Origin: Sulfurimonas lithotrophica | GTDB lineage: Bacteria > Campylobacterota > Campylobacteria > Campylobacterales > Sulfurimonadaceae | DNA length: 64,000 nt | Assembly (NCBI RefSeq): GCF_009258225.1 | Contig: NZ_CP043617.1 | Coordinates: 434,001-498,000, forward strand | Reading direction: 5' to 3' | In this document: piece after piece, positions 1 through 64,000 of the stretch | Layout: every line of letters starts with the position of its first letter | How positions within the stretch are numbered: position 1 is the stretch's first letter | Program-made: the position numbers and the translations under genes | Notes under the pieces: model-generated | What the model saw: only the letters and a program-made list of their open reading frames with translations | What the model was told of the DNA's origin: nothing | The model's database searches: none

Positions 1-1
1 T

Positions 2-436
2 CACTCTGTATCTGTGCAAAACGACAGGTTTGATATAAAGATACCCGCAGGCGTAAAAAGCGGTGAGAAGATGCGTGTAAAAGGAAAAGGGCATTCTCAG
101 GGTGGGCGTAAAGGTGATTTATTTTTAAAAATAAACGTAGCTCCCAATCCAGAGTATGTCAGAGACGGCGATGATTTAATCAAGACTTTCGACGTACCTT
201 TAAAGGCCGCACTTTTTGGAGACAAAGTATCAATTCAGACTTTGGAGAAAGAGATTAAACTTAAAGTACCTCAAAATACTAAAAACGGACAAAGCTTCCG
301 TGTAAAAGAGATGGGTGCAATGAATAGAAAAACAAATACCCGCGGTAACTTGTATTTAAAAGCAAACATAGTACTTCCAAATGTTGATAACTTGGATGCT
401 GATTTGGTTAAAGAAATGAAAGAAAAACTTCCATAG
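2..436 (+). CDS. cbpA: CbpA/DnaJ-type co-chaperone, C-terminal part (5' truncated by window edge)
   Basis: This is the C-terminal substrate-binding part of an Hsp40 co-chaperone that hands unfolded clients to DnaK. The frame is open to the left edge, so the J domain and the true start lie outside. What is visible matches the two beta-sandwich modules of the DnaJ C-terminal domain: IKIPAGVKSGEKMRVKGKG, then GDLFLKINV, and later LKVPQNTKNGQSFRVKEMG and GNLYLKANI. No CxxCxGxG zinc repeats are seen, which favours CbpA over DnaJ, although they could lie upstream. It is followed 9 bp later by hspR, the heat-shock operon order known from Helicobacter and Campylobacter relatives. Confidence 0.9.
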   Translation, partial: HSVSVQNDRFDIKIPAGVKSGEKMRVKGKGHSQGGRKGDLFLKINVAPNPEYVRDGDDLIKTFDVPLKAALFGDKVSIQTLEKEIKLKVPQNTKNGQSFRVKEMGAMNRKTNTRGNLYLKANIVLPNVDNLDADLVKEMKEKLP

Positions 437-445
437 GAGTAAGAT

Positions 446-823
446 ATGATACATCAATACGACGAACCGGTTTACTTAATTAGTGTTGTAGCGAAGATAT
501 TAGATATACATCCTCAAACTCTCAGGCAATACGAGAGGGAGAACTTAATTTGTCCTTCCCGTTCAGGTGGGCGTATAAGGATGTATTCTCAAAGAGATAT
601 TGATAAGATAAAATTGATTTTAAGACTTACACGTGAATTAGGTGTTAATTTAGCAGGTGTTGATATTATACTTAGACTTAAAGATAATGTTGATGATATG
701 GAGACTGAAATAGCACAGTTAAGACATGAACTGCAAAAGTCGAGAAATGCACACTCCGTATCACCCGATAAAGCACTTGTTACGAAAAAATCTATTTATG
801 AGATGATAATCTTTGAAGACTAG
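446..823 (+). CDS. hspR: MerR-family heat-shock repressor HspR
   Basis: A 125-residue DNA-binding repressor of chaperone genes. The MerR-type winged helix-turn-helix lies at about residues 9-75, with the signature HPQTLRQYERENLICPSRS followed by RIRMYSQRDIDKI. The rest is a predicted helical stretch ending near residue 105. No effector-binding domain or cysteines of the metal-sensing MerR type are present, which fits HspR. The gene is preceded by a GGAG-like site (ataggagtaag) and lies directly behind cbpA, so it is probably autoregulated through an operon promoter outside the window. Its stop codon directly abuts the stop codon of the convergent next gene. Confidence 0.92.
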   Translation: MIHQYDEPVYLISVVAKILDIHPQTLRQYERENLICPSRSGGRIRMYSQRDIDKIKLILRLTRELGVNLAGVDIILRLKDNVDDMETEIAQLRHELQKSRNAHSVSPDKALVTKKSIYEMIIFED

Positions 824-1393
824 CTACTTCTTTCTCACAACTATAGATTGTTTCCTCATTCTGTAGAGCTCGTTTGGCTCATTATCAAACTCGTCATACT
901 CTAAAACTTCAAAACCTTCATCAAAAAAAGTTTTTAATTCATCTGCTTGGAGTAAAAAGTCAGGATTAGAATCCGGTTTTGTATTTGATGGGTGATGCAT
1001 ATATGTCTCAATAATCATAAAACCGTTTTTGTTTAGCGCATCTGATAGTTTTTTGATTGCAGTTCTGTCCAAATAGTTACATTTTACAATTAAATCATAT
1101 TTTTTTTGAGCTTCAAAGTTATCTAAATCTATCTGTTTTGTAGTTATATTTTTAATTTTGTTAGCAGATAAATTTTCTAAGGCTACCTCAGATATATCGT
1201 ATGCATCTACGTTAAATCCCAAACTTGCCAAATATATAGAGTTTCTTCCGTTACCCGATGCAAAGTCAAGTGCCTGCGTACCGTTGAAATAATTTGAGAA
1301 TTTTACAAGCTTTTGACTTGGCTTTCTTTTTTGTAATAACTTGGGAGTATCTAAGTATTTTTTATCCCATTTTGCTTTATCTTTTAAAGACAT
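824..1393 (-). CDS. SAM-dependent class I methyltransferase (TehB-like)
   Basis: A 189-residue soluble methyltransferase. Motif I, the SAM-binding loop, is ALDFASGNGRNSIYLASLG near residues 42-60, followed by an acidic strand end (VDAYDIS) and a motif IV-like segment (YDLIVKCNYLD). The length and the GRNSIYLA pattern resemble TehB-like methyltransferases; the substrate cannot be told. It is transcribed with murA just upstream on the same strand (3-bp gap), so the two are likely co-transcribed. It converges on hspR with no space between the stop codons. Confidence 0.8.
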   Translation of the reverse strand: MSLKDKAKWDKKYLDTPKLLQKRKPSQKLVKFSNYFNGTQALDFASGNGRNSIYLASLGFNVDAYDISEVALENLSANKIKNITTKQIDLDNFEAQKKYDLIVKCNYLDRTAIKKLSDALNKNGFMIIETYMHHPSNTKPDSNPDFLLQADELKTFFDEGFEVLEYDEFDNEPNELYRMRKQSIVVRKK

Positions 1394-1396
1394 ATA

Positions 1397-2659
1397 TTAC
1401 TCTTTTAAACGTTTTATATCTACACCGACATCTTGAAGTTTTTTCTCTAAAGATTCGTATCCGCGGTCTAAGTGGTAAATACGGTGAACGTTTGTAGTAC
1501 CCTTAGCTATCATACCGGCTAAAACTAATGCACTAGAAGCTCTTAAATCGGTCGCCATAACATCAGCACCGCTAAGCTTACTTTTACCTTTTATGGTGGC
1601 TGTATGACCGTTTAAGGTTATATCTGCACCCATACGTTGCAATTCACTGACATGCATAAAACGATTTTCAAATAATCTTTCTTCAATTATAGAAACCCCG
1701 TTTGCTTGCGTAGCCAAGGCTAAAAACTGGGCTTGCATATCTGTGGGAAATGCAGGATATTCTTGAGTTACTATTTTTGTCGGTTTGATCTCTTTTGCAG
1801 GAGTTATTGTTATAGTCGTATCAGTAGTTTTAATACCAAATCCCATCTCCTCAAACTTCGATAAAACAGCACCCAGATGCTTAGGTTCTGCGTTTGTAAT
1901 AGTAAGTTCTTTATTTAAAATAGCTCCTGCACAAAGATATGTACCTGCTTCGATTCTATCGGGAATAACTGAAAAGTCAACCATATCTATAAGTTCTCCG
2001 CCGTTACCGTGTATTTTTAATACAGCCGTACCGATTCCTTCAATCTCTATACCGCTTTGGTTAAGGATTTCACAGAGTTGGACAACCTCAGGTTCACGTG
2101 CCGCATTTGTTATAGTCGTAGTGCCGTGTGCTAAAGCCGCAGCCATTACAATATTAGCCGTACCAGTTACGGTAATTTTGTCAAAAATAATTTCACAAGC
2201 TTTAAGACCCTCTTTAGCCCTTGCTTCTATATAACCGCTTTTAATCTCTATTTTCGCACCCATTTGTTCTAATGCTTTTAGATGCAAGTCAACAGGTCTT
2301 TGACCTATAGCACAACCACCCGGAAGTGAAACTTCACAGTGCCCGAATCTGGCTAATATTGGACCAAGTACAAGTATCGATGCCCTCATAGTTTTTACAA
2401 TATCATAGGTTGCTTTTGTTTGAGTTAGTTTTGAAGTGTCTATCTCAACACTGTGTAAGCCTTTCTTACATTTTGCACCTAGGTTTGAGAGTAGCATTAA
2501 AAGAGTATTTATATCGGCTACGTTTGGCAGGTTGCTTATGTTAACATTGTTTTTAGCTAAGATGGTTGATGCTATAAGAGGTAGTGCTGCATTTTTAGCA
2601 CCAGATATTTTTATTTTTCCGTTGATTGCAGATGAGCTTTGCAGTTGTAAATAATCCAT
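1397..2659 (-). CDS. murA: UDP-N-acetylglucosamine 1-carboxyvinyltransferase
   Basis: First committed step of peptidoglycan synthesis: transfers enolpyruvate from PEP to UDP-GlcNAc in the cytoplasm. The 420 residues match the usual MurA length. Visible landmarks are the substrate lysine in SGAKNAALP (Lys22) and the active-site loop [14 protein letters not shown] with Cys116, equivalent to E. coli Cys115. Having Cys rather than Asp there predicts fosfomycin sensitivity. The repeated inside-out alpha/beta barrel pattern is evident (for example [33 protein letters not shown]). An AAGAGA-like ribosome site precedes the start, and a TATAAT-like box lies further upstream at about 2690 on this strand. 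Confidence 0.97.
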
Positions 2660-2697
2660 TGTTCTCTTTTACGTTAAATAATTGTTGAGATTATATC

Positions 2698-5070
2698 TTA
2701 ATTAGTGTTATACGTTTTTAAAAAGTTTATAAACTCATCTTTTGCTATAGGTTTTGAGTAATAATAACCTTGCAGTTCGTCACAGTTCATATCCGTCAAT
2801 ATATCTGCATGTTCTAAAGTTTCTACACCTTCGGCTACAGTTGTAAAGTTTAAAGTATGTGCCATATTTATAATAGTGTTTACTATACTTTTATCATCAT
2901 TGTCTATCGTCATATCCAATACAAAACTTTTATCTATTTTTAATGTGTTGATAGGAAATTGTTTTAGATAAGAAAGTGACGAATAACCTGTACCAAAATC
3001 ATCAATCGCTATAGAGACGCCTGTCTGTTTTAACTGATGCAATACTTCTAATGTTTTAGAGATATTTTGCATAGAGATGCTCTCGGTTATTTCAAATTCC
3101 AACTGCGAAGGATGCACATCATATTTTTCTATAGCTTTTTGGATTGTTCCAATCAAAGAGTTATCCGTGAACTGTTTTGCAGAGAGGTTTATAGCAACTT
3201 TTATAGTCCCGTATCCTTTTGAATTAAATTCACTGAGGTCTTTGATTGTTTTTTCAATGATTTTATTCCCGATAGGTATGATAAGCGCACTCTCTTCGGC
3301 AATATCTATAAATTCATCAGGATATATAATACCTTTTTTGGGATGCTTCCAGCGTACCAATGCTTCACAGCCGGAGACAAAACCGTCTTGTGCTTTTATT
3401 TTTGGTTGATAAAAAATCTCAAAAGCTTTTTCATCATCAAGGGCTATTCTTAAATCTTTTTCTACCTTAACAAAGTTTTTTATTTTTGCATACATTTTAT
3501 TATTAAAAACTTTATAATTATTTTTATCGGCCTTTTTGGCTTCATACATTGCAGTGTCTGCATTTCGTATGAGCTTATCAATATCAAGTGCACTGTCTGG
3601 ATATATGGCTATTCCTATGCTCGTACTAATTAAGAGTCTATGAAAGTCTATCTCATGTTCCCCTTGTAAGGAATCAAATATCTTTTTTGCTATTTTTTGG
3701 GCATCTTCTTCAGATTGTATATCTGTTAAAAGTATGGTAAATTCATCACCGCCTACTCTGGAAATCGTATCGTTTTCTCTCAGTATAGAGCTTAATAGTT
3801 TTGCTACATGAATTAAAAGCTTATCGCCTACTGAATGACCGAGTGTATCGTTTACTATTTTAAAGTTATCCAAATCTAAAAACATAATAGCTATTTTATT
3901 TTTATGTCTTTTGGCATTTGATATAGCAGATTTTACTCTGTCTTTAAATAAAATTCTGTTTGGCAAATTGGTTAAAGAATCATAATAGGCAAGACGTTCA
4001 ATCATCTGTTCGTTATGCGTATCTTTTGTTATATCTACCGTAACGGCGGTAAGTTTGATATCTCCGGATGATTTTTTTCTTACTTTACCTTTAGTTCTCA
4101 CATAAGCAATTTTGTTATTGTGTAGTTGTATTCTGTATTTGATATTAAACACGGAACCTTTTTCGATAGCATTGTTTATGGTATTTAAAACATCATTTAA
4201 ATCATCTTTATATGTTAAGTTTAAAAAACTGCTAAATGTCAGATTAGATTTTTTTTTGATACCTAAAATTCTATAAATCTCATCACTTAAATTTAGTTTG
4301 TTTGTAGTTACATCGTATTCCCATGAGCCTACACTTGCAATACGTTGAGCATCATTAAGGTGTTGTTGTTTTTTTGAAAGCTCTTGTGTTAAAGCCGAAG
4401 AGTGTTCAATATAAGATATTAGATTCTCCACCATAATATTTGCCGATTTGATGATTGAGCCTATTTCATCTTGTGAAGTTGCTTTTACATTTAGTTTTTT
4501 CGGTTCATACGGGTTAAATTCATTCATCGAATGTGCAAGTTTTGAAAGAGGTTTTAAAGATTTTAATAAAAAGATACTAATCAATACTAATGATACTATA
4601 AAAATAAAACCGCCGATAACTGCCATTTGATAAAATTTTTGCATCTGAATATAATATGATTCACTTGAATAAAGAAGAGTTAGCTTTCCTATAATGTTTG
4701 AGGTTGAAGGATCAATCAAGTTTACTTCAGATGAGAACTTACTAAAGTCGGTACTTATCTTTTTATGTTGCTTGTAGATAGAATCTTGTTTAAGTTTATC
4801 AGATTCGATTTTTATAAGTAAAACATTTTTGTTTTTAAGCTGTTCTTTACATATCTCATCGATTGAATCGTTAAAACCGTAACTCAGATTTAAAGATATT
4901 TGAGGGGAGATACTCCTTAAAACAATATCTATCTTCTCGTGGATAACATCTTCATAGTTTTTAGAAAATGTATTTTTAGCTATTGTATATCCAAGTGTTA
5001 TAAATATGGTTGAAGTTAAAATCAGTAAAGATACCGTTTTAAAACTCAGGGAATTTAGCTTAAACCTCAT
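2698..5070 (-). CDS. Membrane GGDEF-EAL protein with periplasmic sensor, HAMP and PAS domains
   Basis: A 790-residue cyclic-di-GMP enzyme. Order: membrane helix (about 8-30), periplasmic domain (30-145), second helix (148-172), HAMP-like linker, PAS domain (about 240-350), GGDEF (about 355-515), EAL (about 530-785). The GGDEF motif is intact (RVGGDEF) with an inhibitory site REND exactly five residues before it. The EAL domain keeps EALVRW, NLSAKQF, EITES, DDFGTGYSS, LKIDKSF and VAEGVET. Both synthesis and hydrolysis therefore look possible. It is the last gene of a three-gene operon (TonB receptor, YfiR-like, this), with a 2-bp gap to its neighbour. The layout parallels YfiN control by a periplasmic YfiR. 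Confidence 0.93.
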   Translation of the reverse strand: MRFKLNSLSFKTVSLLILTSTIFITLGYTIAKNTFSKNYEDVIHEKIDIVLRSISPQISLNLSYGFNDSIDEICKEQLKNKNVLLIKIESDKLKQDSIYKQHKKISTDFSKFSSEVNLIDPSTSNIIGKLTLLYSSESYYIQMQKFYQMAVIGGFIFIVSLVLISIFLLKSLKPLSKLAHSMNEFNPYEPKKLNVKATSQDEIGSIIKSANIMVENLISYIEHSSALTQELSKKQQHLNDAQRIASVGSWEYDVTTNKLNLSDEIYRILGIKKKSNLTFSSFLNLTYKDDLNDVLNTINNAIEKGSVFNIKYRIQLHNNKIAYVRTKGKVRKKSSGDIKLTAVTVDITKDTHNEQMIERLAYYDSLTNLPNRILFKDRVKSAISNAKRHKNKIAIMFLDLDNFKIVNDTLGHSVGDKLLIHVAKLLSSILRENDTISRVGGDEFTILLTDIQSEEDAQKIAKKIFDSLQGEHEIDFHRLLISTSIGIAIYPDSALDIDKLIRNADTAMYEAKKADKNNYKVFNNKMYAKIKNFVKVEKDLRIALDDEKAFEIFYQPKIKAQDGFVSGCEALVRWKHPKKGIIYPDEFIDIAEESALIIPIGNKIIEKTIKDLSEFNSKGYGTIKVAINLSAKQFTDNSLIGTIQKAIEKYDVHPSQLEFEITESISMQNISKTLEVLHQLKQTGVSIAIDDFGTGYSSLSYLKQFPINTLKIDKSFVLDMTIDNDDKSIVNTIINMAHTLNFTTVAEGVETLEHADILTDMNCDELQGYYYSKPIAKDEFINFLKTYNTN

Positions 5071-5072
5071 AG

Positions 5073-5612
5073 CTACTTTTTATATACTTTTGATATGCTT
5101 AGAAGTACCGGTTTAAAACTTATTCCTGATCTTTTAACGGCTTTTAAATTAACTATAGGTTTAACCTTTTTACCAACATCTATGGATATCATTGCACCGT
5201 TTTCCAAGTATTCTTTTTCAGATGCAAATGTCACGGCATCGCATTTTCTGTATTCGTTTATTATATTGTTTATATTTTTCTGGGATGATGGAAATATATA
5301 TAAAATATTTGTTGTTTCTTTACACTTTGTAAATGTATCGTAATTTATAAAATCTATTTCTATCTCATATCCGGATATACCGTTTGGATATTTTGATTCT
5401 ATCGCTTTTTTTAAAAACTTCATGTCTTTATAGCTGTTTTTTTCATATGCAATCGTAATATTAATTTTGTTGTTTATAATTTTATATTCAATATTATGTT
5501 CAAGCAACAATACCTTTGGCATAATAGTAGCATGAATATCTAGTAGAGAGTTATCGATTGTTTTTGAAAATAAAAAACTATAAAATAAAAAAATACTTAT
5601 AATAACTTTCAT
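5073..5612 (-). CDS. YfiR-like (DUF4154) periplasmic protein
   Basis: A 179-residue exported protein with an N-terminal signal (MKVIISIFLFYSFLFSKT). Its middle and end follow the YfiR pattern: a strand with ITIAYEKNSY, a segment ILYIFPSSQKNINNII, GAMISIDVGKKVKPIVNLKAV and a terminal SGISFKPVLLSISKVYKK. YfiR binds the periplasmic face of a membrane diguanylate cyclase and holds it inactive. Here the gene overlaps the TonB receptor stop by one base and is followed after 2 bp by the GGDEF-EAL gene, so it most likely couples the two. Family assignment rests on pattern and context, not on alignment. Confidence 0.7.
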   Translation of the reverse strand: MKVIISIFLFYSFLFSKTIDNSLLDIHATIMPKVLLLEHNIEYKIINNKINITIAYEKNSYKDMKFLKKAIESKYPNGISGYEIEIDFINYDTFTKCKETTNILYIFPSSQKNINNIINEYRKCDAVTFASEKEYLENGAMISIDVGKKVKPIVNLKAVKRSGISFKPVLLSISKVYKK

Positions 5613-7444
5613 TAAAATTCCATAGAAGCTTTAATTAATGCTACCCTTGCAGCATCTTTGATAGGATTTGTCTCATTATGAGCACTATCATAATATATTA
5701 TACCAGAATTAAACATATTTTTAACAATGAGTTTGATGTTTATATCTTTATAATTATAAGAGATAGATTGATCGAAAATAGCTTCATTATCCATATCTTT
5801 GGAGTTTGTATATCTTAGAGTAGAACCAAACACTAAACCAATCTTGGAAGTGTAAATTAAAGAAGCTGTTGTTAAAAAGTTTGCTACATAGTCGATTCTA
5901 TGATTATATTTATCTTTAGCATCGCTGTAACTGGATACTAAGCTAAACTCAATATTATGAACAGGATTGTATGATAAATCGAGTTCTACACCATGAATAT
6001 CGAGTTCGGATTCTTGAGAATAAACTCCTGCTATACTTTGAATATAATCTTCTATCAGCATATGATAGGTGTTTAGTGAAATTCTGCCGGAGGATTCATA
6101 TTTATATACAAGACCAAATTCTATGTTTTCGGACACTTCGGCTTTTAAATTCGGATTTGCATTCAGTCCGTATAACTCTGTCCATGAAGGTGCTCTAAAA
6201 GCTTTTGCATATTTTAATTTAAAACTCATATCCTCGTTAGCTCTATATACAAGCCCTAAATCTGGAGAAAAATTGTCTCCAAAATCGGAATAGTCGTCAT
6301 AGCGTAAACCTAAAGAAATGTTTATATTGTTTGTTAAGAGATAATTATTTAAAACATATGCAGAATATATGTCTCTATCTAAATTCGGTAATACGATATT
6401 TGACTCTGTAGGGTGTCCGTACAAGCCTGTTTTTAAACTATTATTATGTTTAAAATTAGCACCTATTAAAAATTCATTTCCTTCTATTGAAGTATTTACT
6501 AATTCAAAGTTGGTATTATATGTCTCTTCTTCAAAATCTGATTTTAAATATATACCTGCATTAGCTTCTATTATTTGAGAGTATTTATTATAATTTAGAG
6601 TGATTTTTAAATCGTTATTGTCTGAAACAGATGAGCTATATTTTAGGTTTGAATAAAAAGCTTGGTTCGTATTATCATAATTATTTTTATTGGTATCTTT
6701 TATATTAAATACTCCATAAGCGTTACCTCTGGTAGAATCTTTTATTCTAGCATTAAATTCAAAGTCGTAAGCTTTAAAGTTTAAACCTGTAGAGTAGTCG
6801 TTAAATCTTTGGTCACTCGAATCTATCTCTTTGTCGTTTTCTTGATAGTAAGCATCTACTGAGAGTTTATAGTTTTCTTTATATATATTAACTCTTGCCC
6901 CGCCTTTGCCGTATTTATAACTACCGCCGCTTAGAAATATCTCATTGTTGTCTGTCGATGAGTCTTGACTAGACTTTGTAATAATATTTATCACACCGCT
7001 AATCGCACCTGAACCATGTAAAACACTGCCCGGACCGCGAAGAACCTCTATTCTTGATATCAGCTCTATAGGAAAATCTAAAAAGTAGTAAAATGAGCCG
7101 CGATAAGCGTTGTTTATTTCAACACCGTCTATCATAAACTTGACTTCGCCTTTTGTTATCGAGCCTCTGAAAATTACGCTTTTTGTTCCGGTTGATTCTT
7201 TTGAGAGTTCTATGCCGGGGATATATCTTAAAGCTTCATAAACATTGTCAACTCCAAGTTTTTGTAGTTTTTTTCCTTGCAATACATTTATTAAAGACGT
7301 AGTTCTGTCTCTGTTTAGTTTAGTTTTTGCAGCTACTTGATTTACTTGATTTAAGCTTTGTAAAAAATCATCTTCTATATTAATTGTTTCATTTGCTAAG
7401 ATTGAGGTAGCTAAAAATGCAATAGCATATTTGAAATAGCGCAT
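5612..7444 (-). CDS. TonB-dependent outer-membrane receptor
   Basis: A 610-residue receptor with a signal peptide (cleavage probably after SILA) and an N-terminal plug domain at about 40-160. Plug landmarks are VYEALRYIPGIELS, SVIFRGS, FMIDGVEINN, RIEVLRGPGSVLHGSGAISGVINIITKSS. The rest alternates as a beta barrel, with the conserved YAKAFRAPSWTELYG box and a terminal KASMEF that ends in Phe, as outer-membrane barrels do. The ligand is unknown; siderophore, vitamin and nucleoside receptors share this form. A strong AGGGGAG site precedes the ATG. It heads the operon with the YfiR-like and GGDEF-EAL genes, which suggests sensing rather than uptake alone. Confidence 0.93.
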   Translation of the reverse strand: MRYFKYAIAFLATSILANETINIEDDFLQSLNQVNQVAAKTKLNRDRTTSLINVLQGKKLQKLGVDNVYEALRYIPGIELSKESTGTKSVIFRGSITKGEVKFMIDGVEINNAYRGSFYYFLDFPIELISRIEVLRGPGSVLHGSGAISGVINIITKSSQDSSTDNNEIFLSGGSYKYGKGGARVNIYKENYKLSVDAYYQENDKEIDSSDQRFNDYSTGLNFKAYDFEFNARIKDSTRGNAYGVFNIKDTNKNNYDNTNQAFYSNLKYSSSVSDNNDLKITLNYNKYSQIIEANAGIYLKSDFEEETYNTNFELVNTSIEGNEFLIGANFKHNNSLKTGLYGHPTESNIVLPNLDRDIYSAYVLNNYLLTNNINISLGLRYDDYSDFGDNFSPDLGLVYRANEDMSFKLKYAKAFRAPSWTELYGLNANPNLKAEVSENIEFGLVYKYESSGRISLNTYHMLIEDYIQSIAGVYSQESELDIHGVELDLSYNPVHNIEFSLVSSYSDAKDKYNHRIDYVANFLTTASLIYTSKIGLVFGSTLRYTNSKDMDNEAIFDQSISYNYKDINIKLIVKNMFNSGIIYYDSAHNETNPIKDAARVALIKASMEF

Positions 7445-7470
7445 AACACTCCCCTTAAATAAATTATGAT

Positions 7471-7486
7471 AATATTGTACATTATT
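7471..7486. promoter_or_regulatory. Imperfect palindrome in divergent promoter region
   Basis: The 63-bp gap between the divergent TonB receptor and the following gene holds AATATTGTACATTATT, an inverted repeat around GTAC with one mismatched pair. AT-rich -10-like boxes lie on both strands. It could be an operator for an iron regulator, but it does not match a full Fur box. Tentative. Confidence 0.3.
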
Positions 7487-7507
7487 AAATATTAATTTAG
7501 GTATAAA

Positions 7508-7942
7508 ATGAATTCAGCCTTAGATAGACTAAAAAATTTAACAAATAAAATTTCATCTTATGAAAAAGTTAGAAAAGATAACCTCTCAGAGCTAAGAATA
7601 TTATTTAAGGATATAGGGATTTGTGAAAAAGTTGATTTATTTGAAGATATATTTGAATTTAAAGCTATTAACCTCTCTGGTGCTTCTCTTTTAGAAGAAA
7701 GTTTAGGTGAGATTAAAAAAGGAAAATATCTTCAAATTTTAGCAATAGCATATGATAAAGAAGCCAGTGTAAAAAGTAAAAATATCTCTTTGGGTTACTA
7801 TGGAAAGAGTGAGAATGTCGATAAAGAACTCAAAGATAAGATAGTGGAATTTATAATTCGTTATAGATTTGAGAAAAGCTTTATGACACTAGAACATTAT
7901 AACGGAATGTTAAGTACATTTAAAAAAAATGAAGATGAATAA
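7508..7942 (+). CDS. Hypothetical cytoplasmic protein
   Basis: A 144-residue protein with no signal peptide and no membrane segment; family not recognised. It is rich in Lys and Glu, and its first 35 residues (LDRLKNLTNKISSYEKVRKDNLSELRILFKDI) look like a coiled coil. A central segment (GEIKKGKYLQILAIAYDKEASVKSK) is mixed strand and helix. It is the first gene of a run on the plus strand that overlaps a small membrane protein and then a DnaQ-type exonuclease, so co-transcription is likely. Start chosen at the only early ATG, with a weak TTAGG site before it. Confidence 0.65.
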   Translation: MNSALDRLKNLTNKISSYEKVRKDNLSELRILFKDIGICEKVDLFEDIFEFKAINLSGASLLEESLGEIKKGKYLQILAIAYDKEASVKSKNISLGYYGKSENVDKELKDKIVEFIIRYRFEKSFMTLEHYNGMLSTFKKNEDE

Positions 7943-8438
7943 GTTTTACTTTTTTTTATGGATGAGGTGGGCTTTACATTTGAGTCTAAACAGCATCTCT
8001 TTAGCTGTTGTAATAACATCGGCAATAACATTTTTGACATATGCAAAACTTGGCTTTGTTGAAATAAACTCTGAAGTGTATAAAGCGCTTTTAGATATAT
8101 TTAAATTTTATTTTTCAATAGTTTTTTCTATATCTTTGTTGTTTATACTTTTTAGAAGTATTAAATATATTTTTAACCGGTGCATCTATGGATATGAACT
8201 AAAACTTTTAAGCTGTGATAAAAAAGATGTCATTGAAGTTATAGGTTATGGCGACTTGGTAAAAGTATGGAGAAAATGGTTTATGCTGTTAATTTGGTTG
8301 GTTGCTGTATGTATGATAGTTACATTTTTTAATTTTTTTAATATATATGCCATATATATTTCAATTTTAATCAGTGGGTATTTCTCTTTTATTATTTTAA
8401 TATCCAGATGCAAAAAAGTGAAAGTGATTAGATGCTGA
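7929..8438 (+). CDS. Small hypothetical membrane protein
   Basis: A 169-residue integral membrane protein of unknown function. Four hydrophobic segments are seen near residues 18-40, 55-75, 113-133 and 135-157, with a charged cytoplasmic-type stretch between the second and third (YELKLLSCDKKDVIEVIGYGDLVKVWRKW). It overlaps the previous gene by 14 bp and the next by 7 bp. A second ATG six bases downstream (7935) is an equally good start; neither has a strong ribosome site, suggesting translational coupling. Confidence 0.6.
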   Translation: MKMNKFYFFLWMRWALHLSLNSISLAVVITSAITFLTYAKLGFVEINSEVYKALLDIFKFYFSIVFSISLLFILFRSIKYIFNRCIYGYELKLLSCDKKDVIEVIGYGDLVKVWRKWFMLLIWLVAVCMIVTFFNFFNIYAIYISILISGYFSFIILISRCKKVKVIRC

Positions 8439-9118
8439 TATTTTTAGACACCGAAACTACAGGACTTGAAAAGTCCGATAAAATAATCTCAATAGCCCTT
8501 ATAGCAGTTGAAGAGGGTGAGACAATCTTCAAAGAAGATTTGGTAAACGAGGGTAAAAAAATCCCTCCAAAAGCATCAAGTATTAATCATATAACAAATG
8601 AGATGATAAAAAGCAAACCTGCCTTGAGAGAAAGTGAAACTTTTAAATTTTTGGAGTTAAATAATCTATATGATACTACATTGATTTCACACAATGCCAA
8701 TTTTGACTTGGAGATGCTAAATACAAATGCAGGTTTTTCATGGCAGGGAAAGATAATAGACACACTGCGTACATCTAAGCATCTGATGAGTGAGTGTGAA
8801 GAGTTTTCTTTGCAGTACTTAAGATATGAGTTAAAACTATATAAAAAAGAAAAAGAAAAAATAATTCCCCATGATGCACTTAGCGATGTCAGAGTTACAA
8901 AGCTGCTGTATGAAACTCTTTTAGAGTTAGCATCTGAAGATGAACTAGAAGATTTGAGTACAAAAAACGTACTTATGCAAAAGTTTGAATTTGGAAAATA
9001 TGCAGGTCGTTATATAGAAGAGATTAGCATGATTGACAGGGGATATTTGGAATGGATGCTAAATAATATTATGGATTTAGATGAAGATTTACGCTATAGT
9101 ATCAAATATTATTTATAG
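8432..9118 (+). CDS. DnaQ-type 3'-5' exonuclease with C-terminal DUF3820-like segment
   Basis: A 228-residue exonuclease of the DEDDh class. Exo I is FLDTETTG (residues 4-11, metal-binding Asp and Glu), Exo II is SHNANFDLEML, and Exo III is HDALSDVRVT with the catalytic His. The C-terminus (FEFGKYAGRYIEEISMIDRGYLEWML) resembles the short DUF3820 module often found after such nuclease domains; its role is unclear. It could act in proofreading, oligoribonucleotide turnover or repair. It is too short and lacks the partners to be called the replicative epsilon subunit with confidence. The start overlaps the end of the membrane protein gene. Confidence 0.85.
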   Translation: MLIFLDTETTGLEKSDKIISIALIAVEEGETIFKEDLVNEGKKIPPKASSINHITNEMIKSKPALRESETFKFLELNNLYDTTLISHNANFDLEMLNTNAGFSWQGKIIDTLRTSKHLMSECEEFSLQYLRYELKLYKKEKEKIIPHDALSDVRVTKLLYETLLELASEDELEDLSTKNVLMQKFEFGKYAGRYIEEISMIDRGYLEWMLNNIMDLDEDLRYSIKYYL

Positions 9119-9127
9119 GAAATATTA

Positions 9128-9499
9128 TTGAGAGTAGCAGTAGAGTGTAAATCACCGCTTTTACAAAAATCGTTAGAGACCTTTTTAAAAAAATATTTAA
9201 GCTCAAACAAACAGTGTGACATATTGATTCGTGACGAAGAATGTTTAGGTGATGAGAGATGCTTTTTTATAGGGACTAAAAACGGTGCAGACCTTCTAAA
9301 ACCTTTTTCAAAGTCGCAACTGATTTTAGCCCTTGAAAATAGATATAAAACACTTGATAAAACCGAGCAAGAACCTGTAGAAGAGTTTGAAGTAGAAGAA
9401 TCGATGAACTTTGAGATACTGCAAAAACGTATAGAGTTTCTAACGAAAAAATACCAAGAAGATATTATAAATTCAATTAAAGCATTTTATGAGAAGTAA
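9128..9499 (+). CDS. Hypothetical protein upstream of rsmD
   Basis: A 123-residue soluble protein not recognised as a named family. The first half looks like a small alpha/beta fold (MRVAVECKSPLLQKSLETFLKKYL, CDILIRDEE, CFFIGTKNGADLLKPFSKSQLILAL), reminiscent of a degenerate receiver-like domain. An acidic linker and a helical tail follow. The start is TTG with AGGA seven bases upstream. It overlaps rsmD by 11 bp, so the two are probably translated together. The receiver-like comparison is only an impression. Confidence 0.6.
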   Translation: MRVAVECKSPLLQKSLETFLKKYLSSNKQCDILIRDEECLGDERCFFIGTKNGADLLKPFSKSQLILALENRYKTLDKTEQEPVEEFEVEESMNFEILQKRIEFLTKKYQEDIINSIKAFYEK

Positions 9500-10082
9500 T
9501 AAAAGTAAAAAAATAACAAAAAAAATAATTGCAGGTGAGTTTAAAGGGAAAACTTTAACTATACCGTCTAAAACAACGACAAGGAGTTCTAAAGCTATAG
9601 TTTTAGAATCTTTTTTTAACACTATACAGTTTGACATCATAGATGCAAATTTTGTTGAGGTGTTTAGCGGAAGCGGATCAATCGGTCTTGAAGCTTTAAG
9701 TCGCGGAGCTAAACAAATATATTTTATGGAACGTGACAAAGATGCACTTAAAATACTAAAGCAAAATATATCTTTAACGGATCCTGATAGATGTGAAGTT
9801 TATGGCGGAGATAGTTTTTCAAATATAAAAAGCATCATTAATATTTTAAAAAGTAAAAGTGAAGATGCATATTTTTATATAGATCCGCCTTTTAGCATAC
9901 GTGAAGGAATGGAAGATATATATGATAAAACAATTGAGTTAATAGCTAACTTACCAAAAGAGTGTGTCAAACTAATTATAATAGAGCATATGTCAGGTTT
10001 GGAATTAGATAAAAACATAAACGGGTATGAACTGCAAAAGTCTAAAAAATTCGGAAATACTACGCTTAGTTATTATTTATAA
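9489..10082 (+). CDS. rsmD: 16S rRNA (guanine966-N2)-methyltransferase RsmD
   Basis: A 197-residue methyltransferase that modifies G966 of 16S rRNA during 30S assembly. Visible: the RsmD N-terminal pattern IIAGEFKGKTLTIPSKTTTRSSKAIVLESFFN, SAM motif I VEVFSGSGSIGLEALSRGA, acidic MERDKDAL, and catalytic motif IV YIDPPF. Length is normal. It converges on a response regulator gene, the two coding regions overlapping by 10 bp at their 3' ends. Confidence 0.92.
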   Translation: MRSNKSKKITKKIIAGEFKGKTLTIPSKTTTRSSKAIVLESFFNTIQFDIIDANFVEVFSGSGSIGLEALSRGAKQIYFMERDKDALKILKQNISLTDPDRCEVYGGDSFSNIKSIINILKSKSEDAYFYIDPPFSIREGMEDIYDKTIELIANLPKECVKLIIIEHMSGLELDKNINGYELQKSKKFGNTTLSYYL

Positions 10083-10957
10083 ATTACAACTTTGTTTCTA
10101 CCGCTTTCTTTAGCCTCGTATAAAGCGTCATCTGCTTCTTTTAACATATGATCGAAATTTCTGTGTAGATCATGTTTTAAAGAGGTTAAACCAAAGCTTG
10201 CACTTACTTTTATATCTCCCGGGTTTGCATAATTTATTTTCATTCTGAGTTTATTGGCTTTATCAAAAGCATCTTTGATTGTACATCTGTCAAAGATTAC
10301 TACAAACTCTTCGCCACCGTAACGTGCGACTATGTCCTCTACTCTAATACTTTTATGAAGTATAGAGGCAATTGCTTTTAAAACTTCATCCCCGATCATG
10401 TGACCGTAGGTGTCGTTTATGTTTTTAAAATGATCGACGTCTATAATCGCTATACATAAATCTTCATTATGTCTTATAGATTTTGAAAAGTATCTGTTTC
10501 CCTCTTCAACCAATTTATGTCTGTTATATATTTCGGTTAGTTGGTCGTGCGAAGCTCTAAATATAAGTTCATCTTGTTGATGCTTTAAAGTTATATGAGT
10601 ATTTACTCTTGCTTTTACGATAATAGGACTTATAGGTTTTGTAATATAATCTACAGCACCGTTTATCAATCCTCGCTCTTCATTTTTAATATCGTTGTGA
10701 CCGGTTACGAATATTACGGGAATATTTTTTGTTTTGGAATCTTTTTTTAAAAATTTTAAAACTTCAAATCCATTCATATCGGGCATCTCGACATCTAGCA
10801 AAATTAAATCCGGTATTGGTTCAGTATGTGTCATTTTAAGTGCACTTATACCGTCAGATGCATATTTGACTTCATATAAATCTTTTAAGAAAGAACCTAA
10901 AATTTCCATATTTGCGTGCACATCATCTACGATTAGAATGGTTTTATTATTTCTCAT
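10073..10957 (-). CDS. Response regulator with GGDEF domain (diguanylate cyclase)
   Basis: A 294-residue two-domain protein. The receiver domain (about 5-120) has the acidic pair near ILIVDDVHAN, the phospho-acceptor Asp in LILLDVEMPDMNGFEVL, the conserved Thr in IFVTGHND and Lys in DYITKPISP. The GGDEF domain (about 130-292) carries RYGGEEF, with an inhibitory site RVED five residues before it. It should make c-di-GMP in response to an unseen kinase; none is adjacent. It stands alone, divergent from the flagellar genes, so a role in switching motility is plausible but not shown. Confidence 0.93.
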   Translation of the reverse strand: MRNNKTILIVDDVHANMEILGSFLKDLYEVKYASDGISALKMTHTEPIPDLILLDVEMPDMNGFEVLKFLKKDSKTKNIPVIFVTGHNDIKNEERGLINGAVDYITKPISPIIVKARVNTHITLKHQQDELIFRASHDQLTEIYNRHKLVEEGNRYFSKSIRHNEDLCIAIIDVDHFKNINDTYGHMIGDEVLKAIASILHKSIRVEDIVARYGGEEFVVIFDRCTIKDAFDKANKLRMKINYANPGDIKVSASFGLTSLKHDLHRNFDHMLKEADDALYEAKESGRNKVVIYK

Positions 10958-11052
10958 ATAAAACTCCGTATTATTGTTTACATCATAGCTGAAAACTTAT
11001 TTAAAATAACTTAATGTAAAACAATATGTTAATTATAGTTTTCTAAGATTTG

Positions 11053-11069
11053 TTGGAATAAAGATTGCT
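11053..11069 (+). promoter_or_regulatory. Sigma-54 promoter for the flgI operon
   Basis: TTGGAATAAAGATTGCT gives the RpoN -24 GG and -12 GC elements with exactly ten bases between them, followed by a T-run. It lies 28 bp before flgI. Rod, ring and hook genes are RpoN-dependent in Helicobacter and Campylobacter, so this fits known regulation. Confidence 0.85.
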
Positions 11070-11097
11070 TTTTGTTTTGATACTAAAGGATTGATTT

Positions 11098-12141
11098 ATG
11101 AGAACAATAATATTATTTTTACTTCTCGCAACTACTATTTATGCAGCAAAAATAAATGATGTCGCAAATATTGTTGGGGTAAGACAAAACCATTTAATAG
11201 GATATTCACTGGTAGTAGGTCTTAAAAAAACGGGTGACGGTACTACTTCTAAATTTACTCTTCAATCAATCGCAAATATGCTTAAAGCAATGAATATAGA
11301 TATGAAACCTATTGATATAAAATCAAAAAACGTTGCCGCAGTTGTTGTAACGGCAAACTTAAATCCTTTTTCAAAACAAGGTGATAAGTTTGATATTACG
11401 GTATCTTCCATCGGTGATGCAAAATCGCTTGAAGGCGGAACGCTTTTAATGACTCCTTTAAAAGGGGTGGATGGACGTATATATGCTCTTGCACAGGGTC
11501 CAATAAGTATCGGAGGTAGAAATACCAGAGGTGGAGGAGAAACACATCCTACGGCAGGACTTATATATGAAGGTGGATTTGTTGAGCGAGAGATAAATAT
11601 TGATTTATATAATCAAAAATATGTAACTCTTTCTTTAAAAGAATCTAACCTTAAAAACTCTGTTAGCATCCAAAAAGCCATCAACAGTTTTTATAATACT
11701 CAAGTTGCCGTAGCTATGGATCCACGTACTATAAAGCTAAAAAAACCGGAAAATAAATCTATGATAGAGTTTTTAGCCGAAGTCCAAGATATTGATATGG
11801 ATTACAATGCAAAAAATAAAATCATAATAAACGAGAGAACTGGAACTGTGATTGCCGGTGTTGGAATAAATATAAAACCTATTATTATGACACACGGTGA
11901 TATAACTATAAAAATCAAAGAACAAGATAGTATAGATGCACCCGAGGGGTCTATGAATGTTGATAGTGATATGGCTATAGGTTTAAATGAAAATGAGCTA
12001 TATACAAAAAAAGGTACGACTACGGTAGCTAATCTTGTACGTTCATTACAAAAGTTGGGAGCTACGCCTAAAGATATCATTGCAATTTTAGAAGCGATGA
12101 AGAGTGCAGGTTCTATATCTGCAGAATTAAAAATTATATAA
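11098..12141 (+). CDS. flgI: Flagellar P-ring protein FlgI
   Basis: A 347-residue periplasmic protein that forms the P ring around the flagellar rod. It begins with a Sec signal (MRTIILFLLLATTIYAAK) and continues with the typical NDVANIVGVRQNHLIGYSLVVGLKKTGDGT. Further FlgI marks are NVAAVVVTANLNPFSKQGDKFDI, GGTLLMTPLKG, VIAGVGINIKP and the C-terminal LVRSLQKLGATPKDIIAILEAMKSAGSI. It leads a flagellar operon under a sigma-54 type promoter, 11 bp before the FlgJ-like gene. Confidence 0.97.
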   Translation: MRTIILFLLLATTIYAAKINDVANIVGVRQNHLIGYSLVVGLKKTGDGTTSKFTLQSIANMLKAMNIDMKPIDIKSKNVAAVVVTANLNPFSKQGDKFDITVSSIGDAKSLEGGTLLMTPLKGVDGRIYALAQGPISIGGRNTRGGGETHPTAGLIYEGGFVEREINIDLYNQKYVTLSLKESNLKNSVSIQKAINSFYNTQVAVAMDPRTIKLKKPENKSMIEFLAEVQDIDMDYNAKNKIIINERTGTVIAGVGINIKPIIMTHGDITIKIKEQDSIDAPEGSMNVDSDMAIGLNENELYTKKGTTTVANLVRSLQKLGATPKDIIAILEAMKSAGSISAELKII

Positions 12142-12152
12142 AGGAGGGTATT

Positions 12153-12452
12153 GTGTACGGTTCTAATACAGTAGCATTAAATGCTTCTTTGATGGCAAAA
12201 GACAATGTTCCAAACATAGATAAAAATTCTGATGATGCCAAAATTAGAGAACAAACAGATGCTTTTGAATCTATTATCTTAAAAATGCTTATGGATAATG
12301 CTATGAAAGATCAGGAAGATATATTTAGCAGCCAAAAAGATCCCGGCGACAAAATATATAAATCTATGTATAGGGAAGAGCTTGCTAAAGCTAGTGCAGG
12401 GGGTTTTGGGTTTAGTCAAATGTTATTTGATTATTTAAGTGAGAAAAGGTAA
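12153..12452 (+). CDS. flgJ: FlgJ-like rod-binding protein (no hydrolase domain)
   Basis: A 99-residue protein matching only the N-terminal rod-binding half of FlgJ (for example EQTDAFESIILKMLMDNAM, DKIYKSMYREELAKA, GFGFSQMLFDYL). The peptidoglycan-hydrolase domain found in enterobacterial FlgJ is absent, as is usual in Campylobacterota. It probably helps rod assembly. It starts at GTG with a very strong AAAGGAGG site, directly behind flgI. Confidence 0.85.
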   Translation: MYGSNTVALNASLMAKDNVPNIDKNSDDAKIREQTDAFESIILKMLMDNAMKDQEDIFSSQKDPGDKIYKSMYREELAKASAGGFGFSQMLFDYLSEKR

Positions 12453-12481
12453 AAATTTACTTGATAAATTTTGTAATTTGT

Positions 12482-12487
12482 CGATTT
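12482..12487 (+). promoter_or_regulatory. Possible sigma-28 promoter -10 element before flgM
   Basis: CGATTT lies 46 bp upstream of the flgM start, with TAAA 13 bases further upstream. This resembles the epsilonproteobacterial FliA element (CGATWT with a weak -35). flgM is often under such control. Spacing to the -35 is not ideal, so tentative. Confidence 0.4.
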
Positions 12488-12533
12488 AGTTGTATATGGG
12501 AATACTCTTTTGGGTATTTATAAAGGACAAATT

Positions 12534-12752
12534 ATGATTTCTCAAGTTAAAAGTGCCGTTGTAGGTGCTTATACAAATAATACAAATGAAGGGAAACGTT
12601 CGGATAGGACGGCTTCTCAAAAAGCGGAGGCTAGTATATCTTCTCAAGGAGATACTAGTAAGATAGATCAGATTAAAAACGATATAGCATCTGGTCAATA
12701 CAAAGTTAATTTAGAAGCTCTTTCTCAAAAAATAGCGGATGAATTACTTTAA
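12534..12752 (+). CDS. flgM: Anti-sigma-28 factor FlgM
   Basis: A 72-residue protein that binds FliA (sigma-28) until the hook is complete. The N-terminal half is Ser/Thr/Lys rich and probably disordered (NEGKRSDRTASQKAEASISS). The C-terminal half has the FlgM sigma-binding helices (SKIDQIKNDIASGQYKVNLEALSQKIADELL), with the typical IKNDIASGQYKVN motif. Start chosen at ATG 12534, six bases after AAAGGA; an upstream TTG at 12510 lacks such a site. Lies between flgJ and flgN. Confidence 0.93.
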   Translation: MISQVKSAVVGAYTNNTNEGKRSDRTASQKAEASISSQGDTSKIDQIKNDIASGQYKVNLEALSQKIADELL

Positions 12753-12775
12753 AAATTAAAGAGTAGGGGTTTAAA

Positions 12776-13204
12776 ATGTTGTCTCATCATTTACAAGGTG
12801 CATTAACTGATTTAAAAGATATTATAAATATAACAAAGTTGGATATAGATGATATTAAAGAGGCTAAACATGATCCCCAATTTGAAAGACTGTCGTTAAA
12901 AGAAGAAAAAATCAAGAATTTTGAATCAAAAAAAGCGATGATTGACCATGAGATATCCTCTTTAATGAGTAAAAATCCCGATGCAGATTTACCTAATCTT
13001 CTTAATGAAGAGCAACATAAAGCACTTGGTGAGTTGAAAGTTGAACTATCAAATTTGAGAGATATAAATAAAAAGTATGCAAAACTCGTTTTAACTGTTA
13101 GTAATTTATACAATACGTTTTTGGAAAGATTAGTTCCAACTGAGATGGATGGATATGAATCAAAAGCTTCTAAAGATTCATCCATATTGCAAGTAAGGGT
13201 TTAA
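12776..13204 (+). CDS. flgN: FlgN-like flagellar export chaperone
   Basis: A 142-residue, almost wholly helical protein with heptad-like repeats (KEEKIKNFESKKAMIDHEISSLM, LGELKVELSNLRDINKKYAKLVLTVSNLYNTFLERL). FlgN-type chaperones have this length and character and escort FlgK and FlgL to the export gate. The position between flgM and flgK is the strongest argument. A TAGGGGT sequence precedes the ATG. Confidence 0.8.
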   Translation: MLSHHLQGALTDLKDIINITKLDIDDIKEAKHDPQFERLSLKEEKIKNFESKKAMIDHEISSLMSKNPDADLPNLLNEEQHKALGELKVELSNLRDINKKYAKLVLTVSNLYNTFLERLVPTEMDGYESKASKDSSILQVRV

Positions 13205-13214
13205 GGGGTAAGTT

Positions 13215-15101
13215 ATGCCATCAATTTTTAATACGCTCCATATAGGATACACAGGACTTAATGCTTCCCAAGCAGGAGTAAATACAACTTCGCACAATAT
13301 ATCAAATGCAGAGTCTGAAGGTTATACTAGACAAAGAGTCGTTACAGCGGCAGCAACACCTATTTACTCAAGAGAAGGTCAAGTAGGAAACGGTGCAGAT
13401 ATTCAAACAATTAAAAGAATATTTGATAATTTTGTATTTGATAGATATACGGATATATCTGCAGATAAAGAATATGCAGATTTTTCTGAAACAACCTTAA
13501 CCGAGCTTTCAACATATTTTCCCGAAATTGAAGGCGTGGGTATTAAAGCTGATTTGGCTGAATACTACAATATGTGGCAGACACTGGCAGATAATCCTGA
13601 TAACGATGCCATAAAATTATCTGTTGCACAACAAACCGAGATATTGACAAAAAATATTAAAGAAACGCAAGCCAGAGTAATATCGCTACAAAATCAAGTA
13701 AACGATCAGCTTGTAGTTAATATAAATGAGGTAAACGACTTAGCGGAACAATTGGCAGAAATAAATGGAGCTATTGATGTAGCCGAAGCCGGCGGGAAAT
13801 ACGTTGCAAATGATTTAAGAGATAAAAGAAACGTAATAGAGGAGAGTTTATCCCGTTTGATAGGTTCAACAGTAAACGTCGGACAGTTACAGTCAAATAT
13901 TCAGATTGATAGTTCTTCAAACACGGTAAGCGGTAGTTATACATTAAGTGTAAATGGATTTAATATAGTAGATGGATCGACATTTCATAAAATTAATGTA
14001 GAAAATGATGATAATCCAAATGGTTTTTATGAATTGTCATACGAAAGACAGGATGGGGTTTTAATCCCTATGGATTCAGAGATAACTGGCGGTAGAATAG
14101 GTGCTATATTAGACCTTCGCGGTAAGAGTGATATCCGTTCAAACAATGGAGTGCCTACAGACGGTATTTTACAAAAAACTGTTTCGCAGTTAGATGCTTT
14201 TGCCGCTGAACTTATCGAGGCTACAAATAATATTTATGCTCAAAGAGCTACGGACAAGATGACATCTAATGAGATAGTATTAAACCCTAATAATTCTTTG
14301 GTTAATTCTGATATTGGTATAAAAACAGGTGCTTTTAATATTAACATATACGATATCGATGGAAATATAGTAGCAACTAGAGAGATAGATATAGATGTAG
14401 CAACTTCTATGACCGGAGTAGCCGGATCAAACTCTATACAAGGACAAATAGAAGCTAATGTAGATGATAATGCTGATTCCAGCGGTATTAACGATATAGA
14501 TGATTTTTTACAGTTTAATTGGGTTACGTATAAAAGCGGCGATAATGCGATGGAACTTTTTATGGATCCGGCAATGGTCAGTAAAGGCTATAGTTTTGCT
14601 ATTGAAGATAAGCTAAATGAAACAAACGATTTTAGCAGCGGTACAAATTTCGCCGGTGCACTCGGTATGAACAGATTTTTTGACGGTACGGATGCGAGTG
14701 ATATAACTCTAAATTTTAATTTAAAATCAAACCCAACTAATATATTTGCAGGAAAGACACCTGCAGCAGGAGATGCAAACCTTGCACTTGATATAGTTCA
14801 ACAACAATTTGAAGAGTATGAGTTTGAAGTTGGAAGAATTAGTTATGAGACTACAATGTACGGAATGTTTGACCTTACGGCAACAGATGTAGGTACCGAG
14901 ACTAACGCAGCTATATTATATAATGAAACAATTACTGCAAAATATAATGCTACGGAGCTAGAATACCAGTCAGTCTCTAAAGTAAGTATAGATGAGGAGA
15001 TGACGAACTTAATCAGATATCAAACATCCTATGGTGCTGCTGCAAAAATTATAACAACGGTTGATCAGATGATGCAAACACTTCTAGGTATTAAACAGTA
15101 A
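13215..15101 (+). CDS. flgK: Flagellar hook-associated protein 1, FlgK
   Basis: A 628-residue junction protein between hook and filament. The N-terminus has the rod/hook consensus LHIGYTGLNASQAGVNTTSHNISNAESEGYTRQRV. The FlgK-typical YYNMWQTLADNPDNDAIKLSV and ANDLRDKRNVIEESLSRLI follow. The C-terminus closes with the coiled hook motif EEMTNLIRYQTSYGAAAKIITTVDQMMQTLLGI. The middle part (about 330-540) is variable and surface exposed in this family. It is the last flagellar gene of the cluster; an unrelated ABC permease begins 7 bp later. Confidence 0.96.
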   Translation: MPSIFNTLHIGYTGLNASQAGVNTTSHNISNAESEGYTRQRVVTAAATPIYSREGQVGNGADIQTIKRIFDNFVFDRYTDISADKEYADFSETTLTELSTYFPEIEGVGIKADLAEYYNMWQTLADNPDNDAIKLSVAQQTEILTKNIKETQARVISLQNQVNDQLVVNINEVNDLAEQLAEINGAIDVAEAGGKYVANDLRDKRNVIEESLSRLIGSTVNVGQLQSNIQIDSSSNTVSGSYTLSVNGFNIVDGSTFHKINVENDDNPNGFYELSYERQDGVLIPMDSEITGGRIGAILDLRGKSDIRSNNGVPTDGILQKTVSQLDAFAAELIEATNNIYAQRATDKMTSNEIVLNPNNSLVNSDIGIKTGAFNINIYDIDGNIVATREIDIDVATSMTGVAGSNSIQGQIEANVDDNADSSGINDIDDFLQFNWVTYKSGDNAMELFMDPAMVSKGYSFAIEDKLNETNDFSSGTNFAGALGMNRFFDGTDASDITLNFNLKSNPTNIFAGKTPAAGDANLALDIVQQQFEEYEFEVGRISYETTMYGMFDLTATDVGTETNAAILYNETITAKYNATELEYQSVSKVSIDEEMTNLIRYQTSYGAAAKIITTVDQMMQTLLGIKQ

Positions 15102-15108
15102 AGTATTT

Positions 15109-15906
15109 ATGCCAAAATTTAGCATAGCGGTACTTGTCGGTATTTTTTTATTCTCTTTTTTAGGGGGCTATTTTTACAGTCTCGATCCTTATACATTGTA
15201 TTCAGATAAAATATTATTAGAACCTTCATTAACGCATCTTATGGGTACGGATAGATTGGGAAGGGATATTCTTGCACGAATTATAGAGGGTGGAAAAATA
15301 TCTTTGACAATCGGTGTCGGCAGTGCACTTATAGCATCTCTTATAGGACTGTTTTTAGGTTCAATCGCAGGATATCTTAGAGGAAGCGTAGATAAAGCTT
15401 TTGTAGTTGTAGTTGATCTATTTTTAACATTTCCCACTTTCTTTTTACTTTTGGCACTTGTGAGTTATGTTAATGCATCCGCATGGGTTTTAATAGTAAT
15501 AATATCAATAACAGGCTGGATGACTACGGCTAGGCTGATTCGTTCTGAGAGTTTTAAAATTACATCTCAACCCTATATTAAAATACTGAATATAGCGGGT
15601 GTTTCAAGACTAAAAATATTGTTTAAATATTATGCCCCTATTTTAGCACCCATATATTTTGTAAGTTTTACATTTGGTGTAGGCGGTGCAATTTTAGCCG
15701 AATCCGGTCTTAGTTTCTTAGGACTTGGTATTGTAGCACCTCAAATGAGTTGGGGTACAATACTTAGCGGTGGAAAAGATGTGATAGAAATAGCCTGGTG
15801 GGTTAGTTTCTTCCCGGGCTTTATGATATTTTTGGTTACTTTTTCTCTTATAAATATATCAAATTATCTTCAACAACTTACAAACCAAAAACAGATTCAA
15901 AATTAA
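15109..15906 (+). CDS. DppC/OppC-type ABC transporter permease
   Basis: A 265-residue inner-membrane permease of a peptide- or nickel-type ABC importer. It has about six membrane segments, the N-terminal segment HLMGTDRLGRDILARIIEGGKISLTIGV typical of DppC, and the cytoplasmic coupling loop ILNIAGVSRLKILFKYYAPIL. The C-terminus (AESGLSFLGLGIVAPQMSWGTILSGG) is also characteristic. The DppB partner, ATPases and binding protein are not adjacent, so they must be elsewhere; the substrate is unknown. It is 7 bp behind flgK and 9 bp before the next transporter. Confidence 0.88.
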   Translation: MPKFSIAVLVGIFLFSFLGGYFYSLDPYTLYSDKILLEPSLTHLMGTDRLGRDILARIIEGGKISLTIGVGSALIASLIGLFLGSIAGYLRGSVDKAFVVVVDLFLTFPTFFLLLALVSYVNASAWVLIVIISITGWMTTARLIRSESFKITSQPYIKILNIAGVSRLKILFKYYAPILAPIYFVSFTFGVGGAILAESGLSFLGLGIVAPQMSWGTILSGGKDVIEIAWWVSFFPGFMIFLVTFSLINISNYLQQLTNQKQIQN

Positions 15907-15915
15907 GGTAAAACA

Positions 15916-16947
15916 ATGGAAAAGTATAAAGTAGGTTACTCCTTTATAGTAATGGCAAGTGTTGTGATTGTGTTAGCCGGTATAAAAAATGCATCAGAGA
16001 TTGTTATCCCGATTTTATTAGCTATGTTTTTGGCTATTATACTATCCCCTGCATATGATTTTTTTAGAAAAAAAGGGTTGCCTGATGTTGTTTCACTCAT
16101 TTTGGTTATGTTGTTTTTTACAATATTTCTAAGTCTCGTGGCTAGTTTGCTCGGTTCTTCCGTAGATGAATTTAGCTCAAATATAGATTTATATTCTCAA
16201 AGGCTTACGGGATATTTCCAGGATATAAAGAATTTTGCTTTAAGTATAGGAGTAAAATTACCAATAGATGAACTTTCATCAATCAGTTCGAAACAGATAA
16301 TGTTGTTTGCAACAAGTATACTAAAAAGCATGAGTTCTGTATTTACAAATGGGTTTATAGTTCTTTTTATACTTATTTTTATGTTATTAGAGTCTAACCA
16401 TTTTATTGAAAAAATAAGTTATGCAGATAGTTTAAGCTGGAGTGTTAATCAGATAAAAGAGATTGTTTCAAAAATTAAAGAGTATATGGTGTTAAAAGCA
16501 ATAATATCAGTTTTTACGGGCTTTGTAATATGGATTGCATTACTTTTAATAGGAACAGATTATGCATTTTTATTGGCAGTATTGGCTTTTTTATTAAATT
16601 TTATACCAAATATAGGTTCAATTATAGCGGCTGTACCTGCAGTGTTGCTAACTTTGGTTCAGCTTGGAGCTATAAGTGCTGTTTTGGTAGCAGGGATATA
16701 TTTGAGTGTAAATATAGTGATAGGGTCAATAGTTGAACCAAAGGTTATGGGAAGAGGCTTGGGATTATCTTCTTTAGTTGTATTCTTATCCCTTATTTTT
16801 TGGGGATGGCTTTTAGGTGCTATAGGTATGTTGTTGTCTATACCTTTGACTATTATTGCAAAGATAGTTTTTGATGCAAACGAAAAAACAAAATGGATAG
16901 CGATTTTACTTGGTACGGGTAAATATTTAAAAGAAGAAAAGTCTTAA
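15916..16947 (+). CDS. AI-2E family transporter (PerM/TqsA-like membrane protein)
   Basis: A 343-residue membrane protein with about seven to eight hydrophobic segments. The N-terminal pair (IVIPILLAMFLAIILSPAYDFFRKKGLP) and the C-terminal block (FLLNFIPNIGSIIAAVPAVLLTLVQ, GSIVEPKVMGRGLGLSSLVVFLSLIFWGWLLGAIGMLLSIPLT) are hallmarks of the family. Members have been linked to autoinducer-2 export and to sodium/proton antiport, so the substrate cannot be stated. A soluble stretch lies between helices 3 and 4. Confidence 0.88.
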   Translation: MEKYKVGYSFIVMASVVIVLAGIKNASEIVIPILLAMFLAIILSPAYDFFRKKGLPDVVSLILVMLFFTIFLSLVASLLGSSVDEFSSNIDLYSQRLTGYFQDIKNFALSIGVKLPIDELSSISSKQIMLFATSILKSMSSVFTNGFIVLFILIFMLLESNHFIEKISYADSLSWSVNQIKEIVSKIKEYMVLKAIISVFTGFVIWIALLLIGTDYAFLLAVLAFLLNFIPNIGSIIAAVPAVLLTLVQLGAISAVLVAGIYLSVNIVIGSIVEPKVMGRGLGLSSLVVFLSLIFWGWLLGAIGMLLSIPLTIIAKIVFDANEKTKWIAILLGTGKYLKEEKS

Positions 16948-16972
16948 ATTAATAATATCAGTCCAAATGTGA

Positions 16973-16978
16973 TATACT
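16973..16978 (+). promoter_or_regulatory. -10 box placing the amidotransferase start at the predicted transcription start
   Basis: TATACT preceded by TG (extended -10, TGATATACT) ends six bases before the ATG at 16985. No Shine-Dalgarno sequence is present. A start at the usual distance from the -10 would fall on the ATG, suggesting a leaderless mRNA. Confidence 0.55.
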
Positions 16979-16984
16979 TCGAGC

Positions 16985-17554
16985 ATGATTTTAATGATAG
17001 ATAATTATGATAGTTTTACATATAATATTGTGCAATATTGCAAAGAATTAGGTGCTGATCTGAAGGTTATTAGAAATGATGAGATGAGTGTGAGTGAAAT
17101 AGAAGCACTTAAACCTGAAAAAATCATCATATCTCCCGGTCCTGCTTCGCCTAATGAAGCAGGTGTAACGTTAGAGGTAATTGAATACTTTAAAGATAAG
17201 CTCCCAATTTTAGGAATTTGTTTAGGGCACCAAAGTATAGCTCAGGTTTTCGGAGGTGATGTAGTACGTGCCAAAAATATGATGCACGGTAAAACTTCTA
17301 CTATGAAACAAACTGGTAAATGTGAAATTTTTAAAGATCTTCCTAATGAGTTTATAGCTACAAGGTATCACTCTCTTATAGTAGATAAAAATACAATACC
17401 TGATTCAATTATACCTACCGCATATTCTACTGACGATGAAGAGATTATGGCACTAAAGATAAAAGATAAAGATATATACGGTGTACAGTTTCATCCGGAG
17501 TCTATTATGAGTCAATACGGTCATGAAATGATAGGAAACTTTTTAAAACTATGA
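16985..17554 (+). CDS. Glutamine amidotransferase subunit of anthranilate/aminodeoxychorismate synthase (TrpG/PabA)
   Basis: A 189-residue class I glutaminase that delivers ammonia to a chorismate-using partner for tryptophan or folate synthesis. The N-terminus MILMIDNYDSFTYNIVQY is diagnostic. Catalytic residues are the Cys in GICLGHQSIAQVFGG and the His-Glu in VQFHPESI; the oxyanion strand IISPGPASP is intact. TrpE/PabB is not adjacent, so trpG and pabA cannot be separated, and the protein may serve both. The stop overlaps the start of the next gene by 4 bp, an unexpected partner. Confidence 0.92.
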   Translation: MILMIDNYDSFTYNIVQYCKELGADLKVIRNDEMSVSEIEALKPEKIIISPGPASPNEAGVTLEVIEYFKDKLPILGICLGHQSIAQVFGGDVVRAKNMMHGKTSTMKQTGKCEIFKDLPNEFIATRYHSLIVDKNTIPDSIIPTAYSTDDEEIMALKIKDKDIYGVQFHPESIMSQYGHEMIGNFLKL

Positions 17555-18741
17555 AATATAAAATCATCTTCCTTTTAATATTAGGGCTAGATGCATTAAA
17601 TTTAATCTTTCAAACTTCTCAAATATCTATCTCATATAGAGAATCGTTGATTCTTTATGGAGATATTTCTCTGTTACAAATAATTATAAAATCAAGTATG
17701 TATATATTTGGACATAATGATTTTTCTCTTAGATTACCTATGATATTTATCCATTTATCAAGTGTAATTTTACTTTTTAGTATATCAAAGCATTACATCA
17801 AAGAGTTTGGAAATAGGCTTTGGTTAGTATTTATATTTGTGTTATTGCCGGGTGTTTTAAGTTCTGCATTGGTTGTAGATGAAGCAGGACTTATTATATT
17901 TGGACTTTTATTATTTATTTGGCTTTATTTAAATAACTTGAAAAAGTTATATTATTTATTATTGGTATCATTCGTTTTTTTAGACAACAGTTATATATAT
18001 TTATTTTTAGCCCTTAGTATGTATGGAATACATAATAAAAACAGAAATTTTTTTATTTTTAATATGATTGCATTTTTTATCTCAATATTACTCTTTGGAG
18101 TAGATGCACACGGATCTCCAAAAGGACATTTCTTAGATTCTTTAGCTTTATATGCGGCAATTTTTTCACCAATAGTTTTTGTGTACATGGTTTTTGTATT
18201 ATATAGACGACATTTAGATAATAAACGAGATGTGGTATGGTTTATATCAACAACAGGTTTTATAGTATCTGTGATTTTGTCTTTTAGACAAAATATTCAA
18301 ATAGAACATTTTGCTCCGTATTTGATAGTAGCATTACCAATAGCTGCACAAAGTTTTATAAGTTCGTATAGAGTAAGACTAAAAGAATTTAGAAAGACTT
18401 ATAGGATGATGTTCCAAGTATCTTTGGCATTACTTTTATTAAACACTATTGTCGTTATATTCAATAAAGAGTTGTATAAAGTCTTAGATAGGCCAAAGAT
18501 ACATTTTGTATATAAATTTCATATAGCCAAAGAATTAGCCCAATCGTTAAAAGACGATGGTATATCATGTATAAATACAAACTATAAAATGCAGAATAGA
18601 TTATACTTTTATGGTGTTACTAAATGCGACAAATATAAACTTTCTAAAATAAAGAATAATCCAAATAATATTAAAAATGTAACAATAAGTTACAGAAATA
18701 GACCGATATATAATATATATGTTACCAAAATAAACAAATAA
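17551..18741 (+). CDS. Multi-pass membrane protein, GT-C (ArnT/PMT-like) glycosyltransferase candidate
   Basis: A 396-residue membrane protein with roughly nine hydrophobic segments and a C-terminal soluble tail (330-396). The early loop YRESLILYGDISLLQIIIKSSMYIFGHNDFSLRLPMIFIHLSS resembles the first periplasmic loop of GT39-type transferases (acidic residue, then FG-x(4)-LRLP). Such enzymes move a sugar from a polyprenyl phosphate to a lipid or protein in the periplasm. It is short for the family. It is translationally coupled (4-bp overlap) to the amidotransferase gene, with no obvious functional link. Confidence 0.6.
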   Translation: MKYKIIFLLILGLDALNLIFQTSQISISYRESLILYGDISLLQIIIKSSMYIFGHNDFSLRLPMIFIHLSSVILLFSISKHYIKEFGNRLWLVFIFVLLPGVLSSALVVDEAGLIIFGLLLFIWLYLNNLKKLYYLLLVSFVFLDNSYIYLFLALSMYGIHNKNRNFFIFNMIAFFISILLFGVDAHGSPKGHFLDSLALYAAIFSPIVFVYMVFVLYRRHLDNKRDVVWFISTTGFIVSVILSFRQNIQIEHFAPYLIVALPIAAQSFISSYRVRLKEFRKTYRMMFQVSLALLLLNTIVVIFNKELYKVLDRPKIHFVYKFHIAKELAQSLKDDGISCINTNYKMQNRLYFYGVTKCDKYKLSKIKNNPNNIKNVTISYRNRPIYNIYVTKINK

Positions 18742-18796
18742 CAAAACTATCCCTATCTTTATATTAATAAAAGATATGAATTTAATAAGAGTATGT

Positions 18797-18802
18797 TAAA
18801 AT
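18797..18802 (+). promoter_or_regulatory. Promoter -10 of the aclBA operon
   Basis: TAAAAT preceded by TG (TATGTTAAAAT) lies 28 bp before the aclB start; GGGAG at 18821 then serves as ribosome site. No clear -35 is seen, as is usual for sigma-70 promoters in this phylum. Confidence 0.5.
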
Positions 18803-18830
18803 TCAGCAAAATCAAATATAGGGAGTTGCA

Positions 18831-20162
18831 ATGGCTCAAAAAGCGATACGCGAATATGACGGTAAAGCACTTTTCTCAAAACAGTGGGGAAATTATTTTA
18901 GTGGATTTCATTATGGATTCAAATCTGTTCTAGTTACAAGTGGAGCAGAACTTTTAGCAAAGGCAGAAGAGCATGGTTTTGAATGGTTAAAACAAGAACC
19001 GCTAGTTGCAAAACCGGATATGCTATTTGGTAAACGCGGTAAAAATGATTTGGTACTTTTTAAAGATGCTAAGCCAGGTGATGTATCTTTAGAAGTAGCT
19101 GCAAAATGGATTGATGAGAAGATGTCTCATACTACAACTCTGTTAAGCGGTCAGCACGGTACATTAACACACTTTATTGTTGAGCCGTTTACTCCACACT
19201 CACAAGATCAAGAGTACTATATCTCTGCTACATGTGTCGGTGAAGACGATGTACTTTATATGTCAGCTGAAGGTGGTATGGAAGTTGAAGAAGGTTGGGA
19301 TGAAAAGGTTAATGAAGTAATTATCCCTATAGATATGAGTGACGCAGATATGGAGCACGCTATTAAAGCAAACGTACCTTCTGATATCCCTGCAAAGAAC
19401 AAAGAAAGTTTTATCTCATTCGCAATTGCATTTTTTAAATTCTATAGAGATATGAATTTCGCATACTTAGAAATTAACCCTATTGTTATGTTAGAGAACA
19501 ATGATATGGCTATTCTTGACCTAGTTGCAAGACTTGACGATACAGCTGGATTCTTAATGAAAGATACATGGGGTGATATTGAGTACCCTACAGCATTCGG
19601 TATGGAAGATCAATCTCCTGAAGAAAAAGCCATTGCAGTAGCTGATAGTAAATCCGGTGCTTCATTAAAACTTACTATTCTTAATCCTATGGGGAGAGTT
19701 TGGACTATGGTTGCAGGTGGTGGTGCATCTGTTGTTTATGCAGACACTATTGCAGATTATGCAGAAGCAAACGGCGGTAGCGTAGCAGATTTAGCTAACT
19801 ATGGTGAGTACTCAGGTGGTCCGACTACGGGAGAGACAAAGTTTTATGCTGATACCGTAATTGATTTAATGACTCGTCATAAAGATTCAAAAGGACAAGA
19901 TAAAATTTTAATCATCGGTGGAGCTATTGCAAACTTTACAGATGTTGCAAAAACATTTACAGGTATAATCCAATCATTTGAAGCAAATGTAGATAAAATG
20001 AAAGAACATAACACTAAGATATATGTTCGTCGTGGTGGACCTAACTATGAAAAAGGTTTAAAAGATATTAAAGAAGCTGCTGACAGACTAGGTCTTTATA
20101 TAGAAGTTTATGGACCGGAAACTCACGTAACTGACATTGTACGTATGGCACTAGAGAAGTAA
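18831..20162 (+). CDS. aclB: ATP-citrate lyase beta subunit (AclB)
   Basis: Small subunit of the enzyme that splits citrate to acetyl-CoA and oxaloacetate with ATP, the key step of the reductive TCA cycle. The 443 residues resemble succinyl-CoA synthetase beta: an ATP-grasp N-terminal half (AIREYDGKALFSK, LVAKPDMLFGKRGK, FAYLEINPIVMLENNDMAILDLVARLDDTAGF) and a CoA-ligase-like C-terminal half (WTMVAGGGASVVYADTIADY, GEYSGGPTTGETKFYADTVIDLMT). aclA follows after 9 bp. Presence of aclBA marks an autotroph using this cycle. A GGGAG site sits 5 bp before ATG. Confidence 0.96.
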   Translation: MAQKAIREYDGKALFSKQWGNYFSGFHYGFKSVLVTSGAELLAKAEEHGFEWLKQEPLVAKPDMLFGKRGKNDLVLFKDAKPGDVSLEVAAKWIDEKMSHTTTLLSGQHGTLTHFIVEPFTPHSQDQEYYISATCVGEDDVLYMSAEGGMEVEEGWDEKVNEVIIPIDMSDADMEHAIKANVPSDIPAKNKESFISFAIAFFKFYRDMNFAYLEINPIVMLENNDMAILDLVARLDDTAGFLMKDTWGDIEYPTAFGMEDQSPEEKAIAVADSKSGASLKLTILNPMGRVWTMVAGGGASVVYADTIADYAEANGGSVADLANYGEYSGGPTTGETKFYADTVIDLMTRHKDSKGQDKILIIGGAIANFTDVAKTFTGIIQSFEANVDKMKEHNTKIYVRRGGPNYEKGLKDIKEAADRLGLYIEVYGPETHVTDIVRMALEK

Positions 20163-20171
20163 GGGAAGAAA

Positions 20172-21986
20172 ATGAAACAATTATTTACAAAAGATACACA
20201 AGCAATTTTTTGGAACAATAACAAGACTGCTATCCAAAGAATGTTGGATTATGATTATACAATCAAAAGAGAAACACCATCTGTTGCTGCTATTGTAGCT
20301 CCAACTAGCGGAAACAAGTTTGAAAAGTTTTTTTATGGTCCTGATGAGATTATGATTCCTCTTTATAAATCAACTGCAGATGCTAGAAAAGAACATGCTA
20401 ATGCTGACGTGCTTTTAAACTTTGCATCATTTAGAACTGCTTATGATGTAACTATGGAAGCAATTGAAATCGGTGGATTCTCTTCTATTATGGTAACAGC
20501 TGAAGGTATTCCAGAGAGATTAGCAAGAAAAATGAATAATACTGCTCGTAAAGCAGGTGTTACAGTAATTGGACCGGCTACTGTTGGTGCAATCAGCCCG
20601 GGCGCATTTAAAATTGCTAACGTTGGTGGTACGATTGAGAACATTGTTAACTCTAAACTACATAGATGTGGTTCATGTGGACTTGTAACTCGTTCAGGTG
20701 GTTTATTTAATGAACTTTCTAACATTATTGCTATCAATGCTGACGGTATCGCTGAAGGTGTAGCTATCGGTGGGGATAGATTTGTTGGTTCTGTTTTTAT
20801 TGACAATATGTTAAGAATGGAAAAAAATCCAGATGTTAAATATATGGTGCTTCTTGGTGAAGTTGGTGGTACTGAAGAGTATAAAATAATCGAAGCTATA
20901 AAAAATGGTCAAATTACTAAGCCTGTAATCGCTTGGTGTATCGGTACTATTGCTAAGCACTTCTCAACTGGCGTACAATTCGGTCACGCCGGTGCATCTG
21001 CTAATGCTGATGCTGAAACAGCAGCTGCAAAAAATAAAGCAATGGCTGAAGCCGGTATATTTGTACCTGCATCATTCAATGATTTACCGGCTAAAATCAA
21101 TGAAGTATATGAGAAATTAAAAGCTGAAGGTACAATTTCTGAAATCGCTGAGCCAGAGATGAATGTATGTCCTAAAGTAAGACGTTCTAAACAATTTATC
21201 TGTACTATTAGTGATGATAGAGGGGATGAAGCTACATATGCAGGTTTCCCAATCTCTTCAGTTGCTACTCCGGATACCGGTAAAGGTATCGGTGATGTTG
21301 TTTCACTATTATGGTTCAAAAAACAATATCCAAAATGGGCTACTGACTTTATAGAAACTGTTATGAAAACTGTTGCTGATCACGGTCCGGCAGTATCAGG
21401 TGCTCACAATGCTAAAGTAACTGCTCGTGCAGGGAAATCTGTTGTTGAATCGTTAGTAACTGGTCTTTTAACAATCGGTCCAAGATTTGGTGGAGCAATT
21501 GACGGTGCTGCTGAGCACTTTAAATATGCTGATGATAACAATATGACTCCTGCAGAGTTCTTAAATCATATGAAAAAACTTGGTATTCCAATTCCAGGTA
21601 TTGGTCACCGTATTAAATCATTAAAGAATCCTGACTTACGTGTTAAAGGTTTAATGGAGTATGCAGCTGAGCATTTTCCATCAACTCCACTTTTAGATTA
21701 TGCTAGAACTGTTGAGCAGTTAACTACATCTAAAAAAGAGAATTTAATCCTTAACGTTGACGGTACTATCGGTATTTTAATGGTGGATATGTGGAGAGCT
21801 TTAGGTTATTCCGAAAATGAAATAAATGATTTTATATCTTCAGGTACATTAAATGCATTCTTTATAGTTGGTCGTTCAATCGGTTTCATCGGTCACATTT
21901 TAGATGAAAAACGTCTTGCAATGCCAATGTATCGTCACCCTATGGATGATATACTTTATGACGTTCAAAAAGCTGAAGAGATATAA
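20172..21986 (+). CDS. aclA: ATP-citrate lyase alpha subunit (AclA)
   Basis: Large subunit of ATP-citrate lyase, 604 residues. The N-terminal part matches succinyl-CoA synthetase alpha, with the phospho-acceptor His272 in FGHAGASANADAET. The C-terminal part is citrate-synthase-like: KSVVESLVTGLLTIGPRFGGAIDGAAEHF, then GIPIPGIGHRIKS with the catalytic His, and IGFIGHILDEKRLAMPMYRHP. The two-subunit Acl form is typical of Sulfurimonas, Aquificae-like and green-sulphur bacteria. A strong stem-loop follows 11 bp after the stop. Confidence 0.96.
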   Translation: MKQLFTKDTQAIFWNNNKTAIQRMLDYDYTIKRETPSVAAIVAPTSGNKFEKFFYGPDEIMIPLYKSTADARKEHANADVLLNFASFRTAYDVTMEAIEIGGFSSIMVTAEGIPERLARKMNNTARKAGVTVIGPATVGAISPGAFKIANVGGTIENIVNSKLHRCGSCGLVTRSGGLFNELSNIIAINADGIAEGVAIGGDRFVGSVFIDNMLRMEKNPDVKYMVLLGEVGGTEEYKIIEAIKNGQITKPVIAWCIGTIAKHFSTGVQFGHAGASANADAETAAAKNKAMAEAGIFVPASFNDLPAKINEVYEKLKAEGTISEIAEPEMNVCPKVRRSKQFICTISDDRGDEATYAGFPISSVATPDTGKGIGDVVSLLWFKKQYPKWATDFIETVMKTVADHGPAVSGAHNAKVTARAGKSVVESLVTGLLTIGPRFGGAIDGAAEHFKYADDNNMTPAEFLNHMKKLGIPIPGIGHRIKSLKNPDLRVKGLMEYAAEHFPSTPLLDYARTVEQLTTSKKENLILNVDGTIGILMVDMWRALGYSENEINDFISSGTLNAFFIVGRSIGFIGHILDEKRLAMPMYRHPMDDILYDVQKAEEI

Positions 21987-21997
21987 TTCAGCAATTA

Positions 21998-22022
21998 AAT
22001 AAGATGGATTTTCCATCTTATT
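21998..22022 (+). terminator. Stem-loop terminator after aclA
   Basis: Arms AATAAGATGGA (21998-22008) and TCCATCTTATT (22012-22022) are perfectly complementary (11 bp) with a TTT loop, followed by a loose T-rich stretch. It probably ends the aclBA transcript. Confidence 0.7.
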
Positions 22023-22077
22023 ACCTCCAATCTCTTTTTATTCTTTTATATTTATTTTAAACCAAATTTTTTTTTGA

Positions 22078-22083
22078 TATACT
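22078..22083 (+). promoter_or_regulatory. -10 box directly before the prepilin gene
   Basis: TGATATACT (extended -10) ends six bases before the ATG at 22090; there is no ribosome binding site. This is the same arrangement as before the amidotransferase gene, again suggesting a leaderless transcript. Confidence 0.55.
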
Positions 22084-22089
22084 AATCGT

Positions 22090-22758
22090 ATGAGAAAAGC
22101 TTTTACATTATTAGAATTAGTATTTGTTATCGTTGTAATTGGTATATTGGCAGCTGCAATTATTCCAAGAGTTAATACCGATAGACTTCATGAAGCTGCA
22201 ATTCAAGTTGTTTCACATATACGTTATACTCAGCATCTAGCTATGAATGATGATAAATATGATGATACAAATCAAAGCTGGTATAAAGGACGATGGCAGT
22301 TTCAATATAATACAAATGTCGGAACTATACAGTGGCCATATACAATATATAGTGACATTTCACATACTGGAAATGCAAATGCAAATGGAGAAATAGCTGT
22401 AAATCCGTTAAATAAATCTAAGCTATTAACTGGTGGTGCAGCTGGGTTTATTATAGCTGGAAATTCTAGAAGAACTGAAAAGATGGCACTAGGTGATACT
22501 TATGGTATTAGCAATATGAATTTATCTGGAGGGTGTGCAGGTGTAGCCCAAAGAATATCATTTGACCATATGGGTAGACCGATGAGAGGTAATCCATCTA
22601 GTCTTGTTTCAGCATATGAGACGACAAGACTGATACCATCTAATAATCCTTGTATTTTAACATTAACTAGCTCTGAAGGAAATGTATCTATTAGAATAGA
22701 GGGAGAAACGGGCTATACATGTATATTAGATTCAGCAGGAAATTGTTTGGTTAATTAA
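22090..22758 (+). CDS. Type IV pilin-like prepilin (type II pseudopilin)
   Basis: A 222-residue protein with a class III signal: MRKA followed by FTLLELVFVIVVIGILAAAIIPR. Cleavage by a prepilin peptidase should occur before Phe5, with Glu at position 5 of the mature chain (FTLLE). The residue before the cut is Ala rather than Gly, which is common in this phylum. The C-terminal globular domain holds several cysteines (GGCAG, NPCIL, YTCIL, GNCLVN) that could form disulphides. It stands alone between aclBA and the rRNA operon, so a minor pilin or secretion pseudopilin cannot be told apart. Confidence 0.85.
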   Translation: MRKAFTLLELVFVIVVIGILAAAIIPRVNTDRLHEAAIQVVSHIRYTQHLAMNDDKYDDTNQSWYKGRWQFQYNTNVGTIQWPYTIYSDISHTGNANANGEIAVNPLNKSKLLTGGAAGFIIAGNSRRTEKMALGDTYGISNMNLSGGCAGVAQRISFDHMGRPMRGNPSSLVSAYETTRLIPSNNPCILTLTSSEGNVSIRIEGETGYTCILDSAGNCLVN

Positions 22759-22840
22759 GTAAATTTTATATATTTAACATCAATAAAAAAATCTTTTTGC
22801 ATTTGTTAAAATCCTAAGCGGTCTTTAAGTAAATTCCTCC

Positions 22841-22846
22841 TATAAT
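22841..22846 (+). promoter_or_regulatory. rRNA operon promoter -10 (TATAAT)
   Basis: A perfect TATAAT lies about 280 bp before 16S rRNA and before the processing stem. A second -10-like TAAAAT 34 bp upstream suggests tandem promoters. The -35 is poorly defined (GTCTTT region). Confidence 0.6.
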
Positions 22847-22900
22847 TCCCATCCACAAACGGAAGCAACCTAGAGTTTAGGTAAAAGCTGAAGACGTTTG

Positions 22901-22939
22901 AGATCATTGAAAACTAAGTAAGTGAACTAACTAACAACT
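22901..22939 (+). other. 5' arm of the 16S rRNA processing stem
   Basis: Bases 22901-22922 pair with 24708-24729 downstream of 16S: 22 bases with a single G-U type change. CTAACAACT at 22931-22939 pairs with AGTTGTTAG at 24692-24700. Such a stem bringing the two ends of 16S together is the expected RNase III substrate. Confidence 0.85.
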
Positions 22940-23121
22940 AATAAAGAAATTAGTTAACGGTTTTAAAAAGTTTACTTTATAAAACACAATAACAACAACC
23001 GTCTATTCTATAAATACCCGGTATTTATAGCAATAGATACTTTACGTGTATATATTATATATAGTATATACATAAAACAAAGCCAAAGATTTTGATCTTG
23101 GGCTATGGAATCAAGCATTCA

Positions 23122-24634
<1,513 letters not shown>

Positions 24635-24773
24635 CTAGAGTAAGAGCAACTATTCGTTTAGTTGGCTCAGAAAAGTTCTCACGAACTAATTAGTTGTTAG
24701 AATGTTGCTTACTTAGTTTTCAGTGATCTGTGATCATTGAAGATACAATCACAAAAAAAGTTTAATCAGTTAT

Positions 24774-24849
24774 GGGGAATTAGCTCAGCTGGGAGAGCGC
24801 CTGCCTTGCACGCAGGAGGTCAGCGGTTCGATCCCGCTATTCTCCACCA
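24774..24849 (+). tRNA. tRNA-Ala (TGC)
   Basis: A 76-nt cloverleaf in the 16S-23S spacer. The acceptor arms GGGGAAT and ATTCTCC pair, the D loop is TAGCTCAGCTGGGAGAGC, the anticodon loop CTTGCAC gives TGC (alanine), the T arm is GGTTCGATCC and CCA is encoded. It is the only tRNA in this spacer; the tRNA-Ile that often accompanies it is absent. Confidence 0.96.
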
Positions 24850-24882
24850 TTAAAATTAACTTTTTATGTTCATTTAAAATAC

Positions 24883-25039
24883 AATTGTTAAAGTCAACAA
24901 CTATAGTTAAAGAAACTAGTTATAGATAATTTATTAGATATAACGATAGGTCAATTTAATTATAACAACTAAATAACTACAATAATAAGATTACTGACTT
25001 GTTTGAGGTATTAAAGTACATTAAACAAGGTAGTGAAGC
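24883..25039 (+). other. 5' arms of the 23S rRNA processing stem
   Basis: Bases 25013-25039 pair with 27941-27967; the inner 17 bases (AAACAAGGTAGTGAAGC with GCTTCACTACCTTGTTT) are perfect. An outer helix is formed by AATTGTTAAAGTCAACA (24883-24899) and TGTTGACTTTAACAATT (27973-27989), also perfect over 17 bp. The rest of the spacer between tRNA-Ala and 23S shows nothing else. Confidence 0.85.
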
Positions 25040-25046
25040 GAATTAG

Positions 25047-27940
<2,894 letters not shown>

Positions 27941-28007
27941 GCTTCACTACCTTGTTTAGTGTATTAAGTTGCTGTTGACTTTAACAATTCTATACAAACA
28001 ACTTATA

Positions 28008-28051
28008 CAATCAAATATAAGTACATACTACGATGTATTTATACTTGATTG
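28008..28051 (+). other. Processing hairpin between 23S and 5S rRNA
   Basis: Arms at 28008-28026 and 28033-28051 are complementary over 19 positions with one mismatch and one G-U pair, closing a 6-nt loop. The hairpin ends where 5S begins, so it likely guides cleavage. Confidence 0.6.
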
Positions 28052-28168
28052 TCTAGGTGGCAATAGAGAGAGGGAAACGCCTGGCCCCATTCCGAACCCA
28101 GAAGCTAAGCCTCTCATCGCTGATAATACTTGTCCTTTCAGGATTGGAAATGTAGGTCGCCGCCTAGT
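28051..28168 (+). rRNA. rrf: 5S ribosomal RNA
   Basis: About 118 nt. The ends pair (CTAGGTGGC with GCCGCCTAG). The conserved loops GGAAACGCCTGGCCCCATTCCGAACCC and GAAGCTAAGCC are present. Ends are approximate. A T-rich stretch follows, without an obvious terminator hairpin. Confidence 0.92.
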
Positions 28169-28279
28169 TGATCAGTTTCTTACTTTTTATTAAATTATTT
28201 CATTGAATTTTATTTCACTTAATACTTTTTACTAATATTATTTATGCTATTATTTTATATATTTTAATTAGGTATATTA

Positions 28280-28867
28280 ATGAAAAATTATATTAAAGAG
28301 CAAATTAAACTTTCTTACGAAACAAAACAAACTATTTATAAAGATGAAGAATTATTAGAAAAAATAGTTGATGTAGCACAAAAATGTGTTGAACTATATA
28401 GGACAGATAAAAAGACTATATTGGCAGGTAACGGCGGAAGTGCAGCCGATGCACAGCATATAGCTGCTGAATTAGTCGGTAGATACGGATTTGATAGACC
28501 TTCTATTCCTTCTTTAGCACTAACTACAGATACGTCAAACCTTACTGCAATAGGAAACGATTATGGATATGATAAAGTATTCTCAAGACAATTAGAGGGT
28601 ATGGGTCAAGAAGGGGATATATTTATAGGTATATCTACTTCAGGAAATTCTAAAAATATTTTAAATGCTTTTGATTCTGCAAAAAAGAAAAATATTTTAA
28701 CTGTAGCGCTTGTCGGTAAAGATGGAGGTGAAATGGCTAAAAAAGCTGATATAGCTTTAGTAATTCCATCTGATTCCACTCCTCGTATACAAGAATCACA
28801 TATATTAATTGGTCACATATTATGTGATATTATAGAAAAAGAGACATTTGGAGACGGTGTAAATTAG
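28280..28867 (+). CDS. gmhA: D-sedoheptulose 7-phosphate isomerase GmhA
   Basis: First enzyme of ADP-L-glycero-D-manno-heptose synthesis, 195 residues, a SIS-domain isomerase. Visible: LAGNGGSAADAQHIAAELVGRY, TDTSNLTAIGNDYGYDKVFSRQ, FIGISTSGNSKNI and PRIQESHILIGHILCDIIE with the catalytic His and Glu region. gmhB follows after 3 bp. The remaining pathway genes hldD and hldE lie at 56-59 kb in this window. Confidence 0.95.
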   Translation: MKNYIKEQIKLSYETKQTIYKDEELLEKIVDVAQKCVELYRTDKKTILAGNGGSAADAQHIAAELVGRYGFDRPSIPSLALTTDTSNLTAIGNDYGYDKVFSRQLEGMGQEGDIFIGISTSGNSKNILNAFDSAKKKNILTVALVGKDGGEMAKKADIALVIPSDSTPRIQESHILIGHILCDIIEKETFGDGVN

Positions 28868-28870
28868 TAA

Positions 28871-29383
28871 ATGGTTAAAGCACTGTTTTTAGATCGTGAT
28901 GGGGTAATTAATGTAGAGAAAGATTATCTTTATAAAATAGAAGATTTTGAATTTATAGATGGCATCTTTAAGCTTTGTAAATATTATTTAGAATTAGGTT
29001 ATAAAATATTTATTGTTACAAATCAAAGTGGTATAGCACGCGGTTATTATACAGATAATGATTTTAATATTTTGACATCTTGGATGCTTGAGAGGTTTAA
29101 AAAAGAAGGTATAGATATATCAAAAGTTTATTACTGTTCCCATCATCCTAATATATCTGTGGAATGTGATTGTAGAAAGCCAAAGCCAGGAATGTTGATT
29201 CAAGCTGCCAAAGAGTTTAATATTGATTTGCAACACTCTATTATACTAGGTGATAAAGAAAGAGATATAGAAGCAGGCTTAAATGCAGGACTTCTAGAGA
29301 CATATTTATTTGATGAAAAAAGTAAAATTAAAAATTCTAAAGCTACTAAAGTTATACAAAAGTTAGAGGAATTAATATGTTAA
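28871..29383 (+). CDS. gmhB: D-glycero-D-manno-heptose 1,7-bisphosphate phosphatase GmhB
   Basis: HAD-superfamily phosphatase (170 residues) of the heptose pathway. The nucleophile motif is LFLDRDGVINVE (DxD), motif II is IVTNQSGIARGYY, and the acid motif is ILGDKERDIEAGLNAG. The zinc loop of this family is visible as CSHHPNISVECDCRKPKPGM (Cys, His, Cys, Cys). It overlaps the next gene by 7 bp. Confidence 0.94.
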   Translation: MVKALFLDRDGVINVEKDYLYKIEDFEFIDGIFKLCKYYLELGYKIFIVTNQSGIARGYYTDNDFNILTSWMLERFKKEGIDISKVYYCSHHPNISVECDCRKPKPGMLIQAAKEFNIDLQHSIILGDKERDIEAGLNAGLLETYLFDEKSKIKNSKATKVIQKLEELIC

Positions 29384-29859
29384 TATTAAATACGGGCGGT
29401 ACTTTTAATAAAAGATATAATTCATTAAACGGTGAACTAGAAGTACCGTATGATTCTAATTGTATAGAAGAAATATTGTCATCTGTAGAGGCTAATTATG
29501 ATATGGCAGGTGTTATTTTTAAAGATTCTCTTGATATGGATATAAACGATAGAAAAATGCTTGCATCTATTATAATGGAATCAAAAGATGATAAGTTTTT
29601 AATTGTTCATGGGACAGATACTATTGATGAAACAGCTCATTTTTTAAGTGAAATATTTGATGATAGATTGATTGTATTAACAGGAGCTATGAAGCCATTT
29701 GAGATAGATAAAGTAGAAGCTTCATTAAATCTGGGTATGTCAATAGGGTTTTTAAAAGCAAAAAATGAATTTGGTGTTTATATCTGTATGAACGGCTATA
29801 TTGAAAATTGGGATAAACTAAATAAAAATAAAAAATTAGGAAAATTTGAACTTGTCTGA
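29377..29859 (+). CDS. Short asparaginase-like (N-terminal domain only) protein
   Basis: A 160-residue protein that matches only the N-terminal domain of L-asparaginases. It keeps both catalytic Thr motifs: TGGTFNKRYN at the start and VHGTDTIDETAHFL. Normal asparaginases are about 330 residues; the C-terminal domain that completes the tetramer active site is missing, and the frame ends cleanly. Similar short proteins exist in related bacteria, so this is probably not a broken gene. Its activity is uncertain. It overlaps gmhB and the following ccoI gene. Confidence 0.75.
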   Translation: MLILNTGGTFNKRYNSLNGELEVPYDSNCIEEILSSVEANYDMAGVIFKDSLDMDINDRKMLASIIMESKDDKFLIVHGTDTIDETAHFLSEIFDDRLIVLTGAMKPFEIDKVEASLNLGMSIGFLKAKNEFGVYICMNGYIENWDKLNKNKKLGKFELV

Positions 29860-32242
29860 AAAAGTAGCTTGTAGTCATTGTCATTTGGAATTTGATGATG
29901 AAATGATGATAAAAGAGGGTGATTTACACTTTTGTTGTAATGGATGCCAAGGTGTATATCACTTGCTAAATGATGAAGGTTTAGATAGTTTTTATGATAA
30001 AGCCGGCTCTACAAAACTTGCACCGCCAATGCATCAGTTAGATGACAGTTCACATTTTGATTCTCCGTCTTTTTATGAGCAGTATGTTAAAAAAGATGCT
30101 GATGGCTTTTCTATAGTTTCTCTTATTATAGAGGGCATACATTGTTCTGCTTGTGTATGGTTAAACGAAAAAGCCCTGCATAAGATGGAGGGTGTAATAG
30201 AAGCAAATATAAATTTTACGAACAACAAAGCAACGATAGTATGGGCTGATGATGTTGTAAAACTCTCCAAAATTATTGAGATGATTCGCTCGATAGGTTA
30301 TAACGCCTTTGCCTATGATAGTGCAACAGGTGAAAACTATGCAAATAGGGAGAGAAAATCATATTATTTAAAAATGGCAGTTGCTATTTTTGCTTCTATG
30401 AATATTATGTGGATAGCCGTTGCACAGTATGCAGGCTATTTTACTGGTATTACACAAAATGTTAAAACTATATTAAATATTGCGGAATGGATATTGGCTA
30501 CACCTGTACTGTTTTACAGTGGTTGGGTCTTTTTTAAGGGTGCTTATTACGGTTTAAAAACTAAAGTCGTAAATATGGATTTGCTAGTCGCTACAGGAGC
30601 ATTACTAACATATATATATTCAATATATATAACTTTAATGGAGGTTGGCGAAGCATACTTTGATAGTGTAAGTATGATTATTACTTTTGTGTTAATAGGA
30701 AAGTTTTTAGAGGTACTGAGTAAAAAAAATGCTGCGGATACATTAGACTCTATAGGTAAAAATATTCCAAATGAAGTTAAAGTATTTAAAGATAATACTG
30801 TTATTTTGAGTAAGCTTGATGATGTAAACGTGGGAGATATAATAGTAGTCGGAAGTGGAGAAAGAGTTCTTTTTGACGGAAAAATTGTTAAAGGAAGCGG
30901 AAACTTTGATGAATCAAGTCTTACAGGTGAGAGTGACCCAATATATAAAGAAAAAGGTGATAGTGTAATTAGTGGAACAAGTAGTATAGATGCAGATATA
31001 TATTTTGAAACAACCAAAGATTTTGAGCATTCAACACTTTCAAATTTAGTGACTTTACTTGAAAATGCTATAAATAAAAAACCTCAAATACAACAAATAG
31101 CCAATAAATTAAGTGAACATTTTTCTACGGTTATTTTAGGACTTTCTTTTATAACTTTTATAGTTTGGTGGTTATGGCCACATAGTTTTGAAGTGGCATT
31201 TATGGTCGGTATATCTGTAATTATTATAGCTTGTCCATGTGCATTGGCTCTTGCCACACCTGTTGCAACATTGGTAGGTCTTAGTCTAGGAGCTAAAAAA
31301 GGAGTTCTTTTTAAAGAAGCTGCATTGCTTGAAACAATGGCTAAAGTCGATACTCTTGTTTTAGATAAAACCGGTACTTTAACTATGGGTAAACCTGAAG
31401 TAGTAAATGAACATATATATAAAGAATTTGACAAAAGTATTCTTTATTCACTTGTAAAAAATTCAAATCATCCAATATCAAAAGGTATAATTCAGTATTT
31501 ATCTGAAGAGAATGAGATAATATTTGATGAGTATAAACAAGTTCCGGCAGCGGGCATTGTTGCAAAATATAAAAATAAGAAGGTACTTGGCGGAAATATT
31601 AAATTAATAGAAGATAACAAATTAAATGCAGATTTTGAAAGCCAAAATAGTGTTTTTTACTTTGCTATCGATTCGGATATAATGGCTGTATATGAACTTA
31701 AAGATAAAGTTAAACCGGATGCAAAAGATCTAATCTCTGAATTAACTAAAAAAGGTATTAATAGTATAATATTAACAGGTGATAATGGTAAAATTGCAAA
31801 AAGAGTAGCTGATGAAGTCGGTATAAAAGAATATTACTATTCTCAAAATCCTAAAGAAAAATCAAAATTTATAGATAAGCTGAAAAAAGACAATAAGACT
31901 ATAGTAATGGTAGGGGATGGTGTGAACGATGTACTTGCTCTTGCTCATGCAGATATATCAATTGTTATGGGTAGCGGTAGTGATATAGCTATTGATGTTA
32001 GTGATGTGGTGCTTTTAAATGATTCATTAAAATCACTATCAGATGCATTTAAAATCTCTCGTACTACGTTTGGTCTTATTAAACAAAATTTGGGTATATC
32101 ATTGGTATATAATGCCATAACAATTCCGTTAGCTATGGCTGGTTATGTAATACCTCTTGTAGCAGCTATATCTATGAGTGTAAGTTCACTATTGGTTGTC
32201 GGTAACTCTATGAGAATTAGATACAAGTGGCAAAAATCATAA
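29846..32242 (+). CDS. ccoI: Copper-transporting P1B-type ATPase CcoI (FixI) for cbb3 oxidase assembly
   Basis: A 798-residue heavy-metal ATPase of the FixI/CcoI group, which supplies copper for cytochrome cbb3 oxidase. An N-terminal Cys-rich segment (CSHCHLEF, FCCNGCQGVYHLL) precedes an HMA domain (GIHCSACVWLNEKAL). P-type landmarks: TGES (SLTGESDPI), intramembrane CPC with Cys463 (IACPCALALATPV), phosphorylation site DKTGTLTMGKPEV, TGDNGKIAKRVADEVG and MVGDGVNDVLAL. Start is TTG at 29846 or 29852; both follow an AGGA sequence. ccoS follows after 14 bp. Confidence 0.93.
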   Translation: MNLSEKVACSHCHLEFDDEMMIKEGDLHFCCNGCQGVYHLLNDEGLDSFYDKAGSTKLAPPMHQLDDSSHFDSPSFYEQYVKKDADGFSIVSLIIEGIHCSACVWLNEKALHKMEGVIEANINFTNNKATIVWADDVVKLSKIIEMIRSIGYNAFAYDSATGENYANRERKSYYLKMAVAIFASMNIMWIAVAQYAGYFTGITQNVKTILNIAEWILATPVLFYSGWVFFKGAYYGLKTKVVNMDLLVATGALLTYIYSIYITLMEVGEAYFDSVSMIITFVLIGKFLEVLSKKNAADTLDSIGKNIPNEVKVFKDNTVILSKLDDVNVGDIIVVGSGERVLFDGKIVKGSGNFDESSLTGESDPIYKEKGDSVISGTSSIDADIYFETTKDFEHSTLSNLVTLLENAINKKPQIQQIANKLSEHFSTVILGLSFITFIVWWLWPHSFEVAFMVGISVIIIACPCALALATPVATLVGLSLGAKKGVLFKEAALLETMAKVDTLVLDKTGTLTMGKPEVVNEHIYKEFDKSILYSLVKNSNHPISKGIIQYLSEENEIIFDEYKQVPAAGIVAKYKNKKVLGGNIKLIEDNKLNADFESQNSVFYFAIDSDIMAVYELKDKVKPDAKDLISELTKKGINSIILTGDNGKIAKRVADEVGIKEYYYSQNPKEKSKFIDKLKKDNKTIVMVGDGVNDVLALAHADISIVMGSGSDIAIDVSDVVLLNDSLKSLSDAFKISRTTFGLIKQNLGISLVYNAITIPLAMAGYVIPLVAAISMSVSSLLVVGNSMRIRYKWQKS

Positions 32243-32256
32243 GAAGGAGCTCTTAA

Positions 32257-32472
32257 ATGGATGATTGGGTAATAGCTATGATGCTTGGTGCGTCTATATT
32301 TTTAGGTGCAGTCGCACTATTTGCTTTTTTATGGGCTATAAAAAACGGGCAGTTTGACGATGAAGAAAAATTTTTAAATGCTGCTAAGTTTGATAATGAA
32401 GATGATTTAAACGATGCTGTAAATATTGAACGTAAAAAGGAAGAGTTAAAGAAAAATTATAGACCTGAATAG
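32257..32472 (+). CDS. ccoS: cbb3-type oxidase assembly protein CcoS
   Basis: A 71-residue protein with a single N-terminal membrane helix (WVIAMMLGASIFLGAVALFAFLWAIKNGQFDD). The pattern of a helix followed by FLWAIKNGQFDD is the CcoS signature. It acts with CcoI in cofactor insertion into cbb3 oxidase. An AAGGAGC site precedes it. Confidence 0.92.
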   Translation: MDDWVIAMMLGASIFLGAVALFAFLWAIKNGQFDDEEKFLNAAKFDNEDDLNDAVNIERKKEELKKNYRPE

Positions 32473-32493
32473 ATGTTTATTAAGTAGATAAAA

Positions 32494-32518
32494 TCAAACT
32501 ACCTTATCGGTAGTTTGA
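32494..32518 (-). terminator. Hairpin between ccoS and the cytochrome gene
   Basis: Arms TCAAACTACC (32494-32503) and GGTAGTTTGA (32509-32518) are perfect with a five-base loop. Read on the minus strand it is followed by TTTTATCT, so it mainly serves the cytochrome gene. On the plus strand it is followed by A rather than T. Confidence 0.6.
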
Positions 32519-32531
32519 AAAAAAAAGTAAA

Positions 32532-32816
32532 TTATTTACCGATAGTTTGTGCGAAAGCTTCTAAGTCAGCATCAGAGTATTTTGCAACTTGACCTTTCAT
32601 AAGACCTTTCATTGGACCACCGTAAGTACCAGCTTTATAACCTATAAGTGCATCAGCAATCTCTTTATGAGTCATCTCAGCTACATTTTTAGATTTACCA
32701 AGAGCTTCTTTACTCCAGTCTTGTCCGTGACAGCCTTTACATGCACCAGCATTAACGCCAGCCATTAAAGCTGTACAAGCACCTAAAGCTACGATAGCAG
32801 TAGTTATTTTTTTCAT
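32532..32816 (-). CDS. Small periplasmic class I cytochrome c (c553-like)
   Basis: A 94-residue exported monohaem cytochrome. Signal peptide MKKITTAIVALGACTALMAGVNA, then the haem site CKGCH directly at the mature N-terminus. The axial Met is probably in GGPMKGLMKGQV, and the C-terminal helix is DADLEAFAQTIGK. This is the pattern of c553 electron carriers of Campylobacterota, likely donors to cbb3 oxidase, which suits the adjacent ccoI-ccoS. Own transcription unit on the minus strand. Confidence 0.9.
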   Translation of the reverse strand: MKKITTAIVALGACTALMAGVNAGACKGCHGQDWSKEALGKSKNVAEMTHKEIADALIGYKAGTYGGPMKGLMKGQVAKYSDADLEAFAQTIGK

Positions 32817-32921
32817 TTTTATTCCTTAAGATAAATTATCGAAAATATTATAGTGGGTTAAGTCTTAAATAATATTGAATAAAAAATAAAAAATTATTTA
32901 TTTAAAAGATGAACATAATTA

Positions 32922-32937
32922 TGGAATATATATTGCT
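32922..32937 (+). promoter_or_regulatory. Sigma-54-like promoter before an outer-membrane barrel gene
   Basis: TGGAATATATATTGCT has GG and GC separated by exactly ten bases, followed by TTTT. It is nearly the same wording as the flgI site (TTGGAATAAAGATTGCT). It lies 37 bp before the ATG at 32974, a normal distance. Confidence 0.6.
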
Positions 32938-32973
32938 TTTTTATGACATAATTGATACAAATGAAGGACAAAA

Positions 32974-33573
32974 ATGTTAAAAAAAATATCTTTGCTTATT
33001 TTAGGATTTAGTTGTACTTATGCTATGCATACGGCAGAATTAAATATAAATGAATATGATTTAGAAGCCGGTTTGAAGTTAGATATAGGTCAGTTCAACG
33101 AGATGGTTGAACCAAATACCACTTTTATAGGAATTGATTACTTAAAAGCTGATAGAAAGAATTCATCTCATAATAATATCGACAGATATGTCAATATTAA
33201 CTTTATGATAGAACAAGAAATTCAAAATAGCGGTTTTAAAGTTGGTTTAGGTGTTAAAGGAATTTATACAGGCTTGGGAAAAGCAGACTTCAGAAGTCTG
33301 CCTATAGGTGCGGAAGTTTCATATAAACTTCCATTAAATATTGCTACTCCAATAGGATTTAAAGCAGAGGGTTACTACGCTCCTAAATCACTTAGCTTTT
33401 CCGATGCAAACGGTTATGTTGAATATAGAGCAGAAGCTTATATACAGCTAATGGATAGGGCTTCAGTTTATGTTGGTTATAGAAGAATAGATACTGAATA
33501 TGATTATATGAATATAATATCTGACGTAACATATAATAAATCTATATATTCCGGTATTAAGTTCTCGTTTTAG
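32974..33573 (+). CDS. Small outer-membrane beta-barrel protein, unknown function
   Basis: A 199-residue protein with a signal peptide (MLKKISLLILGFSCTYAMHT). The rest alternates in amphipathic strands (YVNINFMIEQEIQ, FKVGLGVKGIYTGLG, GAEVSYKLPL, VEYRAEAYIQLMDRASVYVGYRRI) and ends in GIKFSF with a terminal Phe, the sorting mark of outer-membrane barrels. It resembles YfaZ-like barrels in size and style. It starts after AAGGA and a sigma-54-like promoter. Its end overlaps the convergent next gene by 17 bp. Confidence 0.7.
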   Translation: MLKKISLLILGFSCTYAMHTAELNINEYDLEAGLKLDIGQFNEMVEPNTTFIGIDYLKADRKNSSHNNIDRYVNINFMIEQEIQNSGFKVGLGVKGIYTGLGKADFRSLPIGAEVSYKLPLNIATPIGFKAEGYYAPKSLSFSDANGYVEYRAEAYIQLMDRASVYVGYRRIDTEYDYMNIISDVTYNKSIYSGIKFSF

Positions 33574-34822
33574 TTTTAATATATACGTATATAGGAGATG
33601 GACCTATTTGTAAGGTCTGATCTTCTATTTTTTCTCCATCTTTAGAATAAACATCAAAATTATTCTCTTTATGAATAGTTGTTGGTTTTAACGACCAATG
33701 TATTTGAAGTAACTCCTCATCAACCAAACATTGAAAAATATAGTGTTGTCGATTTATATCAAGCCTTAAAAATTGTGCATTTTTTAAATTTTTTATCATA
33801 GTTTTGTATGTTTTAAAAGCGGGGTATTTTTTTATACTATCACGATTGTCAACCAAGCCATAGCCCGGTGCTATAAGCTGATGCCAAGATAGTGCATCTA
33901 CTTGCTGGGAAGCAAGAGCTAAAAGATAGTAGCGCAGCATATAATTAGCATAACTCTCTAAGTCTATACACTCTTTTTCACTTGTCGGTGCATAGGGAGC
34001 CGTATTTGATATAGGCCAGTTTATTTCTGTAAGGTATAACTCATGTTTTGTTTTTGGGCTCAACCAAACCATTGTACTAAGAAGAGCAATCTTGTCAGAT
34101 GCATTAAAACCCAGTTGCATATTTTCAGGTGCACCGCGTCTATCAACGTACAACAAAGCAGATATTCCGTCATATTTGTATTTGAAAAAATTAAATAGTG
34201 TATGGGCTGTAAAATGGTATTCAAAATCAATAACTCCACTACCGATTAGCTTTAATTCAGGATGCTTTTGTTCTTTTAAATCATAAGCGGTTTTAAAAAA
34301 AGCGTTATATTCATCTACACTAAAGAACCCCCATTTCGCACGATTTATAGTTGTGCCGATTTCATAAATATCGACTTTATTTCCAAGCTTTGAAAAAATT
34401 AATTCAAGATTATTTCTAAAAAGTTCTAAGCTTTCTACATTTTCTCTGTCTTGCATTATTTTTAGCGTAATTTTTTCATCCTGAAAATTTAATATAAATT
34501 CTTTTAAATTATCCAAAGTGTCTATTTCCCATAACTTTAGGCGAATAAGAATATGCTTAACTCCAAGTTCTTTTACTAGTTTTAGAGTTTCTGAAGGCTC
34601 TCTCTGATAATCAACGCCTAAACAAAAAAATGAACTTGTATCTATTTTCTTATTTTTAACAAAAGGCATCATAATTAAAGAGATGGGAAATACAAATAAA
34701 GATATGATAATTGTTTTTAGAATAGACGTTAAATTTTCCCTTCTTTTGATTTTTTTATAGGCTTTGTCTTTTAAGGGGTATGGTTGATCGGAATAGTTAT
34801 CCCATATGTACGGTTGTTTCAT
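33557..34822 (-). CDS. Membrane-anchored glycosyl-hydrolase-like protein at the LPS locus
   Basis: About 421 residues from ATG 34822 (MKQPYIWDNYSDQP...); an upstream start at 34903 would add 27 residues but overlap the divergent gene. A membrane helix (LTSILKTIIISLFVFPISLIMMPFV) is followed by a TIM-barrel-like domain. Strand ends look like clan A glycosidases: GVDYQREP, HILIRLKLWEID, DIYEIGTTINR and LYLTEINWP. The last Glu fits a nucleophile, but the usual NE acid/base pair is TT here, so catalysis is doubtful. Function unknown; it borders the polysaccharide genes. Confidence 0.6.
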   Translation of the reverse strand: MKQPYIWDNYSDQPYPLKDKAYKKIKRRENLTSILKTIIISLFVFPISLIMMPFVKNKKIDTSSFFCLGVDYQREPSETLKLVKELGVKHILIRLKLWEIDTLDNLKEFILNFQDEKITLKIMQDRENVESLELFRNNLELIFSKLGNKVDIYEIGTTINRAKWGFFSVDEYNAFFKTAYDLKEQKHPELKLIGSGVIDFEYHFTAHTLFNFFKYKYDGISALLYVDRRGAPENMQLGFNASDKIALLSTMVWLSPKTKHELYLTEINWPISNTAPYAPTSEKECIDLESYANYMLRYYLLALASQQVDALSWHQLIAPGYGLVDNRDSIKKYPAFKTYKTMIKNLKNAQFLRLDINRQHYIFQCLVDEELLQIHWSLKPTTIHKENNFDVYSKDGEKIEDQTLQIGPSPIYVYIKTKTRT

Positions 34823-34897
34823 AAGGTTAATTGTAGCATTTTTTAGATAAAATGCTTCGCAAAATAGAAATAAGATAATAATCTCAAGGAATAACAT

Positions 34898-36013
34898 ATG
34901 CATAATAATGCGACAATACTTTTATTCGCATTTAGAAAAAGCCATATAGGTTTTCTTAATAGAATTGTTAAAGACAGTAAATTAGCAGAAAATTTTAAAG
35001 TATTGTCGACAAGAAACTTAATATTTCCATCTTTGATTGGCATATCAAATTTAAAAAATATAAATTTTAAGTTAATTTGTGAGTTTGCAACAAAAGAGTT
35101 TTATGCTAAAACTAATTTAAAATTTCCTAGATTCTTAGTTTATAATTTTTTTAAAATTATGGCTTATGTAAACTATTTTCGTTATTACAAAGCACTTAGT
35201 CAAGGATATACTAAAATGCTTTTATGGAACGGTGGAAAATTTAGACAATTGATTGCTATAGAGATTGCAAAGCTCAAAGGTATCCATGTGTATTATTATG
35301 AAAACGGTTTACTTCCAAATACATTAGTTTTGGATCCAAAGGGAATTAATTTTGATAATAGTGTACCAAGAAACAGAGAATTTTATGAAAGTTATAAAAA
35401 TAATAAAGAATTACCACAAGAACTTGTTCCAAGAGCTACAAGGCATATAGAAAAATTTAATAGCAATAATGTTACGGAATTACCTTTAGAGTATATATTC
35501 GTACCGTTTCAAGTTGATTATGATACACAAATACTTAAAAATTCTCCATGGATTGAAAATATGAGAGAACTTTTTAATGTAATAGAAAATTTAGCTAAAA
35601 ATTCACAATATAACTTTGTGCTAAAAGAGCATCCTTCAAGCGGTATAAATTATCCTGATTTACATACTAGAGCCAAAAATATTAAAAATGTATCATTTCA
35701 AAACGGATATTCAACACAAAAATTAATCGAAAAAAGTTTAGCAGTTATTACAGTAAATTCTACAGTCGGGATGGAGTCGTTACTGTTCAATAAAAGAGTC
35801 ATAGTGTTAGGAAACGCTTTTTATACTATAAAAGGTATTACATATCCGGCTACATCAGAAAAAGAACTTTTAGAGATAGTCGGTCAGCTTGAAAAATTAG
35901 AGTTTGATGAAGAATTAGTAAGAAAATTTTTAACGTATATAAATTATGATTATCTAATTTCAAACGATGATAGTGTGTATAGAATATTTGCAGAGTATTT
36001 ACTAAAAAACTAA
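34898..36013 (+). CDS. Capsule-polysaccharide-synthesis-like glycosyltransferase (KpsC/KpsS-like)
   Basis: A 371-residue soluble protein. The C-terminal half has the landmarks of the Capsule_synth family, which includes Kdo transferases: FVPFQVDYDTQIL, FVLKEHPSSG (conserved HP), VITVNSTVGMESLLFNKRVIVLG. The N-terminal half contains LLWNGGKFRQLIAIEIAKLKGIHVYYYENGLLPNTLVLDP, also usual in this group. It probably adds an acidic sugar such as Kdo to a glycolipid. It opens the plus-strand polysaccharide block, 18 bp before rmlA. Confidence 0.75.
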   Translation: MHNNATILLFAFRKSHIGFLNRIVKDSKLAENFKVLSTRNLIFPSLIGISNLKNINFKLICEFATKEFYAKTNLKFPRFLVYNFFKIMAYVNYFRYYKALSQGYTKMLLWNGGKFRQLIAIEIAKLKGIHVYYYENGLLPNTLVLDPKGINFDNSVPRNREFYESYKNNKELPQELVPRATRHIEKFNSNNVTELPLEYIFVPFQVDYDTQILKNSPWIENMRELFNVIENLAKNSQYNFVLKEHPSSGINYPDLHTRAKNIKNVSFQNGYSTQKLIEKSLAVITVNSTVGMESLLFNKRVIVLGNAFYTIKGITYPATSEKELLEIVGQLEKLEFDEELVRKFLTYINYDYLISNDDSVYRIFAEYLLKN

Positions 36014-36031
36014 GATAAAGGAGAATTGTAT

Positions 36032-36922
36032 ATGAAAGGAATAATACTAGCAGGAGGTAGCGGAACAAGATTGTATCCAATAACAAAAGGTGTGTCTAAA
36101 CAACTTGTGCCGATATATGATAAACCGATGATCTATTATCCACTTTCAGTTTTAATGTTAGCAGGAATTACTGAAGTTCTTATTATATCCACTCCTACAG
36201 ATTTACCAAGGTTTGAACAGCTTCTGGGTGATGGTTCAGATATAGGGATGAAGTTTAGTTATGTTATTCAACCAAGTCCGGATGGACTAGCACAAGCTTT
36301 TATTTTAGGTGAAGAGTTTTTAGATGGTGAAGATGCATGTTTGGTGTTGGGCGATAATATTTTTTACGGTCACGGATTAACCGAACTTTTGGCTCAGTCT
36401 GTAAAAAATGCTAAGGAACAAAATAAGGCTACTGTATTTGGATATTATGTAAAAGACCCTGAGCGTTACGGTGTAGCAGAATTTGATAATAACGGAAATG
36501 TTACTTCTATAGAAGAAAAACCAAAAGACCCAAAAAGCAATTATGCAGTAGTAGGATTATATTTTTATCCAAATGATGTTGTAAAAAAAGCTAAAGATGT
36601 TAAACCATCAGACAGAGGCGAACTGGAGATTACTACTCTAAACCAAGATTACTTAGAAGAGAATAGACTTAAAGTTGAACTAATGGGGAGAGGATATGCA
36701 TGGCTTGATACCGGAACTCACGAGTCATTACTTGAAGCTAGTCAGTTTATCCAAACGATAGAGAATAGACAATCTTTAAAAGTGGCATGTATAGAAGAGA
36801 TAGCATATGAAATGGGATATATTTCAAAAGAAAAGCTTTTAGAATTAGCTGAACCTTTAAAGAAAAATCAATATGGACAGTATTTGATTTCAAGAGCTAA
36901 TCAACCTAGAAGGATGCAGTAG
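36032..36922 (+). CDS. rmlA: Glucose-1-phosphate thymidylyltransferase RmlA
   Basis: Makes dTDP-glucose from dTTP and glucose-1-phosphate. 296 residues, normal length. Nucleotide-binding signature [14 protein letters not shown], then [34 protein letters not shown] (metal-binding Asp) and [15 protein letters not shown]. Start chosen at ATG 36032, eight bases after AAAGGAG; a TTG six bases earlier is too close to that site. First of the rmlACDB block. Confidence 0.96.
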
Positions 36923-36923
36923 A

Positions 36924-37499
36924 ATGAAGTTTACAAGGACGAAAATTCCTGAAGTTGTTATAGTAGAACCGATGGTTCACGGAGATGATAGAGGATACTT
37001 TGTTGAGACTTTTCGTGCAGATAAACTAGAAGAGTTTCTAGGGTATAAGATAAACTTTTGCCAGGATAATGAATCAAAGTCTTCAAAAGGTGTCTTAAGG
37101 GGACTACACTACCAATTAGCTCCTGCTGCACAAACTAAATTAGTACGTGTAATTCAAGGAAGAGTCCTTGATGTGGCAGTAGATATAAGAAAAGGTTCAC
37201 CAACTTTTGGAAAACATGTAGCAGTTGAACTATCCGCTGAAAATAAAAAACAACTTTTAGTACCACGTGGTTTTGCTCATGGATTTGTTGTACTTGAAGA
37301 TGATACAGTATTCGCATATAAAGTTGATAACTACTACAGTCCTGAAAATGACAGAGGTATAGCTTTTGACGATGTTGAAATAAATATTGATTGGAAAATA
37401 GCACATAGTGAATTAAACCTTTCAGCTAAAGATAAAGTTCAACCAAAATTAGATGAAGCGGTTGATATGTTTGAGTATGGTGTAAATTATTATGCATAA
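36924..37499 (+). CDS. rmlC: dTDP-4-dehydrorhamnose 3,5-epimerase RmlC
   Basis: A 191-residue cupin. Signature: GDDRGYFVETFRADKLEEF, KGVLRGLHYQ with the catalytic His, RVIQGRVLDVAVDIRKGSPTFG, and GFAHGFVVLEDDTVFAYKVDNYYSPEND with the second His and the Tyr/Asp pair. Third step of dTDP-L-rhamnose synthesis. Starts 1 bp after rmlA and overlaps rmlD by 8 bp. Confidence 0.95.
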   Translation: MKFTRTKIPEVVIVEPMVHGDDRGYFVETFRADKLEEFLGYKINFCQDNESKSSKGVLRGLHYQLAPAAQTKLVRVIQGRVLDVAVDIRKGSPTFGKHVAVELSAENKKQLLVPRGFAHGFVVLEDDTVFAYKVDNYYSPENDRGIAFDDVEINIDWKIAHSELNLSAKDKVQPKLDEAVDMFEYGVNYYA

Positions 37500-38358
37500 T
37501 ATTTTAGTTACTGGAGCTAATGGACAACTTGGTTCAGAGATAAGGGAGTTATCCTCAGATTATGAGAATAATTGTTTTTTTACAGATAGAAATGAACTGG
37601 ATATTTCAAATTTAGAAGCTGTTAAAAATTATGTAGATAAAAATTCAATTGATGTTATTATAAATTGTGCTGCTTATACGGCTGTAGATAAGGCAGAAGA
37701 TGATGAAAGTAATGCAGATGCAGTCAACAATGTAGCTGTAAAATATTTATCTCAGGTTTCAAAAGATAGAAATATAAAACTTATCCATATATCAACTGAT
37801 TATGTATATGACGGAAAAAATTACAAGCCATACACTGAAGATGATATTGTAAATCCAAATAGTGTATATGGAAAAACAAAACTTGCCGGTGAAAAAGCTA
37901 TGCAAGATATCAATCCGTCAAATTCAATTATAATTAGAACATCTTGGGTATATAGCAGCTTCGGAGCAAATTTTGTAAAAACTATGCTTCGTTTAGGTAA
38001 GGAAAAAGAACAACTAGGTGTTATTTTTGATCAAGTAGGAACTCCAACTTATGCGAAAGATTTGGCAAAAGCTATATTAGAGATTATTCCAAATATAAGT
38101 AATGAAAAAGTTGAAATATATAACTATTCAAATGAAGGTGTATTAAGCTGGTATGATTTTGCAAAAGAGATTATGCGAATGGCAAAACTAGATTGTAAGA
38201 TTAACCCGATAGAAACTAAAGAGTATCCGACACCAGCGACTAGGCCACATTTTAGTTTACTTAATAAATCAAAAATAAAACAAACATTTAATATCACCAT
38301 ACCTTACTGGAAAGACTCTTTAGATGAATGTTTAAAAATTATGGGAGAAAGAAAATAA
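37492..38358 (+). CDS. rmlD: dTDP-4-dehydrorhamnose reductase RmlD
   Basis: A 288-residue short-chain reductase completing dTDP-L-rhamnose. The cofactor loop is VTGANGQLGSEI, then IINCAAYTAVDKAEDD, HISTDYVYDGK and the catalytic YGKTKLAGEKA (YxxxK). The end ATRPHFSLLNKSKI is typical. Its stop overlaps the rmlB start in TAATG. Confidence 0.95.
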   Translation: MHNILVTGANGQLGSEIRELSSDYENNCFFTDRNELDISNLEAVKNYVDKNSIDVIINCAAYTAVDKAEDDESNADAVNNVAVKYLSQVSKDRNIKLIHISTDYVYDGKNYKPYTEDDIVNPNSVYGKTKLAGEKAMQDINPSNSIIIRTSWVYSSFGANFVKTMLRLGKEKEQLGVIFDQVGTPTYAKDLAKAILEIIPNISNEKVEIYNYSNEGVLSWYDFAKEIMRMAKLDCKINPIETKEYPTPATRPHFSLLNKSKIKQTFNITIPYWKDSLDECLKIMGERK

Positions 38359-39374
38359 TGAAATCAATATTGTTAACAGGGACTGCAGGTTTTATAGGGT
38401 CAAATTTCGTACCTTACTTTTTAGAAAAGTATTCAGATTATAAACTTATTAATCTAGATCTTTTAACTTATGCAGGTAATTTGGAGAACCTAAAAGAGTG
38501 TGTGGATAACCCAAGATATAAGTTTATTAAAGGTGATATATGCAACCGTGAATTAGTAGAGTTTATATTTAACGAATACGATATTGAAGGTGTTATACAT
38601 TTTGCAGCAGAATCTCATGTTGATAACTCTATTAAAAATCCGGGAGTATTTATAGAAACAAATGTAAACGGAACTTTTACACTTATAGACGTAGCATATA
38701 AATACTGGATGGAAAAACCTTTTACATATAAAGAAAAATATAAGAAATGTAGATTTCATCATATATCAACTGATGAGGTATATGGAACTCTAAGTGATGA
38801 TCCAAAAGATCTCTTTACTGAAGAGACACCATATGCTCCAAACTCTCCTTATTCAGCTTCTAAAGCATCTAGTGATATGGTAGTTAGATCTTATCAGGAA
38901 ACTTATGGATTAAACACTGTTATTACAAACTGTTCAAACAATTACGGTCCAAAACAACATGACGAGAAACTTATTCCTACAATTATAAGAAAGGCATTAG
39001 CTAATGAAGCTATCCCAATATACGGTGACGGTAAGAATATTCGTGATTGGTTATATGTTCTTGATCATTGTAAAGGTATAGATAGAGTTTATCATACAGG
39101 TAAAGAGGCGAATGTTTATAATATAGGTGGACGTAATGAGCGAACAAACCTTCAAATAGTAGATAGAATATGTACAATACTTGATGAAAGAGTTCCAAAA
39201 GAAAAATCATATAAAGAATTGATTACTTTTGTTGAAGATAGAGCTGGACATGACAGACGTTATGCCATAGATGCAACAAAGTTAGAAAATGAGTTGGGCT
39301 GGAAAGCTGATGAAAATTTTGACACAGGAATAGTTTTAACTATTGATTGGTATTTGGAGAAATATGCTATTTAA
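38358..39374 (+). CDS. rmlB: dTDP-glucose 4,6-dehydratase RmlB
   Basis: A 338-residue SDR dehydratase producing dTDP-4-keto-6-deoxyglucose, the branch point for both rhamnose and the Fdt-type sugar encoded at 47-49 kb. Signature: LTGTAGFIGSNFVPYFL, HFAAESHVDNSI, FHHISTDEVYGTL, YSASKASSDM (YxxxK), NNYGPKQHDEKLIP and DGKNIRDWLYVLDHC. Start chosen at ATG 38358, directly at the end of rmlD with GGGAGA upstream. The longer frame starting at 38328 lies inside rmlD. Confidence 0.96.
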   Translation: MKSILLTGTAGFIGSNFVPYFLEKYSDYKLINLDLLTYAGNLENLKECVDNPRYKFIKGDICNRELVEFIFNEYDIEGVIHFAAESHVDNSIKNPGVFIETNVNGTFTLIDVAYKYWMEKPFTYKEKYKKCRFHHISTDEVYGTLSDDPKDLFTEETPYAPNSPYSASKASSDMVVRSYQETYGLNTVITNCSNNYGPKQHDEKLIPTIIRKALANEAIPIYGDGKNIRDWLYVLDHCKGIDRVYHTGKEANVYNIGGRNERTNLQIVDRICTILDERVPKEKSYKELITFVEDRAGHDRRYAIDATKLENELGWKADENFDTGIVLTIDWYLEKYAI

Positions 39375-40821
39375 TTCACAAGAGTTTATCTTTTTATTTT
39401 TACCTATAACATTCTTTTTATATTTCTTTTTATTAAACAGAAGGTTAGTTGTAGGTGCAAAGGGATTGTTGGTCTTTGCATCATTGTTTTTTTATAGTTG
39501 GTGGAATATAGCTTATCTACCTATCATTTTAAGTTCTATGCTTTTTAACTATGTAGTCGGAAACAGTTTAAACGAAAATTTTTCTAAAGTAAAAGTTTCT
39601 AAGAAACTATTGCTTGGTGTTGGTATAGCTGCTAACTTATCATTACTTGGTTATTTTAAATATGCCGATTTTTTCATAAGCAATTTTAACTTGGCATTTG
39701 ATAGTAATATGGATTTATTGCATCTAGCACTACCTCTTGCAATCAGTTTTTTTACTTTCCAACAAATAGCTTATCTTGTAGATAGTTACAGGGCTGAAAC
39801 AAAAGAATATGATTTTTTAAATTATGCTCTGTTTGTTACTTTTTTTCCTCAGTTAATTGCAGGTCCGATTGTACATCATAAAGAGATGATGCCACAGTTT
39901 GCATCTAGATGGAACTTGGTTAAGAACTATAAAAATATAGCACTAGGTTTATTTATATTCTCAGTTGGTTTATTTAAAAAGGTAGTAATTGCTGATAAGT
40001 TTGCTATTTGGGCAACGGCAGGATTTGATAAAGCAGAGACATTAACTCTAATAGAAGGATGGGCTACATCACTTTCATATACATTTCAACTGTATTTTGA
40101 TTTTAGCGGTTATACAGACATGGCAATAGGTGCTGCACTACTGTTTAATATAAAACTACCTATAAACTTTAACTCTCCATATAAAGCAAAAGATATACAA
40201 GACTTTTGGAGAAGATGGCATATTACACTATCAAGATTCTTAAAAGATTATATATATATCCCACTAGGAGGAAATAGAAAAAGTAGCTTTAGAACATATA
40301 ACAACCTTATGGCTACATTCATACTTGGTGGATTATGGCACGGTGCAGGATGGACATTTGTGTTTTGGGGATTCTTACACGGTGCAGCTCTAGTAATACA
40401 CAGAGCATGGAAAAGCTTTGGTTTTACAATGAATTCAATACTTGCTTGGTTTATAACATTTAACTTTGTAAATATAGCATGGGTGTTCTTTAGAGCAAAA
40501 GAGTGGGATGATGCTATCAAAGTCTTAAAAGCTATGGCTGGTTTGAGTGGGATTGAATTCTCAACTAAATATGCACAGAAGCTATCATTTTTAAGTGACT
40601 ATGGTGTTACTTTTGGGCAGTGGTTACATAATATAAACGGCTCAAAAAGCATATCTTGGATATTTATAGCTTTATTAGTTGTTCTTATAGCTAAAAACTC
40701 TATGCAATTGCGTGAATCATTTAAACCTAATAAGTGGTACTTAATATTTAGTGTATCAATGGCTTTATATGCTATTTCAAATTTGAATAAATTATCAGAA
40801 TTTTTATATTTTAATTTTTAA
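39364..40821 (+). CDS. MBOAT-family O-acyltransferase (AlgI-like)
   Basis: A 485-residue multi-pass membrane protein that should move acetyl groups across or onto extracytoplasmic polysaccharide. AlgI landmarks: NSQEFIFLFLPITFFLYF at the start, LPLAISFFTFQQIAYLVDSYR, FPQLIAGPIVHHKEMMPQF, YFDFSGYTDMAIGAALLFNIKLPINFNSPYKAKDIQDFWRRWHITLSRFL and LGGLWHGAGWTFVFWGFLHG with the invariant His. Start at ATG 39364 after GGAG; it overlaps rmlB by 11 bp. It is followed directly by SGNH-like genes, the partner type known from alginate acetylation (AlgI with AlgJ/AlgX). Confidence 0.93.
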   Translation: MLFNSQEFIFLFLPITFFLYFFLLNRRLVVGAKGLLVFASLFFYSWWNIAYLPIILSSMLFNYVVGNSLNENFSKVKVSKKLLLGVGIAANLSLLGYFKYADFFISNFNLAFDSNMDLLHLALPLAISFFTFQQIAYLVDSYRAETKEYDFLNYALFVTFFPQLIAGPIVHHKEMMPQFASRWNLVKNYKNIALGLFIFSVGLFKKVVIADKFAIWATAGFDKAETLTLIEGWATSLSYTFQLYFDFSGYTDMAIGAALLFNIKLPINFNSPYKAKDIQDFWRRWHITLSRFLKDYIYIPLGGNRKSSFRTYNNLMATFILGGLWHGAGWTFVFWGFLHGAALVIHRAWKSFGFTMNSILAWFITFNFVNIAWVFFRAKEWDDAIKVLKAMAGLSGIEFSTKYAQKLSFLSDYGVTFGQWLHNINGSKSISWIFIALLVVLIAKNSMQLRESFKPNKWYLIFSVSMALYAISNLNKLSEFLYFNF

Positions 40822-40831
40822 TGGATAATAA

Positions 40832-41902
40832 TTGAAAACATCTAAAAAGTTTGTATATATTTTCTCATTAACATTAGTCTTTTTTTTAATGTTTAGTTTT
40901 TTTACATATCACAAGTATGTTAAGTATGTAAACCCGACTGATTATGTCATTGGTGATTTGGTTAGAATGTCTTATCATAAAGGATTGGCTTTACCTAGAT
41001 ATAATGAATTTAATTTATCAAAACGACATATACACTATAATGATTATAAAAAACAGAATGTAGATATGATTACAATTGGTGATTCTTTTAGCAATGGGGG
41101 AGGAGGAGGTTTAAATAGATACTATCAAGACTATATAGCCACCTATAACGAGCTTGATGTTTTGAATATTCCTCAATTGTCTGGAACAAATAGTTATTTG
41201 GAAACAGTTGTTTTGTTATGTAATAGTGGATGGTTGGAAAGAAAAAAAATTAAATATGTTTTAATTGGATCTGTTCAAAGATTTGTGATTGACAGATTTG
41301 CAAAAGATATTAATTATGATTTAAATACTGATGCAAATATTGATCAAGAAATAATTAGTTCATATGACTCTTATAATCCAAAAGATGAAGATAAACAACA
41401 AATTACTTTTATAAATAATTTAAATTTAAATGCTTTAACATACAATTTAAATTTTCTTGTTAAAGGGTATGGTAAAAACAAGAAGTATTATATAGAAAAG
41501 TTAAATAATGATTTTTTTACTTCTGAAATTAAAAATGAACTACTTTTTTTCTATGATGATATTCGAGTTTTAAAAGATGAAACACTAAAAAATATTAAAA
41601 AAGTCAATGATAACTTCAATAATTTAGCTAAATTACTATCAAATAAAGGGATAAAATTGTATTTTATGCCATCAGTAGATAAATATAATTTGTATAGTCG
41701 TTATATAACCAGCAATAAATATACTCAAAGTGTATTATTTGAAGAATTGAGAAAACTACCAAAAGAATATATCTTAATAGATACAAAAAACATACTATCT
41801 AAAGAAATAGAGAGTGGTGCAAAAGATATTTTTTATCCAGATGAAACACATTGGTCATATAAAGCAAGTAAAGCAATTTTTAAGAGTGTTAAAATTGAGT
41901 AA
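40832..41902 (+). CDS. AlgJ/AlgX-like SGNH protein 1, membrane-anchored
   Basis: A 356-residue protein with one N-terminal membrane helix and an extracytoplasmic domain. The nucleophile block is MITIGDSFSNGGG, and the terminal Asp-His block is FYPDETHWSYKASKAIF, the pattern of AlgJ/AlgX-type SGNH acetyltransferases. It should take acetyl groups delivered by the MBOAT protein just upstream and add them to a polysaccharide. Start is TTG at 40832. It is a more distant paralogue of the next two genes, and overlaps the second by 8 bp. Confidence 0.75.
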   Translation: MKTSKKFVYIFSLTLVFFLMFSFFTYHKYVKYVNPTDYVIGDLVRMSYHKGLALPRYNEFNLSKRHIHYNDYKKQNVDMITIGDSFSNGGGGGLNRYYQDYIATYNELDVLNIPQLSGTNSYLETVVLLCNSGWLERKKIKYVLIGSVQRFVIDRFAKDINYDLNTDANIDQEIISSYDSYNPKDEDKQQITFINNLNLNALTYNLNFLVKGYGKNKKYYIEKLNNDFFTSEIKNELLFFYDDIRVLKDETLKNIKKVNDNFNNLAKLLSNKGIKLYFMPSVDKYNLYSRYITSNKYTQSVLFEELRKLPKEYILIDTKNILSKEIESGAKDIFYPDETHWSYKASKAIFKSVKIE

Positions 41903-42977
41903 TTATAAAAAATATGTTTATATATTTTCACTGCTATTTCTTTTTAGTATTGGCTTTCATTTAACAGTTTGGAATGTTATATCTAAAAAGGTACTCTTAA
42001 CTGATAAACAAATCTATAGAGGTGATTTAGGTCGTACATCATTTAAAGTAGATAGCATCAACTCAAGGCCTTCTTATTTGGTAAAAGAAGCTAGAAATTT
42101 GCCTAAAAAGCATATAGTGTATAAAGATTTAAAACCTAGAGAAACAGTTGATGTAATCACTATAGGAGATTCATTTGCAAATGCTGCCACTCAGGGAATT
42201 AATCCATATTTTCAAGATTATATTGCTACATATAATGACTTTAAAGTACTAAATATACTTCCCCATTTTGGAAATTTTATAGAAACTATAGCTGTTTTTT
42301 ACAATTCAGGATTACTTGATGAACTAAGCCCTAAAGCTATAGTTATAGAGTCTGTTGAAAGATTTTGTATTCCTAGGTTTATCTCAAAATTAGATTTGTC
42401 TAAAAATATAGATAAAAGCAGACTAAAAAAAATTTTAGCAAAAGGTATAAATTTTTATCAAACTAAAGATCCATACATTAGTTTTATTAATTCTCAAAAT
42501 TTTAGAGCCGCAAGTTTTAATATACAAAGAGTATATAATAACTACGGAAATTATAAATTTGCTATTTTATCTCCAATGAAAAGAGACTATTTCAGTACTA
42601 AAGACTCTAACACCTTGCTATTTCACAGAGAAGATATTGAAAATAATTATTTAATTACAAACGAGAATATACAGAGTTTAAACAACAATTTTAATAAGCT
42701 TGCCAATAAACTTAAGAATAAAGGGATAAAACTTTATTTTATGCCGGCAGTAGATAAATATAATTTATATGAGCCATATATTGAAAACAACAGTTATCCA
42801 AAGAGTCAATTTTTTGAAATTTTAAGAGGGTTACCTAAAGAATATGAGTTAATAGATACAAAGGCTATACTTTCACAAGAGCTAAAAAAAGGTGTAAAAG
42901 ATTTATATTATGCAGATGATACGCATTGGAGTTATAAAGCCAGTGAAGCTATTTTTAAAAAGGTAAAGTTTGAATAG
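41895..42977 (+). CDS. AlgJ/AlgX-like SGNH protein 2
   Basis: A 360-residue paralogue with a membrane helix (YVYIFSLLFLFSIGFHLTVW), nucleophile block VITIGDSFANAATQGINPYFQDYIATY and terminal YYADDTHWSYKASEAIFKKV. Start chosen at TTG 41895, which overlaps the preceding stop by 8 bp exactly as the next copy does; a longer frame into the previous gene is not believable. Its last ~300 bp are nearly identical to the next gene, while the middle (about residues 165-255) differs strongly. Confidence 0.75.
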   Translation: MSNYKKYVYIFSLLFLFSIGFHLTVWNVISKKVLLTDKQIYRGDLGRTSFKVDSINSRPSYLVKEARNLPKKHIVYKDLKPRETVDVITIGDSFANAATQGINPYFQDYIATYNDFKVLNILPHFGNFIETIAVFYNSGLLDELSPKAIVIESVERFCIPRFISKLDLSKNIDKSRLKKILAKGINFYQTKDPYISFINSQNFRAASFNIQRVYNNYGNYKFAILSPMKRDYFSTKDSNTLLFHREDIENNYLITNENIQSLNNNFNKLANKLKNKGIKLYFMPAVDKYNLYEPYIENNSYPKSQFFEILRGLPKEYELIDTKAILSQELKKGVKDLYYADDTHWSYKASEAIFKKVKFE

Positions 42978-42988
42978 ATTCAAAAAAT
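42669..42988 (+). repeat. Direct repeat copy A (3' end of SGNH gene 2)
   Basis: This 320-bp block recurs at 43744-44063 with one base difference (GGGATAAAACT versus GGGATAAGACT), offset 1,075 bp. It covers the last ~100 codons, the stop and the first codons of the following gene. Confidence 0.95.
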
Positions 42989-44052
42989 ATAGCTTTTTAT
43001 TTGTACTATTTGTTTTAATAAGTGTTTTGTTTCATACTGTTGTTTGGCATATGATCTCAAAAAAAGTACTTTTGGTTAATGATGATCTATATAATGGTGA
43101 CTTGGGGCGAATTTCTTTTAAAACTGACAGTATTTATCCTAGGCCTTCTTATTTGGTAAAAGAAGCTAGAAATTTGCCTAAAAAGCATATACTGTATAAA
43201 GATTTAAAACCTAGAGAAACAGTCGATATAATCACCATAGGAGATTCCTTTGCAAATGCTGCTACTCAGGGAATTAATCCTTATTTCCAAGATTATATCG
43301 CTACATATAGTAATTTAAAAGTGCTAAATGTTTTACCATACTTTGGGAATTTTATAGAAACAATTGTAATTTTTGATAATTCAGGATTACTTGATGAGTT
43401 AAAGCCAAAAGCTATTTTAATAGAGTCTGTTGAGAGGACTTCGTTGCTAAGGTTTGGAGTAAAACTTAATTTTGATTTATTTATGGAAAAAATAAAATTG
43501 GTTGAAAAACTTAAAATTCAAAAAAACTCATATGTAATGAAAGATAATATGATAAATTTTATTAATAATCAAAATACTACTGCATTGTTAAATAACATAG
43601 AAATAAAACTTAAAAAATATAAGAAGTATGATAAATTGTCTATGGTTAAGTTAAACAATGATTTTTTTAATGTAGATGATAAAAATTCTTTATTGTTTTA
43701 TAATGAAGATATTGACGGAATAAATATAACAAGTCAAAAATCCATACAGAGTTTAAACAACAATTTTAATAAGCTTGCCAATAAACTTAAGAATAAAGGG
43801 ATAAGACTTTATTTTATGCCGGCAGTAGATAAATATAATTTATATGAGCCATATATTGAAAACAACAGTTATCCAAAGAGTCAATTTTTTGAAATTTTAA
43901 GAGGGTTACCTAAAGAATATGAGTTAATAGATACAAAGGCTATACTTTCACAAGAGCTAAAAAAAGGTGTAAAAGATTTATATTATGCAGATGATACGCA
44001 TTGGAGTTATAAAGCCAGTGAAGCTATTTTTAAAAAGGTAAAGTTTGAATAG
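42970..44052 (+). CDS. AlgJ/AlgX-like SGNH protein 3
   Basis: A 360-residue tandem duplicate of the previous gene, again with TTG start inside the previous stop. It keeps a membrane helix, IITIGDSFANAATQGINPYF and YYADDTHWSYKAS. Residues about 57-130 are close to copy 2, the C-terminal ~100 residues are identical but for one Lys/Arg change, and the middle third is unrelated in detail (for example RFGVKLNFDLFMEKIKLVEKL). That mosaic suggests recombination or gene conversion acting on the ends while the middle diversifies. Confidence 0.75.
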   Translation: MNRFKKYSFLFVLFVLISVLFHTVVWHMISKKVLLVNDDLYNGDLGRISFKTDSIYPRPSYLVKEARNLPKKHILYKDLKPRETVDIITIGDSFANAATQGINPYFQDYIATYSNLKVLNVLPYFGNFIETIVIFDNSGLLDELKPKAILIESVERTSLLRFGVKLNFDLFMEKIKLVEKLKIQKNSYVMKDNMINFINNQNTTALLNNIEIKLKKYKKYDKLSMVKLNNDFFNVDDKNSLLFYNEDIDGINITSQKSIQSLNNNFNKLANKLKNKGIRLYFMPAVDKYNLYEPYIENNSYPKSQFFEILRGLPKEYELIDTKAILSQELKKGVKDLYYADDTHWSYKASEAIFKKVKFE

Positions 44053-44063
44053 ATTCAAAAAAT
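43744..44063 (+). repeat. Direct repeat copy B (3' end of SGNH gene 3)
   Basis: Second copy of the 320-bp block at 42669-42988, one mismatch. It also sets the start context (AAGTTTGAATAGATTC) of the following gene. Confidence 0.95.
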
Positions 44064-45088
44064 TTTCGAAATATTACATATATATCTTAATATTTATATT
44101 TTTGACTATAATAACTACAAATTACATGGTTGATCCATATCAGCAATATAGAAAAGCTTCTTTCTACACATTTTTAGTTAAAAATGAAAGGTATATCAAC
44201 CCCGGTCTAATAAAGCATTATGAGTATGATTCATTACTAATCGGCACATCTATGGTCGCAAATTTTAAATCAAGTGATATTGAAAAAAAGCTTGGATTTA
44301 ACAAAGTTTTGAAAGTACCGACTTTTGGGGGAAATATTTGTGAACAAGTAGAGACAATAGAATTCGCCCAAAAGTATAAAAAGATAAATAATATTTTGTT
44401 TGGATTAGACTTATATTCATTTAGCGGGTTTAACATACCGACAAATATAAAAGAAGATTTTCCTAATTTTTTGTATGATGATTCTGTGTTGAATGACTCA
44501 AAGTACCTATTTAATACAAGAGTTTTTACTAGATCTTTAAAGTCAATAACAAAAAGATATGATGAGAAAAAAATATCTGAACAATTAGATAATTTGTATG
44601 AGTGGCAAAGTAAATATGAAGCAATGTTTGATGGTGGAAACAATGCAAAAACAAACTATTTGTCACAAGTTAATAGATATAAGTCTTTTAGACATTATTA
44701 TAAGTTTGAAATATTAAAAGATAATTTTAATAACTATCTTTTACCTCTCATAGAATCAAATAAAAATATAAATTTTTATTTCTTTTATCCTCCATATTCG
44801 ATTTTATATTATAAGTTAATGCAAAATGCTGGATATTTAGAAGAGTATTTAAAGTTTAAGTCATATGTATTTTCGATTATGAAAAACTATAAAAACATTA
44901 AACTATATGACTTTCAAAGTGAAGATATAGTTACTTGTAATTTAGCTAATTATAAAGATATTACACATTATCATCAGCGTATTAATTTATGGATGCTAAA
45001 TAACATGAGAATGAATACTTACTTAGTATCTAAGGATAATATTGATAAAATGATAAATAAACTTAATGAACAAGTTCAAAGATATTAG
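44045..45088 (+). CDS. SGNH-like membrane-anchored protein 4
   Basis: A 347-residue protein with an N-terminal membrane helix (YYIYILIFIFLTIITTNYMVDPYQQY). A GxS nucleophile-like block DSLLIGTSMVANF and a terminal DITHYHQRINLWML (Asp and His) fit an SGNH fold, but the sequence is otherwise unlike copies 1-3. Its first codons (NRFKKFS) come from the same repeated segment that begins copy 3 (NRFKKYS). Start TTG overlaps the previous stop by 8 bp. Probable role in modifying surface polysaccharide; not proven. Confidence 0.6.
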   Translation: MNRFKKFSKYYIYILIFIFLTIITTNYMVDPYQQYRKASFYTFLVKNERYINPGLIKHYEYDSLLIGTSMVANFKSSDIEKKLGFNKVLKVPTFGGNICEQVETIEFAQKYKKINNILFGLDLYSFSGFNIPTNIKEDFPNFLYDDSVLNDSKYLFNTRVFTRSLKSITKRYDEKKISEQLDNLYEWQSKYEAMFDGGNNAKTNYLSQVNRYKSFRHYYKFEILKDNFNNYLLPLIESNKNINFYFFYPPYSILYYKLMQNAGYLEEYLKFKSYVFSIMKNYKNIKLYDFQSEDIVTCNLANYKDITHYHQRINLWMLNNMRMNTYLVSKDNIDKMINKLNEQVQRY

Positions 45089-45098
45089 CGGAGACTTT

Positions 45099-45917
45099 AT
45101 GGAATATGATGGTTTAGATGTTATCGAAATAGATAGTATCGTTTCTGATAAACTTTTTTCTATGTGTACGCTTGTATCCAATATAGATGAATACAAGTTG
45201 TTGTTGGATTCTGCAAAAAAAGCCGGTTTTAATAATGATAATACAGAGTTTATATATATCGATAATACGCAAGATAATAAATATGATGCTTATGATGGTT
45301 TAAATCAATGTTTAAATAAAGCTAATGGAAAATATTTGATTTTGGTTCATCAAGATGTAGAGTTCAAATTTGATAATATTGAGGTTTTAACAGATAAAAT
45401 TAAAGAAATGAACGAGGTTGATCCTAAATGGGCAATTTTAGGAAATACCGGTTATGATATTAATGATATAAATACCCAATACACAAGAATTACAGATCCT
45501 GGACAGCTTGATGTACATAATGGACCTTTCCCTGCAAAAGTATCGTGTCCCGATGAAAATATTATGATTGTTAAGAATGAATTGAATTTAATGTTTTCTA
45601 AAAACATAGGGCATTACCATCTCTACGGTGCAGATCTTTCGATGCAGGCTCAGATGCAAGGATATCATACATATGTAATAGACTTTCACATACTACATAG
45701 AAGCGGTGGCTATCCAAACAAAAGCTTTTACGATACAAAATACAGAATGATTAAACAGTATCAAAAAGCATTGGAAATGAGGTTTTTTCGTACACCTTGC
45801 AGTCCTTTATTTCTATCTAGTTTTGGAGTATTAAATAAAATAATGAATTCAAAAGCAGTTTACAGCTTGAAAAAAAGAATAGATTCTTTAAGATATAGTA
45901 AAAAGCACTGTGAATGA
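45099..45917 (+). CDS. Glycosyltransferase family 2-like protein
   Basis: About 272 residues from ATG 45099, five bases after GGAG; an upstream ATG at 45066 lies inside the previous gene. It shows GT2-like features: LFSMCTLVSNIDEYKLLLDSAKKAG, ANGKYLILVHQDVEFKFDN (acidic DxE at the usual metal-binding place), WAILGNTGYD, HYHLYGADLSMQAQMQGYHTYVIDFHILHRSGG (acceptor loop with His). The donor sugar is unknown. It sits between two SGNH-like genes and overlaps the following one by 4 bp. Confidence 0.7.
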   Translation: MEYDGLDVIEIDSIVSDKLFSMCTLVSNIDEYKLLLDSAKKAGFNNDNTEFIYIDNTQDNKYDAYDGLNQCLNKANGKYLILVHQDVEFKFDNIEVLTDKIKEMNEVDPKWAILGNTGYDINDINTQYTRITDPGQLDVHNGPFPAKVSCPDENIMIVKNELNLMFSKNIGHYHLYGADLSMQAQMQGYHTYVIDFHILHRSGGYPNKSFYDTKYRMIKQYQKALEMRFFRTPCSPLFLSSFGVLNKIMNSKAVYSLKKRIDSLRYSKKHCE

Positions 45918-46972
45918 ACAATAAATATAGGTCTTATATTGTAAATTTTATAGCCTACATTAGCATCTTTTTAGGTTTACTAATATCGTTTAATATATTT
46001 ATTGACCCTTTGTGGATGTTTACACATAAAAATTTTTTAAATAGTAAACAAATCGATTTTGATGAACGTGAACAAAAAACAAATTATATCAATTCTAATA
46101 GTATAAAAGATTTTGATTCAATCTTACTAGGTAGCAGTAGAAGTACTTTTATAAACCAAAATAGTTTTGCCGGTATGAAAGTTTATAACTATGCCGTCAA
46201 TAGTATGTATCCCACTGAGTATAGAGAATATATAAATTTTTTTAAGGATAAAGTAAATAATGAATTAAAGTATATAATATTGGGAATTGATTTTTTTGGT
46301 ACAAATAAAAAATTTCCTATAAATTTTAATAAACCGTCTTTTTATTTAGACAGAAGTAAGTCTATATTTTATAAATTTAAGAACTTATTATCATATGATA
46401 TGTTTGAATTTTCAAAAAAAAATATTAAAAATTATTTTTATAATAAAGAGCTTATATATTATGATAGAAATAATATAAAGTACCATGATATTGTAGATGA
46501 AGCTACCAGAAAAACAAGATTTAAAATGACTTTGTTAAAGCATATAAATGATTTTAAAGATAAAAACTATGAATATAATGAAAATTATATTCAAATTTTT
46601 GAAAAAATAAAACAAGAAAATAAAAATTCTAAGTTCGTTGTTTTTACGCCACCAGTTACAGCGGATTTATTAGTTGCTTTAATTAGAGATACTAAAAGAT
46701 ATGATGAATATAAAAGATGGTTATATGATTTGATTTATACATTTGACAAAGTTTATCATTTTATGGATATAAACAATATGACAACTAATTTATTAAACTA
46801 TCCGGATGATGATCATATGTATCCAAAGCATATCAATACAGTGGCAAAAATCATTAGTTCAGAAACTAATAAAAAAGATAATTTTGGAGTGCTTTTGGAT
46901 AAAAATAATGTTAAAGAATATTTAGATGAACTTCAAAAAAAATTAAAATACTATGAAGTTAGGTATGAATAA
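45914..46972 (+). CDS. SGNH-like membrane-anchored protein 5
   Basis: A 352-residue protein with an N-terminal membrane helix (FIAYISIFLGLLISFNIFIDPLWMF). The putative nucleophile block is DSILLGSSRSTFINQ and the terminal acid-base block is YPDDDHMYPKHINTV. It is very AT rich: 46381-46440 has only 7 G/C in 60 bases, suggesting a foreign or fast-evolving gene. Likely another acyltransferase or esterase of the surface glycan, by context only. Confidence 0.6.
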   Translation: MNNKYRSYIVNFIAYISIFLGLLISFNIFIDPLWMFTHKNFLNSKQIDFDEREQKTNYINSNSIKDFDSILLGSSRSTFINQNSFAGMKVYNYAVNSMYPTEYREYINFFKDKVNNELKYIILGIDFFGTNKKFPINFNKPSFYLDRSKSIFYKFKNLLSYDMFEFSKKNIKNYFYNKELIYYDRNNIKYHDIVDEATRKTRFKMTLLKHINDFKDKNYEYNENYIQIFEKIKQENKNSKFVVFTPPVTADLLVALIRDTKRYDEYKRWLYDLIYTFDKVYHFMDINNMTTNLLNYPDDDHMYPKHINTVAKIISSETNKKDNFGVLLDKNNVKEYLDELQKKLKYYEVRYE

Positions 46973-47012
46973 TTTTTTAAATTTGATAAAATTAGTTTGA
47001 TAAAGGATTCGT

Positions 47013-47411
47013 TTGTTAGGAAAAATAATAGATTTTAAAATAAATGGAGATGATAGAGGTTCATTAATAGCTATAGAAGAAGGTTATAATGCACCTTTTG
47101 AAATTAAAAGAGTTTATTATATATTTGATACTAAGCTGGGAGTTGAGCGTGGATTTCATGCACACAAAAATCTTAAACAAATAGCAATAGCCGTAAAGGG
47201 AAGTTGTACATTTGTTCTTGATGATGGAAATAAAAAAGAAGAAGTTACTCTTACAAACCCAAATCAAGGTCTTTATATAGAAGGTTTAATATGGAGAGAG
47301 ATGAAAAACTTTAGTAAAGACTGTGTTTTAATGGTAATTGCTAGTGAACATTATGATGAAAATGATTATATAAGAGATTATAATGAATTTTTAAAAGAAG
47401 TAAATAAATGA
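47013..47411 (+). CDS. fdtA: dTDP-4-keto-6-deoxyhexose 3,4-ketoisomerase (FdtA-like)
   Basis: A 132-residue cupin. The core [28 protein letters not shown] carries the His pair expected in the active site, and ends with [36 protein letters not shown], typical of FdtA/QdtA. It converts the RmlB product to the 3-keto isomer. Start is TTG 47013, five bases after AAAGGA. It overlaps the acetyltransferase gene by 4 bp. FdtA and QdtA give different epimers and cannot be told apart by eye. Confidence 0.88.
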
Positions 47412-47917
47412 TACATAAACTAGCTGATGTTCAAAGTGAAAATATTGGAACTAATACATATATTTGGCAGTTTTGTGTTATATTAAAAGAAGCTATCATA
47501 GGAAATAATTGTAATATCAATGCAAGTGTTTTGATAGAAAATGATGTGAAAATAGGTAATAATGTTACTGTTAAAAGTGGTGTTCAAATTTGGGATGGTA
47601 TTACTTTAGAGGATAATGTTTTTATTGGTCCAAACGTTACTTTTACAAATGATTTTTTACCAAGAAGCAAACAGTATCCAAGTGAGTTTTTAAAAACTGT
47701 TGTAAAAAAAGGCTCATCTATCGGTGCAAACAGTACTATTGTAGGTGGAATAACTATAGGTGATTATGCTATGATAGGTGCAGGAAGTGTAGTAACGAAG
47801 AATATCGGTATGCAAGAACTTTGGTACGGAAACCCTGCTAGACATCAAGGATATGTTTGCAGATGCGGACAAAAATGCAATAAAGAATTAATTTGTGATG
47901 AGTGTAAAGGAAAGTAG
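47408..47917 (+). CDS. fdtC: dTDP-3-amino-3,6-dideoxyhexose N-acetyltransferase (FdtC-like)
   Basis: A 169-residue left-handed beta-helix acyltransferase. Hexapeptide repeats are evident ([78 protein letters not shown]). The C-terminus has four cysteines ([16 protein letters not shown]), possibly binding zinc. It acetylates the amino sugar made by the adjacent aminotransferase, giving a 3-acetamido sugar. Confidence 0.85.
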
Positions 47918-47920
47918 TTA

Positions 47921-49021
47921 ATGATACCTTTTTTAGATCTAAAAAAAATAAACAATCAATACAGAGATGAACTTGTTGAAGCTTGTGCAAGAGTTATAGA
48001 CAGCGGATGGTATATCCAAGGGAATGAGTGTAAAGAGTTTGAATCAAATTTTGCAAACTACTGCGGTAGTAAATATGCAGTAGGTGTAGCAAACGGTTTG
48101 GATGCTTTGATTTTAATTTTAAGAGCATATAAAGAGATGGGTATTATGAGTGATGGTGATGAAGTTATAGTTCCATCAAATACATATATAGCTTCGATTC
48201 TCGCAATAACGCAAAACTCTTTAGTCCCTATATTAGTCGAGCCGGATATAAATACATACCTGATAGATGCAAATAAAATAGAAAAAAAGATCACACCAAA
48301 AACAAAAGCTATAATGCCTGTGCATCTATACGGTCAGACATGTGAGATGGATAAGATAAACTCTATTGCAAAAAAGTATAACCTCAAAGTTATAGAAGAT
48401 TCTGCACAAGCTCACGGTGCTTATTTTAAGGATAATAGAGCCGGCAATCTCGGAGATGCAAGTGGATTTAGTTTTTATCCCGGGAAAAATCTAGGTGCTT
48501 TAGGTGATGGAGGAATAGTTACTACAAGCGATAAAGAATTGGCTGAAACTGTAAGAGCCTTGGGAAATTACGGAAGTCATAAAAAGTATGAAAATTTATA
48601 CAAAGGCATAAATAGCAGACTTGACGAGATGCAGGCTGCAATGCTCGGTGTAAAATTAAAATACTTAGATAATGAGATAAAAAATAGAAAAGAAATAGCA
48701 ATGTACTATTTAGAAAATATAAAAAATAGTAGTATTGTTTTACCGACTGTTAGAAAAGAAGATAATCACGTATGGCATGTATTTGTTATACGTTCAAGTG
48801 ATAGAACAAAGTTGCAAAAACACCTATTAAAGTATGATATTCAAACATTGATACATTATCCTATTCCACCGCATAAACAAGAAGCATATTCCGAATGGTC
48901 TAATGAACAATATCCTATAAGTGAACAAATACATGACGAAGTATTAAGTTTACCTATCAGCGGTGTACAGACTATGGAAGATACAAAAAAAGTAGTGGAT
49001 GCGATAAATGAATACAAGTAA
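47921..49021 (+). CDS. fdtB: PLP-dependent sugar 3-aminotransferase (FdtB-like, DegT/DnrJ/EryC1/StrS family)
   Basis: A 366-residue aminotransferase. Landmarks: the N-terminal [52 protein letters not shown], and the PLP lysine in [17 protein letters not shown]. It should place an amino group at C3 of the keto sugar from FdtA. The order ketoisomerase, acetyltransferase, aminotransferase is the same as in other Fuc3NAc/Qui3NAc clusters. Confidence 0.9.
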
Positions 49022-49907
49022 TCCGCTAGTAAGTATAATTATCCCTTTTTATAATCATAACGATTATATTTATAAAACTCTTGATTCTGTTTTGGAAGAT
49101 AAATATTCAAATAAAGAAATAGTAATTATAAATGACGGTTCATCAAATCCGAATGATAGTAATATAACAAAGTGGATAGATAAGAATTCAGAAATAATAA
49201 AGATAAAATATATCAAAAGAGAAAATAAAGGCTTGACTAAAACTTTAAATGAACTAATCTCATTAGCAAAGGGTAAATACATCTTATTATGTGCAAGTGA
49301 TGATTATTTAATTAATAATACTATTAAAAGTAGAGTTGACATTCTGGAAAATAATCCTGACAAATATTTATTGTTGTCAGATGCAATCGTTATTGATGAA
49401 AATAATAATATTATATATGAAAGTAGTCTTTTTGATTTATATAAGGGTAAAAAAGAAAATTATTTTAATGATGATGGATTAAAAACAGAAATCACATCCA
49501 ATTGGTCAGTTGCTGGTGCTACGCATTTAATAAGAAAAGAGTTGTATGATCTAGTTGGACTATATGATGAAAATCTGTTAGTTGAAGATTATGACTTCTT
49601 TTTAAGAGTTGTTGCACGTGATTTTATTTTATATTATGATGAAAAAGTATCAGCATATAGAAGACATGAAACAAATGTTTCAGGTGATATTCTAAAAGAG
49701 TTGAAGATGTTTAAAGAGATTAAAAAAGTAGTTCTTAAAAATTTGTATTTGTTTGATGATAAATACAAACATAAACTATTGACAGTAGTAGAATATTATG
49801 AAGATAAAATGAAAAATTATTATTTAAGAAACTTTATAAGAATTGCTAGAAAAAAAACAAAAAGACATAGAGATAAAGTTAAAAAAATATTTAGAAAGAA
49901 GAAGTAA
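49008..49907 (+). CDS. Glycosyltransferase family 2 protein
   Basis: A 299-residue GT-A-fold enzyme. N-terminal [22 protein letters not shown] and [11 protein letters not shown], then the metal-binding block [12 protein letters not shown], and an acceptor-side [15 protein letters not shown] (ED base). The C-terminus is basic ([19 protein letters not shown]), likely contacting the membrane. It overlaps the aminotransferase by 14 bp, so it may add that sugar; this is inference. Confidence 0.87.
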
Positions 49908-49908
49908 A

Positions 49909-50871
49909 ATGATATCTATTGCAATGTGTACCTATAATGGGGAAAAGTATATAAACGAGCAAATAGATTCTATTTTAAATCAAACGTATAAAGATTTTGA
50001 ACTTGTAATAACGGATGATGGTTCAACTGATAATACAATAGATATTATAAAAGAATATCAAAAGAATGATGAGAGAATAAAGCTTTATAAAAATGAAAAA
50101 AATTTAGGTTTTATAAAAAATTTTGAAAAAGCGATTTCTTTATGCAGTGGTGATCACATAGCTTTAGCTGATCAAGATGATTCTTGGAAAAAAAATAAGT
50201 TGGAAGTTTTTATTAATGAGATTGATGAAAATATTTTAATATATTCAGATGCTATATTAATGGATGAGGAGTCAAACCTTGTCGATAATGCAAAACAATT
50301 GGTACGTCCGGAAAACAATTTAGTATCAGGAAGTAACAACAAAGCATTTTTGCTTACAAACTGTGTATCTGGTAATACAATAATGTTTAAAAGAGAACTT
50401 ATAAAACATATATTGCCAATACCGGAAAATATAAGTTTTCATGATATATGGATTGCTTTTGTCGCTACATCTATAAGTTCAATAACATATACACAAGAGA
50501 GTATGACATATTATAGAAGATATCCTGAACAAGTAACAAGTACAAGAGTTAAAAACTATAAAGGTTTTTTTGATAGGTTAAACAAAAAAACAAACATAAG
50601 AGTTGACAGAGCTAAAGTAATAGCAAGAGACTTGAATACTATGCTTAGTTCCGGATTATTTACAAAAGATGAAGATAAGTATTTGGTTAAATTACTTATA
50701 GAACATTATAAAAATTATGAAAATATTTTTTACAACAAAAAACTACATAAATATTTAAATAAGTATAGAGATGAAGTATTTGCAATATACAGGACAAAAA
50801 AAAGAACGAAACGTCTAATTAGAACCTGTATAGGGCTAAAGTTACATAAATTAACTTGTTTTGTCGCTTAA
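49909..50871 (+). CDS. Glycosyltransferase family 2 protein (rhamnosyltransferase-like)
   Basis: 320 residues from ATG 49909, two bases after the previous stop; the longer frame from 49843 lies inside the preceding gene. GT2 marks: ISIAMCTYNGEKYINEQIDSILNQTYKDFELVITDDGSTDNT, GDHIALADQDDSW (DQDD metal site) and HDIWIAFVATSISSITYTQESMTYYRRYPEQVT. The CTYNGEKYI...ADQDDSW form is common among rhamnosyl- and galactosyltransferases of O-antigen clusters. Confidence 0.88.
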   Translation: MISIAMCTYNGEKYINEQIDSILNQTYKDFELVITDDGSTDNTIDIIKEYQKNDERIKLYKNEKNLGFIKNFEKAISLCSGDHIALADQDDSWKKNKLEVFINEIDENILIYSDAILMDEESNLVDNAKQLVRPENNLVSGSNNKAFLLTNCVSGNTIMFKRELIKHILPIPENISFHDIWIAFVATSISSITYTQESMTYYRRYPEQVTSTRVKNYKGFFDRLNKKTNIRVDRAKVIARDLNTMLSSGLFTKDEDKYLVKLLIEHYKNYENIFYNKKLHKYLNKYRDEVFAIYRTKKRTKRLIRTCIGLKLHKLTCFVA

Positions 50872-50880
50872 GGATATAAA

Positions 50881-52164
50881 GTGTTCAAAAAAATATTAGA
50901 TTTAAAAGTACAATATCAAGACAAATATATCTTAGCAGCAAATTATTTATTTATTGTATATGCATTTTTTTTACCGATATATGCAAAACCTGTAAAAACA
51001 ATTTTTGGAATGGTTTTAGTTCTTTTTTTATTATCTGGAAATATAAAAGAAAAACTACTGTTTGCTTTTAAAGACAAGGTTGTTCAAGCATTTTTATTAT
51101 TTGTTTTAGTGCATTTAATATGGATACTTGGTTCTGAAAACTTAGAGATGGCTGTATTCAAGTTAAAGGAACTAAAATATGTACTATATATGATAGTTTT
51201 CATAGCAGTTATAAGAAAAGATTTTATATATAAAATATTAACCGGATTTTTATTAGGTATCTTTTTTAGTGAAATAGTAAGTTATCTTATGCTTTTTGAC
51301 ATAAGAATACCATATCTGGTTTATACTGGATATGGTGTGAATGTGCCTTTTATGGAAACGTTTACTCAATATAGTACTGTACTTTCAATATCGTTAGGAA
51401 TATTATTGTATGGAATTGTCACAAAAAAGCAAAAATTATGGGTAAAGATAATCTATGTAATGTTTTTTATAAGTGCATCTAGTAATATCTTTATAATCCA
51501 ATCTAAACTTGGATATGGACTATATGCTATTTCTATTTTAACTGTTACTGCAATGATAATGATAAAGTATAAAAAGTACTTTATGCTACCTGTATCATTA
51601 GTATTGATTTTTGGAGGATATTTTATAGCATATAATACAAGTGATATTTTCCATAATAGAGTAAATGATTTTTTTAATCAAACAGAAGCTGCTATTGATA
51701 AGCAAAATTATTATACTTCCACCGGTGCAAGAGTTGGATTTTATGTATATTCATATGAGATTATGAAAGAAAATTTTTTATTTGGAGTCGGTGCCGGTGA
51801 TCATATAGGCGAGTTTAAAAATTACGTAAAAGAGCATGAAACAAATAAAAAAAATATTCACAGTATGTATGAAAATACGAAAAATGGTGAGTATGCCAGT
51901 TTACATAGTGAATTTTTGGATAATACTTTACAGTTTGGAATTATAGGATTATTGGTTTTTCTAAATATATTTTATCAGCTTTTGAGATATCCGTATGATG
52001 ATCACTATATGAAAGTTGTTCAAATTATTTTTATAGTGATATTACTTAGTGTATCAAGTGTTAGTTTAGTATTTTTATATGCGAAGTTAAAGAATATATT
52101 TATATTTTTATCGGCATTGACTTTGATGCATTATCATAATGAAAAACGGCTAAAGCTTCTTTAG
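50881..52164 (+). CDS. O-antigen ligase/polymerase-like membrane protein (WaaL/Wzy_C)
   Basis: A 427-residue protein with about ten to twelve membrane segments. The large periplasmic loop (GYFIAYNTSDIFHNRVNDFFNQTEAAIDKQNYYTSTGARVGFYVYSYE, then FGVGAGDHIGEF and HSEFLDNTLQFGIIGLLVF) matches the Wzy_C signature, including the GARVGFY arginine and the xHSE/FLxxLxxxG block. It probably joins finished O-chains to lipid A-core. Start is GTG with AAGGA upstream. Its last 15 bases overlap the convergent gene inside a shared terminator. Confidence 0.85.
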   Translation: MFKKILDLKVQYQDKYILAANYLFIVYAFFLPIYAKPVKTIFGMVLVLFLLSGNIKEKLLFAFKDKVVQAFLLFVLVHLIWILGSENLEMAVFKLKELKYVLYMIVFIAVIRKDFIYKILTGFLLGIFFSEIVSYLMLFDIRIPYLVYTGYGVNVPFMETFTQYSTVLSISLGILLYGIVTKKQKLWVKIIYVMFFISASSNIFIIQSKLGYGLYAISILTVTAMIMIKYKKYFMLPVSLVLIFGGYFIAYNTSDIFHNRVNDFFNQTEAAIDKQNYYTSTGARVGFYVYSYEIMKENFLFGVGAGDHIGEFKNYVKEHETNKKNIHSMYENTKNGEYASLHSEFLDNTLQFGIIGLLVFLNIFYQLLRYPYDDHYMKVVQIIFIVILLSVSSVSLVFLYAKLKNIFIFLSALTLMHYHNEKRLKLL

Positions 52165-52173
52165 ACCGTTTTT
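52142..52173. terminator. Bidirectional terminator holding both stop codons of convergent genes
   Basis: AAAAACGG-CTAAAG (42142-type arm at 52142-52155) pairs with CTTTAG-A-CCGTTTTT (52159-52173) around a CTT loop, with one bulged base. T-runs flank it on both strands. The plus stop TAG (52162-52164) and the minus stop (52150-52152) sit at mirror positions in the stem. Confidence 0.85.
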
Positions 52174-52983
52174 ACAGATAAACTCTTCATTATCCCATTT
52201 TTTCTTCATAATTGCATTATTCGCATTAACGTTTTCACTATTCCAGCTTCTTGGATGATATAAATGAAATGTATTTGCAAGGTATCTTACACTTTGTGAA
52301 TCTATCCCGAAGTGCTGAAATCTCCATGTTAGGTCTATATCTTCTCCAACGGACGGTGTAGTATAGTCTTCATCAAAACCGTTTATATATTCCAAATCTT
52401 TTTTAAAGCACGAAAAGTTACAGCCGATTATCATTGGGCGTTTTTTATTAAGTTTTTGTTCTAACGAGGAGCCTTTTTTCAGTTTTATACCTTCTTCAAC
52501 ATGTCTTGCTTTATCCATTGCTAAAAAAGGTAAAAATAATCCAAATAATTTTTCAACTATATAAGGATTTAGATATCCTTTTCTAATAAGATTAGAAAAA
52601 AATGGACCTAACTCTACGCGTTTGCCACATAATATTCGACTATGAGTAATAGACTCTACATGTTTTTGTACAAAGTCACTGTAAGGGATAATATCTCCAT
52701 CTATAAAGATAAGATACTCACCTTTTGATTCTTTGGCAGCACGGTTTAAGGCTATGTTTTTTCTCCAACCGGTATCTTCTTGTGTTAAATGCTTTAAGAG
52801 ATTTTTTTCTTTATATGGGGCTAAAAACTCACGCATCTCTTCTGATTCACAATCTTCAGAAATAATTATTTCAAAATTTTCATGTGTTTGGTTTAATAGA
52901 CTATCAAGTATAAGTTTAAGTGCTTGTGTATCTTTGTATACAGAGACTATGACGCTAACTGAAATATCATTATAATTCAACAT
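52150..52983 (-). CDS. Glycosyltransferase family 2 protein with galactosyltransferase-like C-terminus
   Basis: A 277-residue enzyme. N-terminal VSVIVSVYKDTQALKLILDSLLNQTHENFEIIISEDCE, metal site GEYLIFIDGDIIP (DGD), and the acceptor part GCNFSCFKKDLEYINGFDEDYTTPSVGEDIDLTWRFQHFG with GED, typical of the domain after chondroitin-polymerase-like GT2 modules. It is the only glycosyltransferase in this block on the minus strand. Confidence 0.88.
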   Translation of the reverse strand: MLNYNDISVSVIVSVYKDTQALKLILDSLLNQTHENFEIIISEDCESEEMREFLAPYKEKNLLKHLTQEDTGWRKNIALNRAAKESKGEYLIFIDGDIIPYSDFVQKHVESITHSRILCGKRVELGPFFSNLIRKGYLNPYIVEKLFGLFLPFLAMDKARHVEEGIKLKKGSSLEQKLNKKRPMIIGCNFSCFKKDLEYINGFDEDYTTPSVGEDIDLTWRFQHFGIDSQSVRYLANTFHLYHPRSWNSENVNANNAIMKKKWDNEEFICKNGLKKL

Positions 52984-53049
52984 AAGCCTTTTTTAGGATG
53001 GATTTTATCATTAATTAGTTAAAATGCCACTTTATATTATGGAGAGTTA

Positions 53050-54657
53050 ATGGTATCTATTATTTCGGTTAATTATAATAGCTCAGATGAAACACTTGAT
53101 ATGGTCAAAAGTGTAAGGGCTAATACAAAAGTAGAATATGAATTAATCATTGTTGATAATGCTTCAAAGGATAACGAAGTAAACAAATTAAAAATTTTAG
53201 AAAACGATAGTGATATTAAACTTATTTATAGCAAAAAAAATGTCGGTTTTGCATCCGGAAATATGTTGGGTGTAGAAAAAGCAAATAAAGACTCAAAATA
53301 TTACTTCTTTTTAAATAATGACACACTTTTGATCAATAATGTAGTTGACACTTTATATAAAACTTTAGAACAAAACAGTGATATAGGTCTGGCATCTCCA
53401 CAGCTATACGATGAAAATGAAAAAAGAAGTACGACTTTTAGAGAATTTCCAAGTGTATCTGAGAAGATTTTCGGTAAAGGTTTTAAACGTTTCGTGTCTT
53501 TAAGAAAAATATATAACAATAAAAAAGAGTATAAAGATGTTATAGACGTAGGTATAGTCAGTGGTGCATCTATGTTCTGCAGGGCAAAAGCATTTAATGA
53601 AATCGATGGACTTGATAAAAACTTCTTTTTATATTGTGAAGAAGAAGACCTTTCTCAGCGTTTTCACGAAGCAGGGTATAGAGTCTGTTTGGAACCAAGA
53701 GCGAAGTTGATCCACCTTTCAGGAGTAAGTACAAAAAGAAACTTTTTAATAGAGAGGGAATTTTTAATCTCTTACTTTTATCTTTTAACAAAGCATCTGG
53801 ACCATTTGATGGCATTTATTTTAAAACTGCATATTACATTGAAGTATCTGTCTAAAATAAATAAAGATGTCGTAAATAAACAGTTATTTTGGTTTTGTTT
53901 AGAATTTAATAAAGATATGTATAGTTTAAAACACGATATGAATACAAAATATCTTGACTTTTTTAAATCTATAAAAGAACATTTTAAAACTTCAACAAAC
54001 TCTATACATAAAGCAAGAAATGAGATAAAAGTAGTTTCATACAATGATGAAGAATTTGTTATAAAGTCATTTAAAGTCCCACATTTTATAAATAAGATAG
54101 TATATACTTTTTTTAAAGATTCAAAAGCAAAAAAATCATATGAAAACAGTGTAAAGATTATAGATTTTGTTCCAAAACCGATAGGTTATATTGAATTTAA
54201 AAAATATGGACTGTTAGAGGACAGTTATTTTGTAAGTAAAAATTTCAAATATGACTTGACAATAAGGGAACCTCTTTTAGATAAAAACTATGAAGATAAA
54301 GAGCGTATTTTCAAAGAGTTTGCACTTTTTACGTATAAACTTCATGAGAGAGGTATTTTTCATCTTGACTATAGTCCTGGCAATATTTTAATTAAAAAAG
54401 AAAATGATAGTTATATTTTTAAAGTAGTTGATATTAACAGGATGCAGTTTAAAAAACTAAATCTGAGTGAGAGGTTGTTAAATTTTTCTAAGCTTTGGGC
54501 TAAAGATGAGGATTTAAAAATCATTGTAAAAGAGTATGCAAAGATTATAAATGAGGATGAGACTATGTGTATAGAGGTTGCTTTGGATTATTCTCAAAAA
54601 CATAAAGATAAAAAGAATTTCAAAAAAAGATTAAAAGGGCAGAAAGTTGTTGATTAG
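53050..54657 (+). CDS. Fusion: GT2 glycosyltransferase plus LPS-kinase-like domain
   Basis: A 535-residue two-domain protein. Residues 1-270 are a GT2 enzyme of the rhamnosyltransferase type (VSIISVNYNSSDETLDMVKSV, ELIIVDNASKDN, KYYFFLNNDTLL, GASMFCRAKAFNEIDGLDKNFFLYCEEEDLSQRFHEAGY). Residues about 330-520 are a kinase-like fold of the InaA/WaaP type: Lys-bearing strand EFVIKSFKV, catalytic loop HLDYSPGNILI (His438, Asp440, Asn445) and metal site VVDINR (Asp461). It could add a sugar and phosphorylate a core heptose. GGAG precedes the ATG. Confidence 0.85.
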   Translation: MVSIISVNYNSSDETLDMVKSVRANTKVEYELIIVDNASKDNEVNKLKILENDSDIKLIYSKKNVGFASGNMLGVEKANKDSKYYFFLNNDTLLINNVVDTLYKTLEQNSDIGLASPQLYDENEKRSTTFREFPSVSEKIFGKGFKRFVSLRKIYNNKKEYKDVIDVGIVSGASMFCRAKAFNEIDGLDKNFFLYCEEEDLSQRFHEAGYRVCLEPRAKLIHLSGVSTKRNFLIEREFLISYFYLLTKHLDHLMAFILKLHITLKYLSKINKDVVNKQLFWFCLEFNKDMYSLKHDMNTKYLDFFKSIKEHFKTSTNSIHKARNEIKVVSYNDEEFVIKSFKVPHFINKIVYTFFKDSKAKKSYENSVKIIDFVPKPIGYIEFKKYGLLEDSYFVSKNFKYDLTIREPLLDKNYEDKERIFKEFALFTYKLHERGIFHLDYSPGNILIKKENDSYIFKVVDINRMQFKKLNLSERLLNFSKLWAKDEDLKIIVKEYAKIINEDETMCIEVALDYSQKHKDKKNFKKRLKGQKVVD

Positions 54658-55393
54658 TGTAGCTATAATTGCCAAAGATGCAGAAAAAACTATTGCTAGT
54701 ACTCTAGAGAGTCTAAAGGTGTTTGAAGATGTCGTTATATATGATAACGGTTCAACAGATAATACAAAAAGTATATGTAAAGAATATGAAAACGTTAATT
54801 ATGTAGTTGGAGAGTTTAGTGGTTTTGGTCCTACAAAAAACAAAGCAGCAGAGTTCTGTAAACATGATTGGATATTATCTTTGGATGCAGACGAAGTGTT
54901 AACGGCAGAATTTATTGAAGAACTTAAATCAATTGACTTAAAAGATGAAAATGTCTATACGATAAACAGGGTGAATTATTATAAAAAACAAAAAATTACT
55001 CATTGTTGGGCGAATGATATCATCGTAAGGGTTTATAATAGAAAAAAGACTGCTTTTAACGATTTGCATGTACATGAAAAAGTTATTAATGAAGGTTTTA
55101 ATACAGTAGGTTTAAAAAGTGAAGTAAATCATTTTCCATATTCTACAGTTACGGATTTTATAATTAAACTGGACAGATATTCTACTATTTTTGCCAAAGA
55201 TAATGCTGGTAAAAAATCATCTTCTCCATTAAAAGCTATACTAAATGCTAAATTTTCTTTCTTTAAAACATATATTATAAAACGCGGTTTTTTAGACGGT
55301 TATGCAGGGTTGGTAATAGCATTTTCACATATGGCTACAAACTTTTATAAATATATAAAACTATATGAAGCAAACAAAGAGTTAGAAAAATGA
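54647..55393 (+). CDS. GT2 LPS core glycosyltransferase (WaaE/LgtF-like)
   Basis: A 248-residue glycosyltransferase. LISVAIIAKDAEKTIASTLESLKVFEDVVIYDNGSTDNT, then DWILSLDADEVLT (DAD metal site) and WANDIIVRVYNRKKTAFNDLHVHEKVI, the pattern of WaaE/KdtX-type enzymes that add glucose to core heptose. The start is one of two adjacent TTG codons (54647, 54650); it overlaps the fusion gene by 11 bp and the next gene by 4 bp. Confidence 0.87.
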   Translation: MLISVAIIAKDAEKTIASTLESLKVFEDVVIYDNGSTDNTKSICKEYENVNYVVGEFSGFGPTKNKAAEFCKHDWILSLDADEVLTAEFIEELKSIDLKDENVYTINRVNYYKKQKITHCWANDIIVRVYNRKKTAFNDLHVHEKVINEGFNTVGLKSEVNHFPYSTVTDFIIKLDRYSTIFAKDNAGKKSSSPLKAILNAKFSFFKTYIIKRGFLDGYAGLVIAFSHMATNFYKYIKLYEANKELEK

Positions 55394-56298
55394 GAGTATT
55401 GGTTACCAGACACGATAAAATAGGTGATTTTATTACATCCTTGCCAATGTGTAAAATATTAAAAGATCAAACAGAACATAAGATAGTGATGCTGGTATCT
55501 AAAATCAACTATGACTTGGCATCAAGGCTTGATTTTATAGATGAGGTAATTGAATATACAGATGATGTATTTGAGCTCTCAAAAAGAATAAGAGAAAAGA
55601 ATATAGATGTAAGTATAAGCGGATATATTGAGAATAAACTTGGAATCGCTTTAATTATAGCCGGTGTAAAAAAAAGAATAGCACCCGCTACAAAGATAGC
55701 ACAAATCTTTTTTAATGATACACTAAAACAAAGAAGAAGTGAAGTCAAAAAAACTGAATGGCAATATAATTTAGACTTGGTGAAGCACTTTGATGAGAAC
55801 CTGAAACTTGATTTTCAAAGACCTCTTTTAGACACTAAGAAAAAACGTGAGAATATAACTATGTTCCATGTAGGTAGCGGTGGTAGCAGTGATGGAAACT
55901 TATCTTTAGACGATTACTTGAAACTTGCAAAGATTGCATCTGAAAAATCAGAAGTGGTTTTTACATTTGGACCTGATGATATTGAAGACAAAGAGTATAT
56001 AAAAAAACACTTGGATTTTGAAGCAAATATAAGAGATGATTTTAAATCTATTTGGGATTTGACAAACTTTATATCTACATCTAAAATCTTTATAAGTACT
56101 TCAACAGGACCAATGCATTTGGCAGGTTTGACAAATACAAAAACTGTATCATTCTTTGGAGCAAATCTATTTGCATCAGCTAAAAGATGGTCAACTATAA
56201 GTGATATAGAACTTCAAAATAACTTTGAAGTTCCTGCAGACTATTCGAATGAACTTTATCAAGATATCCAAAAGACGCTTTTATCTAAAATAAGTTAA
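55390..56298 (+). CDS. Glycosyltransferase family 9 (heptosyltransferase-like)
   Basis: A 302-residue GT9 enzyme with MRVLVTRHDKIGDFITSLPMCKILK at the start and the donor-binding end FISTSKIFISTSTGPMHLAGLTNTKTVSFFG. It belongs to the heptosyltransferase family but is distinct from the WaaF and WaaC genes nearby, so it is probably a third core heptosyltransferase or a related sugar transferase. Confidence 0.88.
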   Translation: MRVLVTRHDKIGDFITSLPMCKILKDQTEHKIVMLVSKINYDLASRLDFIDEVIEYTDDVFELSKRIREKNIDVSISGYIENKLGIALIIAGVKKRIAPATKIAQIFFNDTLKQRRSEVKKTEWQYNLDLVKHFDENLKLDFQRPLLDTKKKRENITMFHVGSGGSSDGNLSLDDYLKLAKIASEKSEVVFTFGPDDIEDKEYIKKHLDFEANIRDDFKSIWDLTNFISTSKIFISTSTGPMHLAGLTNTKTVSFFGANLFASAKRWSTISDIELQNNFEVPADYSNELYQDIQKTLLSKIS

Positions 56299-56305
56299 AA
56301 GATAG

Positions 56306-56311
56306 TATAAT
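56306..56311 (+). promoter_or_regulatory. -10 box six bases before the hldD start
   Basis: A perfect TATAAT ends six bases before the hldD ATG (56318) and no ribosome site is seen, so the transcript may begin at the start codon. Confidence 0.5.
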
Positions 56312-56317
56312 CGCTTT

Positions 56318-57328
56318 ATGAAATACAACGACATAGACTTTAACAATAAAACAGTTCTTATCACTGGTGGTGCGGGTTTTATAGGCTCAAATTTGGCATT
56401 TTATTTTCAAGAAAACTATCCAAAATGTAATATAGTAGTTTTAGATAGTTTTAGAAGCGGTGAAACACTTAGTAACGGAAATCTAAAGAGCTTTGGACAT
56501 TTTAAAAACCTTTTAGGTTTTAAAGGAAAAGTTATCAGCGGAGATATCAATGATAAATCTTTACTTGCATCTATAAATGAAGAGTATGATTTTGACTATA
56601 TCTTTCATCAAGCTGCTATCTCTGATACTACTGCATCTGAGCAAGATTTGATGATTCAAACAAATGTAAATGCTTATGAAGATCTATTAAAAATAGCGAT
56701 TAAACATAATGCAAATATGATCTATGCATCTAGTGCCGCGACCTATGGAGACAGTGACAGGTTTGAAGTTGGGTTTGAACAGCCAAACAATGTATATGGT
56801 TTTTCAAAAGTTATGATGGACAATATTACATACAAATATATTGAACAAGGTGTAGATATCTCCATAGTCGGTCTTAAATATTTTAATGTTTACGGTCCAA
56901 GAGAATACTTTAAAAATAAGACCGCATCTATGGTTGTTCAGTTTGGTCATCAGATATTAAACGGACAAACGCCTAAACTATTTGAAGGAAGCGATAAAAT
57001 TTTAAGAGATTTTATCTATATAGATGATATTGTTCAGGCAAATATATTGGCGTGCGAACCTAAAAAAAGCGGTGTGTATAATGTCGGTACGGGAAAAGCA
57101 AGAAGTTTTGAGGATATTGTAAATATACTTCAAAAAGAGCTTGCAATAGATAACGGCAAAGAGTATATTCCAAATCCTTTTGTTGGTCAGTATCAGTTTT
57201 TTACAGAAGCAAATATTGACACTACAAAAGAAAACTTGGGTTATAAGCCAAACTATGAAATGGAAGATGGAATTAAGGCATATTTACCTGAAATCAAAAG
57301 ACTATTCGATGTTGAGGTTAAAAAATAA
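56318..57328 (+). CDS. hldD: ADP-L-glycero-D-manno-heptose 6-epimerase HldD
   Basis: Last step of ADP-L,D-heptose synthesis. 336 residues, SDR fold: VLITGGAGFIGSNLAFYF, FHQAAISDTTASEQDLMIQTNVNAY, IYASSAATYGD, the catalytic YGFSKVMMDN (YxxxK), and LKYFNVYGPREYFK followed by SMVVQFG, all typical of HldD. It overlaps hldE by one base. The TATAAT box directly upstream suggests its own, leaderless transcript. Confidence 0.95.
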   Translation: MKYNDIDFNNKTVLITGGAGFIGSNLAFYFQENYPKCNIVVLDSFRSGETLSNGNLKSFGHFKNLLGFKGKVISGDINDKSLLASINEEYDFDYIFHQAAISDTTASEQDLMIQTNVNAYEDLLKIAIKHNANMIYASSAATYGDSDRFEVGFEQPNNVYGFSKVMMDNITYKYIEQGVDISIVGLKYFNVYGPREYFKNKTASMVVQFGHQILNGQTPKLFEGSDKILRDFIYIDDIVQANILACEPKKSGVYNVGTGKARSFEDIVNILQKELAIDNGKEYIPNPFVGQYQFFTEANIDTTKENLGYKPNYEMEDGIKAYLPEIKRLFDVEVKK

Positions 57329-58743
57329 TGCATAACTCTCCTAAGGTTTTAGTTGTAGGTGATTTGATGATAGATCACTATCTTTGGGGTAGTGCAAACC
57401 GTATATCGCCCGAAGCGCCTGTTCAGGTTGTAGATATTGACAAAGAGACAACTGTCCTCGGCGGTGCAGGAAATGTTGTAAATAATTTAAGAGCACTTGG
57501 ATGTGAAGTTAGTGTAATATCTGTCGTTGGTGATGATGATGTCGCACATGAATTAAAAAGCATGTTAGATGCGATAGATACAAAAAGTTATTTAGTTAAA
57601 GAAGATGAAAGAAAAACTTCTAAAAAAAGTCGTATTATTGCATCACATTCACAAGTAGTTCGTTATGATAAAGAGTCAAAAGAGAATATTACTAAGAGTT
57701 CTGAATCTGAGGTTTTGAAAAATTTCTCGACTCTTTGTGCGGAAGTTGATATTGTTTTATTATCAGATTATGGTAAAGGTGTTTTAACTACCTCTTTGAC
57801 AAAAGATATTATAAACATTGCTAAATCTAAAAATAAAAAAGTATTAGTAGATCCAAAAGGACTTGATTATTCTAAATACAGCGGAGCCTACCTTTTAACT
57901 CCAAATAAAAAAGAAGCACAAGAAGCAAGCGGAATTAATATAACTGATGATAATTCCTTAGTAGATGCACTTAAAAAACTAAAAGATGTAGCAAAACTGG
58001 ATATCTCTTTAATTACTTTAAGTGAAGATGGAATCGCAATATTTGATGACAAGCTTATTATGCGTCCAACTGTTGCACGTGAGGTATATGACGTGACAGG
58101 TGCAGGTGATACTGTCCTTGCCTCTCTTGGATATTCACTTGCCTCAGGGAAAGATATAGTTTCCGCTTTAGAGTTTGCTAACCTGGCAGCCGGTGTTGTT
58201 GTTGGAAAGCTTGGTAGTGCCACTGCAACGATAGATGAGATAGAACACTATAGAGCCAGTATAAATAAAACTAGTATAGATGCACACATTAAGAGTTTTG
58301 AAGAGTTAAAGATTCAAGTTGAGAGACTTAAAAAACTGGGTAAAAAAATAGTTTTTACAAACGGTTGTTTTGACATACTACATCGAGGGCATGTAAGTTA
58401 TCTGGATATCGCAAAATCTTACGGTGATGTGCTTATTCTTGGACTTAATTCAGATGCAAGTGTTAGAAAATTAAAAGGTGAATCTCGTCCTATAAACTCT
58501 GAAGAGGATCGTGCATTCGTTCTCTCAGCTTTAGAGAGTGTGGATTTTGTAACTGTCTTTTCAGATGAGACACCGTATGAACTTATTAAGATGGTTGAGC
58601 CTGACGTACTTGTAAAAGGTGGAGACTATGAAGGCAAAGAGGTTGTAGGTAGCGACATTGCACGTGAGGTAAAACTTGTTCAGTTCGTAGATGGAAAAAG
58701 TACCACGAAGACTATTGCTAAAATCCAAAGTTGTGAGTGTTAA
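57328..58743 (+). CDS. hldE: Bifunctional heptose 7-phosphate kinase / heptose 1-phosphate adenylyltransferase HldE
   Basis: A 471-residue fusion, normal for HldE. The N-terminal ribokinase-like domain (1-315) has VLVVGDLMIDHYLWG, LGGAGNVVNNLRALG and the catalytic DVTGAGDTVLA. The C-terminal nucleotidyltransferase domain (about 340-471) has VFTNGCFDILHRGHVSYL (HxGH) and DVLVKGGDYEGKEVVGSDI. It supplies steps two and four of the heptose pathway that begins with gmhA and gmhB at 28-29 kb. Confidence 0.96.
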   Translation: MHNSPKVLVVGDLMIDHYLWGSANRISPEAPVQVVDIDKETTVLGGAGNVVNNLRALGCEVSVISVVGDDDVAHELKSMLDAIDTKSYLVKEDERKTSKKSRIIASHSQVVRYDKESKENITKSSESEVLKNFSTLCAEVDIVLLSDYGKGVLTTSLTKDIINIAKSKNKKVLVDPKGLDYSKYSGAYLLTPNKKEAQEASGINITDDNSLVDALKKLKDVAKLDISLITLSEDGIAIFDDKLIMRPTVAREVYDVTGAGDTVLASLGYSLASGKDIVSALEFANLAAGVVVGKLGSATATIDEIEHYRASINKTSIDAHIKSFEELKIQVERLKKLGKKIVFTNGCFDILHRGHVSYLDIAKSYGDVLILGLNSDASVRKLKGESRPINSEEDRAFVLSALESVDFVTVFSDETPYELIKMVEPDVLVKGGDYEGKEVVGSDIAREVKLVQFVDGKSTTKTIAKIQSCEC

Positions 58744-59682
58744 TTGAAGATATTTATTGAAATTCCTACTTGGCTTGGCGATGCTGTAATGACGACGCCT
58801 GCTATAGAGAATATCGTTAAAACATATCCGGATGCTAAGTTAACAATATACGGCTCATATGTATCTACAAGGTTGTTTTTACACCATCCAAGTGTAGAGA
58901 AGATTTTTATTGACGAGTCTAAAAAAGAGGGTTTTAGATATTTAAACCTTTATAGAGATGCAAAAAAAGTAGGCAAGTTCGATATAGCTCTGAGTTTTAG
59001 AAAAAATTTTACTACCCAGTACCTGCTTTTCTTTTTAGGTGTTAAAAAAAGATACATATATAAAAGATATACAAAAAAAGAGATACACCAAGTCTTACGT
59101 TATAACGTTTTTATAAATAAAAGTTTTGAGATTCAAACGACTCCAGGTAAGTTAAAGATATATGGTTACGAAAGTGAAAAATCAGATAAAAAAATTTTAG
59201 GTTTAAATCCGGGTGCGACTTACGGGAGTGCAAAGCGTTGGTACCCTGAAGAGTTTGCTAAAGTAGCTATAGAGATGTCAAAAGATTATGATATTGTAAT
59301 CTTTGGCGGGCCTAACGAAGATGAAATAGCGGCAGATATTGAAAAACTGCTTGTAGATGCAGGTGTGAAAAATTATCAAAACCTAGCTGCTAAAACAAGT
59401 GTTGAAGAGTTAATAAGCGGTATATCAAAGTTAGACTTGTTTGTCACAAACGATTCTGGGCCTATGCATCTGGCAGCTACATTTGGAGTTCCTACGGTTA
59501 CTATATTTGGACCGACCAAATATACAGAAACAAACCAGTGGATGAATGAAAAAGGTGTTATAGTTACAAAAGATTTGGATTGTGCCCCATGTATGAAACG
59601 TATATGTCCACTAGGGCATCATAACTGTATGAAACTTATAAAAGCAGATGACGTGCTGGAGAAAATTAGAGAAGTTCTCTAG
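58744..59682 (+). CDS. waaF: Lipopolysaccharide heptosyltransferase II (WaaF)
   Basis: A 312-residue GT9 enzyme adding the second heptose to the LPS inner core. Visible: IEIPTWLGDAVMTTPAIENIV, LGLNPGATYGSAKRWYPEEFAKVA, VTNDSGPMHLAATFGVPTVTIFGPTKYTETNQW and the Cys-rich end LDCAPCMKRICPLGHHNCMKLI, all typical of WaaF. Start is TTG, immediately after the hldE stop. It ends in a 17-bp overlap with convergent waaC. Confidence 0.93.
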   Translation: MKIFIEIPTWLGDAVMTTPAIENIVKTYPDAKLTIYGSYVSTRLFLHHPSVEKIFIDESKKEGFRYLNLYRDAKKVGKFDIALSFRKNFTTQYLLFFLGVKKRYIYKRYTKKEIHQVLRYNVFINKSFEIQTTPGKLKIYGYESEKSDKKILGLNPGATYGSAKRWYPEEFAKVAIEMSKDYDIVIFGGPNEDEIAADIEKLLVDAGVKNYQNLAAKTSVEELISGISKLDLFVTNDSGPMHLAATFGVPTVTIFGPTKYTETNQWMNEKGVIVTKDLDCAPCMKRICPLGHHNCMKLIKADDVLEKIREVL

Positions 59683-60658
59683 CTATAGAACATATTTCAT
59701 AAGAGTCTATCTCTTTTATAGAATAATCTTCTTTATTTAGTTTGTATGGATTGACTTTAGAAGGTGATTTTACAACTTTGTTTATATCAGTAATATAAAC
59801 TCTACTGATTGGAGTTGGTCCAAATATTGTTATAGAGGGTATATTCATAGCCCATGCCATATGTGTCGGACCTGTATCGTTTCCTATAAGTAGATCACAT
59901 TGAGCTATTAATGCTTTTAAAGTATTCAAATCTGTTCTTGGGACAAGTGTTGCAAAATCAGAGTGTTGCTCTATATATTCACCGTCCTTTTTTTCCTCTT
60001 CACTACCCCAAATAACTAATATATTTTCTTTTAATTCATTTGCAATTTCTACAAATTTTTCTTTTGGGTAGTTTCTTGAAGGCCAAGTTGAGCCTATTAC
60101 GAAGATTATATTTTTTTTCTCTTTACTTAAGTAGTCATAAATAATTTTATTTTCATTCCTATAAAATAAAAACGGCTTTTTTTCAAATATATCTTTACTT
60201 GTTATTCCTAAGTTTAGGGATTTACTTACAACTTGGACATTTCTATCTATTGTGTTTGCATCATATGGCATATTGATTTTATGTTTGTAAAAAAATGAAG
60301 CGATGCCTTCACGTACACTGTCTTTGTCAAAACCGTAAACATCACCTTTCATAAACTTAGTGATCAATGCCGACTTTAAAAGCCCTTGCATATCTATGAT
60401 ATAGTCATATTTTGGAAGTGATTTTATTATTTTTATTTGTTCTGTCAAATCAGATATTTTTTTAGTCTTTTTAAACTTTTTTAATTCAACTTCTATAATT
60501 TTATGAATATCATTGTTGTCTTTTAAAATGGCTGACATAGATTTTTCTACAATCCAGTCTATTTCAGATTTTGGATAAATATTTTTTATAAACTGTAGCA
60601 CGATTGCACTGTGAACAATATCACCCATTGCGCTAAGCCTGACTATAGCTATTTTCAA
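59666..60658 (-). CDS. waaC: Lipopolysaccharide heptosyltransferase I (WaaC)
   Basis: A 330-residue GT9 enzyme adding the first heptose to Kdo. Landmarks: KIAIVRLSAMGDIVHSAIVLQF, IDWIVEKSM, YDYIIDMQGLLKSALITKFM, FVIGSTWPSRNYPKEKFVEIA and IGNDTGPTHMAWAMNIPSITIFGPTPISRVY. Start chosen at TTG 60658, which gives the family N-terminus and has GGAG eight bases upstream; that GGAG is part of the alternative ATG at 60670, which would add MEFF. Divergent from msbA. Confidence 0.92.
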   Translation of the reverse strand: MKIAIVRLSAMGDIVHSAIVLQFIKNIYPKSEIDWIVEKSMSAILKDNNDIHKIIEVELKKFKKTKKISDLTEQIKIIKSLPKYDYIIDMQGLLKSALITKFMKGDVYGFDKDSVREGIASFFYKHKINMPYDANTIDRNVQVVSKSLNLGITSKDIFEKKPFLFYRNENKIIYDYLSKEKKNIIFVIGSTWPSRNYPKEKFVEIANELKENILVIWGSEEEKKDGEYIEQHSDFATLVPRTDLNTLKALIAQCDLLIGNDTGPTHMAWAMNIPSITIFGPTPISRVYITDINKVVKSPSKVNPYKLNKEDYSIKEIDSYEICSIARELL

Positions 60659-60719
60659 AAAAAACTCCATATAATTTTAGGAATTATAGCAAGTTAACTT
60701 TTAACTTGGATATATAGTG

Positions 60720-60725
60720 TAAAAT
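60720..60725 (+). promoter_or_regulatory. -10 box seven bases before the msbA start
   Basis: TAAAAT preceded by GTG lies seven bases before the msbA ATG with no ribosome binding site, the fourth such layout in the window. Confidence 0.45.
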
Positions 60726-60732
60726 ACGACTT

Positions 60733-62445
60733 ATGAAAAAAGTTTTAAAAAGATATTGGCCATTTGTTAAAGAGTATAAGTTTTATTATTTTTTGGTGTT
60801 TATCGGAATTATTTTAACCGTTAGTGCAACTGCAGCGACAGCTCATATAATGAAACCCCTTATGGACGAGATGTTTATTGAGAAAAAAGAGGAGATGTTA
60901 TATCTTATTCCTATAGGAATGATAGTAATTTATTTTGTTAAAGCTATAGGTAGATATATTCAATCTGTATATATGCAGTATATAGGTGTACATATCGTAA
61001 CTAGATTTCGCGAGATGATGCTTGAAAAAATGATATCTCTTGATATGATGTATTTATATTTAAACCGTAGCGGTGAGTTGATTTCAAGAATATCAAATGA
61101 TATAAATAGAATTTTATATTTTGTATCAAATATGTTTCCAGAATTATTAAGGGAGTCACTGACAGTTGTGGCACTTATAAGTTATACGATATATTTAAAT
61201 CATACTTTAGCAATGTATGCATTAGTTGTAGTACCGTTAGTAGTTTATCCATTGATAAAAATTGCTAAAAGATTGAAAAAATATTCTCATAGGATGCAGA
61301 ATAAAAATGCAGACGTAACAACCAGACTTACAGAAATATTTAATAATACAGAAGTGATAAAGGCTAATGCAACTGAAAAATATGAAGTTCAACGCTTTAG
61401 TGAGCAAAGTTGGGAATATTTTAAAATACATATGAAATCTGTTTTTGTCGGTGATGTAGTACCGCCTGTAATGGAAGTTTTAGGTGCCAGTGGACTTGCA
61501 GCTGTTATTTTTATCGGTGGTAGAGAAGTTTATGACGGTAATATGACAGTCGGTGAATTTACTGCGTTTTTAACAGCTGTGGGACTTATGTTTGATCCTA
61601 TTAAAAAAGTTGGTGCTATCTATACAAAAATTCAAGATGCTTTAGCTGCAAGTGAGAGAATATTTGAAGTTTTAGATACTAAAAGTCGTATTACGTACGG
61701 TAATGTAGAATTATTGGATAATATCAAAACAATAGAATATAAAAATGTAACCCTTAAGTATGAAGACTCTTATGCATTAAATAACGTAAATATTAAAATA
61801 AGTTCGGGTGAGAATATAGCATTGGTCGGAGACAGCGGTGGTGGAAAATCGACTTTTATAAATATGCTTCTGCGTTTTTTTGACCCGGACAACGGGCAAG
61901 TTTTAATCAATGATTTGGATATAAAAGAGTATGAAAATACTTCTTTAAAGCATCATATGTCTTTAGTAACTCAGCGTATATATATATTTCAAGATACTTT
62001 AGCGGCAAATGTAGCTTATGGTTGTGAAGAGATAGATGAAGAAAAAGTTCATGAAGCTTTAAGACTTGCAGATGCCACAAAGTTTGTTAATGAACTTGAA
62101 GATGGAATAAATACACAAATGGAAGAGTTTGGTGCAAATCTTTCAGGTGGACAGCGTCAACGCGTAGCTATCGCTAGGGCGATATACAAACATTCGTCGT
62201 TGTTACTCTTTGATGAAGCTACATCTGCTTTGGATAATGAGAGTGAAAAGAGAATTCAAAAAGCTTTGGATGAATATACAAAAGATAAGATAACCATAAC
62301 GATAGCACACAGGTTAAGTACGATAAAACATGCCGATAAAATCTTGGTTCTACAAAAAGGAGAAATAGTAGCATCCGGAACTCATAATGAATTATTAGAG
62401 AGTAGTGATATTTATAAAAGATTAGCGGGTCAGTTAGAAGCTTAA
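60733..62445 (+). CDS. msbA: Lipid A export ABC transporter MsbA
   Basis: A 570-residue half-transporter that flips lipid A-core across the inner membrane. The N-terminal 320 residues form six membrane helices. The ATPase domain has Walker A GDSGGGKST, Q-loop LVTQRIYIFQDT, signature LSGGQRQRVAIARAI, Walker B LLLFDEATSALD and switch His in TIAHRLSTI. Its place at the end of the heptose/LPS-core genes supports MsbA over a drug exporter of the same family. Confidence 0.9.
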   Translation: MKKVLKRYWPFVKEYKFYYFLVFIGIILTVSATAATAHIMKPLMDEMFIEKKEEMLYLIPIGMIVIYFVKAIGRYIQSVYMQYIGVHIVTRFREMMLEKMISLDMMYLYLNRSGELISRISNDINRILYFVSNMFPELLRESLTVVALISYTIYLNHTLAMYALVVVPLVVYPLIKIAKRLKKYSHRMQNKNADVTTRLTEIFNNTEVIKANATEKYEVQRFSEQSWEYFKIHMKSVFVGDVVPPVMEVLGASGLAAVIFIGGREVYDGNMTVGEFTAFLTAVGLMFDPIKKVGAIYTKIQDALAASERIFEVLDTKSRITYGNVELLDNIKTIEYKNVTLKYEDSYALNNVNIKISSGENIALVGDSGGGKSTFINMLLRFFDPDNGQVLINDLDIKEYENTSLKHHMSLVTQRIYIFQDTLAANVAYGCEEIDEEKVHEALRLADATKFVNELEDGINTQMEEFGANLSGGQRQRVAIARAIYKHSSLLLFDEATSALDNESEKRIQKALDEYTKDKITITIAHRLSTIKHADKILVLQKGEIVASGTHNELLESSDIYKRLAGQLEA

Positions 62446-62451
62446 ACTAGT

Positions 62452-62952
62452 TTATTCTCTATCGTGATCACCTAGTGCATGAAAGAGTGAGTCGGATAAT
62501 CTTTTTCTATCTTTTTCGTTTAAATGTATAAAAAAATTCTCTTCCAATTCAATAACCTCACTTAAAGATTTTTCCACAATATTTTTTCCTAAAGGTGTAA
62601 GTTGAACAAGTTTACTTCTTTTATCTTCTATATTATCAAGTCTTTTTATAAATTCTTTTAGTTCTAGCTTTTTTAATACCTTTGTCATACCTCCTGAAGA
62701 AAAAAGTAGTTTTTCATACAGTTTTGTAGGGGTTAAAGTGTGCTTTTCGTCTTTGCAAGAATATAAAGAAGCTAATACGTCAATTTCGCTATTTGAGAGA
62801 TTATATTTTTTACTTAAAAGGTTCTCAATCTTAGTCAAAAGTTTTTGAGATAACATAATCAAAGGCAAAGTTACATAGCCTATGTCACTCTTACTACATA
62901 TATGGTCGTCATCCTTGCTATCAAGGTGTAATTTTAATTCATTAGCATTCAT
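62452..62952 (-). CDS. MarR-family transcriptional regulator
   Basis: A 166-residue winged-helix regulator. The central part (YNLSNSEIDVLASLYSCKDEKHTLTPTKLYEKLLFSSGGMTKVLKKLELKEFIKRLDNIEDKRSKLVQLTPLGKNIVEKSL) has the MarR recognition helix and the DxRxxxVxLT wing. It is divergent from a TolC-like gene with a perfect 28-bp palindrome between them, so it probably represses that operon and itself. The ligand is unknown. Confidence 0.9.
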   Translation of the reverse strand: MNANELKLHLDSKDDDHICSKSDIGYVTLPLIMLSQKLLTKIENLLSKKYNLSNSEIDVLASLYSCKDEKHTLTPTKLYEKLLFSSGGMTKVLKKLELKEFIKRLDNIEDKRSKLVQLTPLGKNIVEKSLSEVIELEENFFIHLNEKDRKRLSDSLFHALGDHDRE

Positions 62953-62984
62953 TAATAGAATTATACAATTTTTTTACTTAGAAA

Positions 62985-63012
62985 AAATATATCTTTCTAG
63001 AAAGATATATTT
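62985..63012. promoter_or_regulatory. Perfect 28-bp palindrome, probable MarR operator
   Basis: Half-sites AAATATATCTTTCT (62985-62998) and AGAAAGATATATTT (62999-63012) are exact inverted repeats with no spacer. The site covers the -35 region of the TolC-like gene, whose -10 is probably TATGAT at 63022, and lies 32 bp from the regulator's start. Confidence 0.8.
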
Positions 63013-63021
63013 AAGAAGGGC

Positions 63022-63027
63022 TATGAT
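63022..63027 (+). promoter_or_regulatory. -10 box of the TolC-like gene
   Basis: TATGAT lies 26 bp before the ATG at 63053, which has AAAGGA five bases upstream. The palindromic operator overlaps where the -35 would be. Confidence 0.5.
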
Positions 63028-63052
63028 ACTATTGCAGACTTAAAGGAAAAAA

Positions 63053-64000
63053 ATGATAAAAAAACTATATTTAATATGTGTCATTCCTTCTTTTGTTTTT
63101 GCTCATACCTTAAATGAATTAGTAGAAATGTCTTTTAATAACAAGCTGATAGAATCTTCAAAAATGAATATCGAATCAACTCAATATGAGTATGAAAGTG
63201 TTAAAGCAAAATATCTACCTCAATTATCGCTTGGGGCTAAATATCAGTTGACAAATAAGGAAACATCAAGTGTAGCGGATAATATAAATGTTTTATATGC
63301 AGAGGTTGATTATAATATATATGACGGAGGAAAAAGGGAAAACACTTTTGATTCATATGAATCGGATATCTTAAGTGCTAAAGAAAATCTTTCGGATTTA
63401 AAAAACAAAATAGCTCTTGAAGTTGTTAACTACTATTACAGTTATATGTCTTTGTCTTCACAAAAAGAGGCAAAACTTAAACATATAGAGCAACTTCAAG
63501 CCCAACATCAAAGACTTCAAAAGTTTTTAGAAGCAGGCAAAGTTACTAACGATGAAGTAGATAAAATTGTATCTAGAGTACAAAGTGCAAATGTAAATTT
63601 ACATGAGATAGAATTAAATATACAAACAATTCTACATAATTTAGAATATTTAGTAGGTAAGAAAGTTAGTGTTACCGGTACTTCAAAGATAGAAGAGTAT
63701 ATTGAACAAGAAGATAACGGAATTCGATCGGATCTTAAGGCTTTAAAATTAGATACCGAAAGTTTACTATATAAAGCTAAAGCTCAAAAAAGTGATTATT
63801 TTCCAAGTCTTAATATTAATGATACTTATTATAGATATGATTTGAACTATAAAACTCTGACATATAACGGGCTTTCTGATGAATACACTCAAAATCTAAT
63901 ATCTTTAAACTTGTCTTGGAATATTTTTGGATTTGGTACAACAAAAAAAGCTTATGAATCAGCTTATAAAAAATATACCGCTTTAAAGTCAAAATTTGAA
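63053..64000 (+). CDS. TolC-family outer-membrane efflux protein (3' truncated by window edge)
   Basis: The first 316 codons of an outer-membrane factor. It starts with a signal peptide (MIKKLYLICVIPSFVFA) and continues with the TolC/OEP pattern: TLNELVEMSFNNKLI, YEYESVKAKYLPQLSLGAKYQL, YAEVDYNIYDGGKRENTFDSYESDI, a long helix ending LEAGKVTNDEVDKIVSR, then the second repeat YFPSLNINDTYYRYD and LSLNLSWNIFGFGTTKKAYESAYKKY. The frame is open at the right edge. Adaptor and pump genes probably follow. Controlled, by position, by the divergent MarR regulator. Confidence 0.9.
   Translation, partial: MIKKLYLICVIPSFVFAHTLNELVEMSFNNKLIESSKMNIESTQYEYESVKAKYLPQLSLGAKYQLTNKETSSVADNINVLYAEVDYNIYDGGKRENTFDSYESDILSAKENLSDLKNKIALEVVNYYYSYMSLSSQKEAKLKHIEQLQAQHQRLQKFLEAGKVTNDEVDKIVSRVQSANVNLHEIELNIQTILHNLEYLVGKKVSVTGTSKIEEYIEQEDNGIRSDLKALKLDTESLLYKAKAQKSDYFPSLNINDTYYRYDLNYKTLTYNGLSDEYTQNLISLNLSWNIFGFGTTKKAYESAYKKYTALKSKFE

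Follow-up and report, generated by a model that had tools for sequence, protein, structure and literature searches.

The locus analysed here, in a window of 64,000 nucleotides from Sulfurimonas lithotrophica, places five genes for SGNH-type proteins behind a single gene for an MBOAT acyltransferase and thereby raises the question of how one acyl-exporting protein relates to so many partners. Published descriptions, as far as the excerpts available to us go, assign at most two periplasmic transferases to an MBOAT, and among the titles and abstract openings listed in literature searches none described an MBOAT with more than two proteins of SGNH type. We consider it probable, with some reserve, that the array represents an expanded form of MBOAT-SGNH system for glycan O-acylation, in which one MBOAT feeds several terminal acyltransferases acting on an LPS glycan.

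Layout of the array and its surroundings

The array consists of the MBOAT gene (39364..40821; AlgI/PatA/DltB superfamily), three genes of SGNH family FA, called S1 (40832..41902), S2 (41895..42977) and S3 (42970..44052), the family FB gene S4 (44045..45088), a gene for a GT2-like protein (45066..45917; Glycos_transf_2 and Glyco_tranf_2_5, both below their cut-offs) and a second FB gene, S5 (45914..46972), with the content, order and common + strand given in a preliminary description. The overlaps of 4-8 bp reported there hold for S1/S2, S2/S3 and S3/S4 (8 bp each) and for GT2/S5 (4 bp), but not for the MBOAT gene and S1, which are separated by a 10-bp gap, nor for S4/GT2, where the overlap is 23 bp assuming the first ATG as GT2 start. 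S1-S4 use TTG as start codon. The nearest relative (G002) has these genes in the same order plus one further SGNH gene, so the arrangement is not due to chance.

Heptose genes and an O-antigen ligase/Wzy_C-type protein (50881..52164, + strand; PF04932, E 6.9e-15) belong to the same cluster, whereas the only PF01943 flippase found is encoded outside it; in this setting the acceptor may be LPS core as well as the O-chain named in the preliminary description. A Wzy_C ligase adjoins FA genes in L066, L086 (identical to L117), L100, L101 and L119. Judged by gene content, the array's cluster context is that of an LPS-type glycan, and the proposal that an AlgI-like MBOAT has five SGNH partners inside a surface-glycan locus is supported.

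The MBOAT protein scores 127.4 bits against PF03062 (cut-off 27; E 9.9e-37) and is the sole PF03062 gene product found in the genome. It contains RRWH and WHG (at 325) motifs, candidates for the catalytic His of the active-site funnel, and its C-terminus, SEFLYFNF, fits the FxYxxF acyl-shuttle motif with Tyr482; in PatA this motif carries the acyl-Tyr (PMC12148441). At a distance of about 266 kb from the array, the genome encodes one AT3 acyltransferase, which could feed some of the SGNHs and would then speak against a single MBOAT as their donor.

Two families of SGNH proteins and their link to the MBOAT

All five SGNH proteins have an N-terminal TM segment (one TM-like segment in S1) and keep the canonical block I to block V order, with Ser at 69-93 and DxxH at 298-344. 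The GDSF and DxTHWSYKAS blocks described for S1-S3 are present (Ser85 and D337ETH340 in S1, Ser93 and D341DTH344 in both S2 and S3), as are GTSM and DITH in S4 (Ser69, D305ITH308) and GSSR and DDDH in S5 (Ser75, D298DDH301). In AlgJ and AlgX the order is circularly permuted, with D-x-H before Ser (PMC4148444). Membership of S1-S5 in AlgJ/AlgX was rejected on the unpermuted order in all five, and the comparison with these proteins made at the outset is at most functional.

S1-S3 share 45-70% identity, with S2 and its mosaic paralog S3 at 70% and S1 at 45-48% to either. S4 and S5 are homologous at 25% identity (E 2e-6 in a tiny database), and as queries both lead to one common gene of G006 (E 3e-16 and 6e-11, respectively). 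These alignments place S1-S3 in one family (FA) and S4 and S5 in another (FB). The Pfam model PF16822 (ALGX, cut-off 26.5 bits) matches 35 of 35 FA members at E <= 0.01; S2 lies above the cut-off (28.3 bits), S3 (26.2) and S1 (18.3) lie below it, and S4 and S5 give no match. Neither S4 nor S5 matched any Pfam or NCBIfam family at E <= 1, DltD models included, and FB has no Pfam family of its own.

A first scan of genome contigs with S4 alone found no relative, and a search for a Helicobacter gene pair was equally fruitless. In the survey of relatives, the count of FA and FB genes downstream of an MBOAT ended where the strand changed, where another MBOAT began or where a gap exceeded 200 bp; MBOATs that do not end in FxYxxF were left out (L061, L062, a truncated gene in L058 and the 5' fragments of split genes), L064 lacks an MBOAT, and the two FA pieces of L116 were counted as one broken gene. 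Duplicates (L117, L090, L125, L126 and L120) were removed from the second set, the pairs being recognised by shared anchors or, for L112/L126, where the anchors fall outside the shorter stretch, by equal size and gene offsets. Exactly one FA or FB gene was found downstream of 29 of the 36 MBOATs (26 FB, 3 FA), including three at a locus or contig end (L075, L079 and L081). One such gene thus suffices for most surveyed MBOATs, and five could be redundancy, an observation that runs against a set of distinct transferases. Six of the 36 MBOATs (L052, L053, L055, L059, L060 and L076) had no counted FA or FB gene downstream; among their neighbours (seven genes compared with Pfam) only two, at L059, match a GDSL family, both below cut-off, and at L052 a weak FB-like gene lies three ORFs downstream, picked up by the first profile (E 4e-7) but missing from the count made with the later one. 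These six therefore have other or unrecognised partners.

Across the phylum, FB was present in 127 of 397 genomes and co-occurred with an MBOAT in 122 of them (Fisher P 4e-36), four of the five FB genomes counted as lacking an MBOAT holding MBOAT fragments; scoring covered the five best candidates in each genome, and copies per genome are therefore lower bounds. Because FA or FB is normally the sole such gene after an MBOAT in relatives, S4 and S5 are best taken as genuine MBOAT partners. A status as unrelated neighbours was rejected by the one-to-one linkage of their homologs to MBOATs elsewhere, and the suspicion that they come from unrelated families with other roles finds no footing in the single pairs, the phylum-wide association or the SGNH fold of S5. 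The number of SGNH copies per MBOAT, which the preliminary description had suggested surveying, is thus mostly one, and arrays recur: six SGNHs in G002 and between two and four in records that include Arcobacter and Geobacter, the arrays in G002, G218 and G455 being cut off at contig ends.

Predicted folds and comparison with known systems

Searches of solved-structure sequences with the FA and FB profiles gave chance-level matches only, and a fold comparison was therefore needed. The AF2 model of S2 (pLDDT 93.2, pTM 0.91) resembles SGNH folds of acetyl-xylan esterases and PatB, aligning with 7tog (Z 11.5, 179 aligned, 3.7 A) and with PatB 7tjb (Z 9.7, 165 aligned, 3.6 A), and had one Foldseek match at E <= 1e-3 (8.5e-4). 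The S5 model (pLDDT 82.9, pTM 0.83) is nearest to DltD and SGNH esterases, with DltD 3bma (Z 10.9, 239 aligned, 5.0 A) tied with other SGNH rows, among them the sialate O-acetylesterase 6xpm (Z 10.8, 173 aligned, 3.5 A); its top Foldseek match was DltD 6pfx (E 1.5e-3), with none at E <= 1e-3. An SGNH fold, the first point of the structural check proposed earlier, is accordingly predicted by modelling for S2 and S5 and by homology for S1, S3 and S4, and the Ser...DxxH residues are kept in all five. Both models gave modest Foldseek E-values, the matches of the VIA fold comparison were mostly tied and many were esterases, so the fold match does not separate transferase from esterase; no AlgJ or AlgX chain was among the 50 VIA matches listed for S2 or S5, which excludes nothing. 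In the account of PMC12148441, it is blocks II and III that distinguish PatB from esterases, the oxyanion hole being formed by Gly (or Ser/Asn) of block II and Asn of block III.

The PatA/PatB systems of Neisseria and Campylobacter resemble the array in pairing an MBOAT that has a C-terminal FxYxxF with a membrane-anchored SGNH, Ser first and DxxH last, but they have one SGNH transferase per MBOAT instead of five, and their acceptor is peptidoglycan, with the Ape1 esterase in the operon, whereas the array lies in an LPS-type glycan cluster. The Dlt systems for teichoic acid D-alanylation (DltB/DltD/DltX), known from Gram-positive hosts with one DltD each, likewise combine an MBOAT with an SGNH protein, and the S5 fold resembles DltD. 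Their donor is D-Ala on DltC and their shuttle the separate DltX (PMC12148441), whereas the window MBOAT has its own shuttle tail. More than one SGNH-type protein per MBOAT, as in the array, occurs in AlgI/AlgJ/AlgX/AlgF for alginate and WssFGHI for cellulose acetylation, but these have two periplasmic transferases and a protein of unknown function in place of five SGNHs, and AlgJ and AlgX are permuted, unlike the five proteins here.

These precedents lend some weight to a different division of labour, in which one or two of the SGNHs would be terminal transferases and the rest relay proteins or O-acetyl esterases trimming the pattern. AlgJ, which may relay for AlgX, has a role distinct from it and shows esterase activity (PMC4148444), Ape1 is an SGNH hydrolase encoded beside PatAB (PMC12148441), and the S2 and S5 models fit esterases as well as transferases. 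Against this, many genomes have either an FA or an FB gene alone behind an MBOAT, so neither family depends on the other, and the N-terminal TM segment of all five argues against soluble esterases, though not against a relay, since AlgJ also has one (PMC4148444). We regard such a relay or editing cycle as unlikely, if worth keeping in view.

Rapid change of S1-S3 and proposed sharing of the acyl donor

Compared with their G002 copies, S1, S2 and S3 are 42, 59 and 58% identical, against 81-93% for 14 of the 15 other genes compared (S4 81%, S5 83%, the GT2-like gene 89%), the fifteenth, a glycosyltransferase at 49008, having no G002 counterpart. S1-S3 stand out as a local hot spot of change, and S4 and S5 change about as slowly as their neighbours. 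S2 and S3 have an identical 3' run of 247 nt, and a 258-nt repeat around the S2/S3 boundary (42731..42988, + strand) recurs identically around the S3/S4 junction, including the 8-bp stop/start overlap that marks the cassette boundary. The longest shared run of variable sites was 120 for S2/S3 (maximum of 30 in 10,000 shuffles) and 51 for the G002 pair (maximum of 25), and the runs for S2/g2 and S3/g3, each with its G002 copy, did not exceed those reached by shuffling (P 0.11 and 0.045). Gene conversion seems to have made S2 and S3 alike around their catalytic blocks, whereas the insert that separates these blocks, at about residues 120-245 of S2, is divergent. In the tree of the middle segment S3 groups with S1/g1 (0.75) and not with g3, so descent of the FA copies is not simple.

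The identical 3' run, the repeated junction and the ease with which tandem genes recombine could also mean that S1-S3 are the product of recent tandem duplication in flux, redundant, with the same acceptor, and kept or lost by chance. This is rather improbable: S1 is too far from S2 and S3 in identity to fit easily, the copies keep their full motifs while the inserts diverge, and S. lithotrophica and G002 each carry three FA copies, as do separate lineages. That S4, S5 or others are fed by the AT3 protein or target another polymer, the array being mere neighbourhood, is suggested by the presence of an AT3 gene and by recorded SGNH-AT3 cross-talk, in which WecH can replace PatA in supplying PatB (PMC9558356), but it is very improbable given the distance of that gene from the array, the FB kin that directly follow MBOAT genes in relatives and the FB-MBOAT association over the 397 genomes.

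In the expanded O-acylation system that we favour, the acyl group, for which the acetyl of acetyl-CoA is the likeliest candidate, would be taken up by the MBOAT and bound to the tyrosine in the FLYFNF sequence at its C-terminus. This tail, on the periplasmic side, would pass the group to the active-site Ser of whichever of the five membrane-anchored SGNH partners docks. The final acceptor would be a hydroxyl of the LPS glycan made by the surrounding genes, with each SGNH carrying out the transfer. S1-S3 would be fast-changing cassettes in which gene conversion keeps the catalytic blocks alike and the insert between them diverges, probably altering the acceptor. We infer the shared donor, transferase over esterase activity, distinct acceptors and acetyl as the group; the pattern may be combinatorial, as the preliminary description proposed. 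A more tentative extension, which may well prove wrong, is a hub-and-cassette arrangement, where one acyl-exporting MBOAT serves a rapidly renewed SGNH set, conversion keeping the blocks for docking and catalysis matched to the MBOAT and the insert diversifying the acceptor; surface-glycan acylation could then be changed by swapping a cassette, with the donor untouched.

The arrays bear on two points of the MBOAT-SGNH model, the choice of an MBOAT shuttle among SGNH partners and the sharing of one donor by several of them. Occurring naturally at ratios from 1:2 to 1:6, with fast and slow partners together, they make these points testable by a one-gene swap. The loci also bring out FB, a second family of SGNH partners with a wide distribution in the phylum, and point to a way in which the surface sugars of bacteria might be varied in evolution.

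Composition of the array

Re-reading the window sequence upheld the order and strand that the preliminary description had given for the seven array genes, all on the forward strand: an MBOAT gene (39364-40821), three SGNH genes of family FA (S1, 40832-41902; S2, 41895-42977; S3, 42970-44052), one of family FB (S4, 44045-45088), a GT2-like gene (45066-45917) and a second FB gene (S5, 45914-46972). The overlaps of 4-8 bp claimed there apply to S1/S2, S2/S3 and S3/S4 (8 bp each) and to GT2/S5 (4 bp), whereas MBOAT and S1 are separated by a 10-bp gap and S4 and GT2 overlap by 23 bp. A PF03062 search of the 2.4-Mb genome found the window MBOAT and no other gene. Profile searches with FA and FB (best 5 of 10 and best 5 of 12 candidates scored) recovered three FA and two FB genes, all in the array, and no copy outside it; single-protein searches with S4 and S5, all candidates scored, each returned a single match at E <= 0.001. 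Upstream of the glycan cluster, at a distance of 5-7 kb, the window also contains a complete rRNA operon (16S, tRNA, 23S, 5S; 23122-28168).

Pairwise identity is 45-70% among S1-S3 and 25% between S4 and S5. FA matched Pfam ALGX (S2 above the cut-off; 35 of 35 members of the FA alignment at E <= 0.01), and the 12 FB members tested had no Pfam family: one touched SGNH (E 0.015), one GDSL (0.04) and two matches were to unrelated families. No relatives of FA or FB were found among the sequences of solved structures. The putative catalytic residues (Ser/DxxH) are S85/D337-H340 in S1, S93/D341-H344 in both S2 and S3, S69/D305-H308 in S4 and S75/D298-H301 in S5. In all five proteins the Ser block thus precedes DxxH, the canonical order, unlike the permuted order described for AlgJ and AlgX (PMC4148444). 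Each carries one N-terminal hydrophobic segment, and S5 a second, weak one at 239-257.

Predicted folds, proposed acyl transfer and probable acceptor

SGNH folds had been proposed for all five proteins; structure prediction backed S2 and S5, and S1, S3 and S4 are assigned by homology. The AF2 models had pLDDT 93.2 and pTM 0.91 for S2 (35-sequence alignment) and 82.9 and 0.83 for S5 (12 sequences). For S2, Foldseek placed rhamnogalacturonan acetylesterase (1deo, E 8.5e-4) at the top, together with further GDSL enzymes and PatB of the gonococcus; for S5 the top matches were DltD chains (6pfx, E 1.5e-3) along with esterases of the SGNH type. VIA-align, whose rows were mostly tied for both models, likened S2 to carbohydrate esterase 7tog (Z 11.5, 179 aligned, 3.7 A) and PatB 7tjb (Z 9.7, 165 aligned, 3.6 A), and S5 to DltD 3bma (Z 10.9, 239 aligned, 5.0 A) and sialate O-acetylesterase 6xpm (Z 10.8, 173 aligned, 3.5 A), after a designed scaffold and a putative platelet-activating-factor protein (Z 11.0 both). 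These matches to predicted models support an SGNH fold for S2 and S5 and do not decide between transferase and esterase.

In PatA/PatB, the MBOAT is described as acetylating the Tyr of its own C-terminal FxYxxF; the acetyl group then moves to the SGNH Ser and from there to the polymer (PMC12148441). The window MBOAT shares this tail with PatA, ending in FLYFNF; the related MBOATs counted below all end in FxYxxF, since this was the count criterion. On the simplest reading, one MBOAT shuttle tail would visit several SGNH active sites.

The locus holds rml and fdt genes, glycosyltransferases, a Wzy_C ligase, heptose genes and an ABC transporter; gene order and family matches are the basis for the provisional names rml, fdt, hld and MsbA-like. 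This gene content points to LPS, either its core or its O-chain, as the probable acceptor, and in several other genomes FA genes directly adjoin Wzy_C ligases. The only PF01943 flippase found in the genome lies about 250 kb from the locus. Near this match (733456) and a weak Wzy_C match (740060) is a lone AT3 acyltransferase (747382-748389), a neighbourhood that is perhaps a second glycan locus.

SGNH partners per MBOAT across genomes

An MBOAT was present in 26 of 99 genomes, our own included. Among 36 FxYxxF-ending MBOATs in regions of the other 25, 29 were followed by exactly one FA/FB gene (26 FB, 3 FA), six by none and one, in the nearest relative (G002), by six. Two genomes carry two units in tandem, MBOAT-FB then MBOAT-FA (L066, L084). 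A second set, biased towards FA because its loci were found via FA, comprised 36 MBOATs after removal of duplicate records: 25 with one SGNH, five with two (one of these a single broken gene), three with three, two with four and one with none. Across 397 genomes of the phylum, MBOAT occurred in 213, FB in 127 and FA in 15; 122 of the 127 FB genomes also carry an MBOAT (Fisher P 4e-36), as do 14 of the 15 FA genomes (P 0.001). Five of the six FA/FB genomes without a scored MBOAT hold MBOAT fragments, several at contig ends; in the sixth, G216, no fragment was found. The MBOAT is split into two ORFs at five loci (L051, L057, L076, L084, L087) by frameshift or assembly error and is possibly phase-variable.

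For the proposed pairing of one MBOAT with several SGNH proteins, one partner is the usual number and larger arrays recur. More than one SGNH per MBOAT was found in 7 of 15 FA genomes, the other eight having one FA per MBOAT; draft genomes may hold more copies than were counted, because several arrays are cut at contig ends. The window species has five SGNHs and G002 six (FA, FA, FA, FB, GT2-like, FB, FB), the sixth gene (FB; L063:6668-7759) being absent from the window. In G218 a Wzy_C ligase and a glycosyltransferase lie among three FA genes, and MBOAT pieces stand at both contig ends; G359 reads MBOAT, FA, Wzy_C ligase, FA, FA, FB, as does G457, its ligase presumed from size; G250 reads MBOAT, FB, FA, FB; and G455 has FA at the ends of two presumably joined contigs, one after an MBOAT. 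Among further records, one from Geobacteraceae (L092) has three FA and another (L089, 1418-12221) three MBOATs and several FB/FA in one cluster, one MBOAT directly preceding another and FB, FA, FA following the last; Geobacter, Desulfuromonadales and Sulfuricurvum records (L096, L105, L109, L115) have an MBOAT with two SGNHs.

Divergence of S1-S3 and known systems

In the comparison with G002, which covered 18 proteins and two species, the MBOAT C-terminal part, S4, GT2, S5, FdtA, the FdtC-like protein, FdtB, Wzy_C, HldD and five glycosyltransferases (49843, 52150, 53050, 54647, 55390) are 81-93% identical; identity to the counterparts g1, g2 and g3 drops to 42% for S1, 59% for S2 and 58% for S3. 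The GT2-like gene within the array is 89% identical to its G002 copy, and its kin lie near MBOAT/FA loci of other genomes (L085, L086, L115, L118, L123, L124). The glycosyltransferase at 49008-49907 has no counterpart at the G002 site, where a different glycosyltransferase-like gene stands (L063 9728-11224); this replacement adjoins the changed SGNH set.

At the nucleotide level S2 and S3 are identical to 96 and 89% in a pair of 30-codon blocks around GDSF (alignment columns 61-120) and to 99-100% across the final 85 columns, where DDTHWSYKAS lies. Identity falls to 43-62% over columns 151-270, with 76-79% in the blocks that flank this stretch. The g2/g3 pair is homogenised around GDSF (89-99%) and not at the 3' end (72-77%); cross-species pairs have 70-79% in the GDSF region. 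Variable sites agreed over at most 120 in a row for S2/S3 (maximum 30 in 10,000 shuffles) and 51 for the G002 pair (shuffle maximum 25); the longest runs for S2/g2 (11) and S3/g3 (14) fell within what shuffling gave (P 0.11 and 0.045; 2,000 shuffles). Segment trees joined S2 with S3 in the GDSF (support 0.998) and C-terminal (1.0) segments and S2 with g2 in the middle (0.98), in agreement with S2/S3 being a probable mosaic, although g2+g3 had a support of only 0.52 in the GDSF tree and S3 grouped with S1/g1 (0.75), not g3, in the middle. A stretch of 258 nt at the S2/S3 junction is repeated exactly at the S3/S4 junction, running through the stop/start overlap. The S1-S3 region appears to be a hot spot of local change in which gene conversion has taken place.

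A 2014 paper distinguishes systems of a single protein, of two (an MBOAT with one transferase in the periplasm) and of four (an MBOAT, a pair of periplasmic transferases and a protein of unknown function) (PMC4148444), and a precedent for partner sharing is reported in WecH, an AT3 protein that could stand in for PatA with PatB (PMC9558356). A single MBOAT followed by five or six SGNHs from two families, with apparently gene-converted cassettes, goes beyond these known classes and the WecH precedent.
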